From assembly GCF_002356555.2 (NCBI RefSeq), contig NZ_AP017372.2:1652501-1716500 (forward strand): 64,000 nt of DNA, written 5' to 3'. Each line of letters begins with the position of its first letter. The first letter of the stretch is position 1. Source of the DNA: Halorhodospira halochloris (GTDB lineage Bacteria; Pseudomonadota; Gammaproteobacteria; Nitrococcales; Halorhodospiraceae). The translations under genes were made by a program, and so were the position numbers. Under the pieces are notes generated by a model. That model had not been told where the DNA came from, ran no database searches, and was given only the letters and a program-made list of their open reading frames with translations. Below, piece by piece: positions 1 to 64,000 of the stretch.

Positions 1-1701
1 AAAACCGTCAAATGCCGCATTGTCACCGCTAACCTTATGCAGCCGCTCCAGCATGGCCTGGGCTTGGGCGTATACCGCCGCCCCCCCTTCTAAATCGAGC
101 ACGACACCACCGACTTGTGATTTTAATTCCACCTCCGGAGACATCAGCTTGAGCACTACCGGTTGATCAAACTCCTCGGCAACCTCCGCTGCCTGCTCTG
201 GATCAGAAGCTCGCCGAGTCTCCACAGACGGTATGCCATAAGCACTCAGCAGACGCTGGGTCTGATATTCATTGAGTTGATCGCGTCCTGCGGTCAGAGC
301 CGCGGAGAGGATAAGCCGGGCCTGTTCATAATCGGGAGTAAAATCTTCCGGCACTGAAGGTGGGGTCTGCATCAACAAAGTCTGGCTACGCCGGTATTGC
401 AGCAGCCGGCTGAAGGCACGCACTGCCTCCTCAGGATACTCAAAAGCCGGCACCTTATCCTCTAGGAAGGCTTTGCCACTCTCTCCCGCCGAATTCCCCC
501 ATGCCGCCAGCAGCGGTTTGCGCAACCGCTTAGCGTGCTTAACAATGACCTCGGCAACCTCTTGGCCATCGTCGCTAGCGCCTGGCGACTTGATTGCCAA
601 GATGCCGCTCACCTGACGATCTCCACCGAGGATATCCAGTGCCTTATCATATTCTGACGCCCCAGCATCGCCGCCAAGGTCGAGAGGATTATCACTAGCC
701 TCAGGGTCGCGTGCTAAGCCGGCGAGCTTGTCACTACTTTCAGCGCTGATCCTCTGCGGGGAATTGTCATAACGACGCAGAGCGTTGCCGGCCAGCAAGC
801 CCAGACTGCGGCTGTTGCCTATGATGCCGAGTGTTCCATCACGCCCTGGAGGGCGACTCGTCTCCAGGATCTCAACCGCGCTGAATAACTCCTCAAGATC
901 ATCTACCCGCACCACACCGGCTCGGCGGAAGGCGGCATCATAAACAAAATCATCTATCTCATCTGCTCCAACCTCGACTGGTTTAAGCACTATTACTGGC
1001 TTCATGCGCGCCAACCGGCGAAGCGCCGACATAAACTTGCGGGTTCGGCGCACCCGCTCCAGATAAACTATTACAGCTCGGGCGCGGTGATCGGTGGCGA
1101 GGTAATCGAAGCTATCACCAAGATCGACATCTACGGCACCGCCAATATGAATCACGTGAGACAGCCCAGCGCCATGTTCAGCGCACCACTGCAGCGCAGC
1201 GCCGGCCATGGCCGACGACTTGGTCACCAGAGCCGCCCGGCCCGGCTCCAGGGTGACCGGCATAGTTGAGGCGTGCAGACCTAGATGGGGCACACTCAGG
1301 CAGCTGCTACCTGGCCCAACAACCCTTATCATGTACGGCCGAGCTGCCTCCAATAGGGCCTGCTCCAACTCCTTACTGCGTTCATAGCTACAATCGGGCG
1401 ATACAGAGCGCGCTACCATAACACCGCGAGTGCCTAATTCACCCAACCGTCTTATCCAGTCCGGGGCGTGCCCAACCGGCTGGGTGATTACTGCCAGATC
1501 GGGAATAGCCGGCAGCTGTTCGAGGCTGGAGTAAACTGGCACGGCGGCAAGTGAGCTAACGCCCTGCATTAGCGGCATCACCGGCCCTTGGAAGGGCTCA
1601 CTGAGCAGATTGCGCAAGATCCGCCGATCGAGATCGCCACCTTCGCCGATCAGCACTACAGAGCGTGGCTGAAACAGCGCCTCAAGATTGCGTACCGTCA
1701 T
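1..1701 (-). CDS. Pat-type / ADP-forming acyl-CoA synthetase-like protein (3' end outside window)
   Basis: An open minus-strand frame of 567 codons begins at the ATG at 1701 and runs off the left edge, so the C-terminus is missing. The translation shows a CoA-binding Rossmann domain (about residues 8-130, starting MTVRNLEALFQPRSVVLIGE), a succinyl-CoA-ligase-like domain (about 150-460, with GIIGNSRSLGLLA) and the start of an ATP-grasp domain (about 475 on, with LLSAYGIPSVETRRA and VVLKLMSPEVELKSQVGG). This order is that of ADP-forming acetate-CoA ligases and of Pat/YfiQ protein lysine acetyltransferases, which add a C-terminal GNAT domain. The sequence needed to choose between them lies outside the window. 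If it is Pat, AMP-forming acyl-CoA synthetases such as the one at 30180 would be typical targets; this is inference. Confidence 0.8.
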   Translation of the reverse strand, partial: MTVRNLEALFQPRSVVLIGEGGDLDRRILRNLLSEPFQGPVMPLMQGVSSLAAVPVYSSLEQLPAIPDLAVITQPVGHAPDWIRRLGELGTRGVMVARSVSPDCSYERSKELEQALLEAARPYMIRVVGPGSSCLSVPHLGLHASTMPVTLEPGRAALVTKSSAMAGAALQWCAEHGAGLSHVIHIGGAVDVDLGDSFDYLATDHRARAVIVYLERVRRTRKFMSALRRLARMKPVIVLKPVEVGADEIDDFVYDAAFRRAGVVRVDDLEELFSAVEILETSRPPGRDGTLGIIGNSRSLGLLAGNALRRYDNSPQRISAESSDKLAGLARDPEASDNPLDLGGDAGASEYDKALDILGGDRQVSGILAIKSPGASDDGQEVAEVIVKHAKRLRKPLLAAWGNSAGESGKAFLEDKVPAFEYPEEAVRAFSRLLQYRRSQTLLMQTPPSVPEDFTPDYEQARLILSAALTAGRDQLNEYQTQRLLSAYGIPSVETRRASDPEQAAEVAEEFDQPVVLKLMSPEVELKSQVGGVVLDLEGGAAVYAQAQAMLERLHKVSGDNAAFDGF

Positions 1702-1743
1702 AGTTTTAAGATTCCGTAGTCGGAGAAACTTTTATGAGCCTTT

Positions 1744-2472
1744 TTAGCAAGCAATACCAAGCTGACGTAGCACATATTGCCACTCTTTATCAGGTTGTGC
1801 GGTTATCCGGATCGGCTGCGCATCCTCAGGATGCGGCAAGCATATCTCCGTTGCCATCAGCATCAGCCTCCAGACACCAAAAAGCTCGCGGAAGAGTGAG
1901 TTGTGGGCACTATCACCGTGTGTAGTGTCGCCAATGATGGGGTGGCTAAGCGACTTCAGATGGCGGCGCAACTGATGCCGTCTGCCACTGCGAGGCCATA
2001 GATCGATACAGGTATAACGAGCCGTCGAGTAGCGGGAGACCGGCGTAGGCAATTCAGCCCAAGCCAGGGGTTTAAACTCAGTGACCGCCGGCTGAGGATC
2101 GCCCCCCTCACCACGCCGCCCCCTGCCAAGTGGCTTATCGACACGACCGCCCTGCTCTATCCAACCACGGACAACGGCGCGGTATCGTTTAACAACCCTC
2201 TGCTCGCGAAACGCCGCGGCGATTTTGCCCGCCGCGTCAGGATCGAGAGCGAAGAGCAAAACCCCGGCAGTCGCCCGGTCTAAACGGTGAACTGGGTAGA
2301 CCCACTGCCCGGCTAGCTGATCACGCACCAGTTGAACAGCTGCAACCCGATCACGGTCAATACCAGTCCTATGGACTAACAAATTATTTGGCTTATAGAC
2401 CGCCACCATACGCTCATCCTTATAGAGGACTTGGAGCCTATGGCTATCGGTGATCACTGACTGGCAACCCAA
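1744..2472 (-). CDS. truC: TruC-like tRNA pseudouridine synthase
   Basis: A 242-residue RluA-superfamily pseudouridine synthase. The catalytic motif is HRLDRATAGVLLFA near residue 82, with the nucleophilic Asp in HRLDR. The downstream block GRRHQLRRHLKSLSHPI followed by GDTTHGD is characteristic of TruC, which converts U65 of some tRNAs to pseudouridine in the cytoplasm; length fits too. The start is a TTG at 2472 with an AGGG about 7 bases upstream. A GTG at 2457 is an alternative that would bring the N-terminus closer to family length. It is divergent from the transporter at 2552, with about 80 bases between them for both promoters. Confidence 0.85.
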   Translation of the reverse strand: MGCQSVITDSHRLQVLYKDERMVAVYKPNNLLVHRTGIDRDRVAAVQLVRDQLAGQWVYPVHRLDRATAGVLLFALDPDAAGKIAAAFREQRVVKRYRAVVRGWIEQGGRVDKPLGRGRRGEGGDPQPAVTEFKPLAWAELPTPVSRYSTARYTCIDLWPRSGRRHQLRRHLKSLSHPIIGDTTHGDSAHNSLFRELFGVWRLMLMATEICLPHPEDAQPIRITAQPDKEWQYVLRQLGIAC

Positions 2473-2551
2473 AACTTAGCCCTGTCTTTTATACTAGCGT
2501 ACAGGATAGTATCAGCATAACAAAAACCGCTTTTGGCTATAACCACAAATT

Positions 2552-3904
2552 ATGTCAACTAGTCCGGCTGCAGTGCCAGTACATAACCGCACCGCCATTT
2601 TTGCCTACGCCATGCTTGGCCTACCGCCGGCAATCTGCCTGCCGGCATTTTACCTATACTTGGCGCCCCCTTTAATCGACACACCGCAGGTTTCAATACT
2701 ATTCGTAGGGATAATTATCGCCATCCTGCGCATCGTCGATACAGTTACACCACTATTCTTTGGTTACTGGAGTGATCGTAACTCAATCCCCGCAGGGAGG
2801 CGAAAGCTCGGCTGGTTTTGCGGAGCAACGCTGATGATTATAGGACTTGCGGTGCCACTATTGATTGACGATCAATGGGGCAAGGCTCAGCTATTAGTTA
2901 GTGGCTGCGCTCTCACTTTTGGCTTGTCAATAATGCGCGTCAGTCAATTAGCTTGGCCTGCGGAACTGTCAGGTTATTATCATCAGCGCAGCAGATTTTA
3001 TTTCGCCGGACAGACAACACTTACGATAGGGCTAATAGTTGGCTTGGCATTGCCATTTTTGGCTACGCAATCCGGAGTCCTAACCCAAGGGGTAGACCAA
3101 GCAATCTTTTGGTCTATAGTTTTGCTCAGCCTAGTCGCTAGCTTAATGATGCTAATCTACCTACCCGATCCTGGCTCAGCACCTGCACCGGAAAGATTTA
3201 TGCAATCTTTTCGTAGGATCCGCGTCAGCCCCTCATGGCGCCGTCTTCTGATCGCCCACTCACTTAACATCTTCGCCAATAGCTTGCCGGTAATTCTGAT
3301 ATTCCATATAAGCATGGAAGTTGTCGGAACCAGCAACATAATCCTGCCAGTTGTCTTTACATATCTTGCGGCGGCGCTTGTAGGCTTGCCGATAGGGCTG
3401 GCACTGGCGCGCCGTTGCGGCAAGCATCAGAGCTGGTCAGCAGCACTTATCTACACTGCCGCAGTGTTGATTTGGATCCCCCTGCTCGCCGAGGGGGATA
3501 CCCTGGTCATGCTGATTCTGACTGCACTGATTGGCTTCACTGCGGGCATGGACTGGGCCCTATCGGCCGCTATCCAAGCTGATACGGTAGACTCTGAGTC
3601 ATTGCGAAACGACACAGCGCGCGCTGGTTTTCAGTTCGGGCTATGGCTATTTGCTGGCCGGTGCGCATTGGCCGTTGCTATCCTGTTCGCCGTTGGGGTC
3701 CTTGCCATAACCGGTGGCAGTGCCGCCATAACACCCGGAGCAGATAAGGCCTCTAATGAGCTTATCCTGATAACGGCAGGGCTGGGATCTGCCTTTGCCA
3801 AGCTGATAGCGGTAACTCAGATCTGGAACCTGCCCCTGGATGCGACCAAGCACAAAGAGATCCAGGAAAAACTCCGCGAGCGTCGGCAAAGCGCAGCGGA
3901 ATGA
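2552..3904 (+). CDS. GPH/MelB-type MFS transporter
   Basis: A 450-residue integral membrane protein with about 12 hydrophobic segments. The loop after the second segment reads GYWSDRNSIPAGRRKLG, the signature of the glycoside-pentoside-hexuronide:cation symporter (MFS_2) family. The membrane segments are typical of secondary transporters in the inner membrane. The substrate cannot be read from the sequence; proteins of this family next to housekeeping genes are often unassigned. It stands alone between truC-like (divergent) and nadA (convergent), so it is probably monocistronic. No strong ribosome binding site is visible before the ATG. Confidence 0.75.
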   Translation: MSTSPAAVPVHNRTAIFAYAMLGLPPAICLPAFYLYLAPPLIDTPQVSILFVGIIIAILRIVDTVTPLFFGYWSDRNSIPAGRRKLGWFCGATLMIIGLAVPLLIDDQWGKAQLLVSGCALTFGLSIMRVSQLAWPAELSGYYHQRSRFYFAGQTTLTIGLIVGLALPFLATQSGVLTQGVDQAIFWSIVLLSLVASLMMLIYLPDPGSAPAPERFMQSFRRIRVSPSWRRLLIAHSLNIFANSLPVILIFHISMEVVGTSNIILPVVFTYLAAALVGLPIGLALARRCGKHQSWSAALIYTAAVLIWIPLLAEGDTLVMLILTALIGFTAGMDWALSAAIQADTVDSESLRNDTARAGFQFGLWLFAGRCALAVAILFAVGVLAITGGSAAITPGADKASNELILITAGLGSAFAKLIAVTQIWNLPLDATKHKEIQEKLRERRQSAAE

Positions 3905-3964
3905 ACCATCTACCGTTGCAGCGCACAACTCACGCCATAGCCTGAAAGGCTAGGCGGGAGTAGT

Positions 3965-5041
3965 TCATGCATCACCAACACCGAGCACTTGAGCCGAACG
4001 CTGAGCAGCAAAATCGAGCATTCGCCCGAGTGAATGTTGTGCTTTGGCCACCACTTGCGGGTCAACATGGACCTCTGGAGCCCCCTGCTCCAAAGCGCTA
4101 GCCAGATTAACCAGGCCGTTCATAGCCATCCATGGGCAATGGGCACAGGAGCGACAGCTGGCACTATGCCCGGCAGTAGGGGCCGCGATTAGCTCCTTGC
4201 CGGGGGCGAGCTGCTGCATCTTGTGGAAAATACCGGCATCCGTGGCAACGATCAGCTGCGGCGCACTGCTATTTTGAGCTGCCTTAAGGAGCTGGGTTGT
4301 CGAGCCGACGACATCGGCCTGCTCAATAACCGCACCAGGTGATTCAGGGTGCACCAACACCTCAGCTTGCGGGTAATATTTACGCAGTTCAGTCAGCTCA
4401 AGAGCCCGGAACTCTTCATGGACGATACAGCTGCCCTGCCAAAGCAACATATCAGCACCGGTCTCCCGCTGCACGTACTCACCAAGATAACGATCCGGAG
4501 CCCAGAGTATCTTTTCACCTGACTCATGCAGGTGGCGCACAACATCTACAGCGATACTAGAAGTGACCACCCAGTCTGCCCGCGCCTTAACCTGCGCTGA
4601 GGTATTGGCGTAGACAACCACCGTGCGCTCTGGATGCTGATCACAAAAGGCGGCGAACTGCTCAGCGGGACAGCCGATATCCAACGAACAGGTAGCCTCA
4701 AGAGTAGGCATCAAAACACGCTTATGCGGGGTTAGTATCTTAGCGGTCTCGCCCATAAACCTCACGCCCGCCACTACAACAGTAGAGGCGGTATGCTCGG
4801 CACCGAACCTAGCCATCTCTAGAGAGTCAGAGACACACCCCCCGGTCTGATCGGCCATGCGCTGTATCTCACCATCGGTATAATAGTGGGCCACCAGTAC
4901 CGCATCCTTCTCTTGCAACAGCCTAGGAATACGCTCGCGCAGCTCAGCGCGCTGCTCCTCACTCAACTGCTCAGCGGCGGTATAAGCCTGGGACCGAAAA
5001 TACCGCGGGACAAACGGTGTTTTAATAGGAGAATCTGACAT
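3965..5041 (-). CDS. nadA: quinolinate synthase NadA
   Basis: A 358-residue NadA, the [4Fe-4S] enzyme that condenses iminoaspartate with dihydroxyacetone phosphate to quinolinate in NAD biosynthesis. Seen in the sequence: the N-terminal [15 protein letters not shown] block, the substrate-loop region [15 protein letters not shown], and the expected cluster cysteines in [21 protein letters not shown] and [10 protein letters not shown]. The ATG at 5041 is preferred over a TTG at 5056 that would add five residues. It follows the CinA-like gene at 5066 closely on the same strand and may be co-transcribed. NadB and NadC are not in the window. Confidence 0.95.
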
Positions 5042-5065
5042 TAGCGACCTGCCCAAATAAATCTA

Positions 5066-5806
5066 CTATTCCCAATTGTAGCCGTTCTCCGCCAACATAT
5101 CAGTAAGCTGAGCAAAGGCCTGAGCTACCAATGGATTGGGACCACTTACTCCGAGCTCTACCTCAAAGCCACAGCCCTGTGCAGATGCGCTGGGTAAACA
5201 GGATATGCGCAGCTGCGGATAGGCCCCTTGCAGTCTTTCCAGGAGGGGGATCAAATCCCCCTCACGCGCCCCGATAACGCGCATGGTCCGCTGTTCTACA
5301 TGTCCCGGCTGCTGTATATGGACATAATAGGTATCCATAACCCACTCAATCATAGGCCAGGCCATGCTCGGAAAACCGGGCACAAAGTGGTGGTCTTTGA
5401 TGCTGAATCCAGCAACCTTATTGACCGGATTGGGGATCATAGCCGCACCCTGGGGAAAATCAACCATGCGCAGACGTTGCTCATCGGCCCTATCGCCAAA
5501 ATGGTGCTGCATAGCCTGCTGTGCATCTATATGGCGCTGCAGTGGCACTGCTAGTGCTTTAGCACAGCATTGACGGGTACGATCGTCGGGGGTAGCCCCA
5601 ATTCCGCCAAAACTTAAGACAATATCATCAGTAGCGAAAGTCTGCTGCAGGGTTTGAGTGAGCAATGCCGGATCATCCCCGAGTATGCGCACCCAAGCCA
5701 ACTCCAGGCCGCGCTTGGCAAGTATTTCTATCAGCGCCGGTAGATGTTGATCTTGCCGCCTGCCGGTCAACAACTCATCGCCGATAATCAATGCACCAAT
5801 GCGCAC
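5066..5806 (-). CDS. CinA-N / molybdopterin-binding domain protein
   Basis: A single MoCF_biosynth (molybdopterin-binding, COG1058) domain of 247 residues. It opens RIGALIIGDELLTGRRQDQH and carries the GGIGATPDDRTRQ loop, a GPT-DD variant of the family. CinA proteins add a C-terminal PncC deamidase domain, absent here, so this is the short stand-alone form whose role is uncertain. The start is set at the GTG at 5806, which gives the usual family beginning. A GTG at 5821, one base after the stop of the RND pump, is possible. It lies directly behind the pump gene (stop 5823) and is very likely translated from the same mRNA. Confidence 0.8.
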   Translation of the reverse strand: MRIGALIIGDELLTGRRQDQHLPALIEILAKRGLELAWVRILGDDPALLTQTLQQTFATDDIVLSFGGIGATPDDRTRQCCAKALAVPLQRHIDAQQAMQHHFGDRADEQRLRMVDFPQGAAMIPNPVNKVAGFSIKDHHFVPGFPSMAWPMIEWVMDTYYVHIQQPGHVEQRTMRVIGAREGDLIPLLERLQGAYPQLRISCLPSASAQGCGFEVELGVSGPNPLVAQAFAQLTDMLAENGYNWE

Positions 5807-5822
5807 GCCAGTAAGCCCCACC

Positions 5823-8800
5823 CTACTCCATAATCCTTGCTCTACCACGGCCCTGAGCAATCCGCTCGGCAGCACCTTCGTATATGCTCAGCAGCGCCGG
5901 CATAAGGAAGAGCACGATAGCGGTTGCCCCAGCCAAACCGAATGCTATTGCTACCGCCATTGGTATCAGGAATTGTGCTTGCACTGAAGTCTCCGCTAGC
6001 AGCGGCAACAACCCACCAATGGTAGTAAGTGAGGTGAGAATCATGGCCCGCAAGCGCTGACAAGACGCCTGCACTAGGGCCTCGTCGACGGCAACCCCAC
6101 TGGCCCTGATCTGGCGATAGAAGATGGTCAGGATTATAGCATTATTGACAGTGATGCCAGTCAGACCAAACAACCCAAACAACGAGAGCAGGGTAAGATC
6201 TATCCCCATCAGCCAGTGCCCCGCTAAGGCCCCGACAATCCCGAATGGGATGACCGCCATTACCAATAATGGCCAGCCGTAGGAAGCAAACACCCAAGCT
6301 AACACCAAATAGATAAGCCCCAGGGCCAAAAAGAGACCACTTTGCATATCGCCCAGGGTCTCCTCCTGCATATCAGCCCGGCCACCAAAGGAACTTTCAA
6401 CACCGTAATCGTGCTCGAGCTGCGGTAGCACATTAGCGCTCAGATCGCGCCGGATATCACCAGCATTACCCATCTGGTCATCGACATCTGCGGTAATGCT
6501 AACTACTAAATCGCCGTTAAAGTGGCGCACAACTTCAAAACCGCGCCTGGAATCAAGATCGACTACGCTCTCTAGGGGCACCAACCCACCATCAGGTAGC
6601 CTGATCTGGGTATCTAGCAGAGCAGCTAGATTATCGCGCTCGGTCTTCGGCCGGCGCAGCCGAACCTCAACCTCATCGCGGCCCTGATGATAAATCTGCG
6701 CCAGATTGCCGGCGAAGGCATCCCGGATCTGGCGGCTGAGGTCATCAGTACTCAACCCTAGGGCGCGGCCTTCGGCATTGAGGCTATAGAGCAACTGCTC
6801 CTGACCATAAGGCAGGTCATCATCGACCCCTCTAACCCCCGAAAAGGTACTCAAGACCTCGCGCAGATCATCCGCAGCACTACGCAGAACTTCTGGCTCT
6901 GCACCACTAAGCCGGACATTGATATCCTCTCCTGGAGGGCCTGCCACCCGCTCGCGCATAACCAAGCGCTCGACTCCAGGATGGCGCTCAATGCTCTGCT
7001 CCCAGGCGGCGAGGATAGTCGAGTTGCGAACTTCGCGTAGTTCCGGAGAAATAAGCTCAACGACCACTCCGGCATAATGATCCCCGCGGCTGACCCTTTC
7101 CCCGCCGGCACTGTACGTCTCGCCTTGACGAACCACCCGCGAACGAACCAGCTCCTGTTCAGCAAGCTGCTCATCAACCTCGGTTAACTTGCGCTCTATA
7201 TCGTGGATAAAGGCATCCACCCGCTCCGGCGGTGTCCCCGGGGCAAAACCGACATTGGCGTAAATGACCGTCCCTTCGGGCTCGGGGAAAAAGGTGAAAT
7301 CTATCCGCCCTCCAGCCACCAAGCCGATCGCTGCAACCAACAAGGCACATGCGCTAGCCAGAGTACTCCAGCGCCAGCGTACCGCGGTGCTGACCCAGCG
7401 TCGGTAAACACCGTAACGGAAGTTGTCAAAACCACTTTCAACCGCCCGGCGCAGACGTGTCGGTGAGCGCCCGCGTTGCTGTCCCTCAAAGGAGCGGCGC
7501 AAGTGCCCAGGCAGAACTATAAAGGCCTCAATAAGCGAGGCGATAATCACGCAGATAACTACTAGCGGGATATCAAACATGATATTGCCCATAGTCCCGC
7601 CAATAGCCATTAAGGGAATAAAGGCCGCCACTGTGGTCAGCGATGACGCCATAACCGGCGCCAACATATCCCGCGCACCCCCCGCTGCTGCCTCACCGGG
7701 CGACTCGCCGCGCTCAAAGCGGGCCACTCCACGCTCACCAACCACAATGGCATCATCAACAATGATCCCCAAAGTCATAATGAGTGCAAACAGACTCATC
7801 ATGTTGATCGTACCGCCCACCGCCCAGAGCACAGTCAAAGCGGCCAGAAAGGCCGCTGGGATACCCACAGTGACCCAGAAGGCAACTCGCGCGGTCAAAA
7901 ACGTGAAGAGAATGGCCACCACCAGCAAAAGACCGGCAAGACCATTAACCAGCAGCAGCCCTATCCGCTCACTGACCAGCTCCCAGAACTGATCATAGAG
8001 AGTGATCTCCATGCTATCAGGCAGGCGTTGCTCGACATCCGCATACCATTCATCGAGGATGCGTGCCGCCTCCAGCGAATCCTGATCTTCGGCACGCTGG
8101 AGCAGCATCTCAATCGCCGGGAACTCACCGCGACGGACACTGACCTGCTGCTCCCGGGCGCGCAGCTCGATCTGCGCCAGATCTCCCAAGAGCAGTGGCA
8201 ACCCATCATCTCCCACACTCACTTGAAGGTCGCGCAGCCCTTCGACACTGCGCCGCTGCTCTAGGCTGCGTAACTGCCGAGCGATATCCGCTGCGCCGAC
8301 TTCACCGCCGGGCATGTCTAGGCTCTCGCTGGCGAGAAGATTGCCCAGCTCTCCGAAGGTCAGACCGCTATCAAGCAACCACCTTTGCTCTATCTCGACC
8401 GCCGCCTCCAGCTCGGCCATGCCGCTGATCTGCACATCTGCTACACCGCGACGCAGCAGCTCATCCTCCATATCCTGCGCCCACGCCCGCAGCGTCTGTG
8501 CTGAGACATCACCACTTATGGCTACCCTGGCTATAGGATCGAACCGTGGTGGGCGACGAATAGTAGGCTCCTCGGCCTCCTCGGGCAAGTTACGGATACC
8601 CGCCACACGATCCTTGACCGACTCCACGGCATCGGTCATATCCGTGCCCTCAGCAAACTCCAGGGTGATGCTCGCCAAGCCATCGGTTGAACTCGACTCC
8701 ATCTCCCGCAGTCCCTGGACGTCACGCACCGCGTCTTCCAGTGGGCGGGTCAAAGATGCGGCAACATCCTCAGCAGTGGCACCGGTCCACGGCACCTCAA

Positions 8801-8954
8801 CGGTCACCACCTCGAGCTCAAAGTTGGGGAAGAACTGGGTATTGAGCTGGGTTACCGCGTAGAAGCCGGAGACGAACATCAGTGCTAACACCAGATTCGC
8901 AGCAACTGGATGCTCGGCCAGCCAACGCATGGCATCACGGCGCGGTGCGGGCAT
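5823..8954 (-). CDS. RND (HAE1-type) efflux pump permease
   Basis: A 1043-residue inner-membrane resistance-nodulation-division transporter, full length for the family. TM1 is near residues 15-33. A large periplasmic loop follows, then a membrane block with the proton-relay motif GIIVDDAIVVGE in TM4 (about residue 395), a second periplasmic loop, and a C-terminal membrane block with TGITVNNAIILTIF. The gene follows its adaptor (8958-10235) with 3 bases between them and should form a tripartite pump with an outer-membrane factor encoded elsewhere, since no TolC-like gene is in the window. The periplasmic loops are rich in Glu and Asp. The substrate is unknown: drug or lipid efflux is family-level inference. 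Confidence 0.92.
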   Translation of the reverse strand: MPAPRRDAMRWLAEHPVAANLVLALMFVSGFYAVTQLNTQFFPNFELEVVTVEVPWTGATAEDVAASLTRPLEDAVRDVQGLREMESSSTDGLASITLEFAEGTDMTDAVESVKDRVAGIRNLPEEAEEPTIRRPPRFDPIARVAISGDVSAQTLRAWAQDMEDELLRRGVADVQISGMAELEAAVEIEQRWLLDSGLTFGELGNLLASESLDMPGGEVGAADIARQLRSLEQRRSVEGLRDLQVSVGDDGLPLLLGDLAQIELRAREQQVSVRRGEFPAIEMLLQRAEDQDSLEAARILDEWYADVEQRLPDSMEITLYDQFWELVSERIGLLLVNGLAGLLLVVAILFTFLTARVAFWVTVGIPAAFLAALTVLWAVGGTINMMSLFALIMTLGIIVDDAIVVGERGVARFERGESPGEAAAGGARDMLAPVMASSLTTVAAFIPLMAIGGTMGNIMFDIPLVVICVIIASLIEAFIVLPGHLRRSFEGQQRGRSPTRLRRAVESGFDNFRYGVYRRWVSTAVRWRWSTLASACALLVAAIGLVAGGRIDFTFFPEPEGTVIYANVGFAPGTPPERVDAFIHDIERKLTEVDEQLAEQELVRSRVVRQGETYSAGGERVSRGDHYAGVVVELISPELREVRNSTILAAWEQSIERHPGVERLVMRERVAGPPGEDINVRLSGAEPEVLRSAADDLREVLSTFSGVRGVDDDLPYGQEQLLYSLNAEGRALGLSTDDLSRQIRDAFAGNLAQIYHQGRDEVEVRLRRPKTERDNLAALLDTQIRLPDGGLVPLESVVDLDSRRGFEVVRHFNGDLVVSITADVDDQMGNAGDIRRDLSANVLPQLEHDYGVESSFGGRADMQEETLGDMQSGLFLALGLIYLVLAWVFASYGWPLLVMAVIPFGIVGALAGHWLMGIDLTLLSLFGLFGLTGITVNNAIILTIFYRQIRASGVAVDEALVQASCQRLRAMILTSLTTIGGLLPLLAETSVQAQFLIPMAVAIAFGLAGATAIVLFLMPALLSIYEGAAERIAQGRGRARIME

Positions 8955-8957
8955 GGC

Positions 8958-10235
8958 TTAATGCTCTTCCCGGACGCGCACCCGCAACCCGTCAGTGGCT
9001 TGGGGTATTTGAGTAGTAACTATCTCTGCTCCGGGCTCGAGCTGCGGCACACGAACCAGAGCACCTCTTTGTCGGCCTTCAGGAGAGCCTGCCAGCTTTG
9101 CCTCACCTAAACGTTGAACCTCTACTTCACGCAGTCTGTCATCTTCCCCTACAACAAAGATCCGATCCATGTCGTAGAGTGCTTCATAGGGTAGGACCAA
9201 GCTCTGCGGCTCGACCGGTAATTCCAGCTCAATTGTCGCAAAGCGGTCCAAGGCGACATCATCATGCCGCCCCTCAAGGGCAAATAGGGCCTCCACCCCG
9301 CCCTGATCACGCGGGCTTCGCCCAGCGAAACGATCCAATTCAACCTGTTTGGTGACTCCGTCTATATATGCTCGACCAGCTACCTCAACCCCGCCAGCAA
9401 GGGCGCGCTGCAACGAACCAAGGCGCGGCGAAGGAATCCGCGCTTGCACTTCAAGGTCGCCGGTATCGTAAATCTCTACCAGGCTCGAGCCGGGTGTTAC
9501 CCGATCGCCAGCAGCTACCTCCACGCCACTTATCCGACCGCGGAACGGCGACTTTATCGAACTGCGCTCAACATCACGTCGAGCCTGATCGCGCGCAGCT
9601 TCAGCTGCATCCCGGCGCGCTTCGGCAGCTTGAATCCGGGCCTCACCATCATCAACCGCCTGTTGTGCCCTGGTAACCGCCTGGCGCCGTCGCTCCTTGG
9701 CCTCCTGCGCATCATCAAGCTCAGACGGCGATGCCGCTTCATCATCGACCAAACGCTCTAACCGCGACACCCGCCGCTTATCTATCTCCAGCAGCTTCTT
9801 TTCGGCACGCAGATCATCACCATCGGCTGCTACTGCACGCCGCTCCTGACGTAAAGCGGCCTCCAGCTCATCTAGCTCAGCCTGACGCTGGCGCAGGACA
9901 TCGCGCAACTCGCCATCATCAAGCTCAACCAGCAACCCATCGCGCTTAATCAGACTCCCATCCCGGGCCGGAACATCCTTAACATCCGCTTCGACCGCCG
10001 ATTTCACAGTCACCGCGCTGGGCGAAACGACATAGCCGTAGATACGAAGCAGTGGCTTGTGGGCCGCAGGCTCAGCGGTTGTAGTGGTAACCACCCAGTG
10101 CGGCTCTGCCGGCTCGCGTTCTACAGGCTGCGGGCGAGTTGCAACAAGTAAGACAAAGATAATTACCCCACCGGCAAGGACTATAACGGGCAACCCCCAG
10201 CCCAACCAGTAGCGCCAGCGCAATCCTTTTATCAC
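8958..10235 (-). CDS. RND periplasmic adaptor (membrane fusion protein)
   Basis: A 425-residue HlyD/AcrA-type adaptor. It has an N-terminal membrane anchor (about residues 12-32), a lipoyl half (VKSAVEADVKDVPARDGSLIK), an unusually long alpha-hairpin of Arg/Glu/Ala-rich heptads (about 105-225), then the second lipoyl half SIKSPFRGRISGVEVAAGD and beta-barrel and membrane-proximal domains. The start is a GTG at 10235, preceded by AAGGG at some distance. It bridges the pump at 5823-8954 to an outer-membrane channel. The two genes are 3 bases apart and form an operon with the pump. Confidence 0.9.
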   Translation of the reverse strand: MIKGLRWRYWLGWGLPVIVLAGGVIIFVLLVATRPQPVEREPAEPHWVVTTTTAEPAAHKPLLRIYGYVVSPSAVTVKSAVEADVKDVPARDGSLIKRDGLLVELDDGELRDVLRQRQAELDELEAALRQERRAVAADGDDLRAEKKLLEIDKRRVSRLERLVDDEAASPSELDDAQEAKERRRQAVTRAQQAVDDGEARIQAAEARRDAAEAARDQARRDVERSSIKSPFRGRISGVEVAAGDRVTPGSSLVEIYDTGDLEVQARIPSPRLGSLQRALAGGVEVAGRAYIDGVTKQVELDRFAGRSPRDQGGVEALFALEGRHDDVALDRFATIELELPVEPQSLVLPYEALYDMDRIFVVGEDDRLREVEVQRLGEAKLAGSPEGRQRGALVRVPQLEPGAEIVTTQIPQATDGLRVRVREEH

Positions 10236-10262
10236 TACAGCTAACCCTTATATTAGACTAGA

Positions 10263-11240
10263 TCAAAGCTCATTTTGTAGAGCAAGCTCTGGTGGACTCC
10301 AGTAAAGGTAGAGCTGACGCTCAACGTAGGGCACTCTTATGCGGCGGAAATGGTGCCTCAAAAGGGTTATGGGCACAATCAGGGGGATCATGCCGAGGCG
10401 ATACTGATCAATAACATTTAGTACCTCGCGTTTGTCATCAGGCGCTAGGTCCCGCTTAAGGTAGCCGAGTAAGTGCTGCAGAACATTGACATGCCGCTTG
10501 CGCGTTGCCGGCTGGGCTAATGCCGCCATGAATTCCTTGATATACTCCTGAGCCGCGGCATCCAGATCCTCCTTACCAAGGCTCCCCACCAACTTCCCTA
10601 AGCGGCGCATACGCTGCTCGTCGTGGGCCATAATCAGCAATTTGTGCTCGGCGTGAAACTGCACTATGTCATCGCGCTTTAGTCCCGCGGCACAGAGCTG
10701 ACGCCAGCGGTGATAGGCAAATACTCGACAAATAAATGAATCGCGCAAGGCCGGGTCATTCAAGCGCCCGTCCTCTTCCACAGGCAGCAGCGGATAGCGC
10801 TCCAGTAACCGGCGAGCATACATGCCAGGGGAAGAAAAACCGGCCAGGTTGCCGTCCGGTTTATAGACCTTGACCCGCTCCATACCACAACTCGGTGACT
10901 TACTCTTAAGGATATAGCCACTTAGGTTGTCAATGGCAGAGGAGATAGCGCTGGAGTATTCGCCGATCGGCTCAGTGACATCGACGCAGCTATCGCGCAC
11001 CCCCCTTAATCTGACCTCGCCCTCAACCAGCTCAAGGCGAATCGGTGGGCGCGGAATACTCATTCCAATCGCCACCTCCGGACAGATCGGCACAAACTCG
11101 AGATAGCTGCTCAACTTATCGGTTATGAAGCGGTCACGCTTATGGCTGCCGTCGTAACGCACTTCTTCGCCGAGCAGACAACTGCTCACGCCGACCGGAA
11201 TTAAGGAATCCTGCGGAAGCGAACTTTGCGCTTGCGACAT
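10263..11240 (-). CDS. YbgA-type DUF523-DUF1722 protein
   Basis: A 325-residue fusion of DUF523 (about residues 10-155) and DUF1722 (about 180-320), as in E. coli YbgA. The DUF523 half shows VGVSSCLLGEEVRYDGSHK, an FVPICPEVAIGMSIPR block and SKSPSCGMERVKVY. These conserved cysteines resemble those that bind an Fe-S cluster in the related thiouracil desulfidase TudS, so a sulfur-removal role is possible but unproven. The ATG at 11240 is taken as start; a TTG at 11267 would add nine residues. It sits between the RND adaptor and a palindromic element and is separately oriented from nothing: all neighbours are on the minus strand. Confidence 0.8.
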   Translation of the reverse strand: MSQAQSSLPQDSLIPVGVSSCLLGEEVRYDGSHKRDRFITDKLSSYLEFVPICPEVAIGMSIPRPPIRLELVEGEVRLRGVRDSCVDVTEPIGEYSSAISSAIDNLSGYILKSKSPSCGMERVKVYKPDGNLAGFSSPGMYARRLLERYPLLPVEEDGRLNDPALRDSFICRVFAYHRWRQLCAAGLKRDDIVQFHAEHKLLIMAHDEQRMRRLGKLVGSLGKEDLDAAAQEYIKEFMAALAQPATRKRHVNVLQHLLGYLKRDLAPDDKREVLNVIDQYRLGMIPLIVPITLLRHHFRRIRVPYVERQLYLYWSPPELALQNEL

Positions 11241-11290
11241 AGGCTTTAAACTACCTGCGAGAGACAACTTTCAAGATTCTACCAAGGGGA

Positions 11291-11433
11291 ACCTCTAAAA
11301 CTTCGCCGGCGCCACCATCCACCCCGGTGTGGAGGACGCCGTAAATCCATCCCTGGAGGCTTCATGGCGCCATCCCTGGCGCCAAGACCTCCACACCGGG
11401 GCGGATGGTGGCGCCGGCGAAGTTTTTAGAGGC
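11291..11433 (+). repeat. palindromic element, complete copy
   Basis: A complete copy about 143 bp long. The left arm (11291-11335) and right arm (11388-11433) are inverted and pair nearly perfectly over about 45 bp. The outer ends read ACCTCTAAAACTT / AAGTTTTTAGAGGC and the arm bases next to the core read CCCCGGTGTGGAGG. Between the arms lies the conserved core with an inner hairpin TGGCGCCATCCCTGGCGCCA. Core orientation is plus. The right end overlaps the HAD gene and supplies its TAA stop. Confidence 0.93.
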
Positions 11434-12145
11434 ACCCCAAGGCTCGATCAATCAAACGATTAAGGGCATTGAGATCGGGCACAATGGCACAATCAGGCAA
11501 GGTTGCGCTACCCCCCGGCACTCCGTCACGACAAATTAAAGCTGCCTGCATACCTGCACTCAGCGCCCCGGCAGCATCTATCCACGGGTCGTCACCGACA
11601 TGCAGTACATGCTCCGGGGCCAAACCCGCCTGGCGGCAGGCGTAATGGAATATCTCCGGCTCCGGCTTGGGTATATCTATATCAACACCACGCACAACGA
11701 AGTCAATGAAGGGCCCTAATTCGGTCCGATAAACATCCGCATTGCCGTTGGTTATCACCCCTATGGAGAGGTGCTGCGCGAGATACCTTATGGCTTCCGG
11801 GACCTCCTCATAAGGCTTTACTTGTTGCCGAGCCTCAATGAAGATAGCAAAGCATAGCTCGGTAAACTGCTCGGCTGCAGACTCATCCAGCCCGCAGTCT
11901 TGGGCGACATAATAGAGCATAGCCCGGCGCAGCTTAGTTGCGTTACGGGCCAGATCGGCGCGCTCAGCTGCTAGACGGCGACGCAATTCACGCATATCGG
12001 CAATGGCAAAGCGCTCGGCGATCAGCGGATACTCGCAGCGCAAATATTCATACAAGACCTGCTCAGCCCGGGCGAGCACATCATCCACCGACCAGAGGGT
12101 ATCATCCAAATCAAAAGTAACCGCATGCAGTGGAGATTTAATCAT
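11426..12145 (-). CDS. HAD-family phosphatase (YigB/YjjG-like)
   Basis: A 239-residue haloacid-dehalogenase-superfamily hydrolase. Motif I is FDLDDTLW (nucleophile Asp), motif II is VITNGN, and motifs III/IV are IPKPEPEIF and HVGDDPWIDAAGA. A helical cap occupies about residues 15-100. The overall look matches the YigB/YjjG FMN/nucleotide phosphatases. The ATG at 12145, two bases below the dnaQ stop at 12147, is chosen over an upstream extension without family similarity. The last codons and the TAA stop (11428-11426) come from the end of the palindromic element at 11291-11433, so the C-terminus (RALGCL) was probably rewritten by the insertion. Confidence 0.85.
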   Translation of the reverse strand: MIKSPLHAVTFDLDDTLWSVDDVLARAEQVLYEYLRCEYPLIAERFAIADMRELRRRLAAERADLARNATKLRRAMLYYVAQDCGLDESAAEQFTELCFAIFIEARQQVKPYEEVPEAIRYLAQHLSIGVITNGNADVYRTELGPFIDFVVRGVDIDIPKPEPEIFHYACRQAGLAPEHVLHVGDDPWIDAAGALSAGMQAALICRDGVPGGSATLPDCAIVPDLNALNRLIDRALGCL

Positions 12146-12146
12146 G

Positions 12147-12866
12147 TCAGTGCCCGCTTTGTGACCGCCACAGGGCCTGTCCTGAGGAACAGCTTTTATC
12201 AATCCGCTGCAGCAGCTGCTCGTGTGCCGCACAATCGCTGTCACTTAGCTCCGGGACCGGCAAGCGGGGGCGATCACTCGGCAACGCCCTCACCTGCTCC
12301 ACCCCAGATTCGTCAGTGTCGCCACCGCCTCCTAGGGCGAGGGTGGCTTGCCCCCCGGTCATAGCCAGATAGACACCGGCCAGTAACTCAGCGTCGAGCA
12401 ATGCCCCATGCAGCTCCCGGCGTGAGGAGTCGATGCTGTAGCGTTTACATAGCGCATCAAGGCTACAGCGCTGTCGCGGGTGCTTCTTACGGGCCAGCTC
12501 CAGGGAATCAGTAACAGTGCAGTAATCCTCAAGCTTACCCCAGCGTCTACCGAGCAGGCTCAGCTCATGGTCGATAAACCCCACATCGAACGGAGCGTTG
12601 TGGATGATGACCTCAGCATCACGAATGTAATCGATAAAATCTGCGGCTATCTCAGCAAAACGCGGCTTATCGGCAAGAAAGGAGTTACTCAGACCGTGGA
12701 CACTCTGCGCCCCTTCGTCGACACCACGGCCCGGATTGATATAGCGATGGAAGGTATTCCTTGTGACCCGGCGTTTTATCAGCTCGACACAGCCAATCTC
12801 AATGATCCGGTGCCCATCGCTGGGCTCAAAACCGGTGGTCTCAGTATCTAGCAGGATTTGCCGCAT
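12147..12866 (-). CDS. dnaQ: DNA polymerase III epsilon subunit (proofreading exonuclease)
   Basis: A 239-residue DnaQ. The DEDDh exonuclease motifs are all present: LLDTETTGF (Exo I, residues 5-13), HNAPFDVGF (Exo II) and HGALLDAELL (Exo III with the catalytic His and Asp). It removes misincorporated nucleotides as part of the replicative core polymerase. The C-terminal tail after residue 180 is short, Gly/Asp-rich and would hold the alpha-subunit contact. Its ATG overlaps the stop of the PHP gene by one base (TGATG), suggesting translational coupling, and the HAD gene follows immediately. Confidence 0.93.
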   Translation of the reverse strand: MRQILLDTETTGFEPSDGHRIIEIGCVELIKRRVTRNTFHRYINPGRGVDEGAQSVHGLSNSFLADKPRFAEIAADFIDYIRDAEVIIHNAPFDVGFIDHELSLLGRRWGKLEDYCTVTDSLELARKKHPRQRCSLDALCKRYSIDSSRRELHGALLDAELLAGVYLAMTGGQATLALGGGGDTDESGVEQVRALPSDRPRLPVPELSDSDCAAHEQLLQRIDKSCSSGQALWRSQSGH

Positions 12867-13711
12867 CAGCTATTGACCTCCAACTCTTGCCAGATAACTG
12901 GTAAATCATCCGGCAGTTGCGGGGCAGAGCCCAAATCCCTGGCGTTATACCCAGGGGCGTGAAAGTCGGAGCCTACCGAGGCTAGCAATTCGTAACGACG
13001 GCACCAACCGCCGAGCTGCGCAACCTGACGCGGCAGAGGCGAGGTCCCACAACCAACCTCAAGACCGCGACCTCCTGCTGCGGTGAAGGCGTCAAGGACT
13101 CGGCGCAACCAGGCACCAGTGAGATCGTAACCGAGTGGATGGGCCAGAACCGCTATCCCGCCAGCGTTATTAATCCACTCTATCCCCTCTTCGAGTTCCA
13201 CCCAGTCACCATGCACATACCCTACTCTGCCGCGGCGCAGATAGCGCTTAAATGCATCTTCATAACCCCGCACCTGTCCTGTATCTACCAGCCAGCGGGC
13301 ATAATGGGCACGGGTCAGTTGCGCTGCTCCTGCCACCTCCCGGGCCCCGTCGAGAGCACCGGTCAAGCCGGCCCGTTCGAGGCGCTCACCGATGGCGACC
13401 CCCCTGGCATGGCGCGCCTGCTGCATGCGCTCGAGCCCGCCAAGCAGCCTCTCTTCAGCAGTATCAACGCCCAAACCGACAATGTGAAAAGTACGCCTTT
13501 GCCAAATCACCGAGAGTTCAACCCCGGTAATTAACTCAATACCACGCGCTTGTGCCGCCTGACGTGCACTTGCCACCCCATCGATAGTATCGTGATCGGT
13601 AAGCGCGAGGGTGGTCACGCCACGCCGAGCGGCCCTAGCAACCACTTCATGCGGGGCAAGTAGCCCGTCGGAGATATTTGAGTGGCAGTGCAAATCGTAG
13701 ATCAAGCTCAT
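12866..13711 (-). CDS. rnm: PHP-domain phosphoesterase (RNase AM/TrpH-like)
   Basis: A 281-residue PHP (polymerase and histidinol phosphatase) domain protein. The metal-binding motifs are in order: DLHCHSNISDG at residues 6-16, LTDHDTIDGV, TGVELSV, AVLAHPLGYD and GSDFHAPG. The best match is TrpH/YciV, now known as RNase AM, a 5'-3' exoribonuclease that trims rRNA and short RNAs and also hydrolyses 3',5'-bisphosphonucleotides. It heads a three-gene minus-strand group with dnaQ and the HAD phosphatase. Confidence 0.85.
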   Translation of the reverse strand: MSLIYDLHCHSNISDGLLAPHEVVARAARRGVTTLALTDHDTIDGVASARQAAQARGIELITGVELSVIWQRRTFHIVGLGVDTAEERLLGGLERMQQARHARGVAIGERLERAGLTGALDGAREVAGAAQLTRAHYARWLVDTGQVRGYEDAFKRYLRRGRVGYVHGDWVELEEGIEWINNAGGIAVLAHPLGYDLTGAWLRRVLDAFTAAGGRGLEVGCGTSPLPRQVAQLGGWCRRYELLASVGSDFHAPGYNARDLGSAPQLPDDLPVIWQELEVNS

Positions 13712-13729
13712 TTATTTATTAGCAAGCCT

Positions 13730-15520
13730 TTAGCAACCACCCATGCCCTGCTGATAGCGCCACAGCCGGGCATAGCCACCATCCCGGGCGAGAAGCTCGC
13801 TGTGGGTTCCAGCCTCTTTAATACGACCATCTTCAAGCAACAGTATCTTGTCCGCATCTTGAATTGTTGATAAGCGATGAGCTATGGCCAAAGTTGTGCG
13901 CGCCTGAGACACCTCATCCAGAGTGGCGAGGATCGCCTGCTCAGCAGCCGAGTCGAGAGAAGATGTCGCCTCGTCAAGGACCAACAGCGGCGGGTCCTTA
14001 AGCAGCACCCGGGCAATGGCTATCCGCTGCTTCTCACCGCCGGAGACCTTCAGGCCTCGCTCACCAACTAGCGTATCCAGCCCCTCGGGCAAGGAGTTGA
14101 TGAACCCCTCCAGGTGAGCACGCCGCACTGCTTGCCAAATCTGACTATCGCTAGCGCCTCGGTTGGCGTAGGCAATATTGTAGCGGATTGTATCATTGAA
14201 CAGCACCGTATCCTGCGGCACCACACCTATAGCCGCGCGCAGACTGTGCTGGGTAACCGCACGAATATCCTCGCCATTGATTGTTATACGACCCGAGTCG
14301 ACATCGTAGAAGCGGAATAACAGACGCGCCACGGTAGACTTACCGGCCCCACTAGGACCGACAATCGCCACCTTGGCCCCGACCGGCACCGTGAAACTGA
14401 CATCGCGCAGGATGGGGCGATCACCCTGATATGCAAAACTGACACCCTCGAAGCAGACCTCGCCGCCATTGGGTTCGAGTACACGCGCCTGAGGCATATC
14501 GGCGACCTGCGGCGGCTGATCGGTAAGACCAAACAGGCGCTCAATATTTACCAGGGCTTCGCGCATCTCACGGTAGACAAAGCCAAGATTGTTCAGCGGT
14601 ATAAACAGCTGCAGTAGGTAGGCATTTATCATGGTCAAGTCGCCCAGACTCATACTACCGTCCGCGACTTGCAAGGTTGCCATACCCATCATGACCGTTA
14701 CCGCGACAGCTACAATGAAGGCTTGTCCAGTATTCAGTGTAGCCAGGGAGACCCGGTGTTTGATCCTGGCCTGCTCCCAAGCCGCCAGATCACGGTCGTA
14801 GGCATCGGCCTCTTGCTGCTCTGCGTTGAAGTATTTAACCGTCTCGTAGTTGAGCAGACTGTCTAGAGCCCGAGTATTTGAGCGGTTATCCATCTCATTG
14901 GCTTCGCGCACAAAACGGGTTCGCCATTCTGTAACCAGCAGTGAATAGACAACATAGAACAGCACTGCCACAGCCACAGTAATGACAAATGAAATGTCAA
15001 AGGCGATAGCCAAAACCAGTGCCACCAGACTCAGTTCTACTAATGTGGGGCCGATATTGAACACCAGGGTCCGCAACAGAAAAGCCATGCCGCTGGTGCC
15101 CCGTTCAATATCCCGGGCCAATGCACCGGTGCGCCGCGCCAAGTGAAACCCCAGATCGAGACGGTGCAAGTGCTCAAAGGCCTGCAGCGCGGCGCGACGC
15201 ATGGTACGCTCTGCGACCCGGGCGAAGATAGCGTCACGCAGCTCCTGGAAGGCGGTCGACATAAATCGCAACAGCCCGTAGGCAACCACTAGCACTAGGG
15301 GAATAAACAAGATCATCTCGCCATCCCTACCCTCATCTAGGTGGTCGACGAGGAATTTAAGGGCGACCGGCACCAGGACGGTAGCTATCTTGGCTAAGAC
15401 CAGAAAGCCGAGGGCCAACAAGGCGCGCTGGCGGAACTCGCGCAAATAGGGCAAGACGCTGAGCACGATGCGCCAATTAGGCCGCTGGCCACTATAGTCG
15501 TTGCTGCGCTTAATGCCCAA
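13730..15520 (-). CDS. Atm1/HMT-type ABC exporter (fused permease and ATPase)
   Basis: A 596-residue half-transporter. Six membrane segments occupy about residues 25-320, followed by an ATPase domain with Walker A GPSGAGKSTVARLL (about 387), signature VSGGEKQRIAIARVLL, Walker B LLVLDEATSSLD and the H-loop AIAHRLSTI. The permease block YETVKYFNAEQQEADAYDR is typical of the Atm1 subfamily, which exports glutathione-linked sulfur or metal compounds across the inner membrane and works as a homodimer. The start is a TTG at 15520; no better ATG or GTG is nearby. It ends 18 bases above the PHP gene's ATG and may be read through into that group. Confidence 0.88.
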   Translation of the reverse strand: MGIKRSNDYSGQRPNWRIVLSVLPYLREFRQRALLALGFLVLAKIATVLVPVALKFLVDHLDEGRDGEMILFIPLVLVVAYGLLRFMSTAFQELRDAIFARVAERTMRRAALQAFEHLHRLDLGFHLARRTGALARDIERGTSGMAFLLRTLVFNIGPTLVELSLVALVLAIAFDISFVITVAVAVLFYVVYSLLVTEWRTRFVREANEMDNRSNTRALDSLLNYETVKYFNAEQQEADAYDRDLAAWEQARIKHRVSLATLNTGQAFIVAVAVTVMMGMATLQVADGSMSLGDLTMINAYLLQLFIPLNNLGFVYREMREALVNIERLFGLTDQPPQVADMPQARVLEPNGGEVCFEGVSFAYQGDRPILRDVSFTVPVGAKVAIVGPSGAGKSTVARLLFRFYDVDSGRITINGEDIRAVTQHSLRAAIGVVPQDTVLFNDTIRYNIAYANRGASDSQIWQAVRRAHLEGFINSLPEGLDTLVGERGLKVSGGEKQRIAIARVLLKDPPLLVLDEATSSLDSAAEQAILATLDEVSQARTTLAIAHRLSTIQDADKILLLEDGRIKEAGTHSELLARDGGYARLWRYQQGMGGC

Positions 15521-15582
15521 ATTAATCTATCCCGCCTTAAGATGATCCGCTATAAGATGATAAGATGCCGCGGCTATTGCAA

Positions 15583-15741
15583 GGGTTCTCACTAACCTTT
15601 AGGGAGGCGGAGCCAGAGGTGGCGAGCATGCGCGGGGTCTCCGCCGCAAGGATGCGACCGTCAAGCCTCCAGGGAAGGATATACGGCGTCCGTATGGGCG
15701 CCACCTCTGGCTCTGCCTCCCTAAAGGTTAGTAAAGGTCTC
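15583..15741 (-). repeat. palindromic element, divergent complete copy
   Basis: The most divergent complete copy, about 159 bp, between divergent genes. The arms at about 15585-15625 and 15699-15741 pair through CTTTAGGGAGGC..GAGCCAGAGGTGGCG with one mismatch, and their sequence is unlike the other copies. The core keeps the family signature in minus orientation (AAGCCTCCAGGGAAGGAT and CGGCGTCC). The arms translate as similar peptides on both strands and create two spurious ORFs. Confidence 0.8.
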
Positions 15742-15777
15742 TTGACGGCTCCCATAGAGCAACAAGGAGGATAAAGC

Positions 15778-16218
15778 ATGCAGTTCCTGCATACCATGGT
15801 AAGAGTCAGCGATTTAGATCAGTCGCTCGACTTTTACTGCAACAAACTCGGCCTCATAGAGGTTAAACGTCACGAGAGCGAGAAGGGCCGCTTTACGCTG
15901 GTCTTCCTCGCTGCCCCAGATGATGCCGAGCGCGCTAAGGCTGATCAGGCCCCACTACTCGAGTTAACCTACAACTGGGATCCCGAGACCTACTCCGGAG
16001 GCCGCAACTTCGGCCACATCGCCTATCGCGTCAAGGACATATACGCCACTTGCCAACGCTTGATGGATGCCGGCATAACCATCAATCGCCCCCCTCGTGA
16101 CGGCAACATGGCCTTTATCCGCTCTCCCGACGGCATCTCCATTGAGCTGCTTCAAGCCGGAGATGCCAAGCCCCCTCAAGAACCGTGGTCATCCATGGAA
16201 AACACAGGAACCTGGTAA
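15778..16218 (+). CDS. gloA: lactoylglutathione lyase (glyoxalase I)
   Basis: A 146-residue vicinal-oxygen-chelate protein. The four metal ligands expected of bacterial GlxI can be placed at His5 (FLHTMVRV), Glu62 (LELTYNWD), His80 (FGHIAYRV) and Glu123 (SIELLQ). It isomerises the methylglyoxal-glutathione hemithioacetal to S-lactoylglutathione in the cytoplasm. A strong AGGAGG lies about 7 bases before the ATG. The spacing to typA is 6 bases, so the two are likely co-transcribed. Confidence 0.93.
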
Positions 16219-16224
16219 CCCTAA

Positions 16225-18036
16225 ATGGCTGAAAATCTTCGCAACATAGCAATAATTGCCCACGTCGATCACGGCAAGACAACCCTCGTCGACCGCCTCT
16301 TACAACAATCTGGAACCCTCGACAGCCGCGATGATTCCGAACGGGTTATGGATACCGACGACCTGGAAAAGGAGCGCGGCATAACAATCCTTTCCAAGAA
16401 CACCGCTATCGACTGGCAGGGCTACCGGATCAATATAATCGACACGCCCGGGCACGCCGACTTCGGCGGCGAAGTTGAGCGCGTGCTCTCCATGGCCGAC
16501 TCGGTGCTGTTGCTTGTCGACGCCCAAGATGGGCCTATGCCGCAGACGCGCTTCGTTACTGAGAAGGCCTTCAAGCTCGGACTTAAGCCGATTGTCGTGG
16601 TCAACAAGATCGACCGCCCTGGCGCCCGAGTTAACTGGGTGATTGACCGTACTTTCGACCTTTTCGCCGATCTCGGTGCCACTGAAGAGCAGCTTGACTT
16701 TCCGGTGATATATGCCTCGGCTCTAGGCGGATATGCCGGCCATGACGCTAGCATAACCAGCGGTGACATGACCCCACTGTTCACAACCATAGTTGAGCAG
16801 GTGGCAGCACCGAAGGTTGATAGCAGCGGCCCGCTGCAGATGCAGATAACTTCGCTCGACTACTCCAAGTATCTTGGTCAGATCGGCATCGGTCGAATCA
16901 AGCGCGGCCGCATCACGCCCGGCACCAACGTCAGCGTCATTGATCGCCAGGGCAACACCCGCAACGGCCGTATCCAGACCTTACTCGGGTTTCTCGGCCT
17001 CAACCGCGTCGAGTCAGCAAGTGCCGAGGCCGGCGATATCGTGGCAATCACCGGCATAGACCCGCTCGACATCTCCGATACCGTCTGCGACCCGCAGCAG
17101 GTAGAGGCCCTGCCCGCGCTAAGCGTCGACGAGCCGACCGTCAGCATGGGCTTTGAAGTCAATAAATCGCCGTTTGCCGGGCGCGAGGGCCGCTATGTCA
17201 CCGGCCGGCAGATCCGCGAACGCCTCGAGCGCGAACTTAAATCCAACGTCGCCCTGCGGGTGGAGCAGACAGATGATCCGGATCGCTTTCATGTTTCGGG
17301 GCGCGGCCTGCTCCATCTCTCCGTGGTGCTTGAGAATATGCGCCGTGAGGGCTATGAAATCGCGGTATCTCGCCCGGCGGTTATCGTGCGTAAGAATGAC
17401 CAGGGCCAGCCCGAGGAGCCTTATGAAAACCTCGTAGCCGATATCGACAGCGATCACCAAGGGGCAGTCATAGATGCCCTCAATGAGCGTGGCGGGCGCT
17501 TACAAGACATGCAGGTCGATAGTAATGGCAGGGTTAGGCTTGATTACATCATCCCCGCCCGTGGGCTGATCGGTTTTCAAACCGATTTCCTAAGCCTTAC
17601 CTCAGGCACCGGTATACTAACCCACGTCTTCGACCACTACGGCCCGCGAAGCGATAAAGATGTTGGCCAACGGCGCGCCGGTGCTATGATCTCTGGTAAC
17701 GACGGCAAAGCGGTCGCCTACGCCCTATTCAATCTGCAAGAGCGGGGCCGCATGCTAATCGGCCCGAATGAACCGGTCTACGAGGGCATGATTATCGGCC
17801 TGCACAGCCGCGATAACGATCTGACTGTAAACCCCCTCAAAGCCAAAGAGCTGACCAATGTGCGGGCCGCCGGTAGCGACGAGAATGTCATACTGACTCC
17901 GCCCATGCGACCAACTCTAGAGCAAGCCTTGGAGCTGATCAACGACGATGAACTAGTCGAGATTACCCCGGAAAACATCCGCCTGCGCAAAAGCTATCTC
18001 AAAGAGAGCGAGAGACGGCGGCAAAAGCGCATATAA
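16225..18036 (+). CDS. typA: ribosome-associated translational GTPase TypA/BipA
   Basis: A 603-residue TypA, the usual length. The GTPase motifs are [16 protein letters not shown] (G1), the RGITI switch (G2), [12 protein letters not shown] (G3) and NKIDRPGA (G4). Domain II, EF-G-like domains and the unique C-terminal domain follow, ending in [20 protein letters not shown]. TypA binds ribosomes and aids growth under cold and stress, acting in 50S maturation. It begins 6 bases after the gloA stop. A palindromic element follows about 45 bases downstream. Confidence 0.95.
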
Positions 18037-18079
18037 AATTGACAACGTTTTGGCTATCAAGAGAGTATCTGCCGGGGAG

Positions 18080-18219
18080 GGTCTAAAAACTTCCCCGACG
18101 CCATTAGCCGCCCCGGTGTGGGGGTCTTGGCGCCAGCGATGACGCCATGAATCCTCCAAGGAGGGATTCACGGCGTCCTTCACAGCAGGACAGCTAATGG
18201 CCCGGGTAGTTTTTGAGGC
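18080..18219 (-). repeat. palindromic element, complete but decayed copy
   Basis: A 140-bp copy in the gap between typA and the chemoreceptor gene. The left end is GGTCTAAAAACTTCCCCGACG and the right end GGGTAGTTTTTGAGGC. The arms have drifted: the left arm reads CCATTAGCCGCCCCGG and the right GACAGCTAATGGCCCGG, so pairing is imperfect near the core. The core is in minus orientation. Confidence 0.9.
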
Positions 18220-18297
18220 TACCAGTAGGGAATTCTTATACGACACCCACTCGCAGTCAACAATTGAGCCCAGACTACACTTTTTCAGGACTATTTT

Positions 18298-19920
18298 ATG
18301 CTTGCAAACTGGCCGATCCGTTTTAAGCTCATTGGCGCCTTCGCCATCGTCCTTCTCCTCATGCTGGTTATGGCCATAATCTCTTACTATGGCCAACAGC
18401 GAATTGCAGCTGACAACCGTGCTGCCCTTGAGTACATGGAGCAGTCAACCGAACTTGTCGAACGTGAGGTCGACCACCTTGCCTGGATGAACGAGCTCGC
18501 TAATAGCTTCCTGGATGAGCGTGTTTTTGATGGCATGCTCGACTATGAGCAGTGCTCGTTCGGGGAATGGTACTACGACTTCCGCGACACCGAGTACTAC
18601 GAACAGGCCAGCAGCGAGTTCCGAGCGGCATTCGATTCTCTCGAACAGCCACATATTGACCTCCACCACGCTGGGGCAGAGGTAATTGAACTTCAGGAGC
18701 AAGGCGAATTTAGCGCTGCTGAAGAGATCTACCACAATGATGCTCAGGATGCGCGCCTAGAATTTCAGCAAAATCTGGCTGAATTTCGCAGCATACTTGA
18801 GCGACAGCGCGACCAGAGAATCGACGCCGCTGCTGTTGCTGAACAAAGTGCCGGCATGCTCAATATCGTCGGCTTTGTGCTCTCTCTGTTTGCCGCACTT
18901 GGTCTAGCGATAGCCGTATCAAGACACATAACCAACAGGCTAGCCGCTGCTGTTCAAGGCATGAAGGAGATAGCCGCCGGGGATGGTGATCTGACCCAGC
19001 GCCTCAATGCCCAGGGCAAGGATGAGATAGCGCAACTGACCACCGCTTATAACAATTTTGTTGATAAGATTCAGGGTATGGTCAAGGTAAGTCTCGAATC
19101 GATAAGCGAGATTGCCTCGGCAACCCAGCAGATGCGTGATAGCGCTGAAAATGATCGAGGCAACGTCGCCGAACAACAGAGCCGCTCCTCTGAAGTGGCT
19201 ACGGCGATGAATGAGATGAGCGCATCTATTCAGGAAATAACCCGCAACACCCAGGAGACCGCAGATGCCGCTCGCTCAACTAGCGATCAGGCGCGCCAAG
19301 GACAGCGCGGAGTCAGCGCGACCATTGATGCCATCCACAGCCTGTCGGATAACGTCAATCAATCCTCCGCAAGCATCCACGCCCTTGAGGAGCAAAGCGG
19401 CAAGATTGGCCAAGTACTGGAGGTTATTAGGGGTATTGCCGATCAAACCAATCTGCTTGCCCTTAACGCCGCTATAGAAGCAGCCCGGGCCGGTGAGAGT
19501 GGACGCGGTTTTACAGTTGTTGCCGAAGAGGTACGTAAACTGGCCCAAAAGACCCAGGACTCGATAGGCGATATTCAGGAGATGGTTGAGGGTATCCAGG
19601 AGGGCACCCGCCAGGCAGTTGAATCAATGGAGAGTAACCGCGACAAGGCGGATAACACTGTTAGCGAGGCTACCAACGCCGGGGCTACTCTGGACGAGAT
19701 CACACAAATGGTGGCGAAGATTGAGGATATGACCAACCAAGTAGCCAGCGCCGTCGAGCAACAATCACAAGTCGCCGAAGAGGTAAACCAAAACATCACC
19801 TACATCAGCGACTCAGCCACCAACACCAACCAATCGGTCAGCGAGACAGCGGAGATCGCCGATCGCCTGAGCCAGCTTGCTGGAGAGCTACAAAAACATG
19901 TTGGTCAGTTCCGGGTTTGA
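18298..19920 (+). CDS. methyl-accepting chemotaxis protein with periplasmic CZB-like domain
   Basis: A 540-residue chemoreceptor. TM1 is at about 10-31 and TM2 at about 187-207; the HAMP domain follows (about 207-262), then the methyl-accepting helical bundle with the conserved tip [22 protein letters not shown]. The sensor region between the membrane segments contains DHLAW (His60), [13 protein letters not shown] (Cys86) and PHIDLHH (His119, His123), the pattern of the zinc-binding CZB domain. CZB domains sense zinc and, through it, oxidants such as hypochlorous acid; most are cytoplasmic, whereas this one is predicted periplasmic. There is no C-terminal CheR-docking pentapeptide. It is not beside other che genes. 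Confidence 0.9.
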
Positions 19921-19942
19921 TATACAGGCCTAAATCAAAACG

Positions 19943-19970
19943 CCCCGAGCCGTGTGACCACGGCCCGGGG
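19943..19970 (+). terminator. hairpin after the chemoreceptor gene
   Basis: A 12-bp stem with one mismatch (CCCCGAGCCGTG / CACGGCCCGGGG) and a four-base loop lies 22 bases after the chemoreceptor stop. It is GC-rich but lacks a clear T-run on the plus strand. It probably ends transcription from both convergent genes together with the next hairpin. Confidence 0.6.
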
Positions 19971-19984
19971 CTTACCTGGTGCCC

Positions 19985-20016
19985 ATGTGGCTAATCGACA
20001 TTCAGATTAGCCACAT
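19985..20016. terminator. second hairpin between convergent genes
   Basis: A perfect 12-bp stem ATGTGGCTAATC / GATTAGCCACAT with an eight-base loop, positioned 9 bases beyond the stop of the SlyD-like gene. It may be a bidirectional terminator or an mRNA 3'-end protector. No long T-run follows on either strand. Confidence 0.55.
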
Positions 20017-20025
20017 AGGTGGCGT

Positions 20026-20499
20026 TTAAGCAGCTCCAGGCTGGGGCTGGCCTTGCTCGATCTCACCGTCGGTGGCGTCACGAACATCGACAACCTTGAC
20101 ATCAAAGTTCAGCGTCTCGCCAGCGAGCGGGTGATTCGCGTCTACTTCGACTTCTTGTTCGCCAACATTAGTCACCACTAGCGGGATAGGCGCCCCGTCA
20201 GGGCCTTGGGCCTGAAACTGGCTACCTACGGTGACCTCAGTCCCCTCCGGGAACATGTCCATGGGGACTGACTGGATTAAACGGTCATCCCGTTCACCAT
20301 AGGCATCCGCCGGATCGAGAGTCACACTAAGCTCCTCACCAGCCTCCTTACCTTCCAGGGCCTTTTCTAGACCGGGGATGATATTGCCTGAGCCGTGAAG
20401 ATAGGCGAACTCGCCGCCCTGTGACTGATCGAGAACCTCGCCCTTGCTCTCGGTAAGGGTGTAATCGAGGGTGACGACCTTTTGATTATCTACTTGCAT
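20026..20499 (-). CDS. SlyD-like FKBP peptidyl-prolyl isomerase
   Basis: A 157-residue FKBP-type isomerase with the SlyD arrangement. The FKBP halves are at about residues 1-70 and 120-140 (TLDYTLTESKGEVLDQS, GSGNIIPGLEKALEGK). The insert-in-flap chaperone domain lies between them (about 72-120: DAYGERDDRLIQSVPMDMF). SlyD folds Pro-containing proteins and in enterobacteria delivers nickel through a His/Cys-rich tail. That tail is absent here: the C-terminus is an acidic, Gln/Pro-rich stretch, so a metallochaperone role is unlikely. The protein is strongly acidic. Confidence 0.9.
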   Translation of the reverse strand: MQVDNQKVVTLDYTLTESKGEVLDQSQGGEFAYLHGSGNIIPGLEKALEGKEAGEELSVTLDPADAYGERDDRLIQSVPMDMFPEGTEVTVGSQFQAQGPDGAPIPLVVTNVGEQEVEVDANHPLAGETLNFDVKVVDVRDATDGEIEQGQPQPGAA

Positions 20500-20600
20500 C
20501 TTTATGCTCTCTGTCGCAAAAACTAAATCGGTTAGTCCATGCTAACAGATAAGGCCAAGACTTTCCCAAGGGGGAAGGCAAACTTTTCAAAAGGAAGATC

Positions 20601-20981
20601 TCACAGTTTAGTCACACCGAGGGCCAAATAGACAAAAGGTATGGTCATGAAAGCCAGGATTATGAGCATCAGCACGGTATAGAGGGCGGCCTTAAGTGGC
20701 TCCCGGGCAACCCTCTGCAAGAGGGTGTCAATCTCGCCGCGCTGGCGCATGGCCTCATATTCGGCTCGTACCCGTTCACTGCGTTTGCGCTGATACTCAT
20801 CGAGCAGGCGCTTTGCCTGTGGGTAGCAATCGGCATCCTTTAGCCATATGCCACCGCTGGTGATCCCCCAACGATTGGGAGGAGTCTCGTAGAAATCGAT
20901 GTTGTATTGGTTCAGCAATTCCCTGACCTCATCCGCCTCGTCGTCAGGAACTCCGCGTAAGTTCATGATCAGCTTGGCCAT
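20601..20981 (-). CDS. small membrane-anchored protein (DUF6164-like)
   Basis: A 126-residue protein of unknown function. It begins MAKLIMNLRGVPDDEADEVR, with a soluble segment containing YETPPNRWGITSGGIWL (about residues 30-50), a charged helix (about 60-85) and one C-terminal membrane span (about 97-118). I associate this pattern with the DUF6164 family found in gammaproteobacteria, without certainty. The soluble part resembles a small ferredoxin-like fold used in signal-transfer proteins, but no function should be assigned. It lies alone between the SlyD-like and dehalogenase genes. Confidence 0.65.
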   Translation of the reverse strand: MAKLIMNLRGVPDDEADEVRELLNQYNIDFYETPPNRWGITSGGIWLKDADCYPQAKRLLDEYQRKRSERVRAEYEAMRQRGEIDTLLQRVAREPLKAALYTVLMLIILAFMTIPFVYLALGVTKL

Positions 20982-21119
20982 GACTGTCTCCTGGGTAGTA
21001 TGAACTAAGGTTATACGGGAAGCTTCTCAAAACCAGTCGAACGACGCCAAGCCCGCTGTGGAGTTAACCGCCGCTCCTCCCCTGAGGGGTGGGGCATGGC
21101 GGCAGCCTTAAGAAATTCT

Positions 21120-21794
21120 CTACGGTGCCGGCAAGACCCGCGGCAACTCAGTCAAGGTTGATACCGTGGCATTCGGCTCAAGCCCCCACGGATCATAGAC
21201 CACATTAGGCAAACGGCGCACCCAAATGGCCTGCCAGCCAACAGAGCGCGCCCCTATGATATCGAATTGATTGCCGGAGATAAGCCATGTCTGCTCAGCC
21301 GGTGTACTCACGCGCGAGAGAAAGGCTGCATAGACCTGGGGACTGGGCTTAAAAGCAGCGACCGATTCTGCGCTGACCACATCCTCAAAGTATTGGCGCA
21401 GACTATTATCACCGAGCAGCTTACTAACCGTCTCACGGCTAGCATTAGAGAAAGCAAAGGCCCGATAACCAGCCTGTTGTAAATCCTCCATACCCGGTTC
21501 AGCATCGAGAAACGCAGGAAGACGCTGATAGGCCTCCAGTAAACGCTCTCTCTCTGCTGCACTCAAGCTGACGCTGTAAACTCGCAGGGTAAAGTCGAGG
21601 GCATCGCTGATACAATCGGCAAAGTCGGCAAAGTCTCCCATCACCGTGCGCCGAAACGCGTACTCAAGCTGCTTATCCCGCCAGGCTTTAGCAACCGCCG
21701 GCGCCCTATCCCCTACTCGCTTACGGAGGGTGTCGGTAATACCATTGGTGTCAACCAGGGTGCCGTATACATCGAAGGCTAGAGTTATGGCCAT
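21120..21794 (-). CDS. type II haloacid dehalogenase-like hydrolase
   Basis: A 224-residue HAD-superfamily protein of the 2-haloacid dehalogenase type II group. The nucleophile motif is FDVYGTLVDT (Asp8). The substrate-binding SNAS is at about residue 116, Lys is in AAFKPSPQVYAAF, and the C-terminal motif is ISGNQFDIIGARSVGW. These match L-2-haloacid dehalogenases, which release halide from short haloalkanoates via an Asp-ester intermediate. Many chromosomal members have no known haloacid substrate. It is divergent from tatD with about 46 bases between starts. Confidence 0.85.
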   Translation of the reverse strand: MAITLAFDVYGTLVDTNGITDTLRKRVGDRAPAVAKAWRDKQLEYAFRRTVMGDFADFADCISDALDFTLRVYSVSLSAAERERLLEAYQRLPAFLDAEPGMEDLQQAGYRAFAFSNASRETVSKLLGDNSLRQYFEDVVSAESVAAFKPSPQVYAAFLSRVSTPAEQTWLISGNQFDIIGARSVGWQAIWVRRLPNVVYDPWGLEPNATVSTLTELPRVLPAP

Positions 21795-21840
21795 CCTAGC
21801 TCCTCTACTCGTTTAGTGTGCAATAGGTTACAATCTCTAT

Positions 21841-22644
21841 ATGGAATGGATAGATATCGGTGCCAACCTAACCCATCATACATTCAAAAAAGACCTGCAT
21901 GGGGTTCTCGAAAGGGCCCACGAGGCCGCGGTGGTGCAGATGTTCATCACCGGCACGGATGAGCGAGAGTCTATCAAGGCGCAAGCGCTAGCCAGCCAGC
22001 ATCCGGGGACCCTATATTCTACAGCAGGTTTCCACCCCCACATGGCCAGTCAATTCAGTTCCGAGTCGGAATCGGTGCTGCGTGAGCTTGCAGCCCAACC
22101 CGAAGTGGTGGCAATCGGCGAGACCGGCCTGGATTTTTACCGCAACCACTCGCCGCCGGAAGTCCAGCAGCGGGTATTCGAGCGCCACCTTGAACTCGCT
22201 GCCGAGCTCAAGTTGCCGGTCTTCCTGCACCAACGCGACGCTCACAAGCGTTTTGTCGAGATAGTCCGCGCCTACCGCGACGAGTTGGTTGACGGCGTCG
22301 CTCACTGCTTCACCGAAGGCCCAGAAGAGGCGCGTGACTACCTTGAACTAGGCTTGCATATCGGAGTTACCGGGTGGATTTGCGATGAACGCCGTGGCCA
22401 ATCACTCCGCCGAGCGGTTGCTGAGATACCGCGGCAATCTCTTATGGTAGAGACTGACTGCCCTTACCTTTTGCCTCGTGACGTCGACCCCCAGCAAGCA
22501 GGCCTACCGGTTAAAAACAGGCGCAATGAGCCCTCGCTACTTCCCCACATAGGCCGAGCGGTGGCACACTACAGTGGACGTGATGTGGAGGAATTGGCCC
22601 TTACCTCAGCTCAGGTGGCGCGGAGGTTTTTCCGTGTAGACTAA
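21841..22644 (+). CDS. tatD: TatD-family metal-dependent deoxyribonuclease
   Basis: A 267-residue TatD. The N-terminus DIGANLTHHTFKKD matches the TatD subgroup rather than YcfH/YjjV. Metal and catalytic residues are in GETGLDFYRN, FLHQRDAHKRF, VAHCFTEGPEE and METDCPYLLPRD. TatD is a 3'-5' exonuclease implicated in repair of oxidative DNA damage and is not part of the Tat translocon despite the name. The outer-membrane protein gene at 22646 starts one base after the TatD stop. Confidence 0.93.
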   Translation: MEWIDIGANLTHHTFKKDLHGVLERAHEAAVVQMFITGTDERESIKAQALASQHPGTLYSTAGFHPHMASQFSSESESVLRELAAQPEVVAIGETGLDFYRNHSPPEVQQRVFERHLELAAELKLPVFLHQRDAHKRFVEIVRAYRDELVDGVAHCFTEGPEEARDYLELGLHIGVTGWICDERRGQSLRRAVAEIPRQSLMVETDCPYLLPRDVDPQQAGLPVKNRRNEPSLLPHIGRAVAHYSGRDVEELALTSAQVARRFFRVD

Positions 22645-22645
22645 G

Positions 22646-23299
22646 ATGCTAACCAGGCTCACCTCAGCGCGCCACATAAGCGTAGCAGCGTGTGCCCCAC
22701 TGCTGCTGACAGTGGGGGTGTTTTGTTACCCCACAGCGGCATCGACAGCAACTAAAGGGCAAAACAACCTTCCCAACCTGCCTTATGTTTCATTTTACGC
22801 CGCACAGCACGTCGACAACCGACTAGTCCACATTTTCACTCGAGGCCGCACCGAGTTCCAAAACTCTTATCTGACTTCAGTAAATTTTGGCCACCCTCTC
22901 GGCCTTAACTTGTGGGGATTTGATTTTTTCACCGAGGCTCAAGCAGTCAAGCACAGCGGTAAGCAGTCGCACTATGAACTCAACGCCGTACTCATAGCAC
23001 GCTGGAGCAAAACCCCCTGGGATGCCTACCTCGATACCAGTTTTGCCTTCGGCGAAGGGCTGTCCTGGGCCAGCGAGCCTCCTCCCCTAGAACCGCGCGG
23101 CACCAGAGACGATTCTGAAGAGTCAGTTCAGCTGTTAAATTACTTGCTCTTTGAGCTGGAGGCAGGGCCGCCGCAGAGCAACTGGCGGGCCTTTACTAGA
23201 ATCCATCATCGCTCGGGAGTCTTCGGGCTATTTGGCGGAATCAGAGGTGGTTCTAACTTTCTCGGTCTTGGGCTGCGCTACTATTTCGAAGGGCACTGA
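22646..23299 (+). CDS. putative outer-membrane beta-barrel protein
   Basis: A 217-residue protein with a signal peptide (hydrophobic core about 13-33, cleavage after ASTA or nearby). Alternating aromatic/hydrophobic beta strands follow, and the protein ends LGLGLRYYFEGH, close to the C-terminal aromatic signature of outer-membrane barrels. The near-C-terminal motif RIHHRSGVFGLFGG with GSNFLGL faintly recalls the His-Ser active-site strand of PagL lipid A deacylases, but I cannot confirm homology. It is coupled to tatD by one-base spacing. A palindromic element follows 5 bases after the stop. Confidence 0.6.
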   Translation: MLTRLTSARHISVAACAPLLLTVGVFCYPTAASTATKGQNNLPNLPYVSFYAAQHVDNRLVHIFTRGRTEFQNSYLTSVNFGHPLGLNLWGFDFFTEAQAVKHSGKQSHYELNAVLIARWSKTPWDAYLDTSFAFGEGLSWASEPPPLEPRGTRDDSEESVQLLNYLLFELEAGPPQSNWRAFTRIHHRSGVFGLFGGIRGGSNFLGLGLRYYFEGH

Positions 23300-23304
23300 T
23301 TGGA

Positions 23305-23449
23305 ACCTCTAAAACTCCGCCGGCGCCACCATCTGCCCCGGTGCGGAGGACGCCGTGAATCCATCCCTGGAGGCTTCATGGCGCCATCCCTGGCGCCAAG
23401 ACCTCCACACCGGGGCAGATGGTGGCGCCGGCGGAGTTTTTTTGAGGCG
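23305..23449 (+). repeat. palindromic element, complete copy
   Basis: A 145-bp copy between convergent genes. The left arm (23305-23349) and right arm (about 23402-23449) match almost perfectly over 44 bp: the middle is CCGCCGGCGCCACCATCTG and the core side CCCCGGTGYGGAGG. The core is in plus orientation and nearly identical to the copies at 11291, 44889 and 52518. The right end has a run of seven Ts. Confidence 0.94.
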
Positions 23450-23466
23450 CCCTGATCTGCAGCCGG

Positions 23467-25578
23467 TTACTCATCAACCAACCACCCCTGAGCACTGCGC
23501 ATCCTTGCTGTCAGCTCATCTGCCGGTTGAGGCCTGCCGAACAGAAACCCTTGGCCTTCATGACAGCCTATCTGCTGCAGATATGCGAGCTGCTCACGCG
23601 TCTCCACACCCTCCGCGATAACGCGCAAATTCAGGCCCACCGCCATACTCACTATGGTTCTGGTAATCACCGCGTCCTCAACATCATCTGGCAGGCTGAG
23701 AACAAATGACTTATCTATTTTGAGCTTGGCCAAGGGCAAGCGTTTGAGGTAACCGAGATTAGAGTAGCCAGTGCCAAAATCATCTACAGCCAGGCGCAAT
23801 CCCCTGCGATTAAATGATTCCAGTGTCTCGGATAGCGATCCACTTTCATGCAAAAACATGCTTTCAGTCATTTCCAGCTGCAGCATAGGCGCAGAGATGT
23901 TACTCCGAGCCAGGATATTATCAACCTTTTCCGCCATCCCGCCCCTGATCAGTTGAGCTGCCGAAACATTGACTGCTACTGGTCCAGCTAGCAGCCCCTC
24001 AGAGTGCCACTGAGCGGCCTGAGCACACGCTTCGGCAATGGCCCAATCGCCAAGCTCAACAATAAGACCGCTCTCTTCGGCTATCGGAATAAATTCGCCA
24101 GGAGAGACCCAGCCTCGCTCCGGGTGGCACCAGCGCATAAGCGCCTCTACCCCGACCAACCGCATATCTTTAATATCTAGTTGGGGCTGATACCAAAGTT
24201 CTATCTCACCTCGTTCCAGAGCACCGCGCAGATTAGCCTCAAGAGCAAGGCGGTGCTGCACAACACTTTGCATCTCGACAGTAAAGTTGCAGAACCTGCT
24301 CCTGCCACCCCTTTTGGCAGCCTGCATAGCTATCTCGGCATTATTTATCAAAGCTGCCGAATCTGTGGCATCCTGAGGATATATCGCCACGCCGATACTG
24401 GGCGATACCGTATGCTCCAAGTCCATATAACGCAGCGGAAGCGAAAAACTATCAATAATCTGGGTGGCTAATGCAGCGCCCTCCTCACGACCAGAAACCT
24501 CGTTGATTAGCACCAAAAACTCGTCTGCACCATGACGAGACAGCTCCATGCCGGGCCCGAGCAGCGAACGCAGGCGTTGCGCGGCCTTATGCAGCAGAAT
24601 ATCACCGGTATGGTAACCGAAGGCATCGTTGATAAACCGAAACCTATCCAGATTGATAAACAGTAAGGCTGCAGACTTGCCGTCCCCTCTGCGAGCCCCT
24701 ATCGCTTCATCAATCTTTACCGTCATGGTACTGCGATTTAACAGGCCAGTGATCAGGTCGTGCTGCGCCAAATATTCAATCCGCTCATTCTGCCGGCGTC
24801 GCTCTGTCTCGCGCTCCATGGCCTCAACTGCAAATCCGACATCAGCAGCCAAGTCTTCAATCAAAGCTATTACCTCTGCAGAAAAATAGCCCTCATCGCT
24901 GGCGTATACAGCTAAGCTGCCTATCACTTGTCCCGAATGGGATAAGGGGAAGGCGGCTACTGCTGCAAACCCGGCCTGGCGAGCTGCATAGTGCCATGGG
25001 GCAGCATCAGGATCTTCCAGGAAATCCTGAAATAGTACTGTTTGCTGAGTGGCCAGTGACCTGCCAACCGGCCCCCTACCCTCAGGCAGCTCGGGGTCAG
25101 AACTAACCTTTATCTGCTTTAAATACCACTTACCAAGTTCATCACCATCCCACGCCACAGGCACCACCCAGTGGCCATCTGGCTCAACTAACCCTATCCA
25201 GGCCATCCTCACGCCGCAGTAATGGACCACGATCTGGCAGATTTGGGTGAATAGATTGTATTTATCACCTTCCTTCATCATTGCGTGATTAGCCGCGCTC
25301 AACGCTGCATACGTATCCCGCATTTGCTGGGCGTGGAGTTGCGATTTGCGCAACTGCTGACTTTCACTGGAATAACGCTCAATGCGCGAGAGTAACCAAA
25401 AGAGCAGCATTGCAGTTACCAAGACGAAGACAACGCCTTTGGCTAGCTGCAGCACTACTGACCATTCAGGGGGGAATAGGAAAACTACTGCGGCATCGCT
25501 GCCAAATATCCAAGCTAGGGCTAAAACCACATAGGCCAGACTAATGTAGAGTGCTCGCCGGCTTGGGTTAACTAACAC
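23467..25578 (-). CDS. GAF-GGDEF-EAL cyclic-di-GMP signalling protein
   Basis: A 703-residue protein. Two membrane segments lie at about 10-32 and 38-60, a GAF domain at about 110-260 (HYCGVRMAWIGLVEPDG), a GGDEF domain at about 275-435 and an EAL domain at about 450-690. The GGDEF signature reads GADEF with no RxxD inhibitory site before it, so cyclase activity is doubtful. The EAL domain keeps VEALMRW and DDFGTGYSNLGYLKRLP and should be an active c-di-GMP phosphodiesterase. The start is a GTG at 25578 with GGAGGG just upstream. A perfect 20-base palindrome precedes it at 25597. Confidence 0.92.
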   Translation of the reverse strand: MLVNPSRRALYISLAYVVLALAWIFGSDAAVVFLFPPEWSVVLQLAKGVVFVLVTAMLLFWLLSRIERYSSESQQLRKSQLHAQQMRDTYAALSAANHAMMKEGDKYNLFTQICQIVVHYCGVRMAWIGLVEPDGHWVVPVAWDGDELGKWYLKQIKVSSDPELPEGRGPVGRSLATQQTVLFQDFLEDPDAAPWHYAARQAGFAAVAAFPLSHSGQVIGSLAVYASDEGYFSAEVIALIEDLAADVGFAVEAMERETERRRQNERIEYLAQHDLITGLLNRSTMTVKIDEAIGARRGDGKSAALLFINLDRFRFINDAFGYHTGDILLHKAAQRLRSLLGPGMELSRHGADEFLVLINEVSGREEGAALATQIIDSFSLPLRYMDLEHTVSPSIGVAIYPQDATDSAALINNAEIAMQAAKRGGRSRFCNFTVEMQSVVQHRLALEANLRGALERGEIELWYQPQLDIKDMRLVGVEALMRWCHPERGWVSPGEFIPIAEESGLIVELGDWAIAEACAQAAQWHSEGLLAGPVAVNVSAAQLIRGGMAEKVDNILARSNISAPMLQLEMTESMFLHESGSLSETLESFNRRGLRLAVDDFGTGYSNLGYLKRLPLAKLKIDKSFVLSLPDDVEDAVITRTIVSMAVGLNLRVIAEGVETREQLAYLQQIGCHEGQGFLFGRPQPADELTARMRSAQGWLVDE

Positions 25579-25596
25579 ATACCCTCCAAAATCCCC

Positions 25597-25616
25597 GTTG
25601 ATGGGGATCCATCAAC
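25597..25616. promoter_or_regulatory. perfect palindrome in the leader of the GGDEF/EAL gene
   Basis: GTTGATGGGGATCCATCAAC is an inverted repeat of 8 bp with a four-base centre, about 19 bases upstream of the GTG start at 25578. It could be an operator or a leader hairpin that affects translation. Confidence 0.4.
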
Positions 25617-25692
25617 TGCAGGCGGCCATCAAACCCAGTAAGGTTTAGTATGCCGCCCTTGGGAAGGCTATCTAGGCTGGATAGCAGGACAA

Positions 25693-26361
25693 TCAGTAAT
25701 AGCTGTGCACCGGGGCTTCAACCGTCTTGCGGCTGCCATCTGCAAACTGCAGGGTCACCGATACCACCTCGCCGCGGCTCAATGGCCTGCGTAGATCCAC
25801 CAACAGCAGCCGAGGTCCTCCCGGGCGCAGCTCAACCCGTTGCTCAGGAGGCAGATGCAACTCTTCGAGTCGTTGCACATGCCTTACCCCTGCAATCCAA
25901 TGGGTAATATGCAGGATAGCCTCTTCGGCTGCATCTGTATAAACATAAACTAAACTATGGGAACTCTCTGACCGGTTAGCTAAATCAAGCTCGGCCTGAA
26001 TGGTGCCCTCTCCTGGACGACTCTCGGCAACCCAGAAGCCCTCCACCTCAACCGCCTCCGCTGCTTGCTCCTCCGGCTCTTCTGTTGGCTCTTCTACGAA
26101 ATCAAAGGCGTCAGTTGGAATATCGGGCAGCGGTTGCAATGCCCTCGCTAAGGTAGGAGGTCTTAGCTCCTGTTCGCGCCGCTGCAACTCCCTCTCAACC
26201 TCTTCCGGGCGCATCTTCAGCATATCTATTGGTTCTCGATCCTGGCCTAAAATAGGCAGGCGCACCCCTTCCCGCGGCTGTCCGCCGCGATCCTGGCCCA
26301 CAGCACTTGGAGTAGCCAGTAACGCCGCCGTTGCTATAGCGACCCAGTTGCGCAGGGACAT
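25693..26361 (-). CDS. secreted PCu(A)C-like domain protein lacking copper ligands
   Basis: A 222-residue exported protein: signal peptide at residues 1-22 (ending SAVG-Q), a long low-complexity acidic linker (about 35-105, TEEPEEQAAEAVEVEG), then a beta-rich domain from about 105 to the end. The domain order and spacing follow the PCu(A)C copper chaperone (DUF461): ILHITHWIAGVRHVQRLEELHLP, then GGPRLLLVDLRRPLSRGEVVSVTLQF. The usual copper ligands HxnMx21HxM are not kept: the methionines are replaced by His/Val and the HLM motif reads PRLLL. It lies upstream of the GGDEF/EAL gene on the same strand. Cytochrome-oxidase copper delivery is therefore not a safe call. Confidence 0.65.
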   Translation of the reverse strand: MSLRNWVAIATAALLATPSAVGQDRGGQPREGVRLPILGQDREPIDMLKMRPEEVERELQRREQELRPPTLARALQPLPDIPTDAFDFVEEPTEEPEEQAAEAVEVEGFWVAESRPGEGTIQAELDLANRSESSHSLVYVYTDAAEEAILHITHWIAGVRHVQRLEELHLPPEQRVELRPGGPRLLLVDLRRPLSRGEVVSVTLQFADGSRKTVEAPVHSYY

Positions 26362-26592
26362 TGCAGCCTCTTAATTGGCAATTTCCTTTCAGGAGCAGTC
26401 AAAGAGACTGAGAGGTGGCCAGCACCTAGCCCAGCCTGCACAGCAAGACTCCTTTTGCACTGCTTATCGGCTACTCACCAGCTTTCTTTAGACAAGCAAA
26501 ATTATACATGATGAGTGGTTCACATTTCATGTTTAGGCGTTTAGAATATGTTGCAGGACAGCATAAGCAATCTTTTGCTTTAGGAGAGCACA

Positions 26593-26940
26593 ATGTTCAC
26601 AGCGCTAGTCAGCCCAGAGTACGCGGAAAGGCACAACCAGGAAAAGATATTTGCCGAAGGAGGCTTTATCGCCCACGGCATAGTACCCGCCAATCGCGAC
26701 ACAGACGCCTACACCGGGTGGTTTTACGCGCTTTTGCCAGGATCACCAGAAGAGGCCAACCGTGAGCAAGTCCGTCCACTCCCCGCAGAGGATGTAGCAT
26801 CAATCCTCCGCGCCGAGCGGGATCGCTACAACGAGATGGCCCTAAGTGACGGTGATAGTGTCTGGGCGGATGCTGCGCGAAGGATTGATGACATGCTCTA
26901 TCGCCTTGAGTGCGCAGCCGAACTAAGCGCAGAGACTTAA
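26593..26940 (+). CDS. hypothetical protein
   Basis: A 115-residue acidic, soluble protein that I do not recognise. It starts MFTALVSPEYAERHNQEK with AGGAG 7 bases before the ATG. Residues 20-50 contain a Gly/aromatic segment (GGFIAHGIVP, TGWFYALLPG) and the C-terminal half is predicted helical. There is no signal peptide, membrane segment or known motif. It stands alone: it is divergent from the PCu(A)C-like gene and convergent with the membrane protein at 26992. The 230-base upstream region is AT-rich and could hold its promoter. Confidence 0.6.
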   Translation: MFTALVSPEYAERHNQEKIFAEGGFIAHGIVPANRDTDAYTGWFYALLPGSPEEANREQVRPLPAEDVASILRAERDRYNEMALSDGDSVWADAARRIDDMLYRLECAAELSAET

Positions 26941-26991
26941 CGATTAATGTTGACCAGTGCCTTATTTGGCACCTCTATAAAGTTCGCCCCC

Positions 26992-27807
26992 TTAAGCCTC
27001 AGAGTCGGTCAATACGGGCGGACCCGGGGGGTGATTGTAGTCTCGCTCGAGGAATACATCACGGTACGAGGTGTACAGCAATGCCCCGAGCACAGGCAGC
27101 ATGAAAGGAGCCAACCACCCCAAAGAGACAATCACCAGGGCCAACATAACCAACAAAATGCCCAACAGACCGGTCATTGGTACCGGGTTAAGAGAGTAGG
27201 CTCGCAAGCTCGTCACCATACTCATACCCACGGGCGAAGCATGTAAAACAACCATCGGCAGGAGAAACCACTGCCCAAACGCCAGCAATCCTAAACCGGC
27301 TGAGAATGCTGCAACGCCCCACACACCCCCGGCCATGAACACCACCTCGACAAACAGTTGCGAAGCAGGTGGCGGTGCCGGGGCGCCTGTTTCAAGGCGG
27401 GTCTCATAGAGGCCCAAACCAACCAGCATCTGTTGTAAAGATTCGGCCAAGGGCTCAAAAAACCCCGGCAGGAAGGCACCATAGCCGGCGAACAGAGCAG
27501 CCCCCACCGTTATCGCTAAGGCGACATCGAGATTGCCCGGGATTATGTAGAGATACTTCGGCTCCCGATTATAATCGGCAACCAGAGCCAGGCGGATAAA
27601 GAGCACCAAGGAAATCACAACTAGAAGCAAAACTAGAAGTATTCGGGCAGGAGCCCAGGCGACGCTGTATGCAGCAAGCATCGCCATAACAACTGCGACC
27701 GAGTAAATACCAAACAGGCCAATGCGGCGCCAAATAAGCTCCAGCGCCGCACCTAGCCACCCCTGCCAGGATTCCGGTTCACGCCGGCGTGGTCCTAGGG
27801 CCTTCAC
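26992..27807 (-). CDS. multi-pass inner-membrane protein of unknown function
   Basis: A 271-residue protein with about six hydrophobic spans (roughly residues 30-50, 55-75, 97-115, 150-180, 185-205 and 215-245). The N-terminus is positively charged (KALGPRRREPE) and the C-terminal tail is soluble (FLERDYNHPPGPP). No transporter or enzyme motif is visible. It resembles the broad class of BPSS1780/DUF-type hypothetical membrane proteins, at low confidence. The start is a GTG at 27807. An orphan arm of the palindromic element lies about 30 bases upstream. Confidence 0.65.
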   Translation of the reverse strand: MKALGPRRREPESWQGWLGAALELIWRRIGLFGIYSVAVVMAMLAAYSVAWAPARILLVLLLVVISLVLFIRLALVADYNREPKYLYIIPGNLDVALAITVGAALFAGYGAFLPGFFEPLAESLQQMLVGLGLYETRLETGAPAPPPASQLFVEVVFMAGGVWGVAAFSAGLGLLAFGQWFLLPMVVLHASPVGMSMVTSLRAYSLNPVPMTGLLGILLVMLALVIVSLGWLAPFMLPVLGALLYTSYRDVFLERDYNHPPGPPVLTDSEA

Positions 27808-27837
27808 TTCCTTTGTCTCACCAAGTCATTCCAATGG

Positions 27838-27872
27838 GCGCCTCTAGAAACTTCCCCAGAGCCATTATCCTG
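27838..27872. repeat. palindromic element, solo left arm
   Basis: About 35 bp match the outer half of an arm: GCGCCTCTAGAAACTTCCCC followed by AGAGCCATTATCCTGG. No core or second arm follows. It sits between the membrane-protein start and the stop of the CBS gene. Confidence 0.7.
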
Positions 27873-27889
27873 GAAAAACCGCAAGAGAA

Positions 27890-28327
27890 TCAGTGCGCCT
27901 GCTTAGGGGAATCGATCCGATCAATCAGCTCTTCGAGCACATGGAGCATATCTACCGCCGAGACCATCCCGACCAAGCGCTGCTCCTTGTTCAGCACCGG
28001 CAACGCACCAAAGCGATTCTCACGCATGATCTGTGCAGCGCGCTGCACAGAATCATAGGTATGCACCAGAAGGGGATTGCGAGTCATGACGTCCTTGAGT
28101 GACATATTATCATCGAGATAGTAGATGTGGGCCAAATCCGGGGCCTCATCCACCCAGTCAGGTCGGCGCAGATCACGGTCCGTGACCATGCCCAAGAGCT
28201 GCATATCGGCATCCACCACCGGCAAATGGCGGATGTTGTTGTGGCGCATCTTAAAAAAGGCCTCCCGCAGCCCCTCTTCTGGATCCCCGGTAACCAACTT
28301 GGCACTCATAATGTCAGGTAGTTTCAT
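27890..28327 (-). CDS. tandem CBS-domain protein
   Basis: A 145-residue protein made of two CBS domains (about residues 1-60 and 75-135). It shows FFKMRHNNIRHLPVVDADMQLLGMVTDRDLR and IMRENRFGALPVLNKEQRLVGMVSAVDML in the two halves. CBS pairs bind adenine nucleotides and usually regulate a partner enzyme or channel; this one has no fused catalytic domain. The ATG at 28327 has GGAG 7 bases upstream and is preferred over an ATG 45 bases further out. It begins about 50 bases after the ilvD stop and is probably in its transcript. Confidence 0.88.
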   Translation of the reverse strand: MKLPDIMSAKLVTGDPEEGLREAFFKMRHNNIRHLPVVDADMQLLGMVTDRDLRRPDWVDEAPDLAHIYYLDDNMSLKDVMTRNPLLVHTYDSVQRAAQIMRENRFGALPVLNKEQRLVGMVSAVDMLHVLEELIDRIDSPKQAH

Positions 28328-28375
28328 AGCAATCTCCGCAAAATCATCTAATCGCTTCAAGTACCGCCGCATCTC

Positions 28376-30064
28376 TTAATCAAACAGGTCGGCGTCTGTT
28401 ACCGCTCCCCGACTGGCGGATGAAGCTAAACGTGCATACTTGCCCAGCACCCCGCGCCGATAGCGCGGCTGAGGGATCTGCCAAGCAGCGCGACGCCGCT
28501 CGAGTTCATGCTCATCGACCTCGAGCTGCAACAGATTGCTGTCGGCATCAATTGTAACTCTATCCCCCTCACAGACTAGGGCAATTGTACCGCCATCATA
28601 GGCCTCCGGAGCAACATGCCCAACCACCATGCCGTAGGTGCCACCAGAAAAACGCCCATCAGTGATCAAGCCGACGCTATCACCCAACCCCTTGCCGATT
28701 ATCGCCGAGGTTGGAGCCAGCATTTCGCGCATTCCAGGGCCGCCTTTAGGGCCCTCATACCTGACTATGATCACATCTCCAGCCTGCACACGGTCAGCCA
28801 AAATGGCCTCCAGGCACTCCTCCTCAGAGTCGAATACCCGCGCGGGGCCACTAATCTTGCGCTGTTTTATCCCTGTCACCTTGGCAACAGCGCCCTCTTC
28901 GGCAAGATTGCCCCGCAGCACTGCCAAATGGCCCTGCGGATATAGGGGTTTGTCGAACGGCATTATTATCTCTTGATTCGCCGGCGGTTCAGCTGGCAGG
29001 TGACTGATCAGTTGCTCAACCGTTTGACCGGTGACGGTCATACAATCGCCGTGCAGTAAGCCGTGCTCAAGCAGAATGCGCATAACCTGAGGGGTGCCCC
29101 CTACCTCATGGAACTGGCTAGTAACAAACCGCCCAGAAGGTTTGAGGTCGCACAAAACCGGCACCTTGCGCCGAATAGCCTCAACATCATCAAGATCGAA
29201 GGGAACCTCAGCGGTATTGGCAATGGCTAGCAAATGGAGCACAGCGTTGGTCGACCCGCCGACGGCCATTACCACCGCAAAGGCGTTCTCAAAGGCCTTA
29301 CGGGTGAGCATCTGCGACGGTCTGCGATCATGGTGGACCGCATCCATAAGGGCCTTTGCTGCAGCCTCAGCAACCTCGCCTGCCTCATCATCCTCCGCCG
29401 ATACGGTGGATGAACCCATAAGGCTCATGCCCATGGCCTCAAATGCACTCGACATGGTATTGGCGGTGAACATACCGCCACACGAGCCGGCCCCAGGACA
29501 GGCGTTACGCTCCACCCCCTGCAGGTCCTCGTCACTAAGGTTGCCCGCGTTATATTTGCCCACCGCCTCGAAGGCGCTCACCACAGTCAGATCTTCGCCC
29601 TGGTAATGGCCAGGCTTGATGGTGCCGCCGTAGACAAATATTGAGGGCACATCCAAGCGGGCAAGGGCGATCATGGCCCCAGGCATGTTCTTATCGCAGC
29701 CACCGGTTGCGAGCACCCCATCAAGGCGTTGGCCACCACCGACGGTCTCTATTGAATCGGCAATAACCTCGCGGGAGACCAGCGAGTATTTCATCCCCTC
29801 AGTCCCCATAGAGATGCCATCCGAGACGGTTATAGTGCCAAACATTACCGGCATAGCCCCCGCCTCACGCAGCGCCTTATCGGCCTTCCCGGCCATAGCG
29901 CCAATGCCTATATTGCATGGGGTAATGGTGCTGTGAGCATTGCCAACACCGATTATGGGCTTGTCGAAATCATCATCAGTAAAGCCTACCGCCCGCAACA
30001 TGGCACGATTGGGCGTACGAGCCACTCCCTGGGTAATAACACGGCTGCGTCGATTATCTGCCAT
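28376..30064 (-). CDS. ilvD: dihydroxy-acid dehydratase
   Basis: A 562-residue IlvD, typical length. It converts 2,3-dihydroxy-isovalerate and -methylvalerate to the 2-keto acids of valine, leucine and isoleucine synthesis. The Fe-S cluster cysteines lie in [27 protein letters not shown] and [15 protein letters not shown], and the active-site region near the end contains [14 protein letters not shown]. It is divergent from the acyl-CoA synthetase at 30180 with about 115 bases between them. Confidence 0.96.
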
Positions 30065-30179
30065 CTAGCACTCCTCTAACTATATCCAACACATATTCTT
30101 TGTCTGTAGCCCTTGCACTCGAGGACCAATAGGGATCAGGATAACGGAATTATCCTTAATCAGCAGCATCGAGGCGCCC

Positions 30180-31820
30180 ATGGGCGCGCAAGCACCAACA
30201 ATTTCCTGGCTCGAAGTAGAAAAAAACTGGCTGGATGAGCAGCCCGACGGCGGCTTAAACCTGGCCTATCAATGCCTGGAGCGCAACCTGGCGGCCGGCC
30301 GTGCGCACCAACCGGCGCTGATTTGGCGCAGCTCCACCAACCAACGCACCGTTTACACCTACGCCGAGCTCAGTGCCGAGGCGCAGCGCTTCGCTGCCGC
30401 CCTCAAACACCGCGGCATCCGCCTAGCGGAGCGGGTCTGCACCATAGCCCCGCGCCGCCCTGAATTGTATATCGCCGCCCTAGGTACCCTGCATCACGGG
30501 GCGGTCTATGCGCCCTTATTCTCTGTCTACGGCCCCGATCCGATCCGCCGCCGCCTTGAGGTCGGCGAGGCGCGAGTGGTAATCACCACCAAGCAACTAT
30601 ATGAGCAGCGCATAGCCCCCATCCGTGGAGCTTTGCCGAGCCTCGAGCATATTGTCCTCATCGACGGTGAAGCACCCGGCGCCGAATCGTGGCAACAATT
30701 CTGCACCGCACCCGCGGCGAATACTCCCAACGAAGGCTTAGTCACCGCCGCTGAATTCCCCGCTTTGTTGCTCTTCACCAGCGGCACAACCGGCCCGCCT
30801 AAAGGCGTTCTCCATGTCCATCGTGCCGCAGCGGCCCTGCTCACCTCGGGACGACTAGTGCTAGGCCTGGAACCGGGAACACGCTACTGGTGCACTGCAG
30901 ATCCAGGCTGGGTCACGGGAGTTGCTTATGGACTCCTTGCCCCCCTGCTCTGTGGCGCAACCCTAGTAGTCGACGAGGGCAAGCTCGAGGCGGCTCGATG
31001 GTACGACATACTGGCCGAAGAAGCCATTCAATGTTGGCTTACCACGCCCACAGCTTTGCGCCTTCTGCGGCGTAGTGCAGTCGATACTTACCACCACGAG
31101 TTGAGCAACCTGGAGCGCATCTTCAGCACCGGCGAGCCACTCGACCCTGCCCTTACCGAGTGGACTCAGCAGCACCTAAATCTGCCTACCCGCGACGCTT
31201 GGTGGCAATCAGAAACGGGCTCCATAATAACCGCCCAATACGCTGATGACCCGCTGACTCCTGCTAGAATGGGGCGCTCGGCGCCTGGGATAGAGATGAT
31301 TATTGCCGAGATCGACCACCAGCAGGTAAAGCCGATAACCCGGCCCGGGCAAACCGGTGAGATACTCATCAAGCGCGGCTGGCCGTCCATGTTCAGGGCC
31401 TACTTGGGGGCACCGGAGAGCTACCGCCAAGCCTTCATTGACGACTGGTATCGGTCGGGTGATCTGGCACAATGGGATAGAAATGGCGAGCTGCGCTTCA
31501 TTGGCAGGGCCGATGACGTTATCAAAACCGCCGGACATATGGTCGGCCCCGCTGAGGTTGAAGCCGTATTAAACCACCATCCCGAGGTTGTAGAGTGCGG
31601 CGTTAGCGCAGTCCCAGATGCCGTGGCCGGGCACCTAGTAGCGGCATGGGTGGTACCCCGTAACCCTGTGCAAGACGCCGAAAAACTCCGCCACGACCTT
31701 ATTGCCTATGCCCGCCAGCGCCTCGGTACCGCGGTAGCCCCGCGCGAACTTCACTTTATCGACGAACTGCCGAAAACCCCGAGTGGCAAGATACTCAGAC
31801 GTGAACTAAGGAAACCATGA
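30180..31820 (+). CDS. AMP-forming acyl-CoA (acetyl-CoA-like) synthetase
   Basis: A 546-residue ANL-superfamily ligase that activates a carboxylate with ATP and CoA. The phosphate-binding loop is LLFTSGTTGPPKGVLHVH (about 198-215). The hinge region reads YRSGDLAQWDRNGELRFIGR and the C-terminal lysine motif PKTPSGKILRREL. The N-terminal LEVEKNWLDEQPDGGLNLAY block resembles acetyl-CoA synthetases more than medium-chain ligases, but at 546 residues it is about 100 shorter than Acs. The substrate is uncertain. The C-terminal Lys is the site acetylated by Pat-type enzymes. The last codon overlaps the mscS-family start (ATGA). Confidence 0.85.
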   Translation: MGAQAPTISWLEVEKNWLDEQPDGGLNLAYQCLERNLAAGRAHQPALIWRSSTNQRTVYTYAELSAEAQRFAAALKHRGIRLAERVCTIAPRRPELYIAALGTLHHGAVYAPLFSVYGPDPIRRRLEVGEARVVITTKQLYEQRIAPIRGALPSLEHIVLIDGEAPGAESWQQFCTAPAANTPNEGLVTAAEFPALLLFTSGTTGPPKGVLHVHRAAAALLTSGRLVLGLEPGTRYWCTADPGWVTGVAYGLLAPLLCGATLVVDEGKLEAARWYDILAEEAIQCWLTTPTALRLLRRSAVDTYHHELSNLERIFSTGEPLDPALTEWTQQHLNLPTRDAWWQSETGSIITAQYADDPLTPARMGRSAPGIEMIIAEIDHQQVKPITRPGQTGEILIKRGWPSMFRAYLGAPESYRQAFIDDWYRSGDLAQWDRNGELRFIGRADDVIKTAGHMVGPAEVEAVLNHHPEVVECGVSAVPDAVAGHLVAAWVVPRNPVQDAEKLRHDLIAYARQRLGTAVAPRELHFIDELPKTPSGKILRRELRKP

Positions 31821-33880
31821 ACGTGGCACATTTGCACATCGCTTACCTAATGACGCGCATCGTCTTGGGCGCGCTAGCCTTATTCCCCCTCGCCGCCCTG
31901 GCGGAAGCAGGAGAAGATGCCGCTGAACCGGCACGCCGTGTTGCCGAAATGACCCAAACGTTTGCCCATAACCTAGCCGAACAGCTGCGCCAAATAGGTA
32001 CCGCTCTGAATGAACTGGAAGGTGAACAGCTAGGCACGCAGCTATGGCTGGCCACCATAGAGCTAAGCGATCTGTTGATCATCATCGGTGTAACTGTCGC
32101 ACTTCTATTCGCCCTGCGACCTGTTGCCCGGCCCTTTTTTATAAAGGCCGAGAAATGGGCTCAGCAAGGCGATGAGCGTCTCCACACCCTGCGTCGGGCA
32201 ATTGGCGTCAGTAGCGCCGCACTAGCGGATCTGGCGACAGTACTAATTGCCTGGCTCGGCGGCTACGCCTTAGCGCTATTTCTGCTTGGCGAGACCGGCT
32301 CAATAGAGATGCGCCAATCACTTTTCCTTAACGCCTTCCTGATTACCGAAGGGGTCAAGGCAATCCTGCGCATCCTCTTTGCCGTGCGCAACAGCGGCCT
32401 GCGGCTGCTACCTATTGAGACGGACTACGCCTCTTACTGGAACAGCCGGCTAGCGCGAATGGCTGGCCTCATAGGTTACGGTTTGCTCTTCCTGGTGCCA
32501 CTGTTCTCGCGCACCATATCCGATCTGGTTGGACAGCTGGCAACCTTAATCATCATGGCCACAGCCTTTTTCTACGCCATGACGGTTGCCCTGAGAAACC
32601 GCAATGATATGCGCAAAAGGCTTGAGGCAAGTGCTGCTAAAGCCAAGGTTATGTTTACTCGAGTAACTCTTTCTACTCTAGCCTGGACTTGGCACTGGCT
32701 GGTTATCGCCTATTTTGGCGCACTTGCTGTAGTTACCGTTACCCAGCCGGAGAGCGCCCTACCCTATATGGCTCAAGCAACCGCACAAAGCCTTATTGTT
32801 GTAGTGCTGGGCGCCCTTATCGCAGTAGCCTTAACTCAAGCAACCTCACGCCGAATCCATCTGAGTGCAGAGAAACGTCAACACTTCCCGCTGCTGGAAG
32901 GCCGTCTTAACTCATATATCCCGATCGCCCTGAAGGCGGTTAGGGCATTAATAATAGTAACGGTACTAGCCCTTCTCCTAGACGCCTGGGGGCTTCTCGA
33001 CTTTTTTGCTTGGATAAGCTCTGAGGCGGGCTTAAACATAATTGGCATAGTTGTTTCGGTCGGGCTGGTTTTAATCGCCGCCATCGCTGCCTGGATAGTT
33101 GCTGCGAGCTGGATCGAACACCGCCTGAATCCAGAGGTCGGCAAAGGCAAGCCGACGGCTCGCGAACAGACCCTGCTAACACTGTTTCGTAACGCCCTAG
33201 CAGTAGTTCTGGTCACCCTCACGACAATGATAGTGCTGGCCGAGATAGGGATAAATATCGGCCCATTGATAGCTGGTGCAGGTGTCCTTGGTCTGGCAAT
33301 CGGCTTCGGCGCTCAAAAGATGGTGCAGGATATTATCACCGGCGTCTTTATTCAGCTGGAACATTCCATCGATGTAGGAGATATAATAACTGCCGCAGGA
33401 GTCACCGGAACAGTGGAAAAACTTACGGTAAGATCGGTCAACATCCGCGATCTAGCCGGCACATTCCACTTTATCCCATTCTCTTCGGTAGACAGCATTG
33501 CCAACTTTACCCGCCATTTTGCCTACCATGTCGGCAACTACGGCGTTGCTTACCGAGAAGATCTTGATGAGGTCAAACCCCACTTTGAGGCCGCTTACCG
33601 GGAGTTGAAAAACCACCCTGACCAGGAAATAGCCGACGCCGTCTATGACGAATTCTGGCTCGACGGTGTCTCATCGCTAGGGGACAGCTCAGTCAATATT
33701 CGCATCCGAATTAAAACGGCACCCGGCATGCAATGGGCAGTGGGCAGGGCCTATAACGAGCTGGTCAAGAAAGAGTTTGACAAGGCCGGAATTGAAATAC
33801 CCTTCCCTCACCGTACTCTCTACTTTGGCCAAGACAAATATGGCAGAGCACCAGCTGCCCGTATTGAGAATGTTGGTTAA
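31817..33880 (+). CDS. MscS-family mechanosensitive channel with extra N-terminal region
   Basis: A 687-residue channel. A signal-peptide-like segment (residues 10-30, ending ALAEAGED) is followed by a short periplasmic helical part (about 32-75) and about eleven membrane spans. The MscS pore helix lies around residue 485 (IAGAGVLGLAIGFGAQKMVQDI), then the MscS beta domain (VGDIITAAGVTGTVEKLTVR) and cytoplasmic cage. This is the large YbdG/YbiO-like architecture that releases solutes on hypo-osmotic shock, which suits a halophile. It overlaps the synthetase gene by four bases. A truncated palindromic element follows the stop. Confidence 0.9.
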   Translation: MNVAHLHIAYLMTRIVLGALALFPLAALAEAGEDAAEPARRVAEMTQTFAHNLAEQLRQIGTALNELEGEQLGTQLWLATIELSDLLIIIGVTVALLFALRPVARPFFIKAEKWAQQGDERLHTLRRAIGVSSAALADLATVLIAWLGGYALALFLLGETGSIEMRQSLFLNAFLITEGVKAILRILFAVRNSGLRLLPIETDYASYWNSRLARMAGLIGYGLLFLVPLFSRTISDLVGQLATLIIMATAFFYAMTVALRNRNDMRKRLEASAAKAKVMFTRVTLSTLAWTWHWLVIAYFGALAVVTVTQPESALPYMAQATAQSLIVVVLGALIAVALTQATSRRIHLSAEKRQHFPLLEGRLNSYIPIALKAVRALIIVTVLALLLDAWGLLDFFAWISSEAGLNIIGIVVSVGLVLIAAIAAWIVAASWIEHRLNPEVGKGKPTAREQTLLTLFRNALAVVLVTLTTMIVLAEIGINIGPLIAGAGVLGLAIGFGAQKMVQDIITGVFIQLEHSIDVGDIITAAGVTGTVEKLTVRSVNIRDLAGTFHFIPFSSVDSIANFTRHFAYHVGNYGVAYREDLDEVKPHFEAAYRELKNHPDQEIADAVYDEFWLDGVSSLGDSSVNIRIRIKTAPGMQWAVGRAYNELVKKEFDKAGIEIPFPHRTLYFGQDKYGRAPAARIENVG

Positions 33881-33894
33881 CAGGAACAGAGAAT

Positions 33895-33984
33895 CCTCAG
33901 CCTGGAGGCTTCATGGCGCCATCCCTGGCGCCATGACCTCCACACACCAGGGCAGCTAGTGGCATCGAGGACGCTTTTAGAGCC
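33895..33984 (+). repeat. palindromic element, truncated (left arm missing)
   Basis: This copy keeps most of the core in plus orientation (CCTGGAGGCTTCATGGCGCC, CCCTGGCGCC) and a drifted right arm ending CGCTTTTAGAGCC. The left arm and the first part of the core are gone. It lies between the convergent mscS-type and H-NS genes. Confidence 0.85.
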
Positions 33985-34059
33985 TACCTTGAGGCGGATG
34001 TATACGGCGTAATAACCGACGTATAAATAGGGAAGTACGCGGCGCGCGCAAGCCTTCAG

Positions 34060-34401
34060 CTAGCCGTCAACCCGCAGCTGATCGCGGCTACCACCAGATG
34101 CCTCCCACTGCTCGACCCACTTCGGCGTTCTGCCACGACCACTCCACGCCTTAGCAGGGTCCTCCGGGTGACGAAACTTTATTGGCACCTTTCTACCCGA
34201 AGAGCCTGTCTTTTCTTTGCCACCTAATAGATCCTCGGGCCTCACCCCGTATTTTGCAGCAACCAGCCTTAGCTCGCGCTGCGCTTCCTTAATACGGTCA
34301 CGCTCACGCCGTGATTGCTCACGTTCTATACAACGTTCAAGCTCTTTGAGTTCGCTATCGGTAAACGCTTCTAAATTAATCGCATCCAGCTGACTACCCA
34401 T
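34060..34401 (-). CDS. H-NS/HvrA-family nucleoid protein
   Basis: A 113-residue H-NS-like protein. An N-terminal coiled-coil for oligomerisation (about residues 10-50, Arg/Glu-rich) leads to a linker and a C-terminal DNA-binding domain with FRHPEDPAKAWSGRGRTPKWVEQWEASG. The GRGRTPKW loop is the AT-hook-like minor-groove contact. The ATG at 34401 has AGGAG 8 bases upstream; an upstream extension lacks family similarity. Such proteins silence AT-rich regions, for example the area upstream of csgD here (inference). It is divergent from the epimerase at 34574. Confidence 0.9.
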   Translation of the reverse strand: MGSQLDAINLEAFTDSELKELERCIEREQSRRERDRIKEAQRELRLVAAKYGVRPEDLLGGKEKTGSSGRKVPIKFRHPEDPAKAWSGRGRTPKWVEQWEASGGSRDQLRVDG

Positions 34402-34573
34402 TATCAATCTCCTAATCTTTATGCATCGGGGGGAAATGCACCGCAAGTTTAATGCTAAAACGCAATTCACTCAAGTACAAATATTGTTACAATCCGAATT
34501 ACTGTTAAAATCTACGACAACGATCACACCAAGGTTTATATGCCTTATCTCCAACAGCCTTATGAGGGGCACC

Positions 34574-35479
34574 ATGCGTATACTAATCACAGGTGGCAGC
34601 GGTTTTGTCGGCAGCCTGCTTTGCCAGCGTCTGCATGAAAAAGGCCACGAGTTGCTGGTTGTTTCCCGAAACCCCGGACGCGCTCAAGCAAAGCTACCCC
34701 CGCGCACTGAAATTCGCCCCGAGATCCATAATTTTGCGGAAAACCAGCCTGAGGCTATTGTAAATCTCGCCGGCGACTCAATCGCCGAGGGGCGCTGGAG
34801 CGAAGCCAAAAAACAGCGCCTTATTGACTCTCGGATAGAGACTACCAATGCTTTAGTAGAGCTATGCGGGCAACTTAAGCAACCGCCGCGTTGCTTAATC
34901 TCCGGCTCAGCCATGGGCTATTATGGTGACCGCGGTGATGAAGAAATCACCGAGCAAAGCCCTGCTGGCAATGAGTTCATTGCCGAACTTTGCCAACAGT
35001 GGGAATCAGCTGCCCAACAGGCTGAGGATTACGGCGTACGCGTCGCCCTCGTGCGCATAGGGCTAGTACTAGACCGCGACGGGGGATCCTTAGCCAAGAT
35101 GCTACCGGCCTTCAAAATGGGACTGGGCGGCACCCTAGGCAGCGGCAAGCAATACATGCCGTGGATTCACCGCGAGGATCTCATTAGGCTTATAGTGTTC
35201 TTGCTTGAGAATGAAAAGCTCGGTGGGGCATTCAACGCCTCAGCCCCTAACCCGGTGACTAACGCCGAGTTTACCCGGGCCTTGGCTGCCAAACTCAGCC
35301 GACCAGCTATATTGCCGGTTCCAGAACTGGCACTGAAGCTTATCTTCGGTGAAATGTCGCGAGTACTGCTCACCGGGGCAAAAATGAAACCACAGCGCCT
35401 ACAGGAGAGCGGCTTCGAATTCAAATACCCTGAATTGGAGCAAGCGCTGAGCGAAATTTTCGATAAACAGACTGCTTAG
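34574..35479 (+). CDS. TIGR01777-family NAD-dependent epimerase (YfcH-like)
   Basis: A 301-residue extended short-chain dehydrogenase of the TIGR01777/YfcH type. The Rossmann nucleotide motif is ITGGSGFVGSLLCQRL at residues 4-19. The family block GSAMGYYGDRGDEEITE contains the catalytic-site YYG, and GSGKQYMPWIHREDL is another hallmark. A DUF1731 C-terminal segment follows (SRPAILPVPELALKLIFGEMS). The start at 34574 is supported by GAGGGG; upstream codons look non-coding. The reaction is not known. A palindromic element begins 4 bases beyond the stop. Confidence 0.9.
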   Translation: MRILITGGSGFVGSLLCQRLHEKGHELLVVSRNPGRAQAKLPPRTEIRPEIHNFAENQPEAIVNLAGDSIAEGRWSEAKKQRLIDSRIETTNALVELCGQLKQPPRCLISGSAMGYYGDRGDEEITEQSPAGNEFIAELCQQWESAAQQAEDYGVRVALVRIGLVLDRDGGSLAKMLPAFKMGLGGTLGSGKQYMPWIHREDLIRLIVFLLENEKLGGAFNASAPNPVTNAEFTRALAAKLSRPAILPVPELALKLIFGEMSRVLLTGAKMKPQRLQESGFEFKYPELEQALSEIFDKQTA

Positions 35480-35482
35480 GAG

Positions 35483-35612
35483 AGACTCTAACCTCGCGGA
35501 GGTCTTGGCACCAGGGATGGCGCCAGTGATGGCGCCATGAAGCCTCCAGGGATGGATTCACGGCGTCCTACACACCAGGGCAGATGGTGGCGCCGGCGAA
35601 GTTTTAGAGGTC
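35483..35612 (-). repeat. palindromic element, left arm internally deleted
   Basis: The right arm is complete (TGGTGGCGCCGGCGAAGTTTTAGAGG) but the left arm keeps only its two ends: ACTCTAAC is joined directly to CTCGCGGAGG, with about 30 bp missing. The core is in minus orientation and has a short internal duplication of the GATGGCGCCA segment. It lies between convergent genes. Confidence 0.88.
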
Positions 35613-35643
35613 CTCTCCTAGGCCAAATCCGGGAGGCTCGGAT

Positions 35644-36249
35644 TCAGCGGCAAAACGGCCAAAACTGATACCAGCGCCAGCACCTGAAATCGTCTTCGCA
35701 CCCTTCGAGCTGCTCAGCATACTCCCGCGCACGCCTTTCAACATTACGCGAGACACGTTGCAAGAAAGGCTTCTGCTGATAGGAACCACGCTGATAGCCA
35801 CCATGGCCTTCATGGTAGGCCAAATAGAGACGCCGCGCGTCATCTTTGGCTATACCGAGGCGTTGATGAGTCCTGTGGTTGTACCAGCCTATAAAATCGA
35901 GTGCGTCGATCATCTGGGTACGATGGGCGTCTCGACGTGCAGCATCTTCGCGATATTCACCCCAAACAGGATTCTGCGCCTGCGCGTAACCGAAGGCAGA
36001 AGACGAACGAAACCAGGGAATAAACCCTAATACGCGCGGTCGCGGTGGCCTGGCATCGGCGACAAAAGATGACTCTTGATGGACAAACGCCATCTGTATC
36101 TCGATCGGCGTTTGCCAACGCTCCTCACTGCGTTTGGCATAATCGTACCATTGCGGGTACTGGTCGAAGATATCACAGATATCATCAATATTGTCTGGCT
36201 GGGGCTTGTGCGCACATCCCGCAGCAAAAAGCAGCAACAGTACCAACAA
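35644..36249 (-). CDS. lytic transglycosylase-like lipoprotein; start region disrupted by repeat
   Basis: The recognisable protein is a lipoprotein with lipobox LFAAGC and a lysozyme-like transglycosylase domain. The probable catalytic Glu is in MAFVHQESSF, followed by SSAFGYAQAQNPVW and YLAYHEGHGGYQRGSY, which fits peptidoglycan-cleaving SLT proteins of the outer membrane. No ATG precedes the signal peptide. The start listed is a TTG at 36249, which gives only 12 residues before the lipid Cys and no basic n-region. The frame stays open upstream through the palindromic element at 36259-36404 (GTG within it) to an ATG at 36495, so the element may now encode the N-terminus or the gene may be weakly expressed. 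Confidence 0.75.
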   Translation of the reverse strand: MLVLLLLFAAGCAHKPQPDNIDDICDIFDQYPQWYDYAKRSEERWQTPIEIQMAFVHQESSFVADARPPRPRVLGFIPWFRSSSAFGYAQAQNPVWGEYREDAARRDAHRTQMIDALDFIGWYNHRTHQRLGIAKDDARRLYLAYHEGHGGYQRGSYQQKPFLQRVSRNVERRAREYAEQLEGCEDDFRCWRWYQFWPFCR

Positions 36250-36258
36250 CCAGATGGG

Positions 36259-36404
36259 TGCCCCTAAAAACTTCCCCGACGCTCTTAGCTGCCCCGGTGT
36301 GGAGGTCTTGGCGCCAGGGATGGCGCCATGAAGCCTCCAGGGAAGGATTGACGACGTCCTCCACACCGGGGCAGCTAAGAGCGTCGGGGAAGTTTTTAGA
36401 GGCA
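36259..36404 (-). repeat. palindromic element, complete copy with perfect arms
   Basis: The arms (36265-36306 and the matching right arm to 36401) are identical inverted repeats of 42 bp from CTAAAAACTTCCCC to GGTGTGGAGG, with no mismatches. The middle reads CCCCGACGCTCTTAGCTG. The core is in minus orientation (GTCTTGGCGCCAGGGATGG). It abuts the lipoprotein signal sequence on one side and lies 25 bases from the histidine-kinase stop on the other. Confidence 0.95.
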
Positions 36405-36428
36405 GCCAGGTAGAACGAGGCGCCTTCC

Positions 36429-39401
36429 TTACAGCCGCTGATTGACGCACTGGCAAAACTCCTCCACTGCGCTGCGCACCCCCTCCACAGCACAAAGCAA
36501 ATCATCATCCTCCCGCTCATCTGACTTGGCGAGCCTTTCGATCTGCGCTGCATTGTCTCTGACCTTATAGGCAGCCATATTATCGGCAAGGCCTTTCAGA
36601 GTGTGGGCATGCAAGGCCACTTGGCCAATATCCCTTTGCTGTAGGGCACTACCCAAATCCTTGCAGAGATCGACAAGGCTTTGCCGGGCCTGATCCAACA
36701 GGCTGGCCATAAGCCGCCTATCCCCTCCCACCCGCTCTAGCAACTCACTTTCACCGAATACTGAAAAATCCTCGGTTAAACCAGAGTTATTTGAATTTGT
36801 AGAATCCCCGGCTTGTTGCCGCTCAAATGCTTTGTCGCTGGGCAGATAGCGCTTCAAAACACGTTGCAGGACCTCCGGCTGGATCGGCTTGGAGAGGTAT
36901 TCATCCATACCAACCTGCAAGCAGCGATCCTGATCGCCCTTCATAGCCCGGGCAGTCATTGCGATTATGGGGATTTTGCGGTTTTTCTGCCCTGCTCCAC
37001 CAATACGAATAGCCAATGTCGCCTCAAAACCATCCATGTTGGGCATTTCACAGTCCATCAAAACTAGCTCATAGACCTGGTGGCGCAGCCTCTGTAAAGC
37101 AACAACTCCATCCGCAGCCACATCAACCTCAAGCCCCATCTTCTCCAACAGCGCGCTAGCCACTTGCTGATTTACCTGATTATCCTCAACCACCAATACC
37201 CGGCCGGCAAGGTTTTCTCCGCCGTGGGAGTTACGCAAACGTTCCCGCGCAACGTGGCGGGTAATGATAGAGCGAGTTGCATGATCATCCGTCTTATCTT
37301 CACTTAGCACGGCGCAAAGCGTCTCATAAAGCTCGGTTTTGCGGATCGGCTTATTCATATAAGCGGCAAAACCGAGCTCTTCCATGCGCCTAACATCGCC
37401 TGGCTGCCCCACAGAGGTCAGCATAACCAACGGCGTTTTTTGCAGGGATGGCTCTTTTGCCACCTCCATACCCATCTGCATGCCGTCCATCTCTGGCATC
37501 TGCATGTCGACAATCGCTAAATCGAACGGCCTGCCCTCTTGGCTCGCCCTGGACATGGCGGCCAAGCCCTCTTTGCCATCGACTACAGCCTGCGGATGCG
37601 CCCCCCATTGGGCGAGCTGGCGAGAGAGAATCTCGCGATTGGTAGCGTTATCATCTACTATGAGTACGTTAGACCTCTGCAGATCCGGGGGCAACTGGCC
37701 GGCGCGCTGCTCGTGAGCGACTACTTGGCGCACCAATTTGGCGGTAAACCAGAACTCCGCCCCCTGCCCGGGCGAGCTATTAACCCCGATCTCGCCACCC
37801 ATCATCTCGGCAAGCTGTTTAGAGATGGCCAACCCCAGACCAGTACCACCAAACTTACGGCTTATTGATTTATCGATCTGAGTAAATTTCTTAAATAATA
37901 GTTGCTGTTTGTCGCTGGCAATCCCAGGGCCTGTATCTTGCACTGAAAAGCGAACTAATGCCCCATCATTGTCCTCGCTGACCAGACTGGTGCGGACAAC
38001 AACCTCGCCCTGCTCAGTAAACTTTATGGCGTTACCAACCAGATTACTCAGGATTTGACGCAGCCTGCCCGGATCACCCTGCACCAAGCCGGGCAAATCA
38101 CCCTCCGGGAAACAGATTAGCTCAAGCCCCTTTTCTTGAGCACGCAACGCCATGGGCAGCGAAAAATCCTCAAGGAGATAATCTAAATCGAAATCGATCT
38201 GTTCTAACTCTAGCCGGCCAGCCTCTATCTTGGAGAAATCGAGGATATCGTTAATGAGAGCCAATAATGTCTCGCCGCTGCTATGGATAGAGTTGACAAA
38301 ACTACGCTGTTCATCGCTCAAGTCAGTATCCAGGAGCAAACCGGCCATGCCAATCACCCCGTTCATCGGGGTGCGTATCTCGTGGCTCATATTGGCAAGA
38401 AAATCACTCTTAGCAGCATTAGCTTGCTCAGCCTCCTTACGGGCTTCGAGCAGCTGCTCTTCCGAGCGGTTGCGGTGGATAGCAATCGCCAACAGGTCGG
38501 CTAGTGCCAAAACACCTTTCAAATCATCATAGGTGTAATCACGATCAGCGTTGGCAACGGCAACCTGACCGTAAAGCCGCCCATCATATAAGGCCGGGGC
38601 GGAGAGAAAACGGCGCAGCGGGACATGAGCCTTGGGCAGAGTATCCCCCCAAGCCGGGTGAGTAGTTGGGTCATTGGTATAAAAAGCCTGTAATGTATTA
38701 AGGCAGTAACCCCATAGGTGCTCATAGCCATCATCACCGCGCGGAAAAACTACATTGGCCTGCGCTATACCACACTCGCCACTTTCACTCATCGATGAAA
38801 AGGTGTGTATCACATTCTCCCAGCTGACAGGATCAATGGAGGAGACAAAACCGTGCGGGCTATCGGTTATCTGCAGTAAATGCTCATAGACAACATTGGC
38901 GATCTTTGGCACGGTGCAATCGATCCGCGTCAACTCCGTAGCTATCTCGCCCACGGCTCGATTCACCCTGGCATCATAGCTCATGCGCCGCTGTTTTTCG
39001 GCCAGTTCAAGGCGCGCCTGAGCTAGCTGCCGGGAGGCATCGACTACAGATAAAACCACGGATTTAGGTGACGGGCGAACCAGCCAAGAGCAAGCGCTAT
39101 GCCCTACCTTACCGGCGCGGCTTGCCAAAAAGGTCGTCTGCGCGCTTTGATCATTTACAACCAGAACAAGCGACTGCGAAAAACTGCTAGCGAAAAAGTT
39201 AAGAAAGTGTGCCAACTGCCCATCATCGCCAAGCACCTCTCTCTCAGCGAGCACCAGAGTTACAACCGGTTCCTCGCCCAGGCGGGTAAACAAGCCGTGC
39301 TGGCTGTCGGCGTATTCAATCTCATATCCGTGACTGGCGAGAATTCCCTCCTCGGGGATTGGAGATCGACCAGTATAGGCTAAAAGCAAAGGCACGGTCA
39401 T
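36429..39401 (-). CDS. hybrid histidine kinase (REC-like, GAF, HisKA, HATPase, two REC, HPt)
   Basis: A roughly 990-residue unorthodox sensor. In order: an N-terminal receiver-like region (about 1-125) whose phospho-acceptor pattern is degenerate; GAF (about 150-310); HisKA with [16 protein letters not shown] (about 340); the ATPase with [19 protein letters not shown] and [16 protein letters not shown]1 ([29 protein letters not shown]); REC2 ([29 protein letters not shown]); and HPt with [12 protein letters not shown] near the end. This is a complete phosphorelay in one polypeptide without membrane segments, so it senses a cytoplasmic signal. The ATG at 39401 is chosen; a TTG at 39431 is possible. 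The output regulator is not in the window. Confidence 0.92.
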
Positions 39402-39495
39402 ACTCCCATCGTTGGCCAAGACCCTACCCAACCACTATAGAACTTATGGTATCCGAATAATACTACCTTAGAAAAAACTGAAATTCTCAAATGGG

Positions 39496-39638
39496 GGCTC
39501 AAAATACTGCGCCTGAGCCAATTGCTTCACCCTGTGGAGGTCTTGGCGCCAGGGATGGCGCCATGAAGCCTCCAGGGATGGATTCACGGCGTCCTCCACA
39601 GGGTGAAGCAATTGGCTCAGGCGCAGTATTTAGGGGTC
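39496..39638 (-). repeat. palindromic element, complete copy with unusual arm sequence
   Basis: The arms match perfectly over 37 bp but their middle (GCGCCTGAGCCAATTGCTTC) and core-proximal part (ACCCTGTGGAGG) differ from the common CCCCGGTGTGGAGG type. The ends are drifted (CTCAAAATACT / AGTATTTAGGGG). The core is in minus orientation and typical. It lies between the kinase start and the ETF-QO stop. Confidence 0.95.
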
Positions 39639-39656
39639 GGGTGAAAGCCAGGAAGT

Positions 39657-41318
39657 CTACATATTCGGATAATTGGGCCCGTTGCCGCCCTGCGGCACCC
39701 GCCACTCAATATTCTGACAGGGGTCCTTGATAGCACACGCCTTACAGTGCAGGCAGTTGATCGACTCAATATGCAAGCTCATCTCGCCAGTATGCTTATC
39801 CGGCTGATAGTCATAGACCCCGGCCGGACAGTAGCGCATCTCCGGGCCGGCGTAGCGGGGCCAGTTCACTTGCGCGGGCAAATCACTATCGGCGAGCACC
39901 AAGTGGCAAGGCTGGCCCTCGTCGTGATATGTGTTGCTCAAAAAGACCGAATCGAGCCGCGTGAAGGTTAACTTACCATCCGCTGCTGGGTAATCTCGGG
40001 GATTACGCAAATGTGCCGGCTTAAGCTGGGCATGGTCAGGGTGGTGCCGCAAAGTCCATGGCGTACGCCCACGCAGCAGATAGCTTTCCAGAGCCGAATA
40101 TAACAAACCGGCACTAGCTCCCCAGCGAAAGGCCGGGCGAACATTACGCACCGCCTTAAGTTCGCTAGCAAGCCAGCTCGACTCGACCCGCTGCTGCAGA
40201 TCGGCCGCCTCACTAGCAGAGCTGCCTAAGGCAGCATGCACCGCTTCGGCGGCCACCATTGCCGATTTCATGGCCAGGTGGATGCCCTTGACCTTAGGCA
40301 CATTGATGAATCCGGCGCTATCACCGCACAGTACGCCGCCGGCGAAACTCAGCCGTGGCAGGCTCTGCCAACCCCCTTCGGGTAACGCCTTAGCCCCATA
40401 AGCTATGCGCTTGCCGCCCTCTAATATTGGCCTGACCGCGGCATGGGTCTTCCAGCGCTGAATCTCTTCAAAAGGAGACAGATAGGGATCGTCGTAATCC
40501 AGCCCGACAACCAGGCCTACTGCGACCTTCCCTTTCTCTTGCTGATAGACAAAACCACCTCCGTAGGTAAACTCATCCAGCGGCCAACCGAGTGTGTGCA
40601 GCAAACTGCCCGGCCGATGCTTATCATCAGCGACTTGCCAGAGTTCCTTGATGCCTAGGCCGTAGGTCTGCGGCTGCGCTCCCCGGCGCAGTTCAAAGCG
40701 TTCGATGACTTGCTCGCTGAGTGTGCCATGGACCCCCTCAGCGAATATGGTCTGCCGGGCAACGACCTCTACCCCTGGCTCGAAAGCCGGACCCGGACTA
40801 CCGTCGGCATTACGCCCCATATCAACCGTAGCCACGCCGCGCACCGCACCGGTGCTAGAATCGTAAAGCACTTCGGCAGCGGGGAAGCCAGGGTAGATCT
40901 CAACCCCCAACTCCTCTGCCCGTTCGGCCAGCCAACGACACATATTTCCCAAACTGCCCAGGTAGCAGCCGGTATTATGCATGTGCTCGGGGGCAGGCAA
41001 TTCGAAGGCGTGCCCGCTGGTGAGGTAGCAGAGGCTCTCAGCACCAGGCGCCGAGTCCACGGGCACGCCCAGCGGGGCTTGCTTCGCGCGCCAATCGGGA
41101 ACTAGCTCATCTAGGGCGCGAGGATCAATAGCTGCTCCAGAAAGGGAGTGAGCACCTATCTCGGCCCCCTTTTCAAGGACACAGACATTGAGCTGATCCG
41201 GATCAGCTGACTGCGCCGCCAGCTGCTTTAAGCGGATCGCCGCCGCCAGCCCGGCGGGGCCACCACCAACTACTACTACGTCGTACTCAAGCTGCTCACG
41301 CTCGTATCCATCACTCAC
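39657..41318 (-). CDS. etfD: electron transfer flavoprotein-ubiquinone oxidoreductase
   Basis: A 553-residue ETF-QO, the membrane-associated flavo/iron-sulfur protein that passes electrons from ETF to ubiquinone. The FAD dinucleotide motif is VVVGGGPAGLAAAIRL near the N-terminus. The GIKELWQV block lies mid-protein, and the [4Fe-4S] cysteines near the end are in CPAGVYDY, ESINCLHCKACAIKDPCQNIEW. The start is a GTG at 41318 overlapping the acyl-CoA dehydrogenase stop (GTGA). It is the last gene of a four-gene operon: etfB-etfA-acyl-CoA dehydrogenase-etfD. Confidence 0.95.
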   Translation of the reverse strand: MSDGYEREQLEYDVVVVGGGPAGLAAAIRLKQLAAQSADPDQLNVCVLEKGAEIGAHSLSGAAIDPRALDELVPDWRAKQAPLGVPVDSAPGAESLCYLTSGHAFELPAPEHMHNTGCYLGSLGNMCRWLAERAEELGVEIYPGFPAAEVLYDSSTGAVRGVATVDMGRNADGSPGPAFEPGVEVVARQTIFAEGVHGTLSEQVIERFELRRGAQPQTYGLGIKELWQVADDKHRPGSLLHTLGWPLDEFTYGGGFVYQQEKGKVAVGLVVGLDYDDPYLSPFEEIQRWKTHAAVRPILEGGKRIAYGAKALPEGGWQSLPRLSFAGGVLCGDSAGFINVPKVKGIHLAMKSAMVAAEAVHAALGSSASEAADLQQRVESSWLASELKAVRNVRPAFRWGASAGLLYSALESYLLRGRTPWTLRHHPDHAQLKPAHLRNPRDYPAADGKLTFTRLDSVFLSNTYHDEGQPCHLVLADSDLPAQVNWPRYAGPEMRYCPAGVYDYQPDKHTGEMSLHIESINCLHCKACAIKDPCQNIEWRVPQGGNGPNYPNM

Positions 41319-43108
41319 CAGTGCCGCTCCTCAATCGCCTCGAGCTCATCACTACCCCCGCAAACAGCCGGGGTATAGGCGTGGACCCTAGGCAGTATAT
41401 GGCGCATGTAAAAGCGGGCGGTATGCAATTTGGCGGTATAGAAACCATCACCGTCACCCCCCCTTTCAATCACTGCTCTGGCCACTAAAGCGGCGCGGCC
41501 TAGTTGCCATGCGCCGAACAAACAGCCAGCTTGCATCATGTAGGGGGTTGCCGCACTCAATGAAACAAATGGATCTTCCTGGTTCTCGAGCAAATACCGG
41601 GTCGACTCGCGTACCGTCCCGACACCCTCCTTAAGACGAGCGCCTAAATCACTCACTACCGAGTCCGCACGCAACTCAGCAACGACTTGCTCGATCTCGC
41701 CGAGGACAGCCTCAAGGGTCTCCCCGGAGTCCTTTAGCACCTTGCGCAAGGTAAAATCCTGGGCTTGGATGCCGTTAGTGCCCTCATAAATCGGTGCGAT
41801 GCGCACATCGCGCCACAGCTGCGCGGCCTCTAGTTCCTCGACAAACCCCATGCCGCCATGTACCTGAATCCCCAGGGAGGCACTATCAACCGCCCAATCA
41901 CTGGCAACCGCTTTGACTACTGGCGTGAACAGATCCACCCGGCGCTGTGCCGCTGCACGCTCCTCACTGTCGCTAGCATGGAGCGCCTTATCCTGGTAGG
42001 CGGCACTGACCAATGCTAGGGCACGCATCGCCTCAGTCTGCGCACGGATAGTCATCAGCATCCGCCGCACATCGGGATGACCGAGGATGGGCACCGACTC
42101 CTTGCCACCGGGGCGGCGCCCCTGCACCCGTTCCCGAGCAAAGGCCAAAGCGCCCTGATAGACCCGCTCACCGATACCGATGCCTTGCACACCGACCTTA
42201 TGGCGGGCCTCATTCATCATGGTAAACATGTGATTGAGGCCGCGGTTGAGCTCACCGACCAAGTACCCAACCGCCCCATTACCCTGATTATCGCCATACC
42301 GAATGGTACAAGTTGGCGAGGCGTGAATGCCGACCTTATGCTCTAAAGAGTCGCAGAAAACGGCATTGCGCTCTCCTAGAGAGCCGTCCGCATTAACCAA
42401 AAACTTGGGCACCAGAAAGAGCGAGATACCACGATGGCCGGCCGGGGCATCAGGGGTACGGGCGAGAACCAGATGGATAATATTCTCGGCGGCCTGGTGA
42501 TCACCCCAGGTAATGAAGATTTTTTGGCCAAACAAGCGATAGCTATCGCCCGTCTCATCCGGCAGCGCCCGCGCAGCGACCTGACCAAGGTCGGAGCCAG
42601 CCTGGGGTTCACTCAGATCCATGGTGCCAGTCCACTCACCACTGACCAGCTTGTCGAGATAGCGCTGCTGCAGCTCGGTGTCGCCGTGCTGAGCGAGCAA
42701 TTCGGTAGCTCCTGCGGAGAGCATTGGGGCTAACGCCAGGGCCATATTGGCCCCATGCCAAATCTCCTGGGTAGCGCTGGCAATGACCTCGGGCAACCCC
42801 TGTCCGCCATGCTCCACCGGGGCATTTATGCCGTTCCAACCAGCCTCTGTGAAGGACTTATAGGCCTCAATAAACCCATCGGGGAGCTTGACTTGACCAT
42901 TTTCAAGGACACACCCCTGGCGATCACCACTGCTGTTAAGAGGCGCCCACTCCTCGCTGGCTAGGCGTCCTGCCTCCTCCAGAATGGCACTTACCAACTC
43001 GGCGTCGAGTTCCTCGACCCCCTCCATCCCGACATAATCCTGCAGACCTATGAGTTCCTCTATAACAAAACATAGATCACGCACCGGTGCCTTATAGTAA
43101 ATTGACAT
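41315..43108 (-). CDS. acyl-CoA dehydrogenase (large, DmdC-like form)
   Basis: A 597-residue flavin dehydrogenase, longer than the 380-residue canonical type and like the group containing 3-methylmercaptopropionyl-CoA dehydrogenase DmdC and other Acads with a C-terminal extension. It shows the N-terminal YKAPVRDLCFVIEELIGL, the FAD-binding segment TMDLSEPQAGSDLG, the domain-closing IFITWGDH, and the catalytic-region IYEGTNGIQAQDF. The substrate is not decided by sequence. It donates electrons to the ETF encoded by the adjacent etfA and etfB, and the genes overlap or nearly touch. Confidence 0.9.
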   Translation of the reverse strand: MSIYYKAPVRDLCFVIEELIGLQDYVGMEGVEELDAELVSAILEEAGRLASEEWAPLNSSGDRQGCVLENGQVKLPDGFIEAYKSFTEAGWNGINAPVEHGGQGLPEVIASATQEIWHGANMALALAPMLSAGATELLAQHGDTELQQRYLDKLVSGEWTGTMDLSEPQAGSDLGQVAARALPDETGDSYRLFGQKIFITWGDHQAAENIIHLVLARTPDAPAGHRGISLFLVPKFLVNADGSLGERNAVFCDSLEHKVGIHASPTCTIRYGDNQGNGAVGYLVGELNRGLNHMFTMMNEARHKVGVQGIGIGERVYQGALAFARERVQGRRPGGKESVPILGHPDVRRMLMTIRAQTEAMRALALVSAAYQDKALHASDSEERAAAQRRVDLFTPVVKAVASDWAVDSASLGIQVHGGMGFVEELEAAQLWRDVRIAPIYEGTNGIQAQDFTLRKVLKDSGETLEAVLGEIEQVVAELRADSVVSDLGARLKEGVGTVRESTRYLLENQEDPFVSLSAATPYMMQAGCLFGAWQLGRAALVARAVIERGGDGDGFYTAKLHTARFYMRHILPRVHAYTPAVCGGSDELEAIEERHW

Positions 43109-43111
43109 ATA

Positions 43112-44053
43112 TTATGCCTCCACCAGTTGGCGCAGCTCGGCAAGCGCCTCGCGGGCATCCGCTACCCAAATGTAATCTGCTATCTCGAATATGGGCGCCT
43201 CAGGGTCGGAGTTGATCGCCACAATCACACTACTCTCTTTCATCCCAGATATATGATATATGGCCCCGGATATGCCAACAGCGATATACAGCTGCGGTGC
43301 AACTACTTTAGCGGTAAGCCCAACCTGAGCACCGCTCGGCAATAACCCAGCGTCTACCGCCCCGCGCGAGGCACCTATTGCTGCTCCGAGGCTATCTGCA
43401 ACAGCCTCCAATTCCGCAACACCCTGCTCATCGATCAGGCCTCGCCCCCCTGCCACAACTATTTGCGCAGAAGCCAAATCGGGGCGCCCTGAGTCGCTAC
43501 GTAGCTGCTCAATGAGCCTTACCAGGCCCGAGTCGGCGCCCGGCTCGATCTCCTCCACCGGTGCCGGATCCTGCTCTGCTGGACGCTTAAACGAGGTCGC
43601 CCGCACCGTCATGATCTTGACCGGCTCGGCGCAATGCAGCCGGGCCAAGACACTGCCGCCATACATCGGCCGGACAAATGTCTCGCTGTCCTCTATCTCC
43701 AGAACGTCGGAGAGCATCGCCACATCCAACTGTGCAGCCAATCGCGGCAGACTATCCCGGGACATGCTGCAGGCCGGGGCAACAACCGCGCTATACCCGC
43801 GTACCTCGACCAGTGCTGCCAGTCGCTGTGCCAGCGGCTCGGCCAGCTGATCGGCGTGCGCCGTCCCCGAGCAGAGCAGGACACTGCTCAGGCCACCGAT
43901 GCGGGCAGCCTCGGCAGCCACCGCAGCCGCCTCATCACCGCCGGCCACCACTAGATCAACCTTATCGGCGAGCTGCTGAGCAGCACCGACTGCCCGCCAG
44001 GTCCCTTCACTAACCACCTGACCATTATGGTCGGCTACTACCAATATACTCAT
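43112..44053 (-). CDS. etfA: electron transfer flavoprotein alpha subunit
   Basis: A 313-residue EtfA. The N-terminal ETF domain (about 1-190) leads to the FAD-binding C-terminal domain with IVVAGGRGLIDEQGV, GASRGAVDAGLLPSGAQVG, KVVAPQLYIAVGISGAIYHI and VIVAINSDPEAPIFEIADY. It binds FAD and shuttles electrons from the dehydrogenase to ETF-QO with EtfB. Its ATG overlaps the etfB stop by four bases (ATGA); the acyl-CoA dehydrogenase follows after a short gap. Confidence 0.96.
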   Translation of the reverse strand: MSILVVADHNGQVVSEGTWRAVGAAQQLADKVDLVVAGGDEAAAVAAEAARIGGLSSVLLCSGTAHADQLAEPLAQRLAALVEVRGYSAVVAPACSMSRDSLPRLAAQLDVAMLSDVLEIEDSETFVRPMYGGSVLARLHCAEPVKIMTVRATSFKRPAEQDPAPVEEIEPGADSGLVRLIEQLRSDSGRPDLASAQIVVAGGRGLIDEQGVAELEAVADSLGAAIGASRGAVDAGLLPSGAQVGLTAKVVAPQLYIAVGISGAIYHISGMKESSVIVAINSDPEAPIFEIADYIWVADAREALAELRQLVEA

Positions 44054-44799
44054 AACTGACCCTCATCTCTGAGCTTGGCGACCAATTCCTCAGCACTTTC
44101 GACCCTGATCCCCGCGCCTTGCCGCGGCTGCGGCTCAGCAAGCCCAAGCTGTTCGAGACGAGGGCTAACATCGACACCTAAATCATCGAGCTCAAGGCGC
44201 TCAATGGGCTTCTTCTTAGCCTTCATCAAGTTCGGCAATTTAATATAGCGCGGCTCATTAAGACCCAAATCGGCAGTAACCACCGCCGGCGGCTTAACCG
44301 CCAAGGTCTTCTTGCCACCATCAACTTCGCGGGTAACATGCAACTCGCCATCAACCAGACTCAGCCCACAGGCAAATGTCGCTTGACCCCAGCCAAGCCG
44401 CTGAGCAAGCATCTGCCCGGCCTGATTGCTATCATCATCACTGGCCTGCTTACCCATTAAGACCCAATCAGGCTCCTCGCGCTCGATTAACTCGGCTAGT
44501 ACCCGGCTCACAGCCAGCGGTTCAAGATCATGCTCTGCGCCGATCAGCAGCGCCCGATCAACACCAAAGGCCAGCGCTGTACGCAGCACCTCCTCAGCAC
44601 CTGCTGTGCCAATAGTTACGGCAATTATCTCACTGACATGGCCGGCCTCTTTCATGCGGACAGCCTGTTCAATGGCGACCTCATCGAATGGATTGAGCGT
44701 CTTCTTGGCATGATCCGCGGCTATAGCCGAACCATCGGGAAGAACCTGTACCCGGATGTTAGGGTCAATAACCCGTTTTGCTGTAACTAGAATTTTCAT
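44050..44799 (-). CDS. etfB: electron transfer flavoprotein beta subunit
   Basis: A 249-residue EtfB, which binds AMP and completes the ETF dimer. The start MKILVTAKRVIDPNIRV is the family N-terminus, so the ATG at 44799 is used rather than an extension to 44838. Also seen: AIEQAVRMKEAGHVSEI, the AMP loop VLMGKQASDDDSNQAGQ and the recognition loop PRYIKLPNLMKAKKKPIE that docks on dehydrogenases. It is the first gene of the etf operon. Its promoter should lie in 44800-45157, where a palindromic element also sits. Confidence 0.96.
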   Translation of the reverse strand: MKILVTAKRVIDPNIRVQVLPDGSAIAADHAKKTLNPFDEVAIEQAVRMKEAGHVSEIIAVTIGTAGAEEVLRTALAFGVDRALLIGAEHDLEPLAVSRVLAELIEREEPDWVLMGKQASDDDSNQAGQMLAQRLGWGQATFACGLSLVDGELHVTREVDGGKKTLAVKPPAVVTADLGLNEPRYIKLPNLMKAKKKPIERLELDDLGVDVSPRLEQLGLAEPQPRQGAGIRVESAEELVAKLRDEGQL

Positions 44800-44888
44800 C
44801 TGTTTCAATCCTGCAGCGCACAAATTATATGACGCCAACTATGCGCTATTTCGGCCTGCTCAGTCAAAACCCAAAGGGCGTACCCAGA

Positions 44889-45034
44889 GCGCCTGTAAAA
44901 ACTTCGCTGGCGCCATCATCTGCCCCGGTGTGGAGGACGGCGTGAATCCATCCCTGGAGGCTTCATGGCGCCATCCCTGGCACCAAGACCTCCACACCGG
45001 GGCAGATGATGGCGCCAGCGAAGTTTCTGAGGTC
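44889..45034 (+). repeat. palindromic element, complete copy
   Basis: A 146-bp copy in the divergent gap between etfB and the DUF3108 gene. The arms pair nearly perfectly: the middle is CGCTGGCGCCATCATCTG and the core side CCCCGGTGTGGAGG. The ends are GCGCCTGTAAAAACTT / AAGTTTCTGAGGTC. The core is in plus orientation. The rest of the 359-base gap (45035-45157) shows no gene; it must hold the promoter of the DUF3108 gene. Confidence 0.94.
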
Positions 45035-45157
45035 CCCCCAGGGATCTTCAGCTTTCCCAGACTGAAGCCGATATATATCATAGAGAACGGGTTGAGTACT
45101 CCCTTGGAGCTAGCCCTTGGCAAATCCTTTTGGGCCACACACCGGCAATCACCCCCT

Positions 45158-45967
45158 ATGAAGCTGCGGCAATTAAAAAGAGTTTTAATCCTGGCTTCGC
45201 TGCCGACCCTCGGGCTTGGCTCAGCCCTTATCGGCGCCGCAGAGCTGCCCGAATCGGGCAGCGCCCGCTACTGGATTCAGGATGGCGGCGAGTGGCGCGG
45301 CTACGAAACACTAATTTGGGATTACCCAGAGGCCGACACCTTCCGCCTTGAGCGCGTCCGTGAGCTGCGTCAGCGTCCGGCTGTAGGTCGCGATTACGAG
45401 GGCGACCGGCGCATCATCATGACCCGTGAGATCAGTGAAGGCACCCTGGAAGGGGCAGTTGCCCAACCCCAAACCTATGAGATACGCCGCGCCACCGTTT
45501 TCCAGTCAGCTGATGAATACGACCCGGATACGGCCTTCGATGACGCCGAAGAGGAGGTTATACTCCAGGTTCGCTTCACTGCTGATGAAGGTGAGCTAGA
45601 GGAGAACGAGATAGCCGCTCCTCCCGATGCCCTCGACCCGATTTCACATCGCTGGCAGGTTATGCAGCAAGCCCTGGAAGGCTCCCGCCACGAACGAATA
45701 GCCCACGAGGTTGTCAACGAGGAAGGCGAGACTGAAGAGATAGTTTTTCATATCGAGGGCCGTCAAACCGTGCGCACCCACGCCGGAACCTTTCGTACCA
45801 TCCGCTTGACGCGCAAAATGCCCGGACAGCAGCGGGCTGTGCGCTGGTATATGGCGGAAGGCTGGGCCGGCTTGCCGGTGCGCACTGTCGATGCCCGCAC
45901 TGAACGTCGTGCTGAGCGAACTCGCCTAGAAAAGATCAACTCGGGCACTCCAGAACAGGAAGGGTAG
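45158..45967 (+). CDS. secreted DUF3108-like protein
   Basis: A 269-residue exported protein. The signal peptide spans residues 1-27 (KLRQLKRVLILAS, cleavage near GAA-ELPE). The mature part is acidic and beta-rich, with a C-terminal block HIEGRQTVRTHAGTFRTIRL and ending MAEGWAGLPVRTVDARTERR, which matches the DUF3108 pattern (a periplasmic beta fold of unknown function). The frame is open far upstream through the palindromic element, but the ATG at 45158 in front of the signal peptide is the sensible start. It is followed after 6 bases by the unknown 650-residue gene. Confidence 0.75.
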   Translation: MKLRQLKRVLILASLPTLGLGSALIGAAELPESGSARYWIQDGGEWRGYETLIWDYPEADTFRLERVRELRQRPAVGRDYEGDRRIIMTREISEGTLEGAVAQPQTYEIRRATVFQSADEYDPDTAFDDAEEEVILQVRFTADEGELEENEIAAPPDALDPISHRWQVMQQALEGSRHERIAHEVVNEEGETEEIVFHIEGRQTVRTHAGTFRTIRLTRKMPGQQRAVRWYMAEGWAGLPVRTVDARTERRAERTRLEKINSGTPEQEG

Positions 45968-45973
45968 CCCACT

Positions 45974-47926
45974 TTGCGCTCCGGAATAAGGGCCTTTTAC
46001 CGGCGCATTAAATCATCGCCGCGCGCCGCAGAGACTCCCCACACGGAACATTCAGCCGGAGTTTCTTTAGGTCAAGACACTACTGATAGGCGCCTGCGTC
46101 AATGGCAGCGCTCCCTGCGCCGGGTCCGCATCTCGCGCAATCTGCTCGGCATCGCCTGGACTGCCGGGCCGGTAACCGGCCTCGGCCTTACCGGCGGCTA
46201 TATAGTGGCATATGGGCATCTGCCCAGCACCCAGCTATTGATCTACTTTGGCACATTCACCCTGCTCTCCGGGGTCATCGGCCTGTTAGCCAAGATCTTC
46301 TACGACAGCACGTTAGGCTCAAACAAGGAGATGGCGCAAGCCAAAGTAGTTCAGGTTATCGATCAACTCGGTGAGCTCATACTGGCAACCCGTGATCTTG
46401 ATGTCGATAGCCTCGAAGGCAATGCCCGCGGTTATGAGGCCGCCAGGCAACTGCTACTGCGCATCGACCTCTCCCCGCAGGGGGTCGCCCTAGCCTGCGA
46501 AGAGCTTACCAAGGACCGTCAGCTGGGCCGGATCTTAGCGCAGATCGACAACTACCGCCGCGCCGGTCTCTATTCGCGGATTCGCGATCTCAATAAATTG
46601 CACGGCGAATACTTCGAGGCGACCTTTCAACAAGTCCGCTCCGAGGCGCCGCTTGCTGCAAGCGCCCTGCGCGAGCGCTTCACCGGCAAAGTACCGCGTC
46701 TGCGAGCCGGCATTCCCCGCCATGAGGCCTTTGTTGAGAGGATACTCGCCGCTTTCGAAGAACAAAACGCCGCATTGCTCACAATGCAAGACGTCGAACA
46801 GATGTTCGGACTCGCCTTTGAGTTGCTTAACGGTAGAGAGATCACCACCCTCTGCTTTAGTTACTCTGGAAATTGGCGCTTAGCCAAGCACCTCGACCGT
46901 ATAGAGGCAGCCCGCAGCCGTTTTCGCCTGAACCTGGCGGCGGTAGAGAATCGCCTCAGAGCACTAGCCTCCCACTTGATTGAAGCTGGCCTTCTTGCCC
47001 CTGCCAACGCACCTGAAGAACTCCCTAGCTCCACCCTGCTTGAACGGATAAATACCGCACTCGACGGCATGCAGGCTGAGCTTGACATCTTATACAAGCA
47101 ACATAAGCGCTTCCCGCGCACCATCAGCCGTACACAGCGAGCCAGAGCCGACCATCTGAGCAGAACCTTGGCCACATCAATCGGCCTCTATCGGGCTGCG
47201 TACCAGGCCGTACAGTCAATAGGCTCCACTCATGCCGAGCTTATTAAGGCGACCCAGGATTGGGAGCAGCTAGTGTCAGAGATATCCACCGGCCGCGAGC
47301 AACAGCTTATGATAGGCCCGGGCAGCAAGGGGCTACGCATTGTTGAGCGCTCCATAGGACTGGACGAAGAGGCCCGTGAAAAGGTCTGTGCCAGTCTTAG
47401 TAAGCACCTCTTCGCCAGTGGGGACACGGACCCTGGCCGAGGCTACCACCAGTCTATAGCTGCTCACGAAGATCTCACCCCTGATAAGGCCAGGCGCTTA
47501 GCTATTGAAATAGCTGTAGCCCTGGAGCCCCATATAGGCATTACCCGCTCTGAAGTGCAGCGTGGCCTAGCGGCCACTAATGCGTGTTATCTCGGCGACC
47601 TTGAACCGGGCATGAGTGCGCTGGAGAAATGCCGCATCGGTGAGGCCATGGTCAGGGAGGTCAGTAATGATCTCAGTCGTGCTGCCGAAAAGCTCGCCCT
47701 AGCTCTAGTTCGTCACTACCGCGTCGACCTGACGGAGGAGGCGCAAAGCTTTCTGATAGAGGTCTACGGCGCTAGAGAAAATGTCCTTAACTCGATACTG
47801 CGCACTCAGATGGTAGATAAAGGGACTCAGGTCACCCTGCTCAGCCACCGACCACCGCCGGTGCCGCAACCTAAGCGGGAGTGGTACCGTAGCTTGGTTT
47901 ATGCGCGGCGAATACTCGGGCAGTGA
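45974..47926 (+). CDS. large helical membrane-associated protein of unknown function
   Basis: A 650-residue protein that I do not recognise. A basic N-terminal stretch (1-60) precedes two hydrophobic segments (about 55-78 and 85-107), suggesting a short hairpin in the inner membrane. The remaining 540 residues are soluble, almost entirely helical and rich in Leu, Ala, Arg and Glu, and could form a long coiled-coil or alpha-solenoid. There is no catalytic motif. The only nearby start is a TTG at 45974, six bases after the DUF3108 stop, so the two are probably translated from one mRNA. The stop codon is directly followed by a remnant of the palindromic element. Confidence 0.6.
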   Translation: MRSGIRAFYRRIKSSPRAAETPHTEHSAGVSLGQDTTDRRLRQWQRSLRRVRISRNLLGIAWTAGPVTGLGLTGGYIVAYGHLPSTQLLIYFGTFTLLSGVIGLLAKIFYDSTLGSNKEMAQAKVVQVIDQLGELILATRDLDVDSLEGNARGYEAARQLLLRIDLSPQGVALACEELTKDRQLGRILAQIDNYRRAGLYSRIRDLNKLHGEYFEATFQQVRSEAPLAASALRERFTGKVPRLRAGIPRHEAFVERILAAFEEQNAALLTMQDVEQMFGLAFELLNGREITTLCFSYSGNWRLAKHLDRIEAARSRFRLNLAAVENRLRALASHLIEAGLLAPANAPEELPSSTLLERINTALDGMQAELDILYKQHKRFPRTISRTQRARADHLSRTLATSIGLYRAAYQAVQSIGSTHAELIKATQDWEQLVSEISTGREQQLMIGPGSKGLRIVERSIGLDEEAREKVCASLSKHLFASGDTDPGRGYHQSIAAHEDLTPDKARRLAIEIAVALEPHIGITRSEVQRGLAATNACYLGDLEPGMSALEKCRIGEAMVREVSNDLSRAAEKLALALVRHYRVDLTEEAQSFLIEVYGARENVLNSILRTQMVDKGTQVTLLSHRPPPVPQPKREWYRSLVYARRILGQ

Positions 47927-47997
47927 GCGGAGGACGCCGTGAATCCATCCCTGGAGGCTTCACGGCGACAATCCTGTCCTCAACCCTCCACACAGCG
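47927..47997 (+). repeat. palindromic element, decayed partial copy
   Basis: Begins one base after the TGA of the 650-residue gene with GCGGAGGACGCCGTGAATCC and keeps the first half of the core in plus orientation. The second half has decayed (CGGCGACAATCCTGTCCTCA) and only a short right arm (CCCTCCACAC) remains. It is in tandem with the next copy. Confidence 0.85.
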
Positions 47998-48142
47998 GCA
48001 CCTCTTACCCCTCCCTGAGCCACTTGCTGCCCCGGTGTGGAGGACGCTGTGAATCCCTCCCTGGAGACTTCATGGCGCCTTCCATGGCGCCAAGACCTCC
48101 ACACCGGGGCAGCAAGTGGCTCAGGGGGAATCTGAAAAGGCA
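47998..48142 (+). repeat. palindromic element, complete copy in tandem
   Basis: The arms pair through CCTGAGCCACTTGCTG and CCCCGGTGTGGAGG for about 30 bp. The outer ends have drifted (CACCTCTTACCCC / GAATCTGAAAAGGC). The core is in plus orientation with scattered changes. It sits head-to-tail behind the decayed copy at 47927. Confidence 0.93.
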
Positions 48143-48407
48143 CGCAAGCCGTATCAAATCTGAACATGCGGCACGGCGCCCAGTTTTAAAAAATTGAGTC
48201 GATTAGGCATTATAATGATTTGGGTGAGGCATAAGATGTTATACGGACAGCTGCAGTATCATGAATTTGGCTACGATATATGGTGTAATTGAAGCCACGG
48301 AAACTGACCGCAAACAAACAAAGATCAAAAGGATAAACAGTTGAAGTTAGCTTTAATAATTAACAGTTCATCTTTTTATTGCCGCAGGCTGCAGATCGGC
48401 ATGACCG
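48143..48407 (+). other. AT-rich gap before the cyclopropane synthase gene
   Basis: About 265 bases without a gene. It is clearly more AT-rich than its neighbours and has TATAAT at 48211-48216 and several A/T runs, so it is a likely promoter region for the cfa-like gene. I see no conserved RNA structure. Confidence 0.45.
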
Positions 48408-49664
48408 ATGGAGTACCAGCTGATGTGGATAGAGAAAAAACTAGCCGAGAAGATTCGCACGGGGACCCTGGAATTACACTTTGATGATGGCAAGAGGCGC
48501 ATCTACGGCGACGGTCGGGAACCCCGCGCCACGATGCAAGTCCATCGGCGGCGTGTTTTTCGCCGTATCGCAATGGATCCAGAGTTCATGCTCGGGCAGA
48601 CTTACATGGACGGTGACTGGAGCCCAGGTGAAGGCGGCCTGATAAGGCTGCTGGGAGTGCTACTAATAAATAATCCACCGCGCTACCGGTCTGGCTTGAA
48701 AAAGTGGTTATCGCTGGCCTGGCGCCCTATTCAACAGTGGAACCGCGCCCACAGTGCGCGGCGCAATGCATCTTCACATTACGATCTCGATGACTGGCTG
48801 TTTCAGGGGTTCTTGGACGAAGACCTGAATTATTCATGTGCCTATTTCGCCACCCCTGATATGACACTGGAGCAAGCCCAACAGGCTAAGCTTAACCATA
48901 TCCGCCGCAAACTTTTGGTCCGAGATGGGGAACGGGTTCTCGATATAGGCTGCGGCTGGGGATCAATGGCCATCAATCTGGCCCATAATCACGACGTCGA
49001 AGTGGTCGGCCTGACTCTCTCCGAGGAGCAACAAGAACTGGCACGCGAGCGGGTGCGCCAGGCCGGCCTGGAGAACAGGGTCGATATCCGCCTGCAGGAT
49101 TACCGGGATGTAACAGGCCGATTCAACCGGGTTGTCAGTATCGGCATGTTTGAGCATGTCGGCACCCCCTTCTATGACCAATATTTCGACCGCGTCTACG
49201 ACCTGCTCACCGATGACGGTGTAGCGCTGATTCACACTATTGGTCGCTTCACCCCCCCCGGTGTGACTAACCCCTGGATCCGGCGCTATATATTCCCCGG
49301 AGGCTATATTCCTGCCACTTCCGAGGTTATGGCAGCAATAGAGAGGGTCGGCATCAGGGTCACGGACATAGAGGTGTTGCGACTGCACTATGCCAAGACC
49401 TTGTCATCCTGGCAGCAACGCTTCCAGGCCATGCGCGAGAGAGTAGCGGCCAATAAAAGCGAGTCGTTTTGTCGCATGTGGGAGTTTTATCTTGCCGTCA
49501 GTGAGGCCGCATTCCGCTGGCGCGGCATGATGGTGCTTCAGTTACAGATGGCGCGGCAGCAAGACGCAGTGCCTTTAACCCGTGATTACCTTTACAGTAT
49601 GCAGGGTGCCGAACGGCCAGCAGAGTATCCAAGTGAGCAGTATGTACAGAGACAGGCAAGTTAA
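48408..49664 (+). CDS. cfa: cyclopropane-fatty-acyl-phospholipid synthase
   Basis: A 418-residue Cfa-type SAM methyltransferase. The SAM-binding motif is VLDIGCGWGSMAINLA (about 185-200). Family blocks ASSHYDLDDWLFQGFLDEDLNYSCAYF and SIGMFEHVGTPFYDQYFDRVY are present, and the C-terminal part has VLRLHYAKTLSSWQQRF. It adds a methylene group to unsaturated acyl chains of membrane phospholipids, a stationary-phase and stress adaptation. The ATG at 48408 or an in-frame ATG 15 bases downstream could start it; the latter has GGAG at good spacing. The CNBD gene follows at 49736. Confidence 0.92.
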   Translation: MEYQLMWIEKKLAEKIRTGTLELHFDDGKRRIYGDGREPRATMQVHRRRVFRRIAMDPEFMLGQTYMDGDWSPGEGGLIRLLGVLLINNPPRYRSGLKKWLSLAWRPIQQWNRAHSARRNASSHYDLDDWLFQGFLDEDLNYSCAYFATPDMTLEQAQQAKLNHIRRKLLVRDGERVLDIGCGWGSMAINLAHNHDVEVVGLTLSEEQQELARERVRQAGLENRVDIRLQDYRDVTGRFNRVVSIGMFEHVGTPFYDQYFDRVYDLLTDDGVALIHTIGRFTPPGVTNPWIRRYIFPGGYIPATSEVMAAIERVGIRVTDIEVLRLHYAKTLSSWQQRFQAMRERVAANKSESFCRMWEFYLAVSEAAFRWRGMMVLQLQMARQQDAVPLTRDYLYSMQGAERPAEYPSEQYVQRQAS

Positions 49665-49735
49665 TCCGGCAGGGAAAGCGATTGCACAGGCCGTAATGTT
49701 CGGTAGCGCATGCAGCCACGGTCCGGCCTACAGAG

Positions 49736-50215
49736 ATGCGCAATATGACCGCGACTATAGCCAACTACCTGTCTGATCAGGACTTTTTCAAGGAACTCCC
49801 GCGCGAGTATATCGAGTTCCTGGCCAGCAAATCGGCATGGCAGCAGTTCGCAAAGGATACGGTTCTGTTTCGCATCGCAGATCCGGCGAGTAGCTTCTAT
49901 GTTGTAGGCAGCGGGACCGTACACTTGGAGATACCGGCTATCAGCGGGCCAACACTTGAAGTGCAACACTTGGGCGCAGACCAAATCCTCGGTTGGTCGT
50001 GGCTAATCCCGCCTTACCGTTGGAATTTCAACGCCCGTGCCGAGACAGATTGTGAACTGCTGGTGATCGATGGCAGCTCGGTTCTAGAGCGCTGCGAGCA
50101 GGATGCCGAGTTTGGCTATCAGTTACTCAAGCGCTTCTCTGCGTTGATGTCAGAGCGGCTTAATGTCGCTCGCCAGAAAATGATTGACCAGTGGGACCCC
50201 CCCGGATTCGCTTAA
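49736..50215 (+). CDS. cyclic-nucleotide-binding domain protein
   Basis: A 159-residue protein that is a single CNBD/Crp-N-like beta-roll (about residues 12-130). It shows FFKELPREYIEFLASKS, VLFRIADPASSFYVVGSGTVHLE and a C-terminal helical segment. The phosphate-binding cassette has the usual position but lacks a clear RE-A/S pair (AETDCELLVID instead), so cAMP binding is doubtful. There is no helix-turn-helix, so it is not a transcription factor by itself. It follows cfa by 71 bases on the same strand and may modulate it or be a sensor of membrane state (inference). Confidence 0.8.
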   Translation: MRNMTATIANYLSDQDFFKELPREYIEFLASKSAWQQFAKDTVLFRIADPASSFYVVGSGTVHLEIPAISGPTLEVQHLGADQILGWSWLIPPYRWNFNARAETDCELLVIDGSSVLERCEQDAEFGYQLLKRFSALMSERLNVARQKMIDQWDPPGFA

Positions 50216-50318
50216 CTGGCGGGGGTGTTGGCTGAGCGGTTAAGCTAGCCGTATTGAAAAATTGCTACACCTAGATGTGCTACTACATGACTCAAAACCA
50301 GCGATTTGCGCAGGATAA

Positions 50319-50364
50319 GGCGAATCGGTATTGTACACCACGGACGGGGATAGAATGATTCGCC
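50319..50364 (+). promoter_or_regulatory. inverted repeat upstream of the Ser-rich gene
   Basis: GGCGAATC (50319-50326) is repeated inverted as GATTCGCC (50357-50364), with a 30-base loop. It ends about 30 bases before the start codon at 50396. It could form a leader hairpin or be an operator. Confidence 0.35.
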
Positions 50365-50395
50365 CTATTTGGGCTTTTTCACGGAGGTGTCCATA

Positions 50396-50995
50396 ATGAG
50401 CGAGGACGTAAACGATAAATCCACCAAGAAGGCTGCGGAGTCGAGCTCCAGCTCCACTTCCAGCAGCTCAAGCAGCAAGTCGACCGGTACCAAATCAGCT
50501 GCAGCCAAGAGCAGCAGCACTGAGGGCAAGGCGAGCAGCACTCGCAGTGCTGCGGCATCTAGCAGCAAGAGTTCCAGCAGCTCTTCATCCAGCACCGGAT
50601 CGTCGGCACAAAAATCGGCCGACAGCGGTGCCAGTAAAGGCAGCAGTGCCGGCGGCTCCGGGCAGCCGCAGCATGTAGCTTCCGGTCTGGCCTATGTGCT
50701 TGGGCCTATCACCGGGGCTATCTTCCTGTTTTTAGATCGCAATGATTCGGTAGTGCGCAAGCATGCCTGCCAAGCCCTGTTGCTATCCGCGGTAATCGCT
50801 GTAGCCTGGCTGGCAGTAGCGATCCTGAGCGTTAGCTTCATCGGCGTTCCGCTGGTGTTCTGGGCCGGTTTTGCCTTTCTGCTGTACATGGCATATCTGG
50901 CCAATCAGAAGAAGTCGTTCGAGATACCCTTCCTCAACGACTACGCTCAGCGTTTGGCTGATAAGATGGCACCCACAGACAGCCAGGGTAAATAA
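50396..50995 (+). CDS. Ser-rich protein with C-terminal DUF4870-like membrane domain
   Basis: A 199-residue protein. Residues 10-95 are almost only Ser, Ala, Thr, Gly and Lys, encoded by AGC-rich runs. The C-terminal half has three hydrophobic segments (about 100-115, 127-150 and 153-172) with the HACQALLLSAV block expected of DUF4870/Tic20-like small membrane proteins. The soluble low-complexity tail is probably disordered. GGAGG lies 8 bases before the ATG, supporting this start rather than an upstream one. A terminator-like hairpin follows at 51107. Confidence 0.7.
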   Translation: MSEDVNDKSTKKAAESSSSSTSSSSSSKSTGTKSAAAKSSSTEGKASSTRSAAASSSKSSSSSSSSTGSSAQKSADSGASKGSSAGGSGQPQHVASGLAYVLGPITGAIFLFLDRNDSVVRKHACQALLLSAVIAVAWLAVAILSVSFIGVPLVFWAGFAFLLYMAYLANQKKSFEIPFLNDYAQRLADKMAPTDSQGK

Positions 50996-51106
50996 TACGC
51001 TGGTCGGTGTGCCTATAAAAACTGTAGCTGTGCGATGCGGCAGGCCCGTGCTGGAGCATGGTGTTCTGCACATCTGACCATGGCTAGCAGGCGTGTGGCA
51101 CGCGGT

Positions 51107-51157
51107 AAGACCGTAGGTCGGGCAATGCTTGAAGCAAACCCGGCTTGCGGTCTTTTT
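51107..51157 (+). terminator. rho-independent terminator
   Basis: AAGACCG (51107-51113) pairs with CGGTCTT (51148-51154), a second CGGG/CCGG stem lies inside, and a T-run (51153-51157) follows. It ends the transcript of the Ser-rich gene and precedes the glycosyltransferase gene at 51192. Confidence 0.7.
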
Positions 51158-51191
51158 ACTCTGAGACAGTATTATTAACAGGCCACTGCCG

Positions 51192-52448
51192 ATGCGCACC
51201 CTGATCTGCGCTAGCGGAAGCCATGGCGACGTGCTCCCCTTCATCGCCCTGGGAAAGGCGCTGCAAGAGCGCAACTGCGAAGTATTCATTTACACCCATC
51301 GCTACTTTAAGCAGCGCATAGAGAGTGAGGGACTGAACTGCATAGGGGTTGGCGACTCTACAGATGAATACCAGCAGCTACTCAGCGACCCTAAGTTAAC
51401 CGACTCTCACCAAGGCACAAAAATACTGGCCAAGGTCTTAACTGCAAACCTGGCACAAGACTGGCAAGCCCTCCGCAGATACATACTGCCAGGGCAGACT
51501 GTGGCAATAGGCTCGACACTCTCTTTGCTGCCGCGACTGCTCAAGGAGACTGACGGAGTCTTCTGCGTAACTACTCACCTAGCCCCCGTATTGCTCCGCT
51601 GTCGGCGCCGGTTGCCACGATTTGGTACCAGTCCAATATGGCCGCTCTTGCCCCGACCAGCCCCGCAAGTGCTCTGGTACATGCTTGATAGGCTAGTCTT
51701 TGACCCTGCCTTTGCGCCGAAGCTCAATGACCTGCTCTCTGATTTAGGATTACCCCCTGCCAAAAGGGTTCTCGGCGACTGGCTCCACAATGTCGACATG
51801 ATCCTGGCGATGTTTCCGGACTGGCTGGCAAACCCGCAACCGCCTTGGGATACCCCGCTAAGCTTGGCCGGTTTTCCTAACGGCAGCTTGCAGCAAGGAA
51901 CATACAACAACTTGCCCAGAGATATCCGCCTGTTCTTGGAACAAGGTACTGCACCAGTTGTTTTTACCCCGGGTACCGCAACCCGCTGTAGCGGCGATTT
52001 TTTCCTTGCTTCGATTCAGGCCTGCCAATCAAACGGCTACCGCGGCATACTGGTTGACGCCCACGGCGAGGCCCCGACTGATCTTCCCTCAGGCATGATA
52101 AGCAGCGGTTATGTGCCATTTCCCAACCTATTGCCTCACGCCGCGGCGCTTGTCCATCACGGCGGCATCGGCACCTTCAGCACTGCACTGACGGCAGGCA
52201 TACCTCAACTAATTAGACCTATGGCCTATGATCAGTTCGATAACAGCGCCCACGCCCAGCGTCTCGGGGTAGGACTAGAGCTTTTGCCCCGCCACTACTC
52301 TGGCAAAAGCGCCGCTGAGGCCATTGATGCCCTACTCGGCTCAACGAGTCGCGTTGAGCGATGCCGCGAAATCGCGCAGTGGGCCAGAGAGGATGACGGG
52401 GCTGTGAATGCGGCGGAAAGGATTATTGCTGCGGTAGGAGGTGGTTGA
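51192..52448 (+). CDS. GT1-family glycosyltransferase
   Basis: A 418-residue GT-B fold protein. The N-terminal half has ICASGSHGDVLPFIALGKAL and a Rossmann-like fold; the C-terminal half has LVHHGGIGTFSTALTAGIPQ, the UDP-sugar binding motif of glycosyltransferase family 1, and RPMAYDQFDNSAHAQRLG. Such enzymes glycosylate lipids, rhamnolipid precursors or secondary metabolites; the acceptor is not evident. It is alone, with a terminator upstream and a palindromic element downstream. Confidence 0.85.
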   Translation: MRTLICASGSHGDVLPFIALGKALQERNCEVFIYTHRYFKQRIESEGLNCIGVGDSTDEYQQLLSDPKLTDSHQGTKILAKVLTANLAQDWQALRRYILPGQTVAIGSTLSLLPRLLKETDGVFCVTTHLAPVLLRCRRRLPRFGTSPIWPLLPRPAPQVLWYMLDRLVFDPAFAPKLNDLLSDLGLPPAKRVLGDWLHNVDMILAMFPDWLANPQPPWDTPLSLAGFPNGSLQQGTYNNLPRDIRLFLEQGTAPVVFTPGTATRCSGDFFLASIQACQSNGYRGILVDAHGEAPTDLPSGMISSGYVPFPNLLPHAAALVHHGGIGTFSTALTAGIPQLIRPMAYDQFDNSAHAQRLGVGLELLPRHYSGKSAAEAIDALLGSTSRVERCREIAQWAREDDGAVNAAERIIAAVGGG

Positions 52449-52517
52449 TGTTGACATTTGATCGGGGGCGCGCGAGCTATTTTTTCAGATGCTCCCGCTC
52501 TTCTAGGCATATATTGG

Positions 52518-52665
52518 AACCTCCACCTCCCCCCCTGGAGCCACTCAACCGCCCCGGCGTGGAGGACGCCGTAAATCCATCCCTGGAGGCTTCATGGCGC
52601 CATCCCTGGCGCCAAGACCTCCACACCGGGGCAGTTGACTGGCCCCCGAGGAGTTTTGGAGGTTC
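52518..52665 (+). repeat. palindromic element, complete copy
   Basis: A 148-bp copy between convergent genes. The arms are somewhat drifted: CCCTGGAGCCACTCAACCGCC pairs with GCAGTTGACTGGCCCCCGAG with several mismatches. The outer ends GGAACCTCCA / TGGAGGTTCC pair perfectly. The core in plus orientation is nearly identical to the copy at 11291. Confidence 0.93.
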
Positions 52666-52704
52666 CTAGAGATAATAGGTACTTAACGGCAGGCTTTAGA
52701 GATA

Positions 52705-54159
52705 CTAATCACCACCATTCTGATCTTCATCAGTCTCTTGTCGCTTCTTCAGTAGCAATTTTGGCAGATTACCGTCTTTTAGTGCGGTTGGACGGCCATT
52801 TTCATGGTTTCTCCAAGTGCTGCGCGAATCGCGTATTCCCAACACAACTTTGAGTTTCTCCTCTGGGCCAGAGGCATAGAGGTTAAGATCGTCGTGCGGG
52901 CGCCACTCCCACTCACAGCGGCCCTTTTCTGAGAAGCAGGTTTTATCACCAACCAACTCACCCTTATCCGCACCCTCTTCAACGTCAATGGCGATGCGCA
53001 AATCCTCTACACGAAATCTATCACCATTTTTATCTTCATAGTCGATATTAAGGCGGATCGGCACTTTAGCATCATCAATGAGTTCTCCGTCCTGATTAAA
53101 GATAAAGCGCTCAATTGCTTTGTCATCACTGTTTTCGCGGCCCACAGCATCCACAAAATCGAACTTTAGTTGGCCAGCACCACTGCCTTCTGCTAATTTA
53201 TTAAACTTTAACGGGATCAGCGTAAAGTCATCATTCTTATCGCTGGAAGTAACATCCCAGGGATGCTGAATGTTCCCTACAACATTAAATTCTTTACCAT
53301 GTATATCGTCAGAGATATCGCTATTTTTGGCAGAACGCCTTACCCTCGTTCTAACCTCAGCACCATCGATTATCTTGGGTGAATCTACTCTAAAGTATTC
53401 TTTCGGTAAACAATCATCGTCATCACCATTTGAACACTTCAGCTCGAAACTTACCGGTACTTTTTCTAATGCCTGCTCAAACTGAGTGATTACATTAAAA
53501 ACCACTTCCAGGCCGGGGCGCGGCCCATCCGGATGCCACTCATCGATAATGGCCGCACGCCTTGGGTAGTATTGCAAAAGCTCTGCATAATGGGGTGGCT
53601 CGACTGTTACAGTCTTCTTCGCTGACCCTCTACCCCCTCTTTCCAAGCGAGCAGTTATTGTATCCTTGTCATTCTCTGGAAGGCAGCCAAGAAGATCATA
53701 CGCTGCTGCAAATTTTATCTTGCCGTTATCTTCTTCTGTACGGTTTACCGAGGAGAAACGAGCTTTTGGGTCACTATCACCATTCTCATCATCACTCTCC
53801 TCCGCCGAACTCTGGCAATCGGAACTGAATGAGACTTGGTAAACACTTAAACCGTGGCCAGCCCCTGCATCTGTCAGGTCTTCACCGGGCTTGCGCAGAT
53901 AGGCACTGACCCAGATGCTATCTTTAGGTCCGAGAACCTGCTCATCAACACAAACTTCACCAGAGATAAACACACCCTCATCAAAGCAGCCTAAATCGAG
54001 CGTCTCTTGCTCTTCGTCATTATCATGCTCATCATCGTCCGTGTCCCAGATGTCATCACATCCTGACAGTACTGCCACCACGAAAAGGACGATAAAAAAA
54101 ATCCCGAGTACCTCTAAAAAAACTACTGGTAAGCCGCGAGTTAGCTTCACTGATAACAC
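52705..54159 (-). CDS. large acidic lipoprotein of unknown function
   Basis: A 484-residue exported protein. The N-terminal hydrophobic segment (about 12-32) ends in the lipobox VLSGC, so the mature protein is lipid-anchored. The mature N-terminus is extremely acidic (Asp/Glu run DDIWDTDDDEHDNDEEQE), and the rest is beta-rich with many Asp, Glu, Lys and Asn residues. Four Cys besides the lipid Cys suggest a periplasmic or surface domain. I do not recognise a family. The start is a GTG at 54159 (a GTG at 54150 is possible). Bases 54112-54130 resemble an end of the palindromic element and encode part of the signal peptide. It is divergent from the porin-like gene. Confidence 0.65.
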   Translation of the reverse strand: MLSVKLTRGLPVVFLEVLGIFFIVLFVVAVLSGCDDIWDTDDDEHDNDEEQETLDLGCFDEGVFISGEVCVDEQVLGPKDSIWVSAYLRKPGEDLTDAGAGHGLSVYQVSFSSDCQSSAEESDDENGDSDPKARFSSVNRTEEDNGKIKFAAAYDLLGCLPENDKDTITARLERGGRGSAKKTVTVEPPHYAELLQYYPRRAAIIDEWHPDGPRPGLEVVFNVITQFEQALEKVPVSFELKCSNGDDDDCLPKEYFRVDSPKIIDGAEVRTRVRRSAKNSDISDDIHGKEFNVVGNIQHPWDVTSSDKNDDFTLIPLKFNKLAEGSGAGQLKFDFVDAVGRENSDDKAIERFIFNQDGELIDDAKVPIRLNIDYEDKNGDRFRVEDLRIAIDVEEGADKGELVGDKTCFSEKGRCEWEWRPHDDLNLYASGPEEKLKVVLGIRDSRSTWRNHENGRPTALKDGNLPKLLLKKRQETDEDQNGGD

Positions 54160-54332
54160 CTTTGCGCTTTGCGCAACACCAAGCCAGTCCTGCTACATGA
54201 TCAGACTAGTTATTTTTAGGCCAATCCGTCGAAAAATAAAGAATGACGGAATTTTGTGTTATTCTTTAATCATACTCCATCAACCTGCACCGTCAAGTGC
54301 TACACGTTCATAAGTATCAGGAGTCCTTCTAA

Positions 54333-54878
54333 ATGCGTTGCACCCGTCTTAAATTCATTGTCATTGGTAGCGCTTTAGCTATGAGCACTCCGGTCAGCAG
54401 CTTTCAAATTGTTCATGAAGTCTATATAGGTGTCGGAGCAATGCCTTGGAATTATGAAGGGGAACGTGACGAAACCTCGGCAACAGGGGGCCGCTTGATA
54501 GCCGGAACGTTACTTACCGATAGATTTGGTATAGAGGCCCATTTCGGTATGTATGGTGAAGATAAGGTAAGCTTACCTGCAAAAGTGAGGATAGAGCTTG
54601 ATTCTCTGGATGGCGTTTTCTTGAGGCTTAACCAGCCCTTATTTGAATATTTTAATGTTTATACTCTAGCTGGGTTCTCGAGTGTGCAGATGATCGTCTC
54701 TCCCGAGGAGGCTGGCGCCGAAGAAGACGCCCCGACCGCTTCTGGATTTAGTTTAGGCGCAGGAGCAGAAATAAATCTCGGCGATCACTATGCGGTGGGT
54801 ATTGATTATGTCCGCTATCTAGATGAGCCGGACTTCATGTTTCAGGCGGTAACTTCATCACTAAAATGGCGCTTCTGA
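54333..54878 (+). CDS. porin-like outer-membrane beta-barrel protein
   Basis: A 181-residue protein with a signal peptide (about residues 1-22, cleavage near SSFQ). It shows alternating beta strands (EVYIGVGAMPWNYEG, GFSLGAGAEINLGDHYAVGIDYVRYL) and a C-terminal ending SLKWRF whose terminal Phe is the outer-membrane-barrel assembly signal. The size fits an 8-stranded OmpA/OmpW-like barrel. AGGAG lies 9 bases upstream of the ATG. It is convergent with the curli locus and may or may not be related to it. Confidence 0.8.
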   Translation: MRCTRLKFIVIGSALAMSTPVSSFQIVHEVYIGVGAMPWNYEGERDETSATGGRLIAGTLLTDRFGIEAHFGMYGEDKVSLPAKVRIELDSLDGVFLRLNQPLFEYFNVYTLAGFSSVQMIVSPEEAGAEEDAPTASGFSLGAGAEINLGDHYAVGIDYVRYLDEPDFMFQAVTSSLKWRF

Positions 54879-54940
54879 CTTTTGTGTTAAAATTAGACGA
54901 ATATCCTCAACGAATTATGCCTGACAAACCATAAGCCATA

Positions 54941-55591
54941 TTAATTAAATTCTTGCCTAACTGAGATATATGAACCTACTGCACCGTTCTGCCGAACATT
55001 TATCTGATTGCCATCGCCAATCTGATCTATTTCAACATTATGTGCAACTGCACCTACCTGTTCTAAGCTCGCCTTGTTATCATTGCCATACTGATTGACC
55101 GTAGCTCTATGCCCGCCGTTACCTGATTGAATTATCTCGCTCCAATTGTTGTTACCTTGCTGCACTAATGCTGCGTAATGCCCCTCGCCGCTTTGCTGAA
55201 TGTAGGCGATATTATCCCGACCGTACTGCTCAATAGATACCCAGTGCTTTTCGCCAGTCTGTATTACACTTGCCCAGTTACCATCCATACTGCCGGGGGC
55301 TGGAGCATTGCTTGTACTATGATCAATATTACTGCCGATATACAACTCAGGGGCAGCTAGATCTCCTTCACCTATGCCCGAGAGTTCATAAGCCCAAACG
55401 GCTGCCGGGGCCAATAAGATCACCACTAACAACAGCACCAGGGTAATAGCGCCTGCCGATACACAAGGGCGCCTCGAAAAACTCCGCAGGCGCGGTTGGT
55501 TACCCCGCTGTTGAGGTCGGCACCCACAAGCTTGCTCAGAAAAGCCCAACAATAGGGCAATATTGTTGTCTTCATGCCAGGCACGCCTCAC
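54941..55591 (-). CDS. csgB: CsgB-like curlin subunit (N-terminus altered by repeat)
   Basis: A 216-residue secreted protein with curlin repeats in the C-terminal half: ASVIQTGEKHWVSIEQYGRD, IAYIQQSGEGHYAALVQQGN and VEIDQIGDGNQINVRQNG follow the QxGxxN curlin rhythm. Only about five repeats are seen, and the position after csgH with a divergent tail suggests the minor nucleator CsgB rather than the major subunit. The start is a GTG that overlaps the csgH stop (GTGA). Residues 24-44 (RPQQRGNQPRLRSFSRRP) are encoded by a solo arm of the palindromic element, so an unusually long basic stretch precedes the signal-peptide core (TLVLLLVVILLAPAAVWA). Confidence 0.8.
   Translation of the reverse strand: MRRAWHEDNNIALLLGFSEQACGCRPQQRGNQPRLRSFSRRPCVSAGAITLVLLLVVILLAPAAVWAYELSGIGEGDLAAPELYIGSNIDHSTSNAPAPGSMDGNWASVIQTGEKHWVSIEQYGRDNIAYIQQSGEGHYAALVQQGNNNWSEIIQSGNGGHRATVNQYGNDNKASLEQVGAVAHNVEIDQIGDGNQINVRQNGAVGSYISVRQEFN
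55470..55520 (-). repeat. palindromic element, solo arm inside the csgB-like gene
   Basis: About 50 bp match a complete right arm on the minus strand: CCTCAACAGCGGGG, a variable middle, CTGCGGAGTTTTTCGAGGCG. It is in frame within the csgB-like gene and directly precedes the signal-peptide core. No core or partner arm is present. Confidence 0.8.
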
Positions 55592-56031
55592 CTAACTTGC
55601 ACCTCTTGCTGATAAGTCTCGCTAAGACGTAGCTCTTCCCCCTCCGGGGTAACTAATGTCAATTTAGCCTCGAAGCGCGCCTCCCCCTGTTGTCTCATGC
55701 TTACCGTTGAAAGAACGCGGTACGTAGAATCAAGTTGCTTCGATCCTCCCTGGCTAGTGCTGGACTCACCAGAAACACCGCTAGCAGATACCTTGATCCT
55801 GTACCTCACCTCAATCGGATCCTTCGCTCTGGCCTTAGGCTGAATGAGTAGGCCATAATCCTCGCTGCTTAGGAATTCTATTTTAGCCTCTATGGGATCG
55901 ATATGGCTCATCTCCGCCGCAACCGTATTAGACAGTGCCTTACCAATTAAGGATGCGAATAGCATGATAGCTAGGGCGATTCTCTTATGAGCCTTGTTTT
56001 TAAGTAACGCGAAGGCTCTGATCCTGCTCAT
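55588..56031 (-). CDS. csgH: curli assembly chaperone CsgH-like
   Basis: A 147-residue exported protein. A signal peptide with a basic n-region (about 1-35) precedes a beta-sandwich domain. IEAKIEFLSSEDYGLLIQP, YRIKVSASGVSGESSTSQGG and RFEAKLTLVTPEGEELRLSE follow the CsgH pattern, whose role is to hold curlin soluble in the periplasm and block premature fibre formation, in place of the CsgC of enterobacteria. It lies between csgA1 and csgB, and its stop overlaps the csgB start. Confidence 0.8.
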   Translation of the reverse strand: MSRIRAFALLKNKAHKRIALAIMLFASLIGKALSNTVAAEMSHIDPIEAKIEFLSSEDYGLLIQPKARAKDPIEVRYRIKVSASGVSGESSTSQGGSKQLDSTYRVLSTVSMRQQGEARFEAKLTLVTPEGEELRLSETYQQEVQVR

Positions 56032-56142
56032 CTACGGTTAATCCCCATTTATGATCACAAAAACCCAGCTCCCCTAGCAGCTGTCTGAATGTAACAACCT
56101 TTACTACATATCTTCTACACTCCACCATCTTTATCCCTGACA

Positions 56143-56174
56143 CCATGAAACCTGCCTCCTTGCAAGTTTCATGG
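56143..56174 (-). promoter_or_regulatory. hairpin between csgA1 and csgH
   Basis: CCATGAAAC (56143-56151) and GTTTCATGG (56166-56174) form a perfect 9-bp stem with a 14-base loop, about 55 bases after the csgA1 stop. It could attenuate or stabilise the mRNA so that CsgH and CsgB are made in smaller amounts than CsgA (inference). Confidence 0.4.
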
Positions 56175-56227
56175 CAAATACACAAACATTTATAAACTAG
56201 CTCTTGACTTGCTTCCCAAACCTGCTA

Positions 56228-57592
56228 TCACTGCCGCTGCGTGAGGCTAGCTAGGTTTCCAGCACCATGCTGGGCTACTGTCATAAAACCATAGGAAGAA
56301 TCGACAGTGGTCAAATGATCCGTATAACTGGCATCGTTGGAGGTTATTATAGCTGACATGCCATGGCTAGGATTACCGAGATCACCGGCATGAAACACTC
56401 CGTGAGAACCGTTGCCACCCTGAGTAATACTTATCATATCTCCTTCATAACCATCCAGATGGACCTCTGCATGCTTGTTAGCACCTAACTGCAAGATTTC
56501 CATGCCGCCATGTTCAGACCCTATAGTGGTAGTGTGATCAGTTTCTACACCGGCATTGGACTGAACTGAGCCCGTGACCATTTCTCCGTCGGCGAACAGA
56601 TCAGCAAATGAACCCTTGCCTACCTGCTTCAGGAGATCAATACCAGCGCCATTGATCGTCGTAATATTAGCAACATGGCTGGAATTGCCATCTGCTGCCC
56701 TATCATCAGCAAGCTGCATTACAACAACTCTGCCTTTATCCGAGCTAACATGAGAGACGTTTTCATTCCCGTGCTGCTCTACGTAGATGTCTGCCCCTCT
56801 CCACGAGCCGCCGGTTCCAATTAAATCAACTAGATTATCATTGCCCAGCTGGAGAACATTCCCTTTAAATGAGAAGAGCTCCTCCGCAGTGCCTACATTA
56901 GCCTCATTGTTATTGCCAACCTGTTTGACATCTGCAGGATTGGCACTGTTTATATATAGGCGAGATATGTTGTCATCTCCCTCTTGAAAAATATTCACGA
57001 TGTCATTGAAAGACCAGTGGGCACCAAGGAATGTTTGGTTTCCCGATCCAATCTGCTCTACTGTCACGTCGGCGTACTCCACGCCTGTGCTAGAGCCAAC
57101 ATCCAAATTCAGTTCTGCGCTATTATCTTGGCCATCCTGTCGAATTTCTCCACTGCCACCACGGCTAGCTATGATATCGGCGAAGTTACCAGAGCCGCTC
57201 TGCATGACATCCCAGGTGCTGTTTGAGTCGACTTCGATAGTGTTACCTTCACCGTGGGCGATGGTTGCTTGACCTCTAACTTCGGCCACTGCATCCCAAC
57301 TCGAATCGTAGCCATCCTGGATAAGTTTGACAGTGCCACGCCATTGTTCAATGGTTGCTGTGGCGCCAGAGATATCTTTTTGGAGGATTGTGGCTACTGC
57401 GTTATTTGCACCCACTTGCTGAGTAATAGTTGCCTTAGAACCGTGTGCGTTTAACTGATCAACCGTAGCTGTCTGATCTTCCCCGTACTGATTGATAGTG
57501 GCTTCTTGAAGATCGCTATTCGCAAGAATCGATCCAGCTCCAAAGAGCAGAGCCGCGGTAACTGTTGAGATATATGTCTTCTTCATGCGCAT
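56228..57592 (-). CDS. csgA: CsgA-like major curlin subunit 1
   Basis: A 454-residue secreted amyloid protein, about three times the length of E. coli CsgA. The signal peptide MRMKKTYISTVTAALLFGAG is nearly identical to that of csgA2. The mature part has many imperfect curlin repeats with the Q-G-N signature (ATINQYGEDQTATVDQ, ADVTVEQIGSGNQ, VLQLGNDNLVDL, ITQGGNGSHG, MTVAQHGAGNLASLTQRQ) interrupted by Asp/Ser-rich spacers. AGGAG lies 8 bases before the first ATG. It would be the main fibre subunit secreted by CsgG. Confidence 0.88.
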   Translation of the reverse strand: MRMKKTYISTVTAALLFGAGSILANSDLQEATINQYGEDQTATVDQLNAHGSKATITQQVGANNAVATILQKDISGATATIEQWRGTVKLIQDGYDSSWDAVAEVRGQATIAHGEGNTIEVDSNSTWDVMQSGSGNFADIIASRGGSGEIRQDGQDNSAELNLDVGSSTGVEYADVTVEQIGSGNQTFLGAHWSFNDIVNIFQEGDDNISRLYINSANPADVKQVGNNNEANVGTAEELFSFKGNVLQLGNDNLVDLIGTGGSWRGADIYVEQHGNENVSHVSSDKGRVVVMQLADDRAADGNSSHVANITTINGAGIDLLKQVGKGSFADLFADGEMVTGSVQSNAGVETDHTTTIGSEHGGMEILQLGANKHAEVHLDGYEGDMISITQGGNGSHGVFHAGDLGNPSHGMSAIITSNDASYTDHLTTVDSSYGFMTVAQHGAGNLASLTQRQ

Positions 57593-57684
57593 GTCTATTT
57601 CTCCTTGCTGAGGTAGAGTCTTACCGCCTTACCAGCGAAAACCCGAGTTAACTCGCTCTGCCCTGTCTTGATCTGCACACCTTT

Positions 57685-57718
57685 GCCATGGAGGCCACGA
57701 TTATGCGGCCCCCATGGC
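57685..57718 (-). promoter_or_regulatory. strong hairpin between csgA2 and csgA1
   Basis: GCCATGGAGGCC (57685-57696) pairs with GGCCCCCATGGC (57707-57718) apart from one A-C mismatch, with a 10-base loop. It lies 33 bases after the csgA2 stop and about 90 bases upstream of csgA1. It may end or attenuate transcription between the two curlin genes. Confidence 0.5.
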
Positions 57719-57750
57719 CATACGCAGCCTTAAATCAGTTTTGGGTCACG

Positions 57751-58718
57751 TTAGCTATGTGGCCGCTGCCCTGCCTGATTGACAGAAATATTGCCGAATG
57801 CACCACCATTTTGGTCGATGTTTACCTCATGCGCACTGCCATCCTGGTGAACGTTAATAAAGCCGTATCCAGTCTCAAATGTGGTTGTGTGGAAAGTATC
57901 TTCACCTTTGTTGGATGAAATAGTACCCGCCACCCCATCTGACACGGTCAAATCGGCACTGGAACCAACACCATCTTGTAGAAGATGGACTTCTGCATCA
58001 GCGTCATGGACAGCGAGTACCGCACTATGATTGTTCCAAAAACCTTGAACTGCACTTGCGTCAGTAGAATCGGTCTGAGTAATGCTAACTATGCTGTTAT
58101 CTCCAATCTGATGGAGTTCTGCAAAGGAAGCACTTACCCCACGCTGATCAATATTAGCTTCAGCGTTATTCGCATGTTGAGTGATAGAGGCATCGTTTTC
58201 ACCACGCATCTGGGATATGGCTGCCGTATTACCATTCCCCACTTGGTCTATATCGGCTGTGCTGATACCGGTGCCGCCTTGTTGTCTGATATCGGCTGAG
58301 TTTTCAGTCCCATCTTGAGCAATTGATGCGTTATTATTATTACCCCAGTACGCATCTCCAGCCTCATTGGCCCCATCAAAACCTTGTTGGGGGGCACCAA
58401 TGCTTGCTGTATTTTGACTTCCTTCTTGGATAATAGTCGCAAACTGTCCACCTTGCTGAACAATGCTAGCTGTGTGTCCCTCTCCGGTTTGGTCGATGGT
58501 GGCTTCACCACCAAATGTGCCGTGGTCATTATCCAGTGTTCTCTGTTCAATAGTGGCGACCAGTCCGCTTCCTGCTTGATCTACCGTGGCCTCGTGGCCA
58601 CCATCCCCTCTTGGGTAACATCGATTTGATTAGCTACGCCACTATCAGCCATGATCGCGCCGGCACCGAACAGCAGAGCCGCGGTAACTGTTGAAATATA
58701 AGTCGTTTTCATGCGCAT
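57751..58718 (-). pseudogene. CsgA-like curlin subunit 2, interrupted by a one-base frameshift
   Basis: The start at 58718 gives the signal peptide MRMKTTYISTVTAALLFGAG and about 38 residues, then the frame runs into TAG at 58583-58581. The next frame, entered after the run CCCC at 58605-58608 (GGGG on the coding strand), continues open to 57751 with clear curlin repeats (ASIAQDGTENSADIRQQGG, SFAELHQIGDNSIVSITQ, INVHQDGSAHEVNIDQNGG). One additional G in the run restores a 322-residue curlin. The length 968 is 3n+2, as expected for one lost base. This may be a real decay, a slippage switch or a sequencing error. Confidence 0.8.
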
Positions 58719-58980
58719 GTCTGTTAACCTCTAGTGTCAGTTCATGAATTGAGGCACTCATCAAGCTAGGCCCCACCAACGAGCCGCCATCAACACCCCC
58801 TTTTGCGTGATTTCCCACGGGTAGCGTGCAGTTACAAGTTATGCGCTTCGGGGGAAAAACTAAATCAGGAAGAGTTCGTAAATTGCAGTAAGATTTTAGG
58901 TTAGAGCCCATGTACAAGTTCTGAGGCAACACATAACAGCACTAATACTAAGGCGTGAGGCAGCATGCCGCACACATTTG
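58719..58980 (-). promoter_or_regulatory. promoter region of csgA2
   Basis: About 260 bases with no gene lie upstream of csgA2, between its start and the element at 58981. It is AT-richer than the coding parts and has a long upstream region like other csgBA promoters. I cannot mark individual sites with confidence. Confidence 0.4.
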
Positions 58981-59124
58981 CATAAAAAAACTCCCCAGGA
59001 TCCATTTAGCTAACTCGGTGTAGAGGCCTGCCACCAGGGATGGCACCAGAAGCCTCCAGAGATAGATTCACAGCGCCCTGCAAAACTTGGTAGCTAAATG
59101 GCTTTGAGGAGTTTTGGAGACTCC
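58981..59124 (-). repeat. palindromic element, complete but drifted copy
   Basis: The arms pair through CCATTTAGCTA with several mismatches elsewhere; the ends are AAAAAACTCCCC / GAGGAGTTTTGGAGACTCC. The core is in minus orientation with more base changes than in other copies (CCACCAGGGATGGCACCAGA). It lies between the diguanylate cyclase stop and the csgA2 promoter. Confidence 0.88.
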
Positions 59125-59132
59125 GTTTTTGC

Positions 59133-60590
59133 TCAAGCTATCCGCAGCACCTCGAAAAACTGCTGCCAGCTCTCTGAGCCATCATCGACGAACAGTCCGC
59201 CAATCGCCCAATAGCCATCAGTGGCACGGCTGTAGTGGGCAACTCGCAAGGGCAGGATATGCTCTTTTAACGGCTCATCAGTGATTCGTCGATCCTCTAT
59301 CAGCATGCGTACCTTAAAGCACTGCTCATTTTCCGGCGGCACCGGACTCTTCAGGCGTACCCCCAGACGGCTAATATCCTCGACAATACACTGTCGCCAA
59401 TCACCGTTGAGGGCTAAGATCTCTAACCCCAGCACCCGCCGTGGGGCATTAGTAGTGCTCAGCGTTACCGCATAGCGCGGGGCACGACGCCGGGTCGCCT
59501 CCACGCTCTCCTGCCATCCCCCATCAACCACGGAATTCCGTCCCGACAGCTTGCCAAGATAGAGGCGTCTATCAGCGATCTCGAGCAATTGGCCAATATC
59601 CTGGGCATCGTGCGGCACAGCTGCTACACCGACGGTTATAGTCACCATTAGCCTCTGCTCTTCGGGACCTGCCAAGATCGGCTCATCAGCCACAGCCCGG
59701 CGCACCTTATCGGCCGCAATAGCGGCATCAGTCGATGAAGTGTTGGGCAGCAGGACTATAAACTCCTCACCGCCATAGCGGCCAACCGTATCACTATCAC
59801 GCAATGCGCTGCGGATACGTGTTGCGACTATGCGCAGAACCTCATCACCGATACAGTGGCCGTAGGAGTCGTTTACCTCTTTAAAATGATCAACATCAAG
59901 GATCAGGGTCGAGAACTCAGTGCCGTAGCGCTGCTGCGTGCGTAAATGCTCTTCAATCTGTTCTTTGACATAGATCCTATTGTAGAGCCCCGTTAAGCCA
60001 TCACACAGCGACCCATAACGATACCCCTCGAGCACCTGCGCGCGGCTCAGAGCATGCCCCATATCCCTGGCCATCTCGGCAAAGAATGGCAACTCATGGT
60101 TGGCGAAACCGAGGCCCTGTGTCCGATGAAAGATGACGACGCCGATCACCTCGCCATCCAGTCCGAGCATGCGCTCAGCCAGGACCGTAGTCTGCGGCGG
60201 GATAGACTCAGCGGCCACATCATCCGGCCAGTCTTGGTCATGCTCAATGATCCACTGCCTTTCACTGAGTACCGCCCGGCCAGCGATACCCTGGCCCCAG
60301 GCAAGGCTATGACTGGGTGGATACCAGCTCGTAAGATCAGGATCAACATGCAGCAGTTCGACGCTCTGTTGCGGCCGATCTATAGCATATATTGCCAGAC
60401 CGTCTAGCTCGAGCAGGTCGCTGATCAATCTGTTGCCAGCCCTGACCACATCAGAGGTGTCGAGCGTGGTATTGAGCTGGCGGTTAAGAATAAATAGAAC
60501 ATAAACTTGGCTTAACTGATAACGCAAGTTCCCAGGAACATGGGCAATAGCTGCTGCATATCCATCTTCTTTTAGGGCATTAAGTGTCAT
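59133..60590 (-). CDS. GAF-GGEEF-PilZ diguanylate cyclase in the curli locus
   Basis: A 485-residue cytoplasmic protein: GAF domain at about 25-180, GGDEF domain at about 200-365 and PilZ domain at about 370-480. The active site reads GRYGGEEFIVLL and the inhibitory I-site RDSD lies five residues before it, so it should make c-di-GMP and be product-inhibited. The PilZ part begins RRRAPRYAVTLS, with EDISRLGVRL, which fits the RxxxR and D/NxSxxG ligand motifs in a slightly altered form. It sits between csgF and csgA2 and probably links c-di-GMP to curli output. Its ATG is 21 bases after csgF. Confidence 0.92.
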   Translation of the reverse strand: MTLNALKEDGYAAAIAHVPGNLRYQLSQVYVLFILNRQLNTTLDTSDVVRAGNRLISDLLELDGLAIYAIDRPQQSVELLHVDPDLTSWYPPSHSLAWGQGIAGRAVLSERQWIIEHDQDWPDDVAAESIPPQTTVLAERMLGLDGEVIGVVIFHRTQGLGFANHELPFFAEMARDMGHALSRAQVLEGYRYGSLCDGLTGLYNRIYVKEQIEEHLRTQQRYGTEFSTLILDVDHFKEVNDSYGHCIGDEVLRIVATRIRSALRDSDTVGRYGGEEFIVLLPNTSSTDAAIAADKVRRAVADEPILAGPEEQRLMVTITVGVAAVPHDAQDIGQLLEIADRRLYLGKLSGRNSVVDGGWQESVEATRRRAPRYAVTLSTTNAPRRVLGLEILALNGDWRQCIVEDISRLGVRLKSPVPPENEQCFKVRMLIEDRRITDEPLKEHILPLRVAHYSRATDGYWAIGGLFVDDGSESWQQFFEVLRIA

Positions 60591-60611
60591 CGTTCCCCCC
60601 TCATCAGCCCC

Positions 60612-61043
60612 CTACCTCCCGATGGTAAATTCGGTCTCTCTGCCTGTCATTGGATCACGAGTTATGATCTGCAACTGACCATCCTCGCGCTCTTGAATAT
60701 CTATCTCAAAGTCGCCAGCCTGGATAGGCTCATCGAGCGGCTGCAAGCGCCCATCCTCATCAAGGATACCGATATTTCGTCGAACCCCAGTGGTTATCTG
60801 GTGCATAATGGAGCGCTGCAACTGGTCCTCAAAGCGTTCCTGCTGCGAGCGAATCTGGCGCCGGGCAGCCTCTTGTGGGCTGCGCGTTGTGTCCTGGGCC
60901 TGCGCTTGATTTAGATGCTGCATTTGAACGCTGGCGTTTGCGCTATTAGGCCGGTAACGCAACTCTGCCACCAGGCTACTACTCCATGCTGTAAACAGCA
61001 CCGAGATTCCGGTTAAATATAGCCCACCCCAAACTAATCGCAT
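60612..61043 (-). CDS. csgF: curli assembly protein CsgF-like
   Basis: A 143-residue exported protein. The signal peptide ends near SSLVA, leaving ELRYRPNSANASVQ, which resembles the CsgF N-terminus that docks inside the CsgG pore. Further CsgF-like parts are HLNQAQAQD, ERFEDQLQRSIMHQI and ITRDPMTGRETEFTI. CsgF anchors the CsgB nucleator at the cell surface. It lies 22 bases below csgG and 21 bases above the cyclase. Confidence 0.85.
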   Translation of the reverse strand: MRLVWGGLYLTGISVLFTAWSSSLVAELRYRPNSANASVQMQHLNQAQAQDTTRSPQEAARRQIRSQQERFEDQLQRSIMHQITTGVRRNIGILDEDGRLQPLDEPIQAGDFEIDIQEREDGQLQIITRDPMTGRETEFTIGR

Positions 61044-61064
61044 CCTGTTCCCCCCCAGTTTTGC

Positions 61065-61958
61065 TTAGCCACCCTGCCCAAGCCGCTGTCTATGTTGCAC
61101 AAGGTAGGCTTCAATTATCGGATGATCAAGATCTTCAGAATTAGCCAACCGCCAGTGGTTATCCACCAGGCCGCGCACGATCAGATGTATTACCGCAGCA
61201 CTTATTGCATCGCTGGTAGCCAGCAATCGCGGTTCATTGAGGGTATAGCCACCTTCAGCATCGAGCAGGCGCTGGTGCCGAACGAATCTGAACAGCCCAC
61301 CGGATACCTTATAAGAGTAGATGGTCTTGGTGGTTGTAACGCTAACTAGCACCATACCATTCTCAACATTCACCGCTCGCAGATTAACCGTTACCTGGTC
61401 AATCTGATACTCCTCACTTGCCCCCAGACCGAAGTAGCGCGCCGCTACCCCGCCAGTTGTTAAAGCTCGGTCGTAACCAACTATACCGCCCTCGAACAGA
61501 ACCCGCGCTTCCTGCAATGCAGCCACATTATCACGCAGTTGCCGAGCCACCCGACGCTCAGTCAACAGATCTTGCAAACCCTCGCGCTCTATTGGTTGAA
61601 ACCACCCCGACTCCAACAGGGCCTCGGTCAGGATAGCCCCGCCTCCCTGAGTAACCGCGGTAGACAGGTTGCTATGCGGCTGTTCACGGTACTGTCCTGT
61701 CATATCGCGAAACCCATATACTGCCGCAGGAATACGTCCTGCTGGCGATGGCAACTCAAGCAAATCGCCAAAGGTTTGGGTGTTCATACCTAGTTGTGGA
61801 CCTTCAACATCATCCCACTCCGGGGTTGCGTCAAAGCCCAAATAAGTACAACCAGACAACGCCACAAGCACCCATCCCACAATAAACACTATAACGAGCG
61901 ACTGCCTTTTCGCCTCTACTTTTAAAGCACCCTGAGACGCTCTACTTAGCGGCATCAT
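61065..61958 (-). CDS. csgG: curli secretion channel CsgG
   Basis: A 297-residue lipoprotein with lipobox ALSGC (about residue 36). Family blocks are LPSPAGRIPAAVYGFRDMTGQYR, STAVTQGGGAILTEALLESGWF, IEREGLQDLLTERR and YEEYQIDQVTVNLRAVN-like text (EEYQIDQVTVNLRAVNVENG). CsgG forms the nonameric outer-membrane pore for curlin export. ATG codons at 61958 and 61955 are both possible; the gene overlaps the end of the small upstream ORF. Confidence 0.93.
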   Translation of the reverse strand: MMPLSRASQGALKVEAKRQSLVIVFIVGWVLVALSGCTYLGFDATPEWDDVEGPQLGMNTQTFGDLLELPSPAGRIPAAVYGFRDMTGQYREQPHSNLSTAVTQGGGAILTEALLESGWFQPIEREGLQDLLTERRVARQLRDNVAALQEARVLFEGGIVGYDRALTTGGVAARYFGLGASEEYQIDQVTVNLRAVNVENGMVLVSVTTTKTIYSYKVSGGLFRFVRHQRLLDAEGGYTLNEPRLLATSDAISAAVIHLIVRGLVDNHWRLANSEDLDHPIIEAYLVQHRQRLGQGG

Positions 61959-62141
61959 CGGGAAAGCGCGTAAAATGGTGCTGCTTATCTCGGTCTAATT
62001 GCTGCATGTGTCTATTCGGATCCTGCTGACTAAGCTGATAGGAAAACCAGGCGTTAGCTACGCCGCCCCCGCCCAAGACAAGTAATGCTCCAAAAAAAGC
62101 ACCGCACCGTCAGATCTTTTAACTTTTATGGCGGATTTCAT
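61942..62141 (-). pseudogene. small membrane-protein ORF between csgE and csgG, interrupted by a frameshift
   Basis: An ATG at 62141 overlaps the csgE stop (ATGA). Translation gives MKSAIKVKRSDGAVLF and then runs off frame to TAG at 62060-62058 (27 residues). One extra T in the seven-T run (A run at 62092-62098 on the plus strand) restores a 66-residue protein with a membrane or signal segment (LFFGALLVLGGGGVANAW) and a polar tail (QDPNRHMQQLDRDKQHHF) that ends at 61944-61942, inside the csgG start. The length is 200 bases, 3n+2. The tight coupling to both neighbours supports a real gene. I know no named Csg protein like it. Confidence 0.6.
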
Positions 62142-62857
62142 AGCTCCTCCCCAGCTAAATCAGGATCATAGCCGCCCATAAATCTTTGAGCTACGCGCTG
62201 AGCAACTCGATCCGTCACTGGTGATATAGCTGCCTCAGCTACTTTTTCGGGTGATGGCTTATGTGGGCGTACATGCGCTGAAAACATCACTTGGCGTTCG
62301 TATACTACTCTGATCAGAGTGCCTTGATTAAAGGCCGGTTGCTCCTCAATTGTCAGCACTCCGCGGATGTCATACACCCCATGAGCACTCCACAACGAGC
62401 TGAACTCCCTGTAGAAACGATCACCAAGATGGGTAGTAGTCCGCCGTATCACAACATTACTTAGAGCATCTGCAAGGCCCTCTTGGACTCGCTCCAAGGG
62501 AGCCAAGCTCTCTAATGGCTTCTGCTCTGACTCAAACCCCTGAGCAGGCGTGATTACGACGGCTACGCATAAACCTAGCCCTGTGGTTATACACCTGCGC
62601 CAAACTACAACGGATGCCGTCCGGAGCGCATTTAAAAACTTCCCCCAGGGTCTCTCTAAAAACTCCGCCGTTGAGCCTAGCTGCCTTGGTATGGAGGGCT
62701 CTGTAAATCCATCACCGGAGGCTTCATGGCGCCATCCTTGACGCCAACACCTCCACGCCAAGGCAGCTAGGCTCAACGGCGGAGTTTTTAGAGAAGTCCT
62801 CCAAGACGGCCTAACTGATGCGTCATACAAGACAACATTAGTAGTCTTTGAAGACAT
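62138..62857 (-). CDS. csgE: CsgE-like curli secretion factor with repeat-encoded N-terminus
   Basis: The last ~150 residues match CsgE: a signal-peptide core (TTGLGLCVAVVITPAQG), then VVIRRTTTHLGDRFYREFSSLW and VLTIEEQPAFNQGTLIRVVYERQVMF. CsgE caps the CsgG pore and directs curlin to it. The native start is gone: no ATG, GTG or TTG occurs in frame between the palindromic element (62649-62798) and the signal peptide. The frame is open through the element and through an older element end at 62628 to an ATG at 62857 inside csgD, so a protein with about 75 extra residues is predicted. Whether it is made or exported is unclear. Confidence 0.75.
   Translation of the reverse strand: MSSKTTNVVLYDASVRPSWRTSLKTPPLSLAALAWRCWRQGWRHEASGDGFTEPSIPRQLGSTAEFLERPWGKFLNALRTASVVVWRRCITTGLGLCVAVVITPAQGFESEQKPLESLAPLERVQEGLADALSNVVIRRTTTHLGDRFYREFSSLWSAHGVYDIRGVLTIEEQPAFNQGTLIRVVYERQVMFSAHVRPHKPSPEKVAEAAISPVTDRVAQRVAQRFMGGYDPDLAGEEL
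62628..62648 (+). repeat. palindromic element, older solo end
   Basis: GCATTTAAAAACTTCCCCC matches the outer end of the family (GCCTCTAAAAACTTCCCC). It abuts the complete copy at 62649, which suggests that a newer copy landed next to, or inside, a decayed one. Confidence 0.65.
62649..62798 (+). repeat. palindromic element, complete copy inside the csgE 5' region
   Basis: The arms pair perfectly over 36 bp (CTCTAAAAACTCCGCCGTTG, then AGCCTAGCTGCCTTGG). The core is in plus orientation with several changes (ATCACCGGAGG, CCTTGACGCC). It lies 40 bases below the csgD stop and is open in the csgE frame. Confidence 0.94.
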
Positions 62858-63596
62858 TTTGGCGAGCCCACATAGCCGCTTCGACCCGATTGCTTACTCC
62901 GAGTTTGCGGTAAAGATTATAGATATGCGTTTTAACCGTATGCTTGCTTACGTAAAGCTTAGTAGCGATAGCTTCATTACTTGCGCCTTCACCGAGAGCC
63001 TTGAGCACAGCAAGTTCTTTCTCGGTAAGTAAATCAACTTGTTGACTTTCAAAAGGCCTGCTGTACTGCTTGCGGGTTCTATCGAGATAGCGATGCAGTG
63101 CTACGCGAGGGAACCAGTACTCGCCACTCAGCATCGCATCTATCCCTCGTATAAGTTGCTCTGGGGAAGCATCTTCGCGAAATATCCCAACTAAACCATC
63201 TATGCGCAGATAGGGCTCTACATTCATGCCTAGTGGAATGTTGATCAATGCCGAAAAAACTTTTTGCTGTGCCAGCGCAGACAGGCCCTGCACAAAATAT
63301 AAGCTTTCTAACTCAAATCCAGTAGAGCATGTATCGACAAGCAACAGAGCTGGCGCATTTTTGCGCACGTATGCCTCTAATTTTTCAATAGTAATAGAAT
63401 TGCAGTTACAGGCCAGCGACGAATTGATATGCTCAGCAAGTAACAGATTGTGTAGGCCTTCCTGACCAACTAGGTAGACTAAGGGCTTTTGACTCACATC
63501 ACTTTCTCCAACCCCACCAAAAACGTAACCATGATGTTTGCTGCCTCTCTCCTGGTCCAGTAGCGCAAAAACTGCCCCCCCCGCTTCTACCCGCAT
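62838..63596 (-). CDS. csgD: CsgD/VpsT-like LuxR-family regulator
   Basis: A 252-residue regulator. An N-terminal receiver-like domain (about 1-150) lacks an obvious phospho-acceptor. It is followed by GEYWFPRVALHRYL, similar to the W[FLM][TS]R c-di-GMP-binding motif of VpsT with Pro in the third place. The C-terminal LuxR helix-turn-helix reads LTEKELAVLKALGEGASNEAIATKLYVSKHTVKTHIYNLYRKLGV. The ATG at 63596 has GGAGG 8 bases upstream; an upstream extension to 63698 is unlikely. Position at the head of the csg genes supports a CsgD role, namely activating curli transcription. Confidence 0.85.
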   Translation of the reverse strand: MRVEAGGAVFALLDQERGSKHHGYVFGGVGESDVSQKPLVYLVGQEGLHNLLLAEHINSSLACNCNSITIEKLEAYVRKNAPALLLVDTCSTGFELESLYFVQGLSALAQQKVFSALINIPLGMNVEPYLRIDGLVGIFREDASPEQLIRGIDAMLSGEYWFPRVALHRYLDRTRKQYSRPFESQQVDLLTEKELAVLKALGEGASNEAIATKLYVSKHTVKTHIYNLYRKLGVSNRVEAAMWARQNVFKDY

Positions 63597-63740
63597 GGCT
63601 TCATCCTCCAGGATCAACAGTTTAGATCGAAATTTGCCGTCTACACAGGTCAAACTAACCACCTGGTAAGTATAGTTCAAATGCCACACAAAAAACACAA
63701 CATATTAGTTTCAAAAAAATGCCTTACACCACCCCCAAAA

Positions 63741-63782
63741 GAGGCGCCTAATAATTTTAGGTGAGACTATTAGCCGCGCCTC
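63741..63782. promoter_or_regulatory. long hairpin upstream of csgD
   Basis: GAGGCGCCTAATA (63741-63753) pairs with TATTAG..GCGCCTC (63768-63782) with a two-base bulge, giving a 13-bp stem. It lies about 145 bases upstream of the csgD ATG in an AT-rich region. It may be an operator, a leader hairpin, or a terminator for a transcript from the right. The stem ends resemble GAGGCGCC at the ends of the palindromic elements. Confidence 0.5.
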
Positions 63783-63967
63783 TCATACTTTTTTCTAAGT
63801 TTTTTGGTCTCTCTTCTTTGGAGTGCACGCCCACCACCTGAGTGCCTCCTAAGGTACTGCTAAACCCCGTTTGAGGTTACCTGTTGCAATCCTTGCATAT
63901 CTATGCAATAGTTATTATATTAGCACATATGCATACACCATTGCTCGCACTAGTTACGGAGGCAACT
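63783..63967. promoter_or_regulatory. AT-rich divergent promoter region of csgD and the next gene
   Basis: The 370-base gap between csgD and the partial gene at 63968 has many A/T runs and, on the right, TATATTAGCACATATGCAT. It is a plausible target for H-NS and other regulators. No gene is seen in it. Confidence 0.45.
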
Positions 63968-64000
63968 ATGGCTACTGAGAACACAGCTAGCAGACCCGAA
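63968..64000 (+). CDS. start of an unidentified gene (3' end outside window)
   Basis: An ATG at 63968 with GGAGG about 6 bases upstream opens a frame that continues past the right edge: MATENTASRPE. Eleven residues are too few to name it. The ribosome binding site and divergent arrangement with csgD make it a likely real gene. Confidence 0.5.
   Translation, partial: MATENTASRPE

Follow-up and report, generated by a model that had tools for sequence, protein, structure and literature searches.

A probably rearranged curli locus with an internal GAF-GGEEF-PilZ diguanylate cyclase gene in Halorhodospira halochloris

A curli (csg) locus is located in a stretch of 64,000 nucleotides of the Halorhodospira halochloris genome (contig NZ_AP017372.2, positions 1,652,501 to 1,716,500), referred to below as the window, whose numbering is used throughout. 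The genome is a single contig of 2,834,560 bases. The following features were annotated.

62838..63596, minus strand: csgD, LuxR/VpsT-like biofilm regulator (Pfam LuxR HTH 66 bits; NCBIfam CsgD 109.9 bits)
62655..62790, no strand assigned: copy of a dispersed palindromic repeat between csgD and the csgE domain
62138..62857, minus strand: csgE, type VIII secretion system (T8SS) periplasmic adaptor (Pfam CsgE 64 bits; domain at about 62147-62461)
61065..61958, minus strand: csgG, outer-membrane secretion channel (Pfam 202 bits)
60612..61043, minus strand: csgF, situated after csgG (Pfam 41 bits)
59133..60590, minus strand: GAF-GGEEF-PilZ diguanylate cyclase (Pfam GAF, GGDEF 160 bits, PilZ 19.2 bits)
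58985..59125, minus strand: dispersed palindromic repeat with a terminator-like hairpin and U-run, between the cyclase gene and csgA2 (RNA fold)
57751..58718, minus strand: csgA2, frameshifted curlin-repeat gene (curlin repeats in the open part)
56228..57592, minus strand: csgA1, candidate major subunit of 454 aa (Pfam Curlin_rpt 51 bits)
55588..56031, minus strand: csgH, CsgC/CsgH-type amyloid inhibitor (NCBIfam NF041112 46.7 bits, cut-off 35)
54941..55591, minus strand: csgB, minor curlin/nucleator (Curlin_rpt 62.8 bits), overlapping the csgH stop
54333..54878, plus strand: convergent outer-membrane beta-barrel (OMP) gene (Pfam OMP_b-brl 61.5 bits)

Profile searches (Pfam and NCBIfam) agreed with the original prediction of csgD, csgE, csgG, csgF, cyclase, csgA, csgH and csgB genes on one strand. 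The order is csgD-E-G-F-(GAF-GGEEF-PilZ)-csgA2-csgA1-csgH-csgB, all on the minus strand within 54941-63698; csgD starts at ATG 63596, with GTG 63698 as the alternative start of its open reading frame. The CsgG, CsgE and CsgF profiles all scored above their Pfam cut-offs, as expected of a curli/type VIII secretion locus, and curlin repeats were found in csgA1 and csgB, and also in the open stretch of csgA2. For the csgB product the best NCBIfam CsgB score was 54.6 bits, under the cut-off. The csgG product is the sole full CsgG of the genome. The gaps between csgG and csgF and between csgF and the cyclase gene measure 21 bp each and contain G-rich, ribosome-binding-like sequence. Such short gaps suggest that csgG, csgF and the cyclase gene probably share one message.

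Two or three places in the locus showed apparent frame problems. In csgA2, the frame opened by the ATG at 58718 runs into a stop at 58581, and the body with the curlin repeats reads through in a different frame, with the switch located within 58583-58629. The curlin repeats of the originally predicted csgA2 are thus present, but the gene is not intact; it is a probable pseudogene or sequence error. csgE is without a clear start codon, as its in-frame NTG codons lie only in or before the palindromic repeat at its 5' end. Errors in the sequence may account for what is seen in csgA2 and csgE. The gap between csgE and csgG (61959-62137), for which a small ORF had been proposed, is open solely as short pieces in different frames that gave no matches, and such an ORF does not appear credible. 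A csgF remnant was also considered for this gap and rejected, the CsgF profile scoring about 0 bits.

The cyclase carries an intact GGEEF active site and a GGDEF family match of 160 bits, as found in diguanylate cyclases. An I-site (RxxD) lies five residues ahead of the active site (RDSD-TVGRY-GGEEF), and its R and D, like the active-site motif, are kept in both orthologues discussed below. The PilZ profile scored 19.2 bits in the window protein, under the Pfam cut-off of 22.5, and 28.5 and 30.7 bits in the two orthologues; the motifs RxxxR and DxSxxG are present in all three, and motifs and orthologue scores together point to a PilZ domain. The GGEEF, I-site and PilZ assignments of the original prediction were thus borne out, and the enzyme is apparently catalytically competent, judging by its motifs. 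The AlphaFold model (pLDDT 54.6) was too poor for a fold search.

The csgH product scored above the cut-off of NCBIfam NF041112, with 16.2 bits against the Pfam CsgH model (cut-off 27). It contains no cysteines and so lacks the two distant cysteines behind the sequence-distant disulphide used to tell CsgH from CsgC (Taylor 2016, PMC4838910). CsgH had been predicted to replace CsgC here; NF041112 agrees with the identity, but the replacement is no novelty, CsgH having already been reported in gammaproteobacteria (PMC4838910). No paper combining csgH with GGDEF was found in a literature search.

The palindromic element has AAAACTCC/GGAGTTTT ends, and at least 42 copies of it are spread over the genome. 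Among its relatives, one congener gave three weak partial matches and 11 other genomes searched gave none. For the copy behind the cyclase gene, RNA folding gave a long hairpin with a U-run after it (−57.2 kcal/mol, z −4.05). Such a terminator-like hairpin suggests separate transcripts for csgGF-cyclase and for csgA, which is probably transcribed apart from the cyclase. Scans for sigma-70 promoters and terminators gave no more hits than in shuffled sequences, and no c-di-GMP riboswitch or other Rfam RNA was found in the locus.

For comparison, csg loci were gathered by CsgG similarity from named genomes and by CsgF/CsgG similarity from genomes of the order, class and phylum, and their neighbourhoods were annotated with purpose-built profiles. 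The resulting 121 loci, the window included, cover the groups similar in CsgG or CsgF. A GGDEF gene between csg genes was found in the window and in none of the 120 others. The synteny comparison, named as a check in the original prediction, thus showed no conservation of a cyclase inside csg loci. The original prediction had itself named restriction to one strain as the outcome that would speak against it, and within the loci sampled this is what was found. Over all csg spans (449 kb in total), one GGDEF gene was observed against 2.3 or 3.2 expected at random, from flanking or own-genome GGDEF density, so that one cyclase inside a csg locus does not count as evidence that the two are functionally linked. 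Nor was there GGDEF enrichment near csg loci: 12 such genes were counted over 2.31 Mb, or 1 per 192 kb, and the baseline of the window's genome is 1 per 142 kb (about 20 genes in 2.83 Mb). Co-direction, put forward as unusual, is common: of the 116 loci in which both curlin and CsgG genes were found, 90 have them on the same strand, and co-directional csg operons have been described in Aeromonadales and Oceanospirillales, with single operons in Alteromonas (Dueholm 2012, PMC3521004). The internal cyclase is the sole unusual part of the arrangement as first described. That description had passed over the position of csgG before csgF, reversed with respect to every other csgE/F/G row: the order E-G-F occurs in the window alone, and E-F-G in 110 of the 121 loci.

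Within the order, further csg loci were found in five genomes (G003, G032, G793, G795 and G796), all with the arrangement D-E-F-G-A-H-B facing a convergent OMP gene and without a cyclase. The OMP gene is kept in all six same-order csg loci examined; the window OMP is 41-49% identical to those of this clade. The gene at 54333-54878, unmentioned in the original prediction, is part of the conserved, ancestral locus. CsgG of the window is 66-72% identical to its same-order counterparts and CsgF up to 46%, the nearest being that of a congener, which argues that csgF moved locally and was not imported. Both the F/G swap and the cyclase insertion look local to this lineage. Plasmid-borne CsgG gave 47 matches, all below 60% identity.

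Full-length orthologues of the cyclase were found in only two congeners among 54 genomes of the order. They are 42-44% identical to the window cyclase, could be old paralogues, and adjoin sodC (Cu/Zn superoxide dismutase gene). No csg genes were found near them or elsewhere in these two genomes, which are 77-83% complete; the curli genes could be missing merely from the assemblies. Six of the order's genomes have CsgG, and CsgG and the cyclase occur together only in that of the window. This genome holds about 20 GGDEF genes and at least 10 EAL domains, so that an additional cyclase need not be specific to curli. About 1.6 kb upstream of csgD, just beyond the window, there is another GGDEF gene, which is transcribed divergently. 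No phosphodiesterase gene was found within the locus.

The best PDB sequence match of CsgD was VpsT (3kln, E=2e-22), and its AlphaFold model gave the VpsT-c-di-GMP complex (3klo, E 5e-16) as best fold match. The residues WFPR of CsgD align with the c-di-GMP motif WLTR of VpsT. Against the general motif W[F/L/M][T/S]R (PMC10333796) W, F and R fit, but the third position is P and not T or S, leaving the motif incomplete. A CsgD-like protein was found in 93 loci. It has W[M/L/F]SR in 39 of them, W-x-P-R in a further 14 and YFS[Q/H] in seven, all of the latter being loci of divergent enterobacterial organisation; according to PMC10333796, c-di-GMP is not bound by the CsgD of E. coli or of Salmonella. 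Most CsgD proteins of non-enteric loci thus keep the W..R signature of VpsT, those of the enterobacterial type having YFSQ or YFSH, and direct c-di-GMP control of curli via CsgD may be common outside the enterobacteria. For the window CsgD itself, c-di-GMP sensing is plausible on the grounds of the partly kept motif and the predicted fold. It is unlikely that in this phototrophic halophile the cyclase and this CsgD form a local positive loop in which, unlike in enterobacteria, curli would be gated by c-di-GMP at the CsgD protein.

The locus is most likely a rearranged, partly damaged curli locus with a species-specific cyclase capture. An ordinary locus was probably reorganised in one species and a working cyclase taken up into its csgGF unit. 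The starting plan would have been csgD-E-F-G-A-H-B facing the convergent OMP gene, as in the halophilic Halorhodospira relatives. csgF and csgG would have switched places, with a second csgA now present, the genome-wide palindromic repeat would have inserted at two junctions and the GAF-GGDEF-PilZ gene would have been captured right behind csgF. Given the 21-bp gaps, the cyclase would be made from the csgG-csgF message and produce c-di-GMP upon a signal to its GAF domain, kept in check by its I-site and its PilZ domain as their motifs suggest. The c-di-GMP would enter the general pool of the cell and may reinforce the VpsT-like CsgD, and feedback from the cyclase to CsgD is possible. csgA would be transcribed separately, the hairpin lying in between.

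A cyclase dedicated to curli would go further, with locally produced c-di-GMP binding the WxxR of CsgD, CsgD turning on the locus, the cyclase gene included, and the I-site and PilZ domain ending this positive loop by feedback. The tight csgG-csgF-cyclase spacing, the intact cyclase motifs, the fact that VpsT is the nearest match of CsgD both by sequence and by predicted fold and that CsgD keeps the W and R of the motif, and the nearby GGDEF gene upstream of csgD are consistent with it, and local, dedicated cyclases are known elsewhere, DgcJ-NfrB being an example (PMC8669469). If the cyclase does control curli, this would be a rare curli locus with its own second-messenger enzyme. This explanation is nevertheless improbable: the arrangement occurs once in 121 loci, not above chance, the orthologues have no curli linkage, the third motif position of CsgD is P, no phosphodiesterase accompanies the cyclase and the hairpin separates it from csgA. 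The same observations, together with the broken csgA2 and the many other GGDEF and EAL domains of the genome, count against the self-contained c-di-GMP-gated amyloid module originally proposed. What stands of that proposal are the parts of a c-di-GMP link, namely a competent-looking cyclase 21 bp after csgF and a VpsT-like CsgD.

Decay of the curli locus in this strain, with the cyclase as a chance passenger of unrelated function kept for non-curli reasons, would account for the csgA2 frameshift, for csgE without a clear start and for the repeats at two junctions. It also agrees with the absence of curli from the other genomes of the genus except G003 and with the sodC neighbourhood of the orthologues. 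This is still unlikely, as csgD, csgG, csgF, csgA1, csgH, csgB and the cyclase gene have open frames, csgA1 retains curlin repeats in its 454 aa and errors in the sequence may explain the disturbed frames. That part of the odd order (G before F, the cyclase, the frameshifts) stems from an assembly or sequencing artefact is very improbable. Two or three apparent frame problems do fall within a few kb and dispersed repeats border the csgE-csgG-csgF-cyclase block, but misassembly at repeats of about 100 bp with 70-80% identity is unlikely, nor would it put csgF-cyclase 21 bp after csgG, and the neighbouring genes of the window are long and uninterrupted.

Among known systems, the window CsgD matches VpsT of Vibrio cholerae best, in sequence as well as in fold, and has the W and R of the motif in common with it, but carries P at the third position; c-di-GMP binding is a candidate function of the window protein. 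VpsT controls exopolysaccharide in Vibrio and not curli. The cyclase shares GGEEF and RxxD with the soluble diguanylate cyclases of the PleD/WspR class that have an I-site (118 bits to PleD), but adds an N-terminal GAF and a C-terminal PilZ domain. Like the CsgH of PMC4838910, the window protein fits the CsgH model and lies between csgA and csgB; it differs in lacking the distant disulphide. The co-directional loci of Aeromonadales and Oceanospirillales (PMC3521004) share CsgD/E/F/G, curlins, a single strand and a separate CsgD regulator with the window, which is set apart from them by E-G-F in place of E-F-G, the internal cyclase, CsgH and a long csgA in two copies, one of them broken. The same-order D-E-F-G-A-H-B/OMP loci have genes, strand, CsgH position and convergent OMP gene in common with the window, but place F before G, contain one csgA and no cyclase, and belong to relatives in which, where searched, the palindromic repeat is absent or nearly so.

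At the position of the c-di-GMP motif of VpsT, the Vibrio cholerae LuxR-type regulator that is the closest match of the window CsgD (62838-63596), W-x-[S/P]-R was found in most non-enterobacterial CsgD proteins among the 93 loci compared. The YFS[Q/H] form was limited to loci with enterobacterial organisation. Judged from this motif, CsgD may commonly bind c-di-GMP in bacteria other than enterobacteria.

The overall frequency of GGDEF genes at the csg loci compared was not above chance. In one Vibrio and one Pusillimonas locus (L036 10813; L093 14186), the csg cluster ends directly against a GGDEF gene of convergent orientation. Near the csgD of the window, but beyond the window's right end, is a second GGDEF gene (401 amino acids, membrane-spanning N-terminus, GGDEF domain at 136 bits). 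In two congeners (L151 6344-9123; L152 162-2374), orthologues of the GAF-GGDEF-PilZ cyclase adjoin a gene for Cu/Zn superoxide dismutase, which hints at an oxidative-stress input to this cyclase.

Features of the csg loci and of the window:
L021 (csg region of the window) 12385-14975, past the right window end, divergent from csgD: VKOR-family gene and second GGDEF gene
Window 54333-54878; L019 1909-2481; L020 5142-5762; also L266-L268 (csg loci of the same taxonomic order): small outer-membrane beta-barrel gene
Window 58985-59125, 62655-62790, 23311-23440, and others besides: palindromic dispersed repeat

The small beta-barrel gene faces csgB in all csg loci examined from the window's taxonomic order and was not found in any of the compared csg loci outside that order; it is a candidate clade-specific curli partner. 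The palindromic repeat, with ends AAAACTCC/GGAGTTTT, forms a long hairpin; at least 42 copies are present in this genome and relatives are almost devoid of it. It resembles a MITE or a terminator-like repeat that has undergone expansion in a single species.

In csgA2 (57751-58718), the signal-peptide and curlin-repeat frames are unjoined, with a frameshift within 58583-58629. The CsgH-like protein (55588-56031) contains no cysteines, whereas the published CsgH and CsgC proteins are disulphide-bonded.
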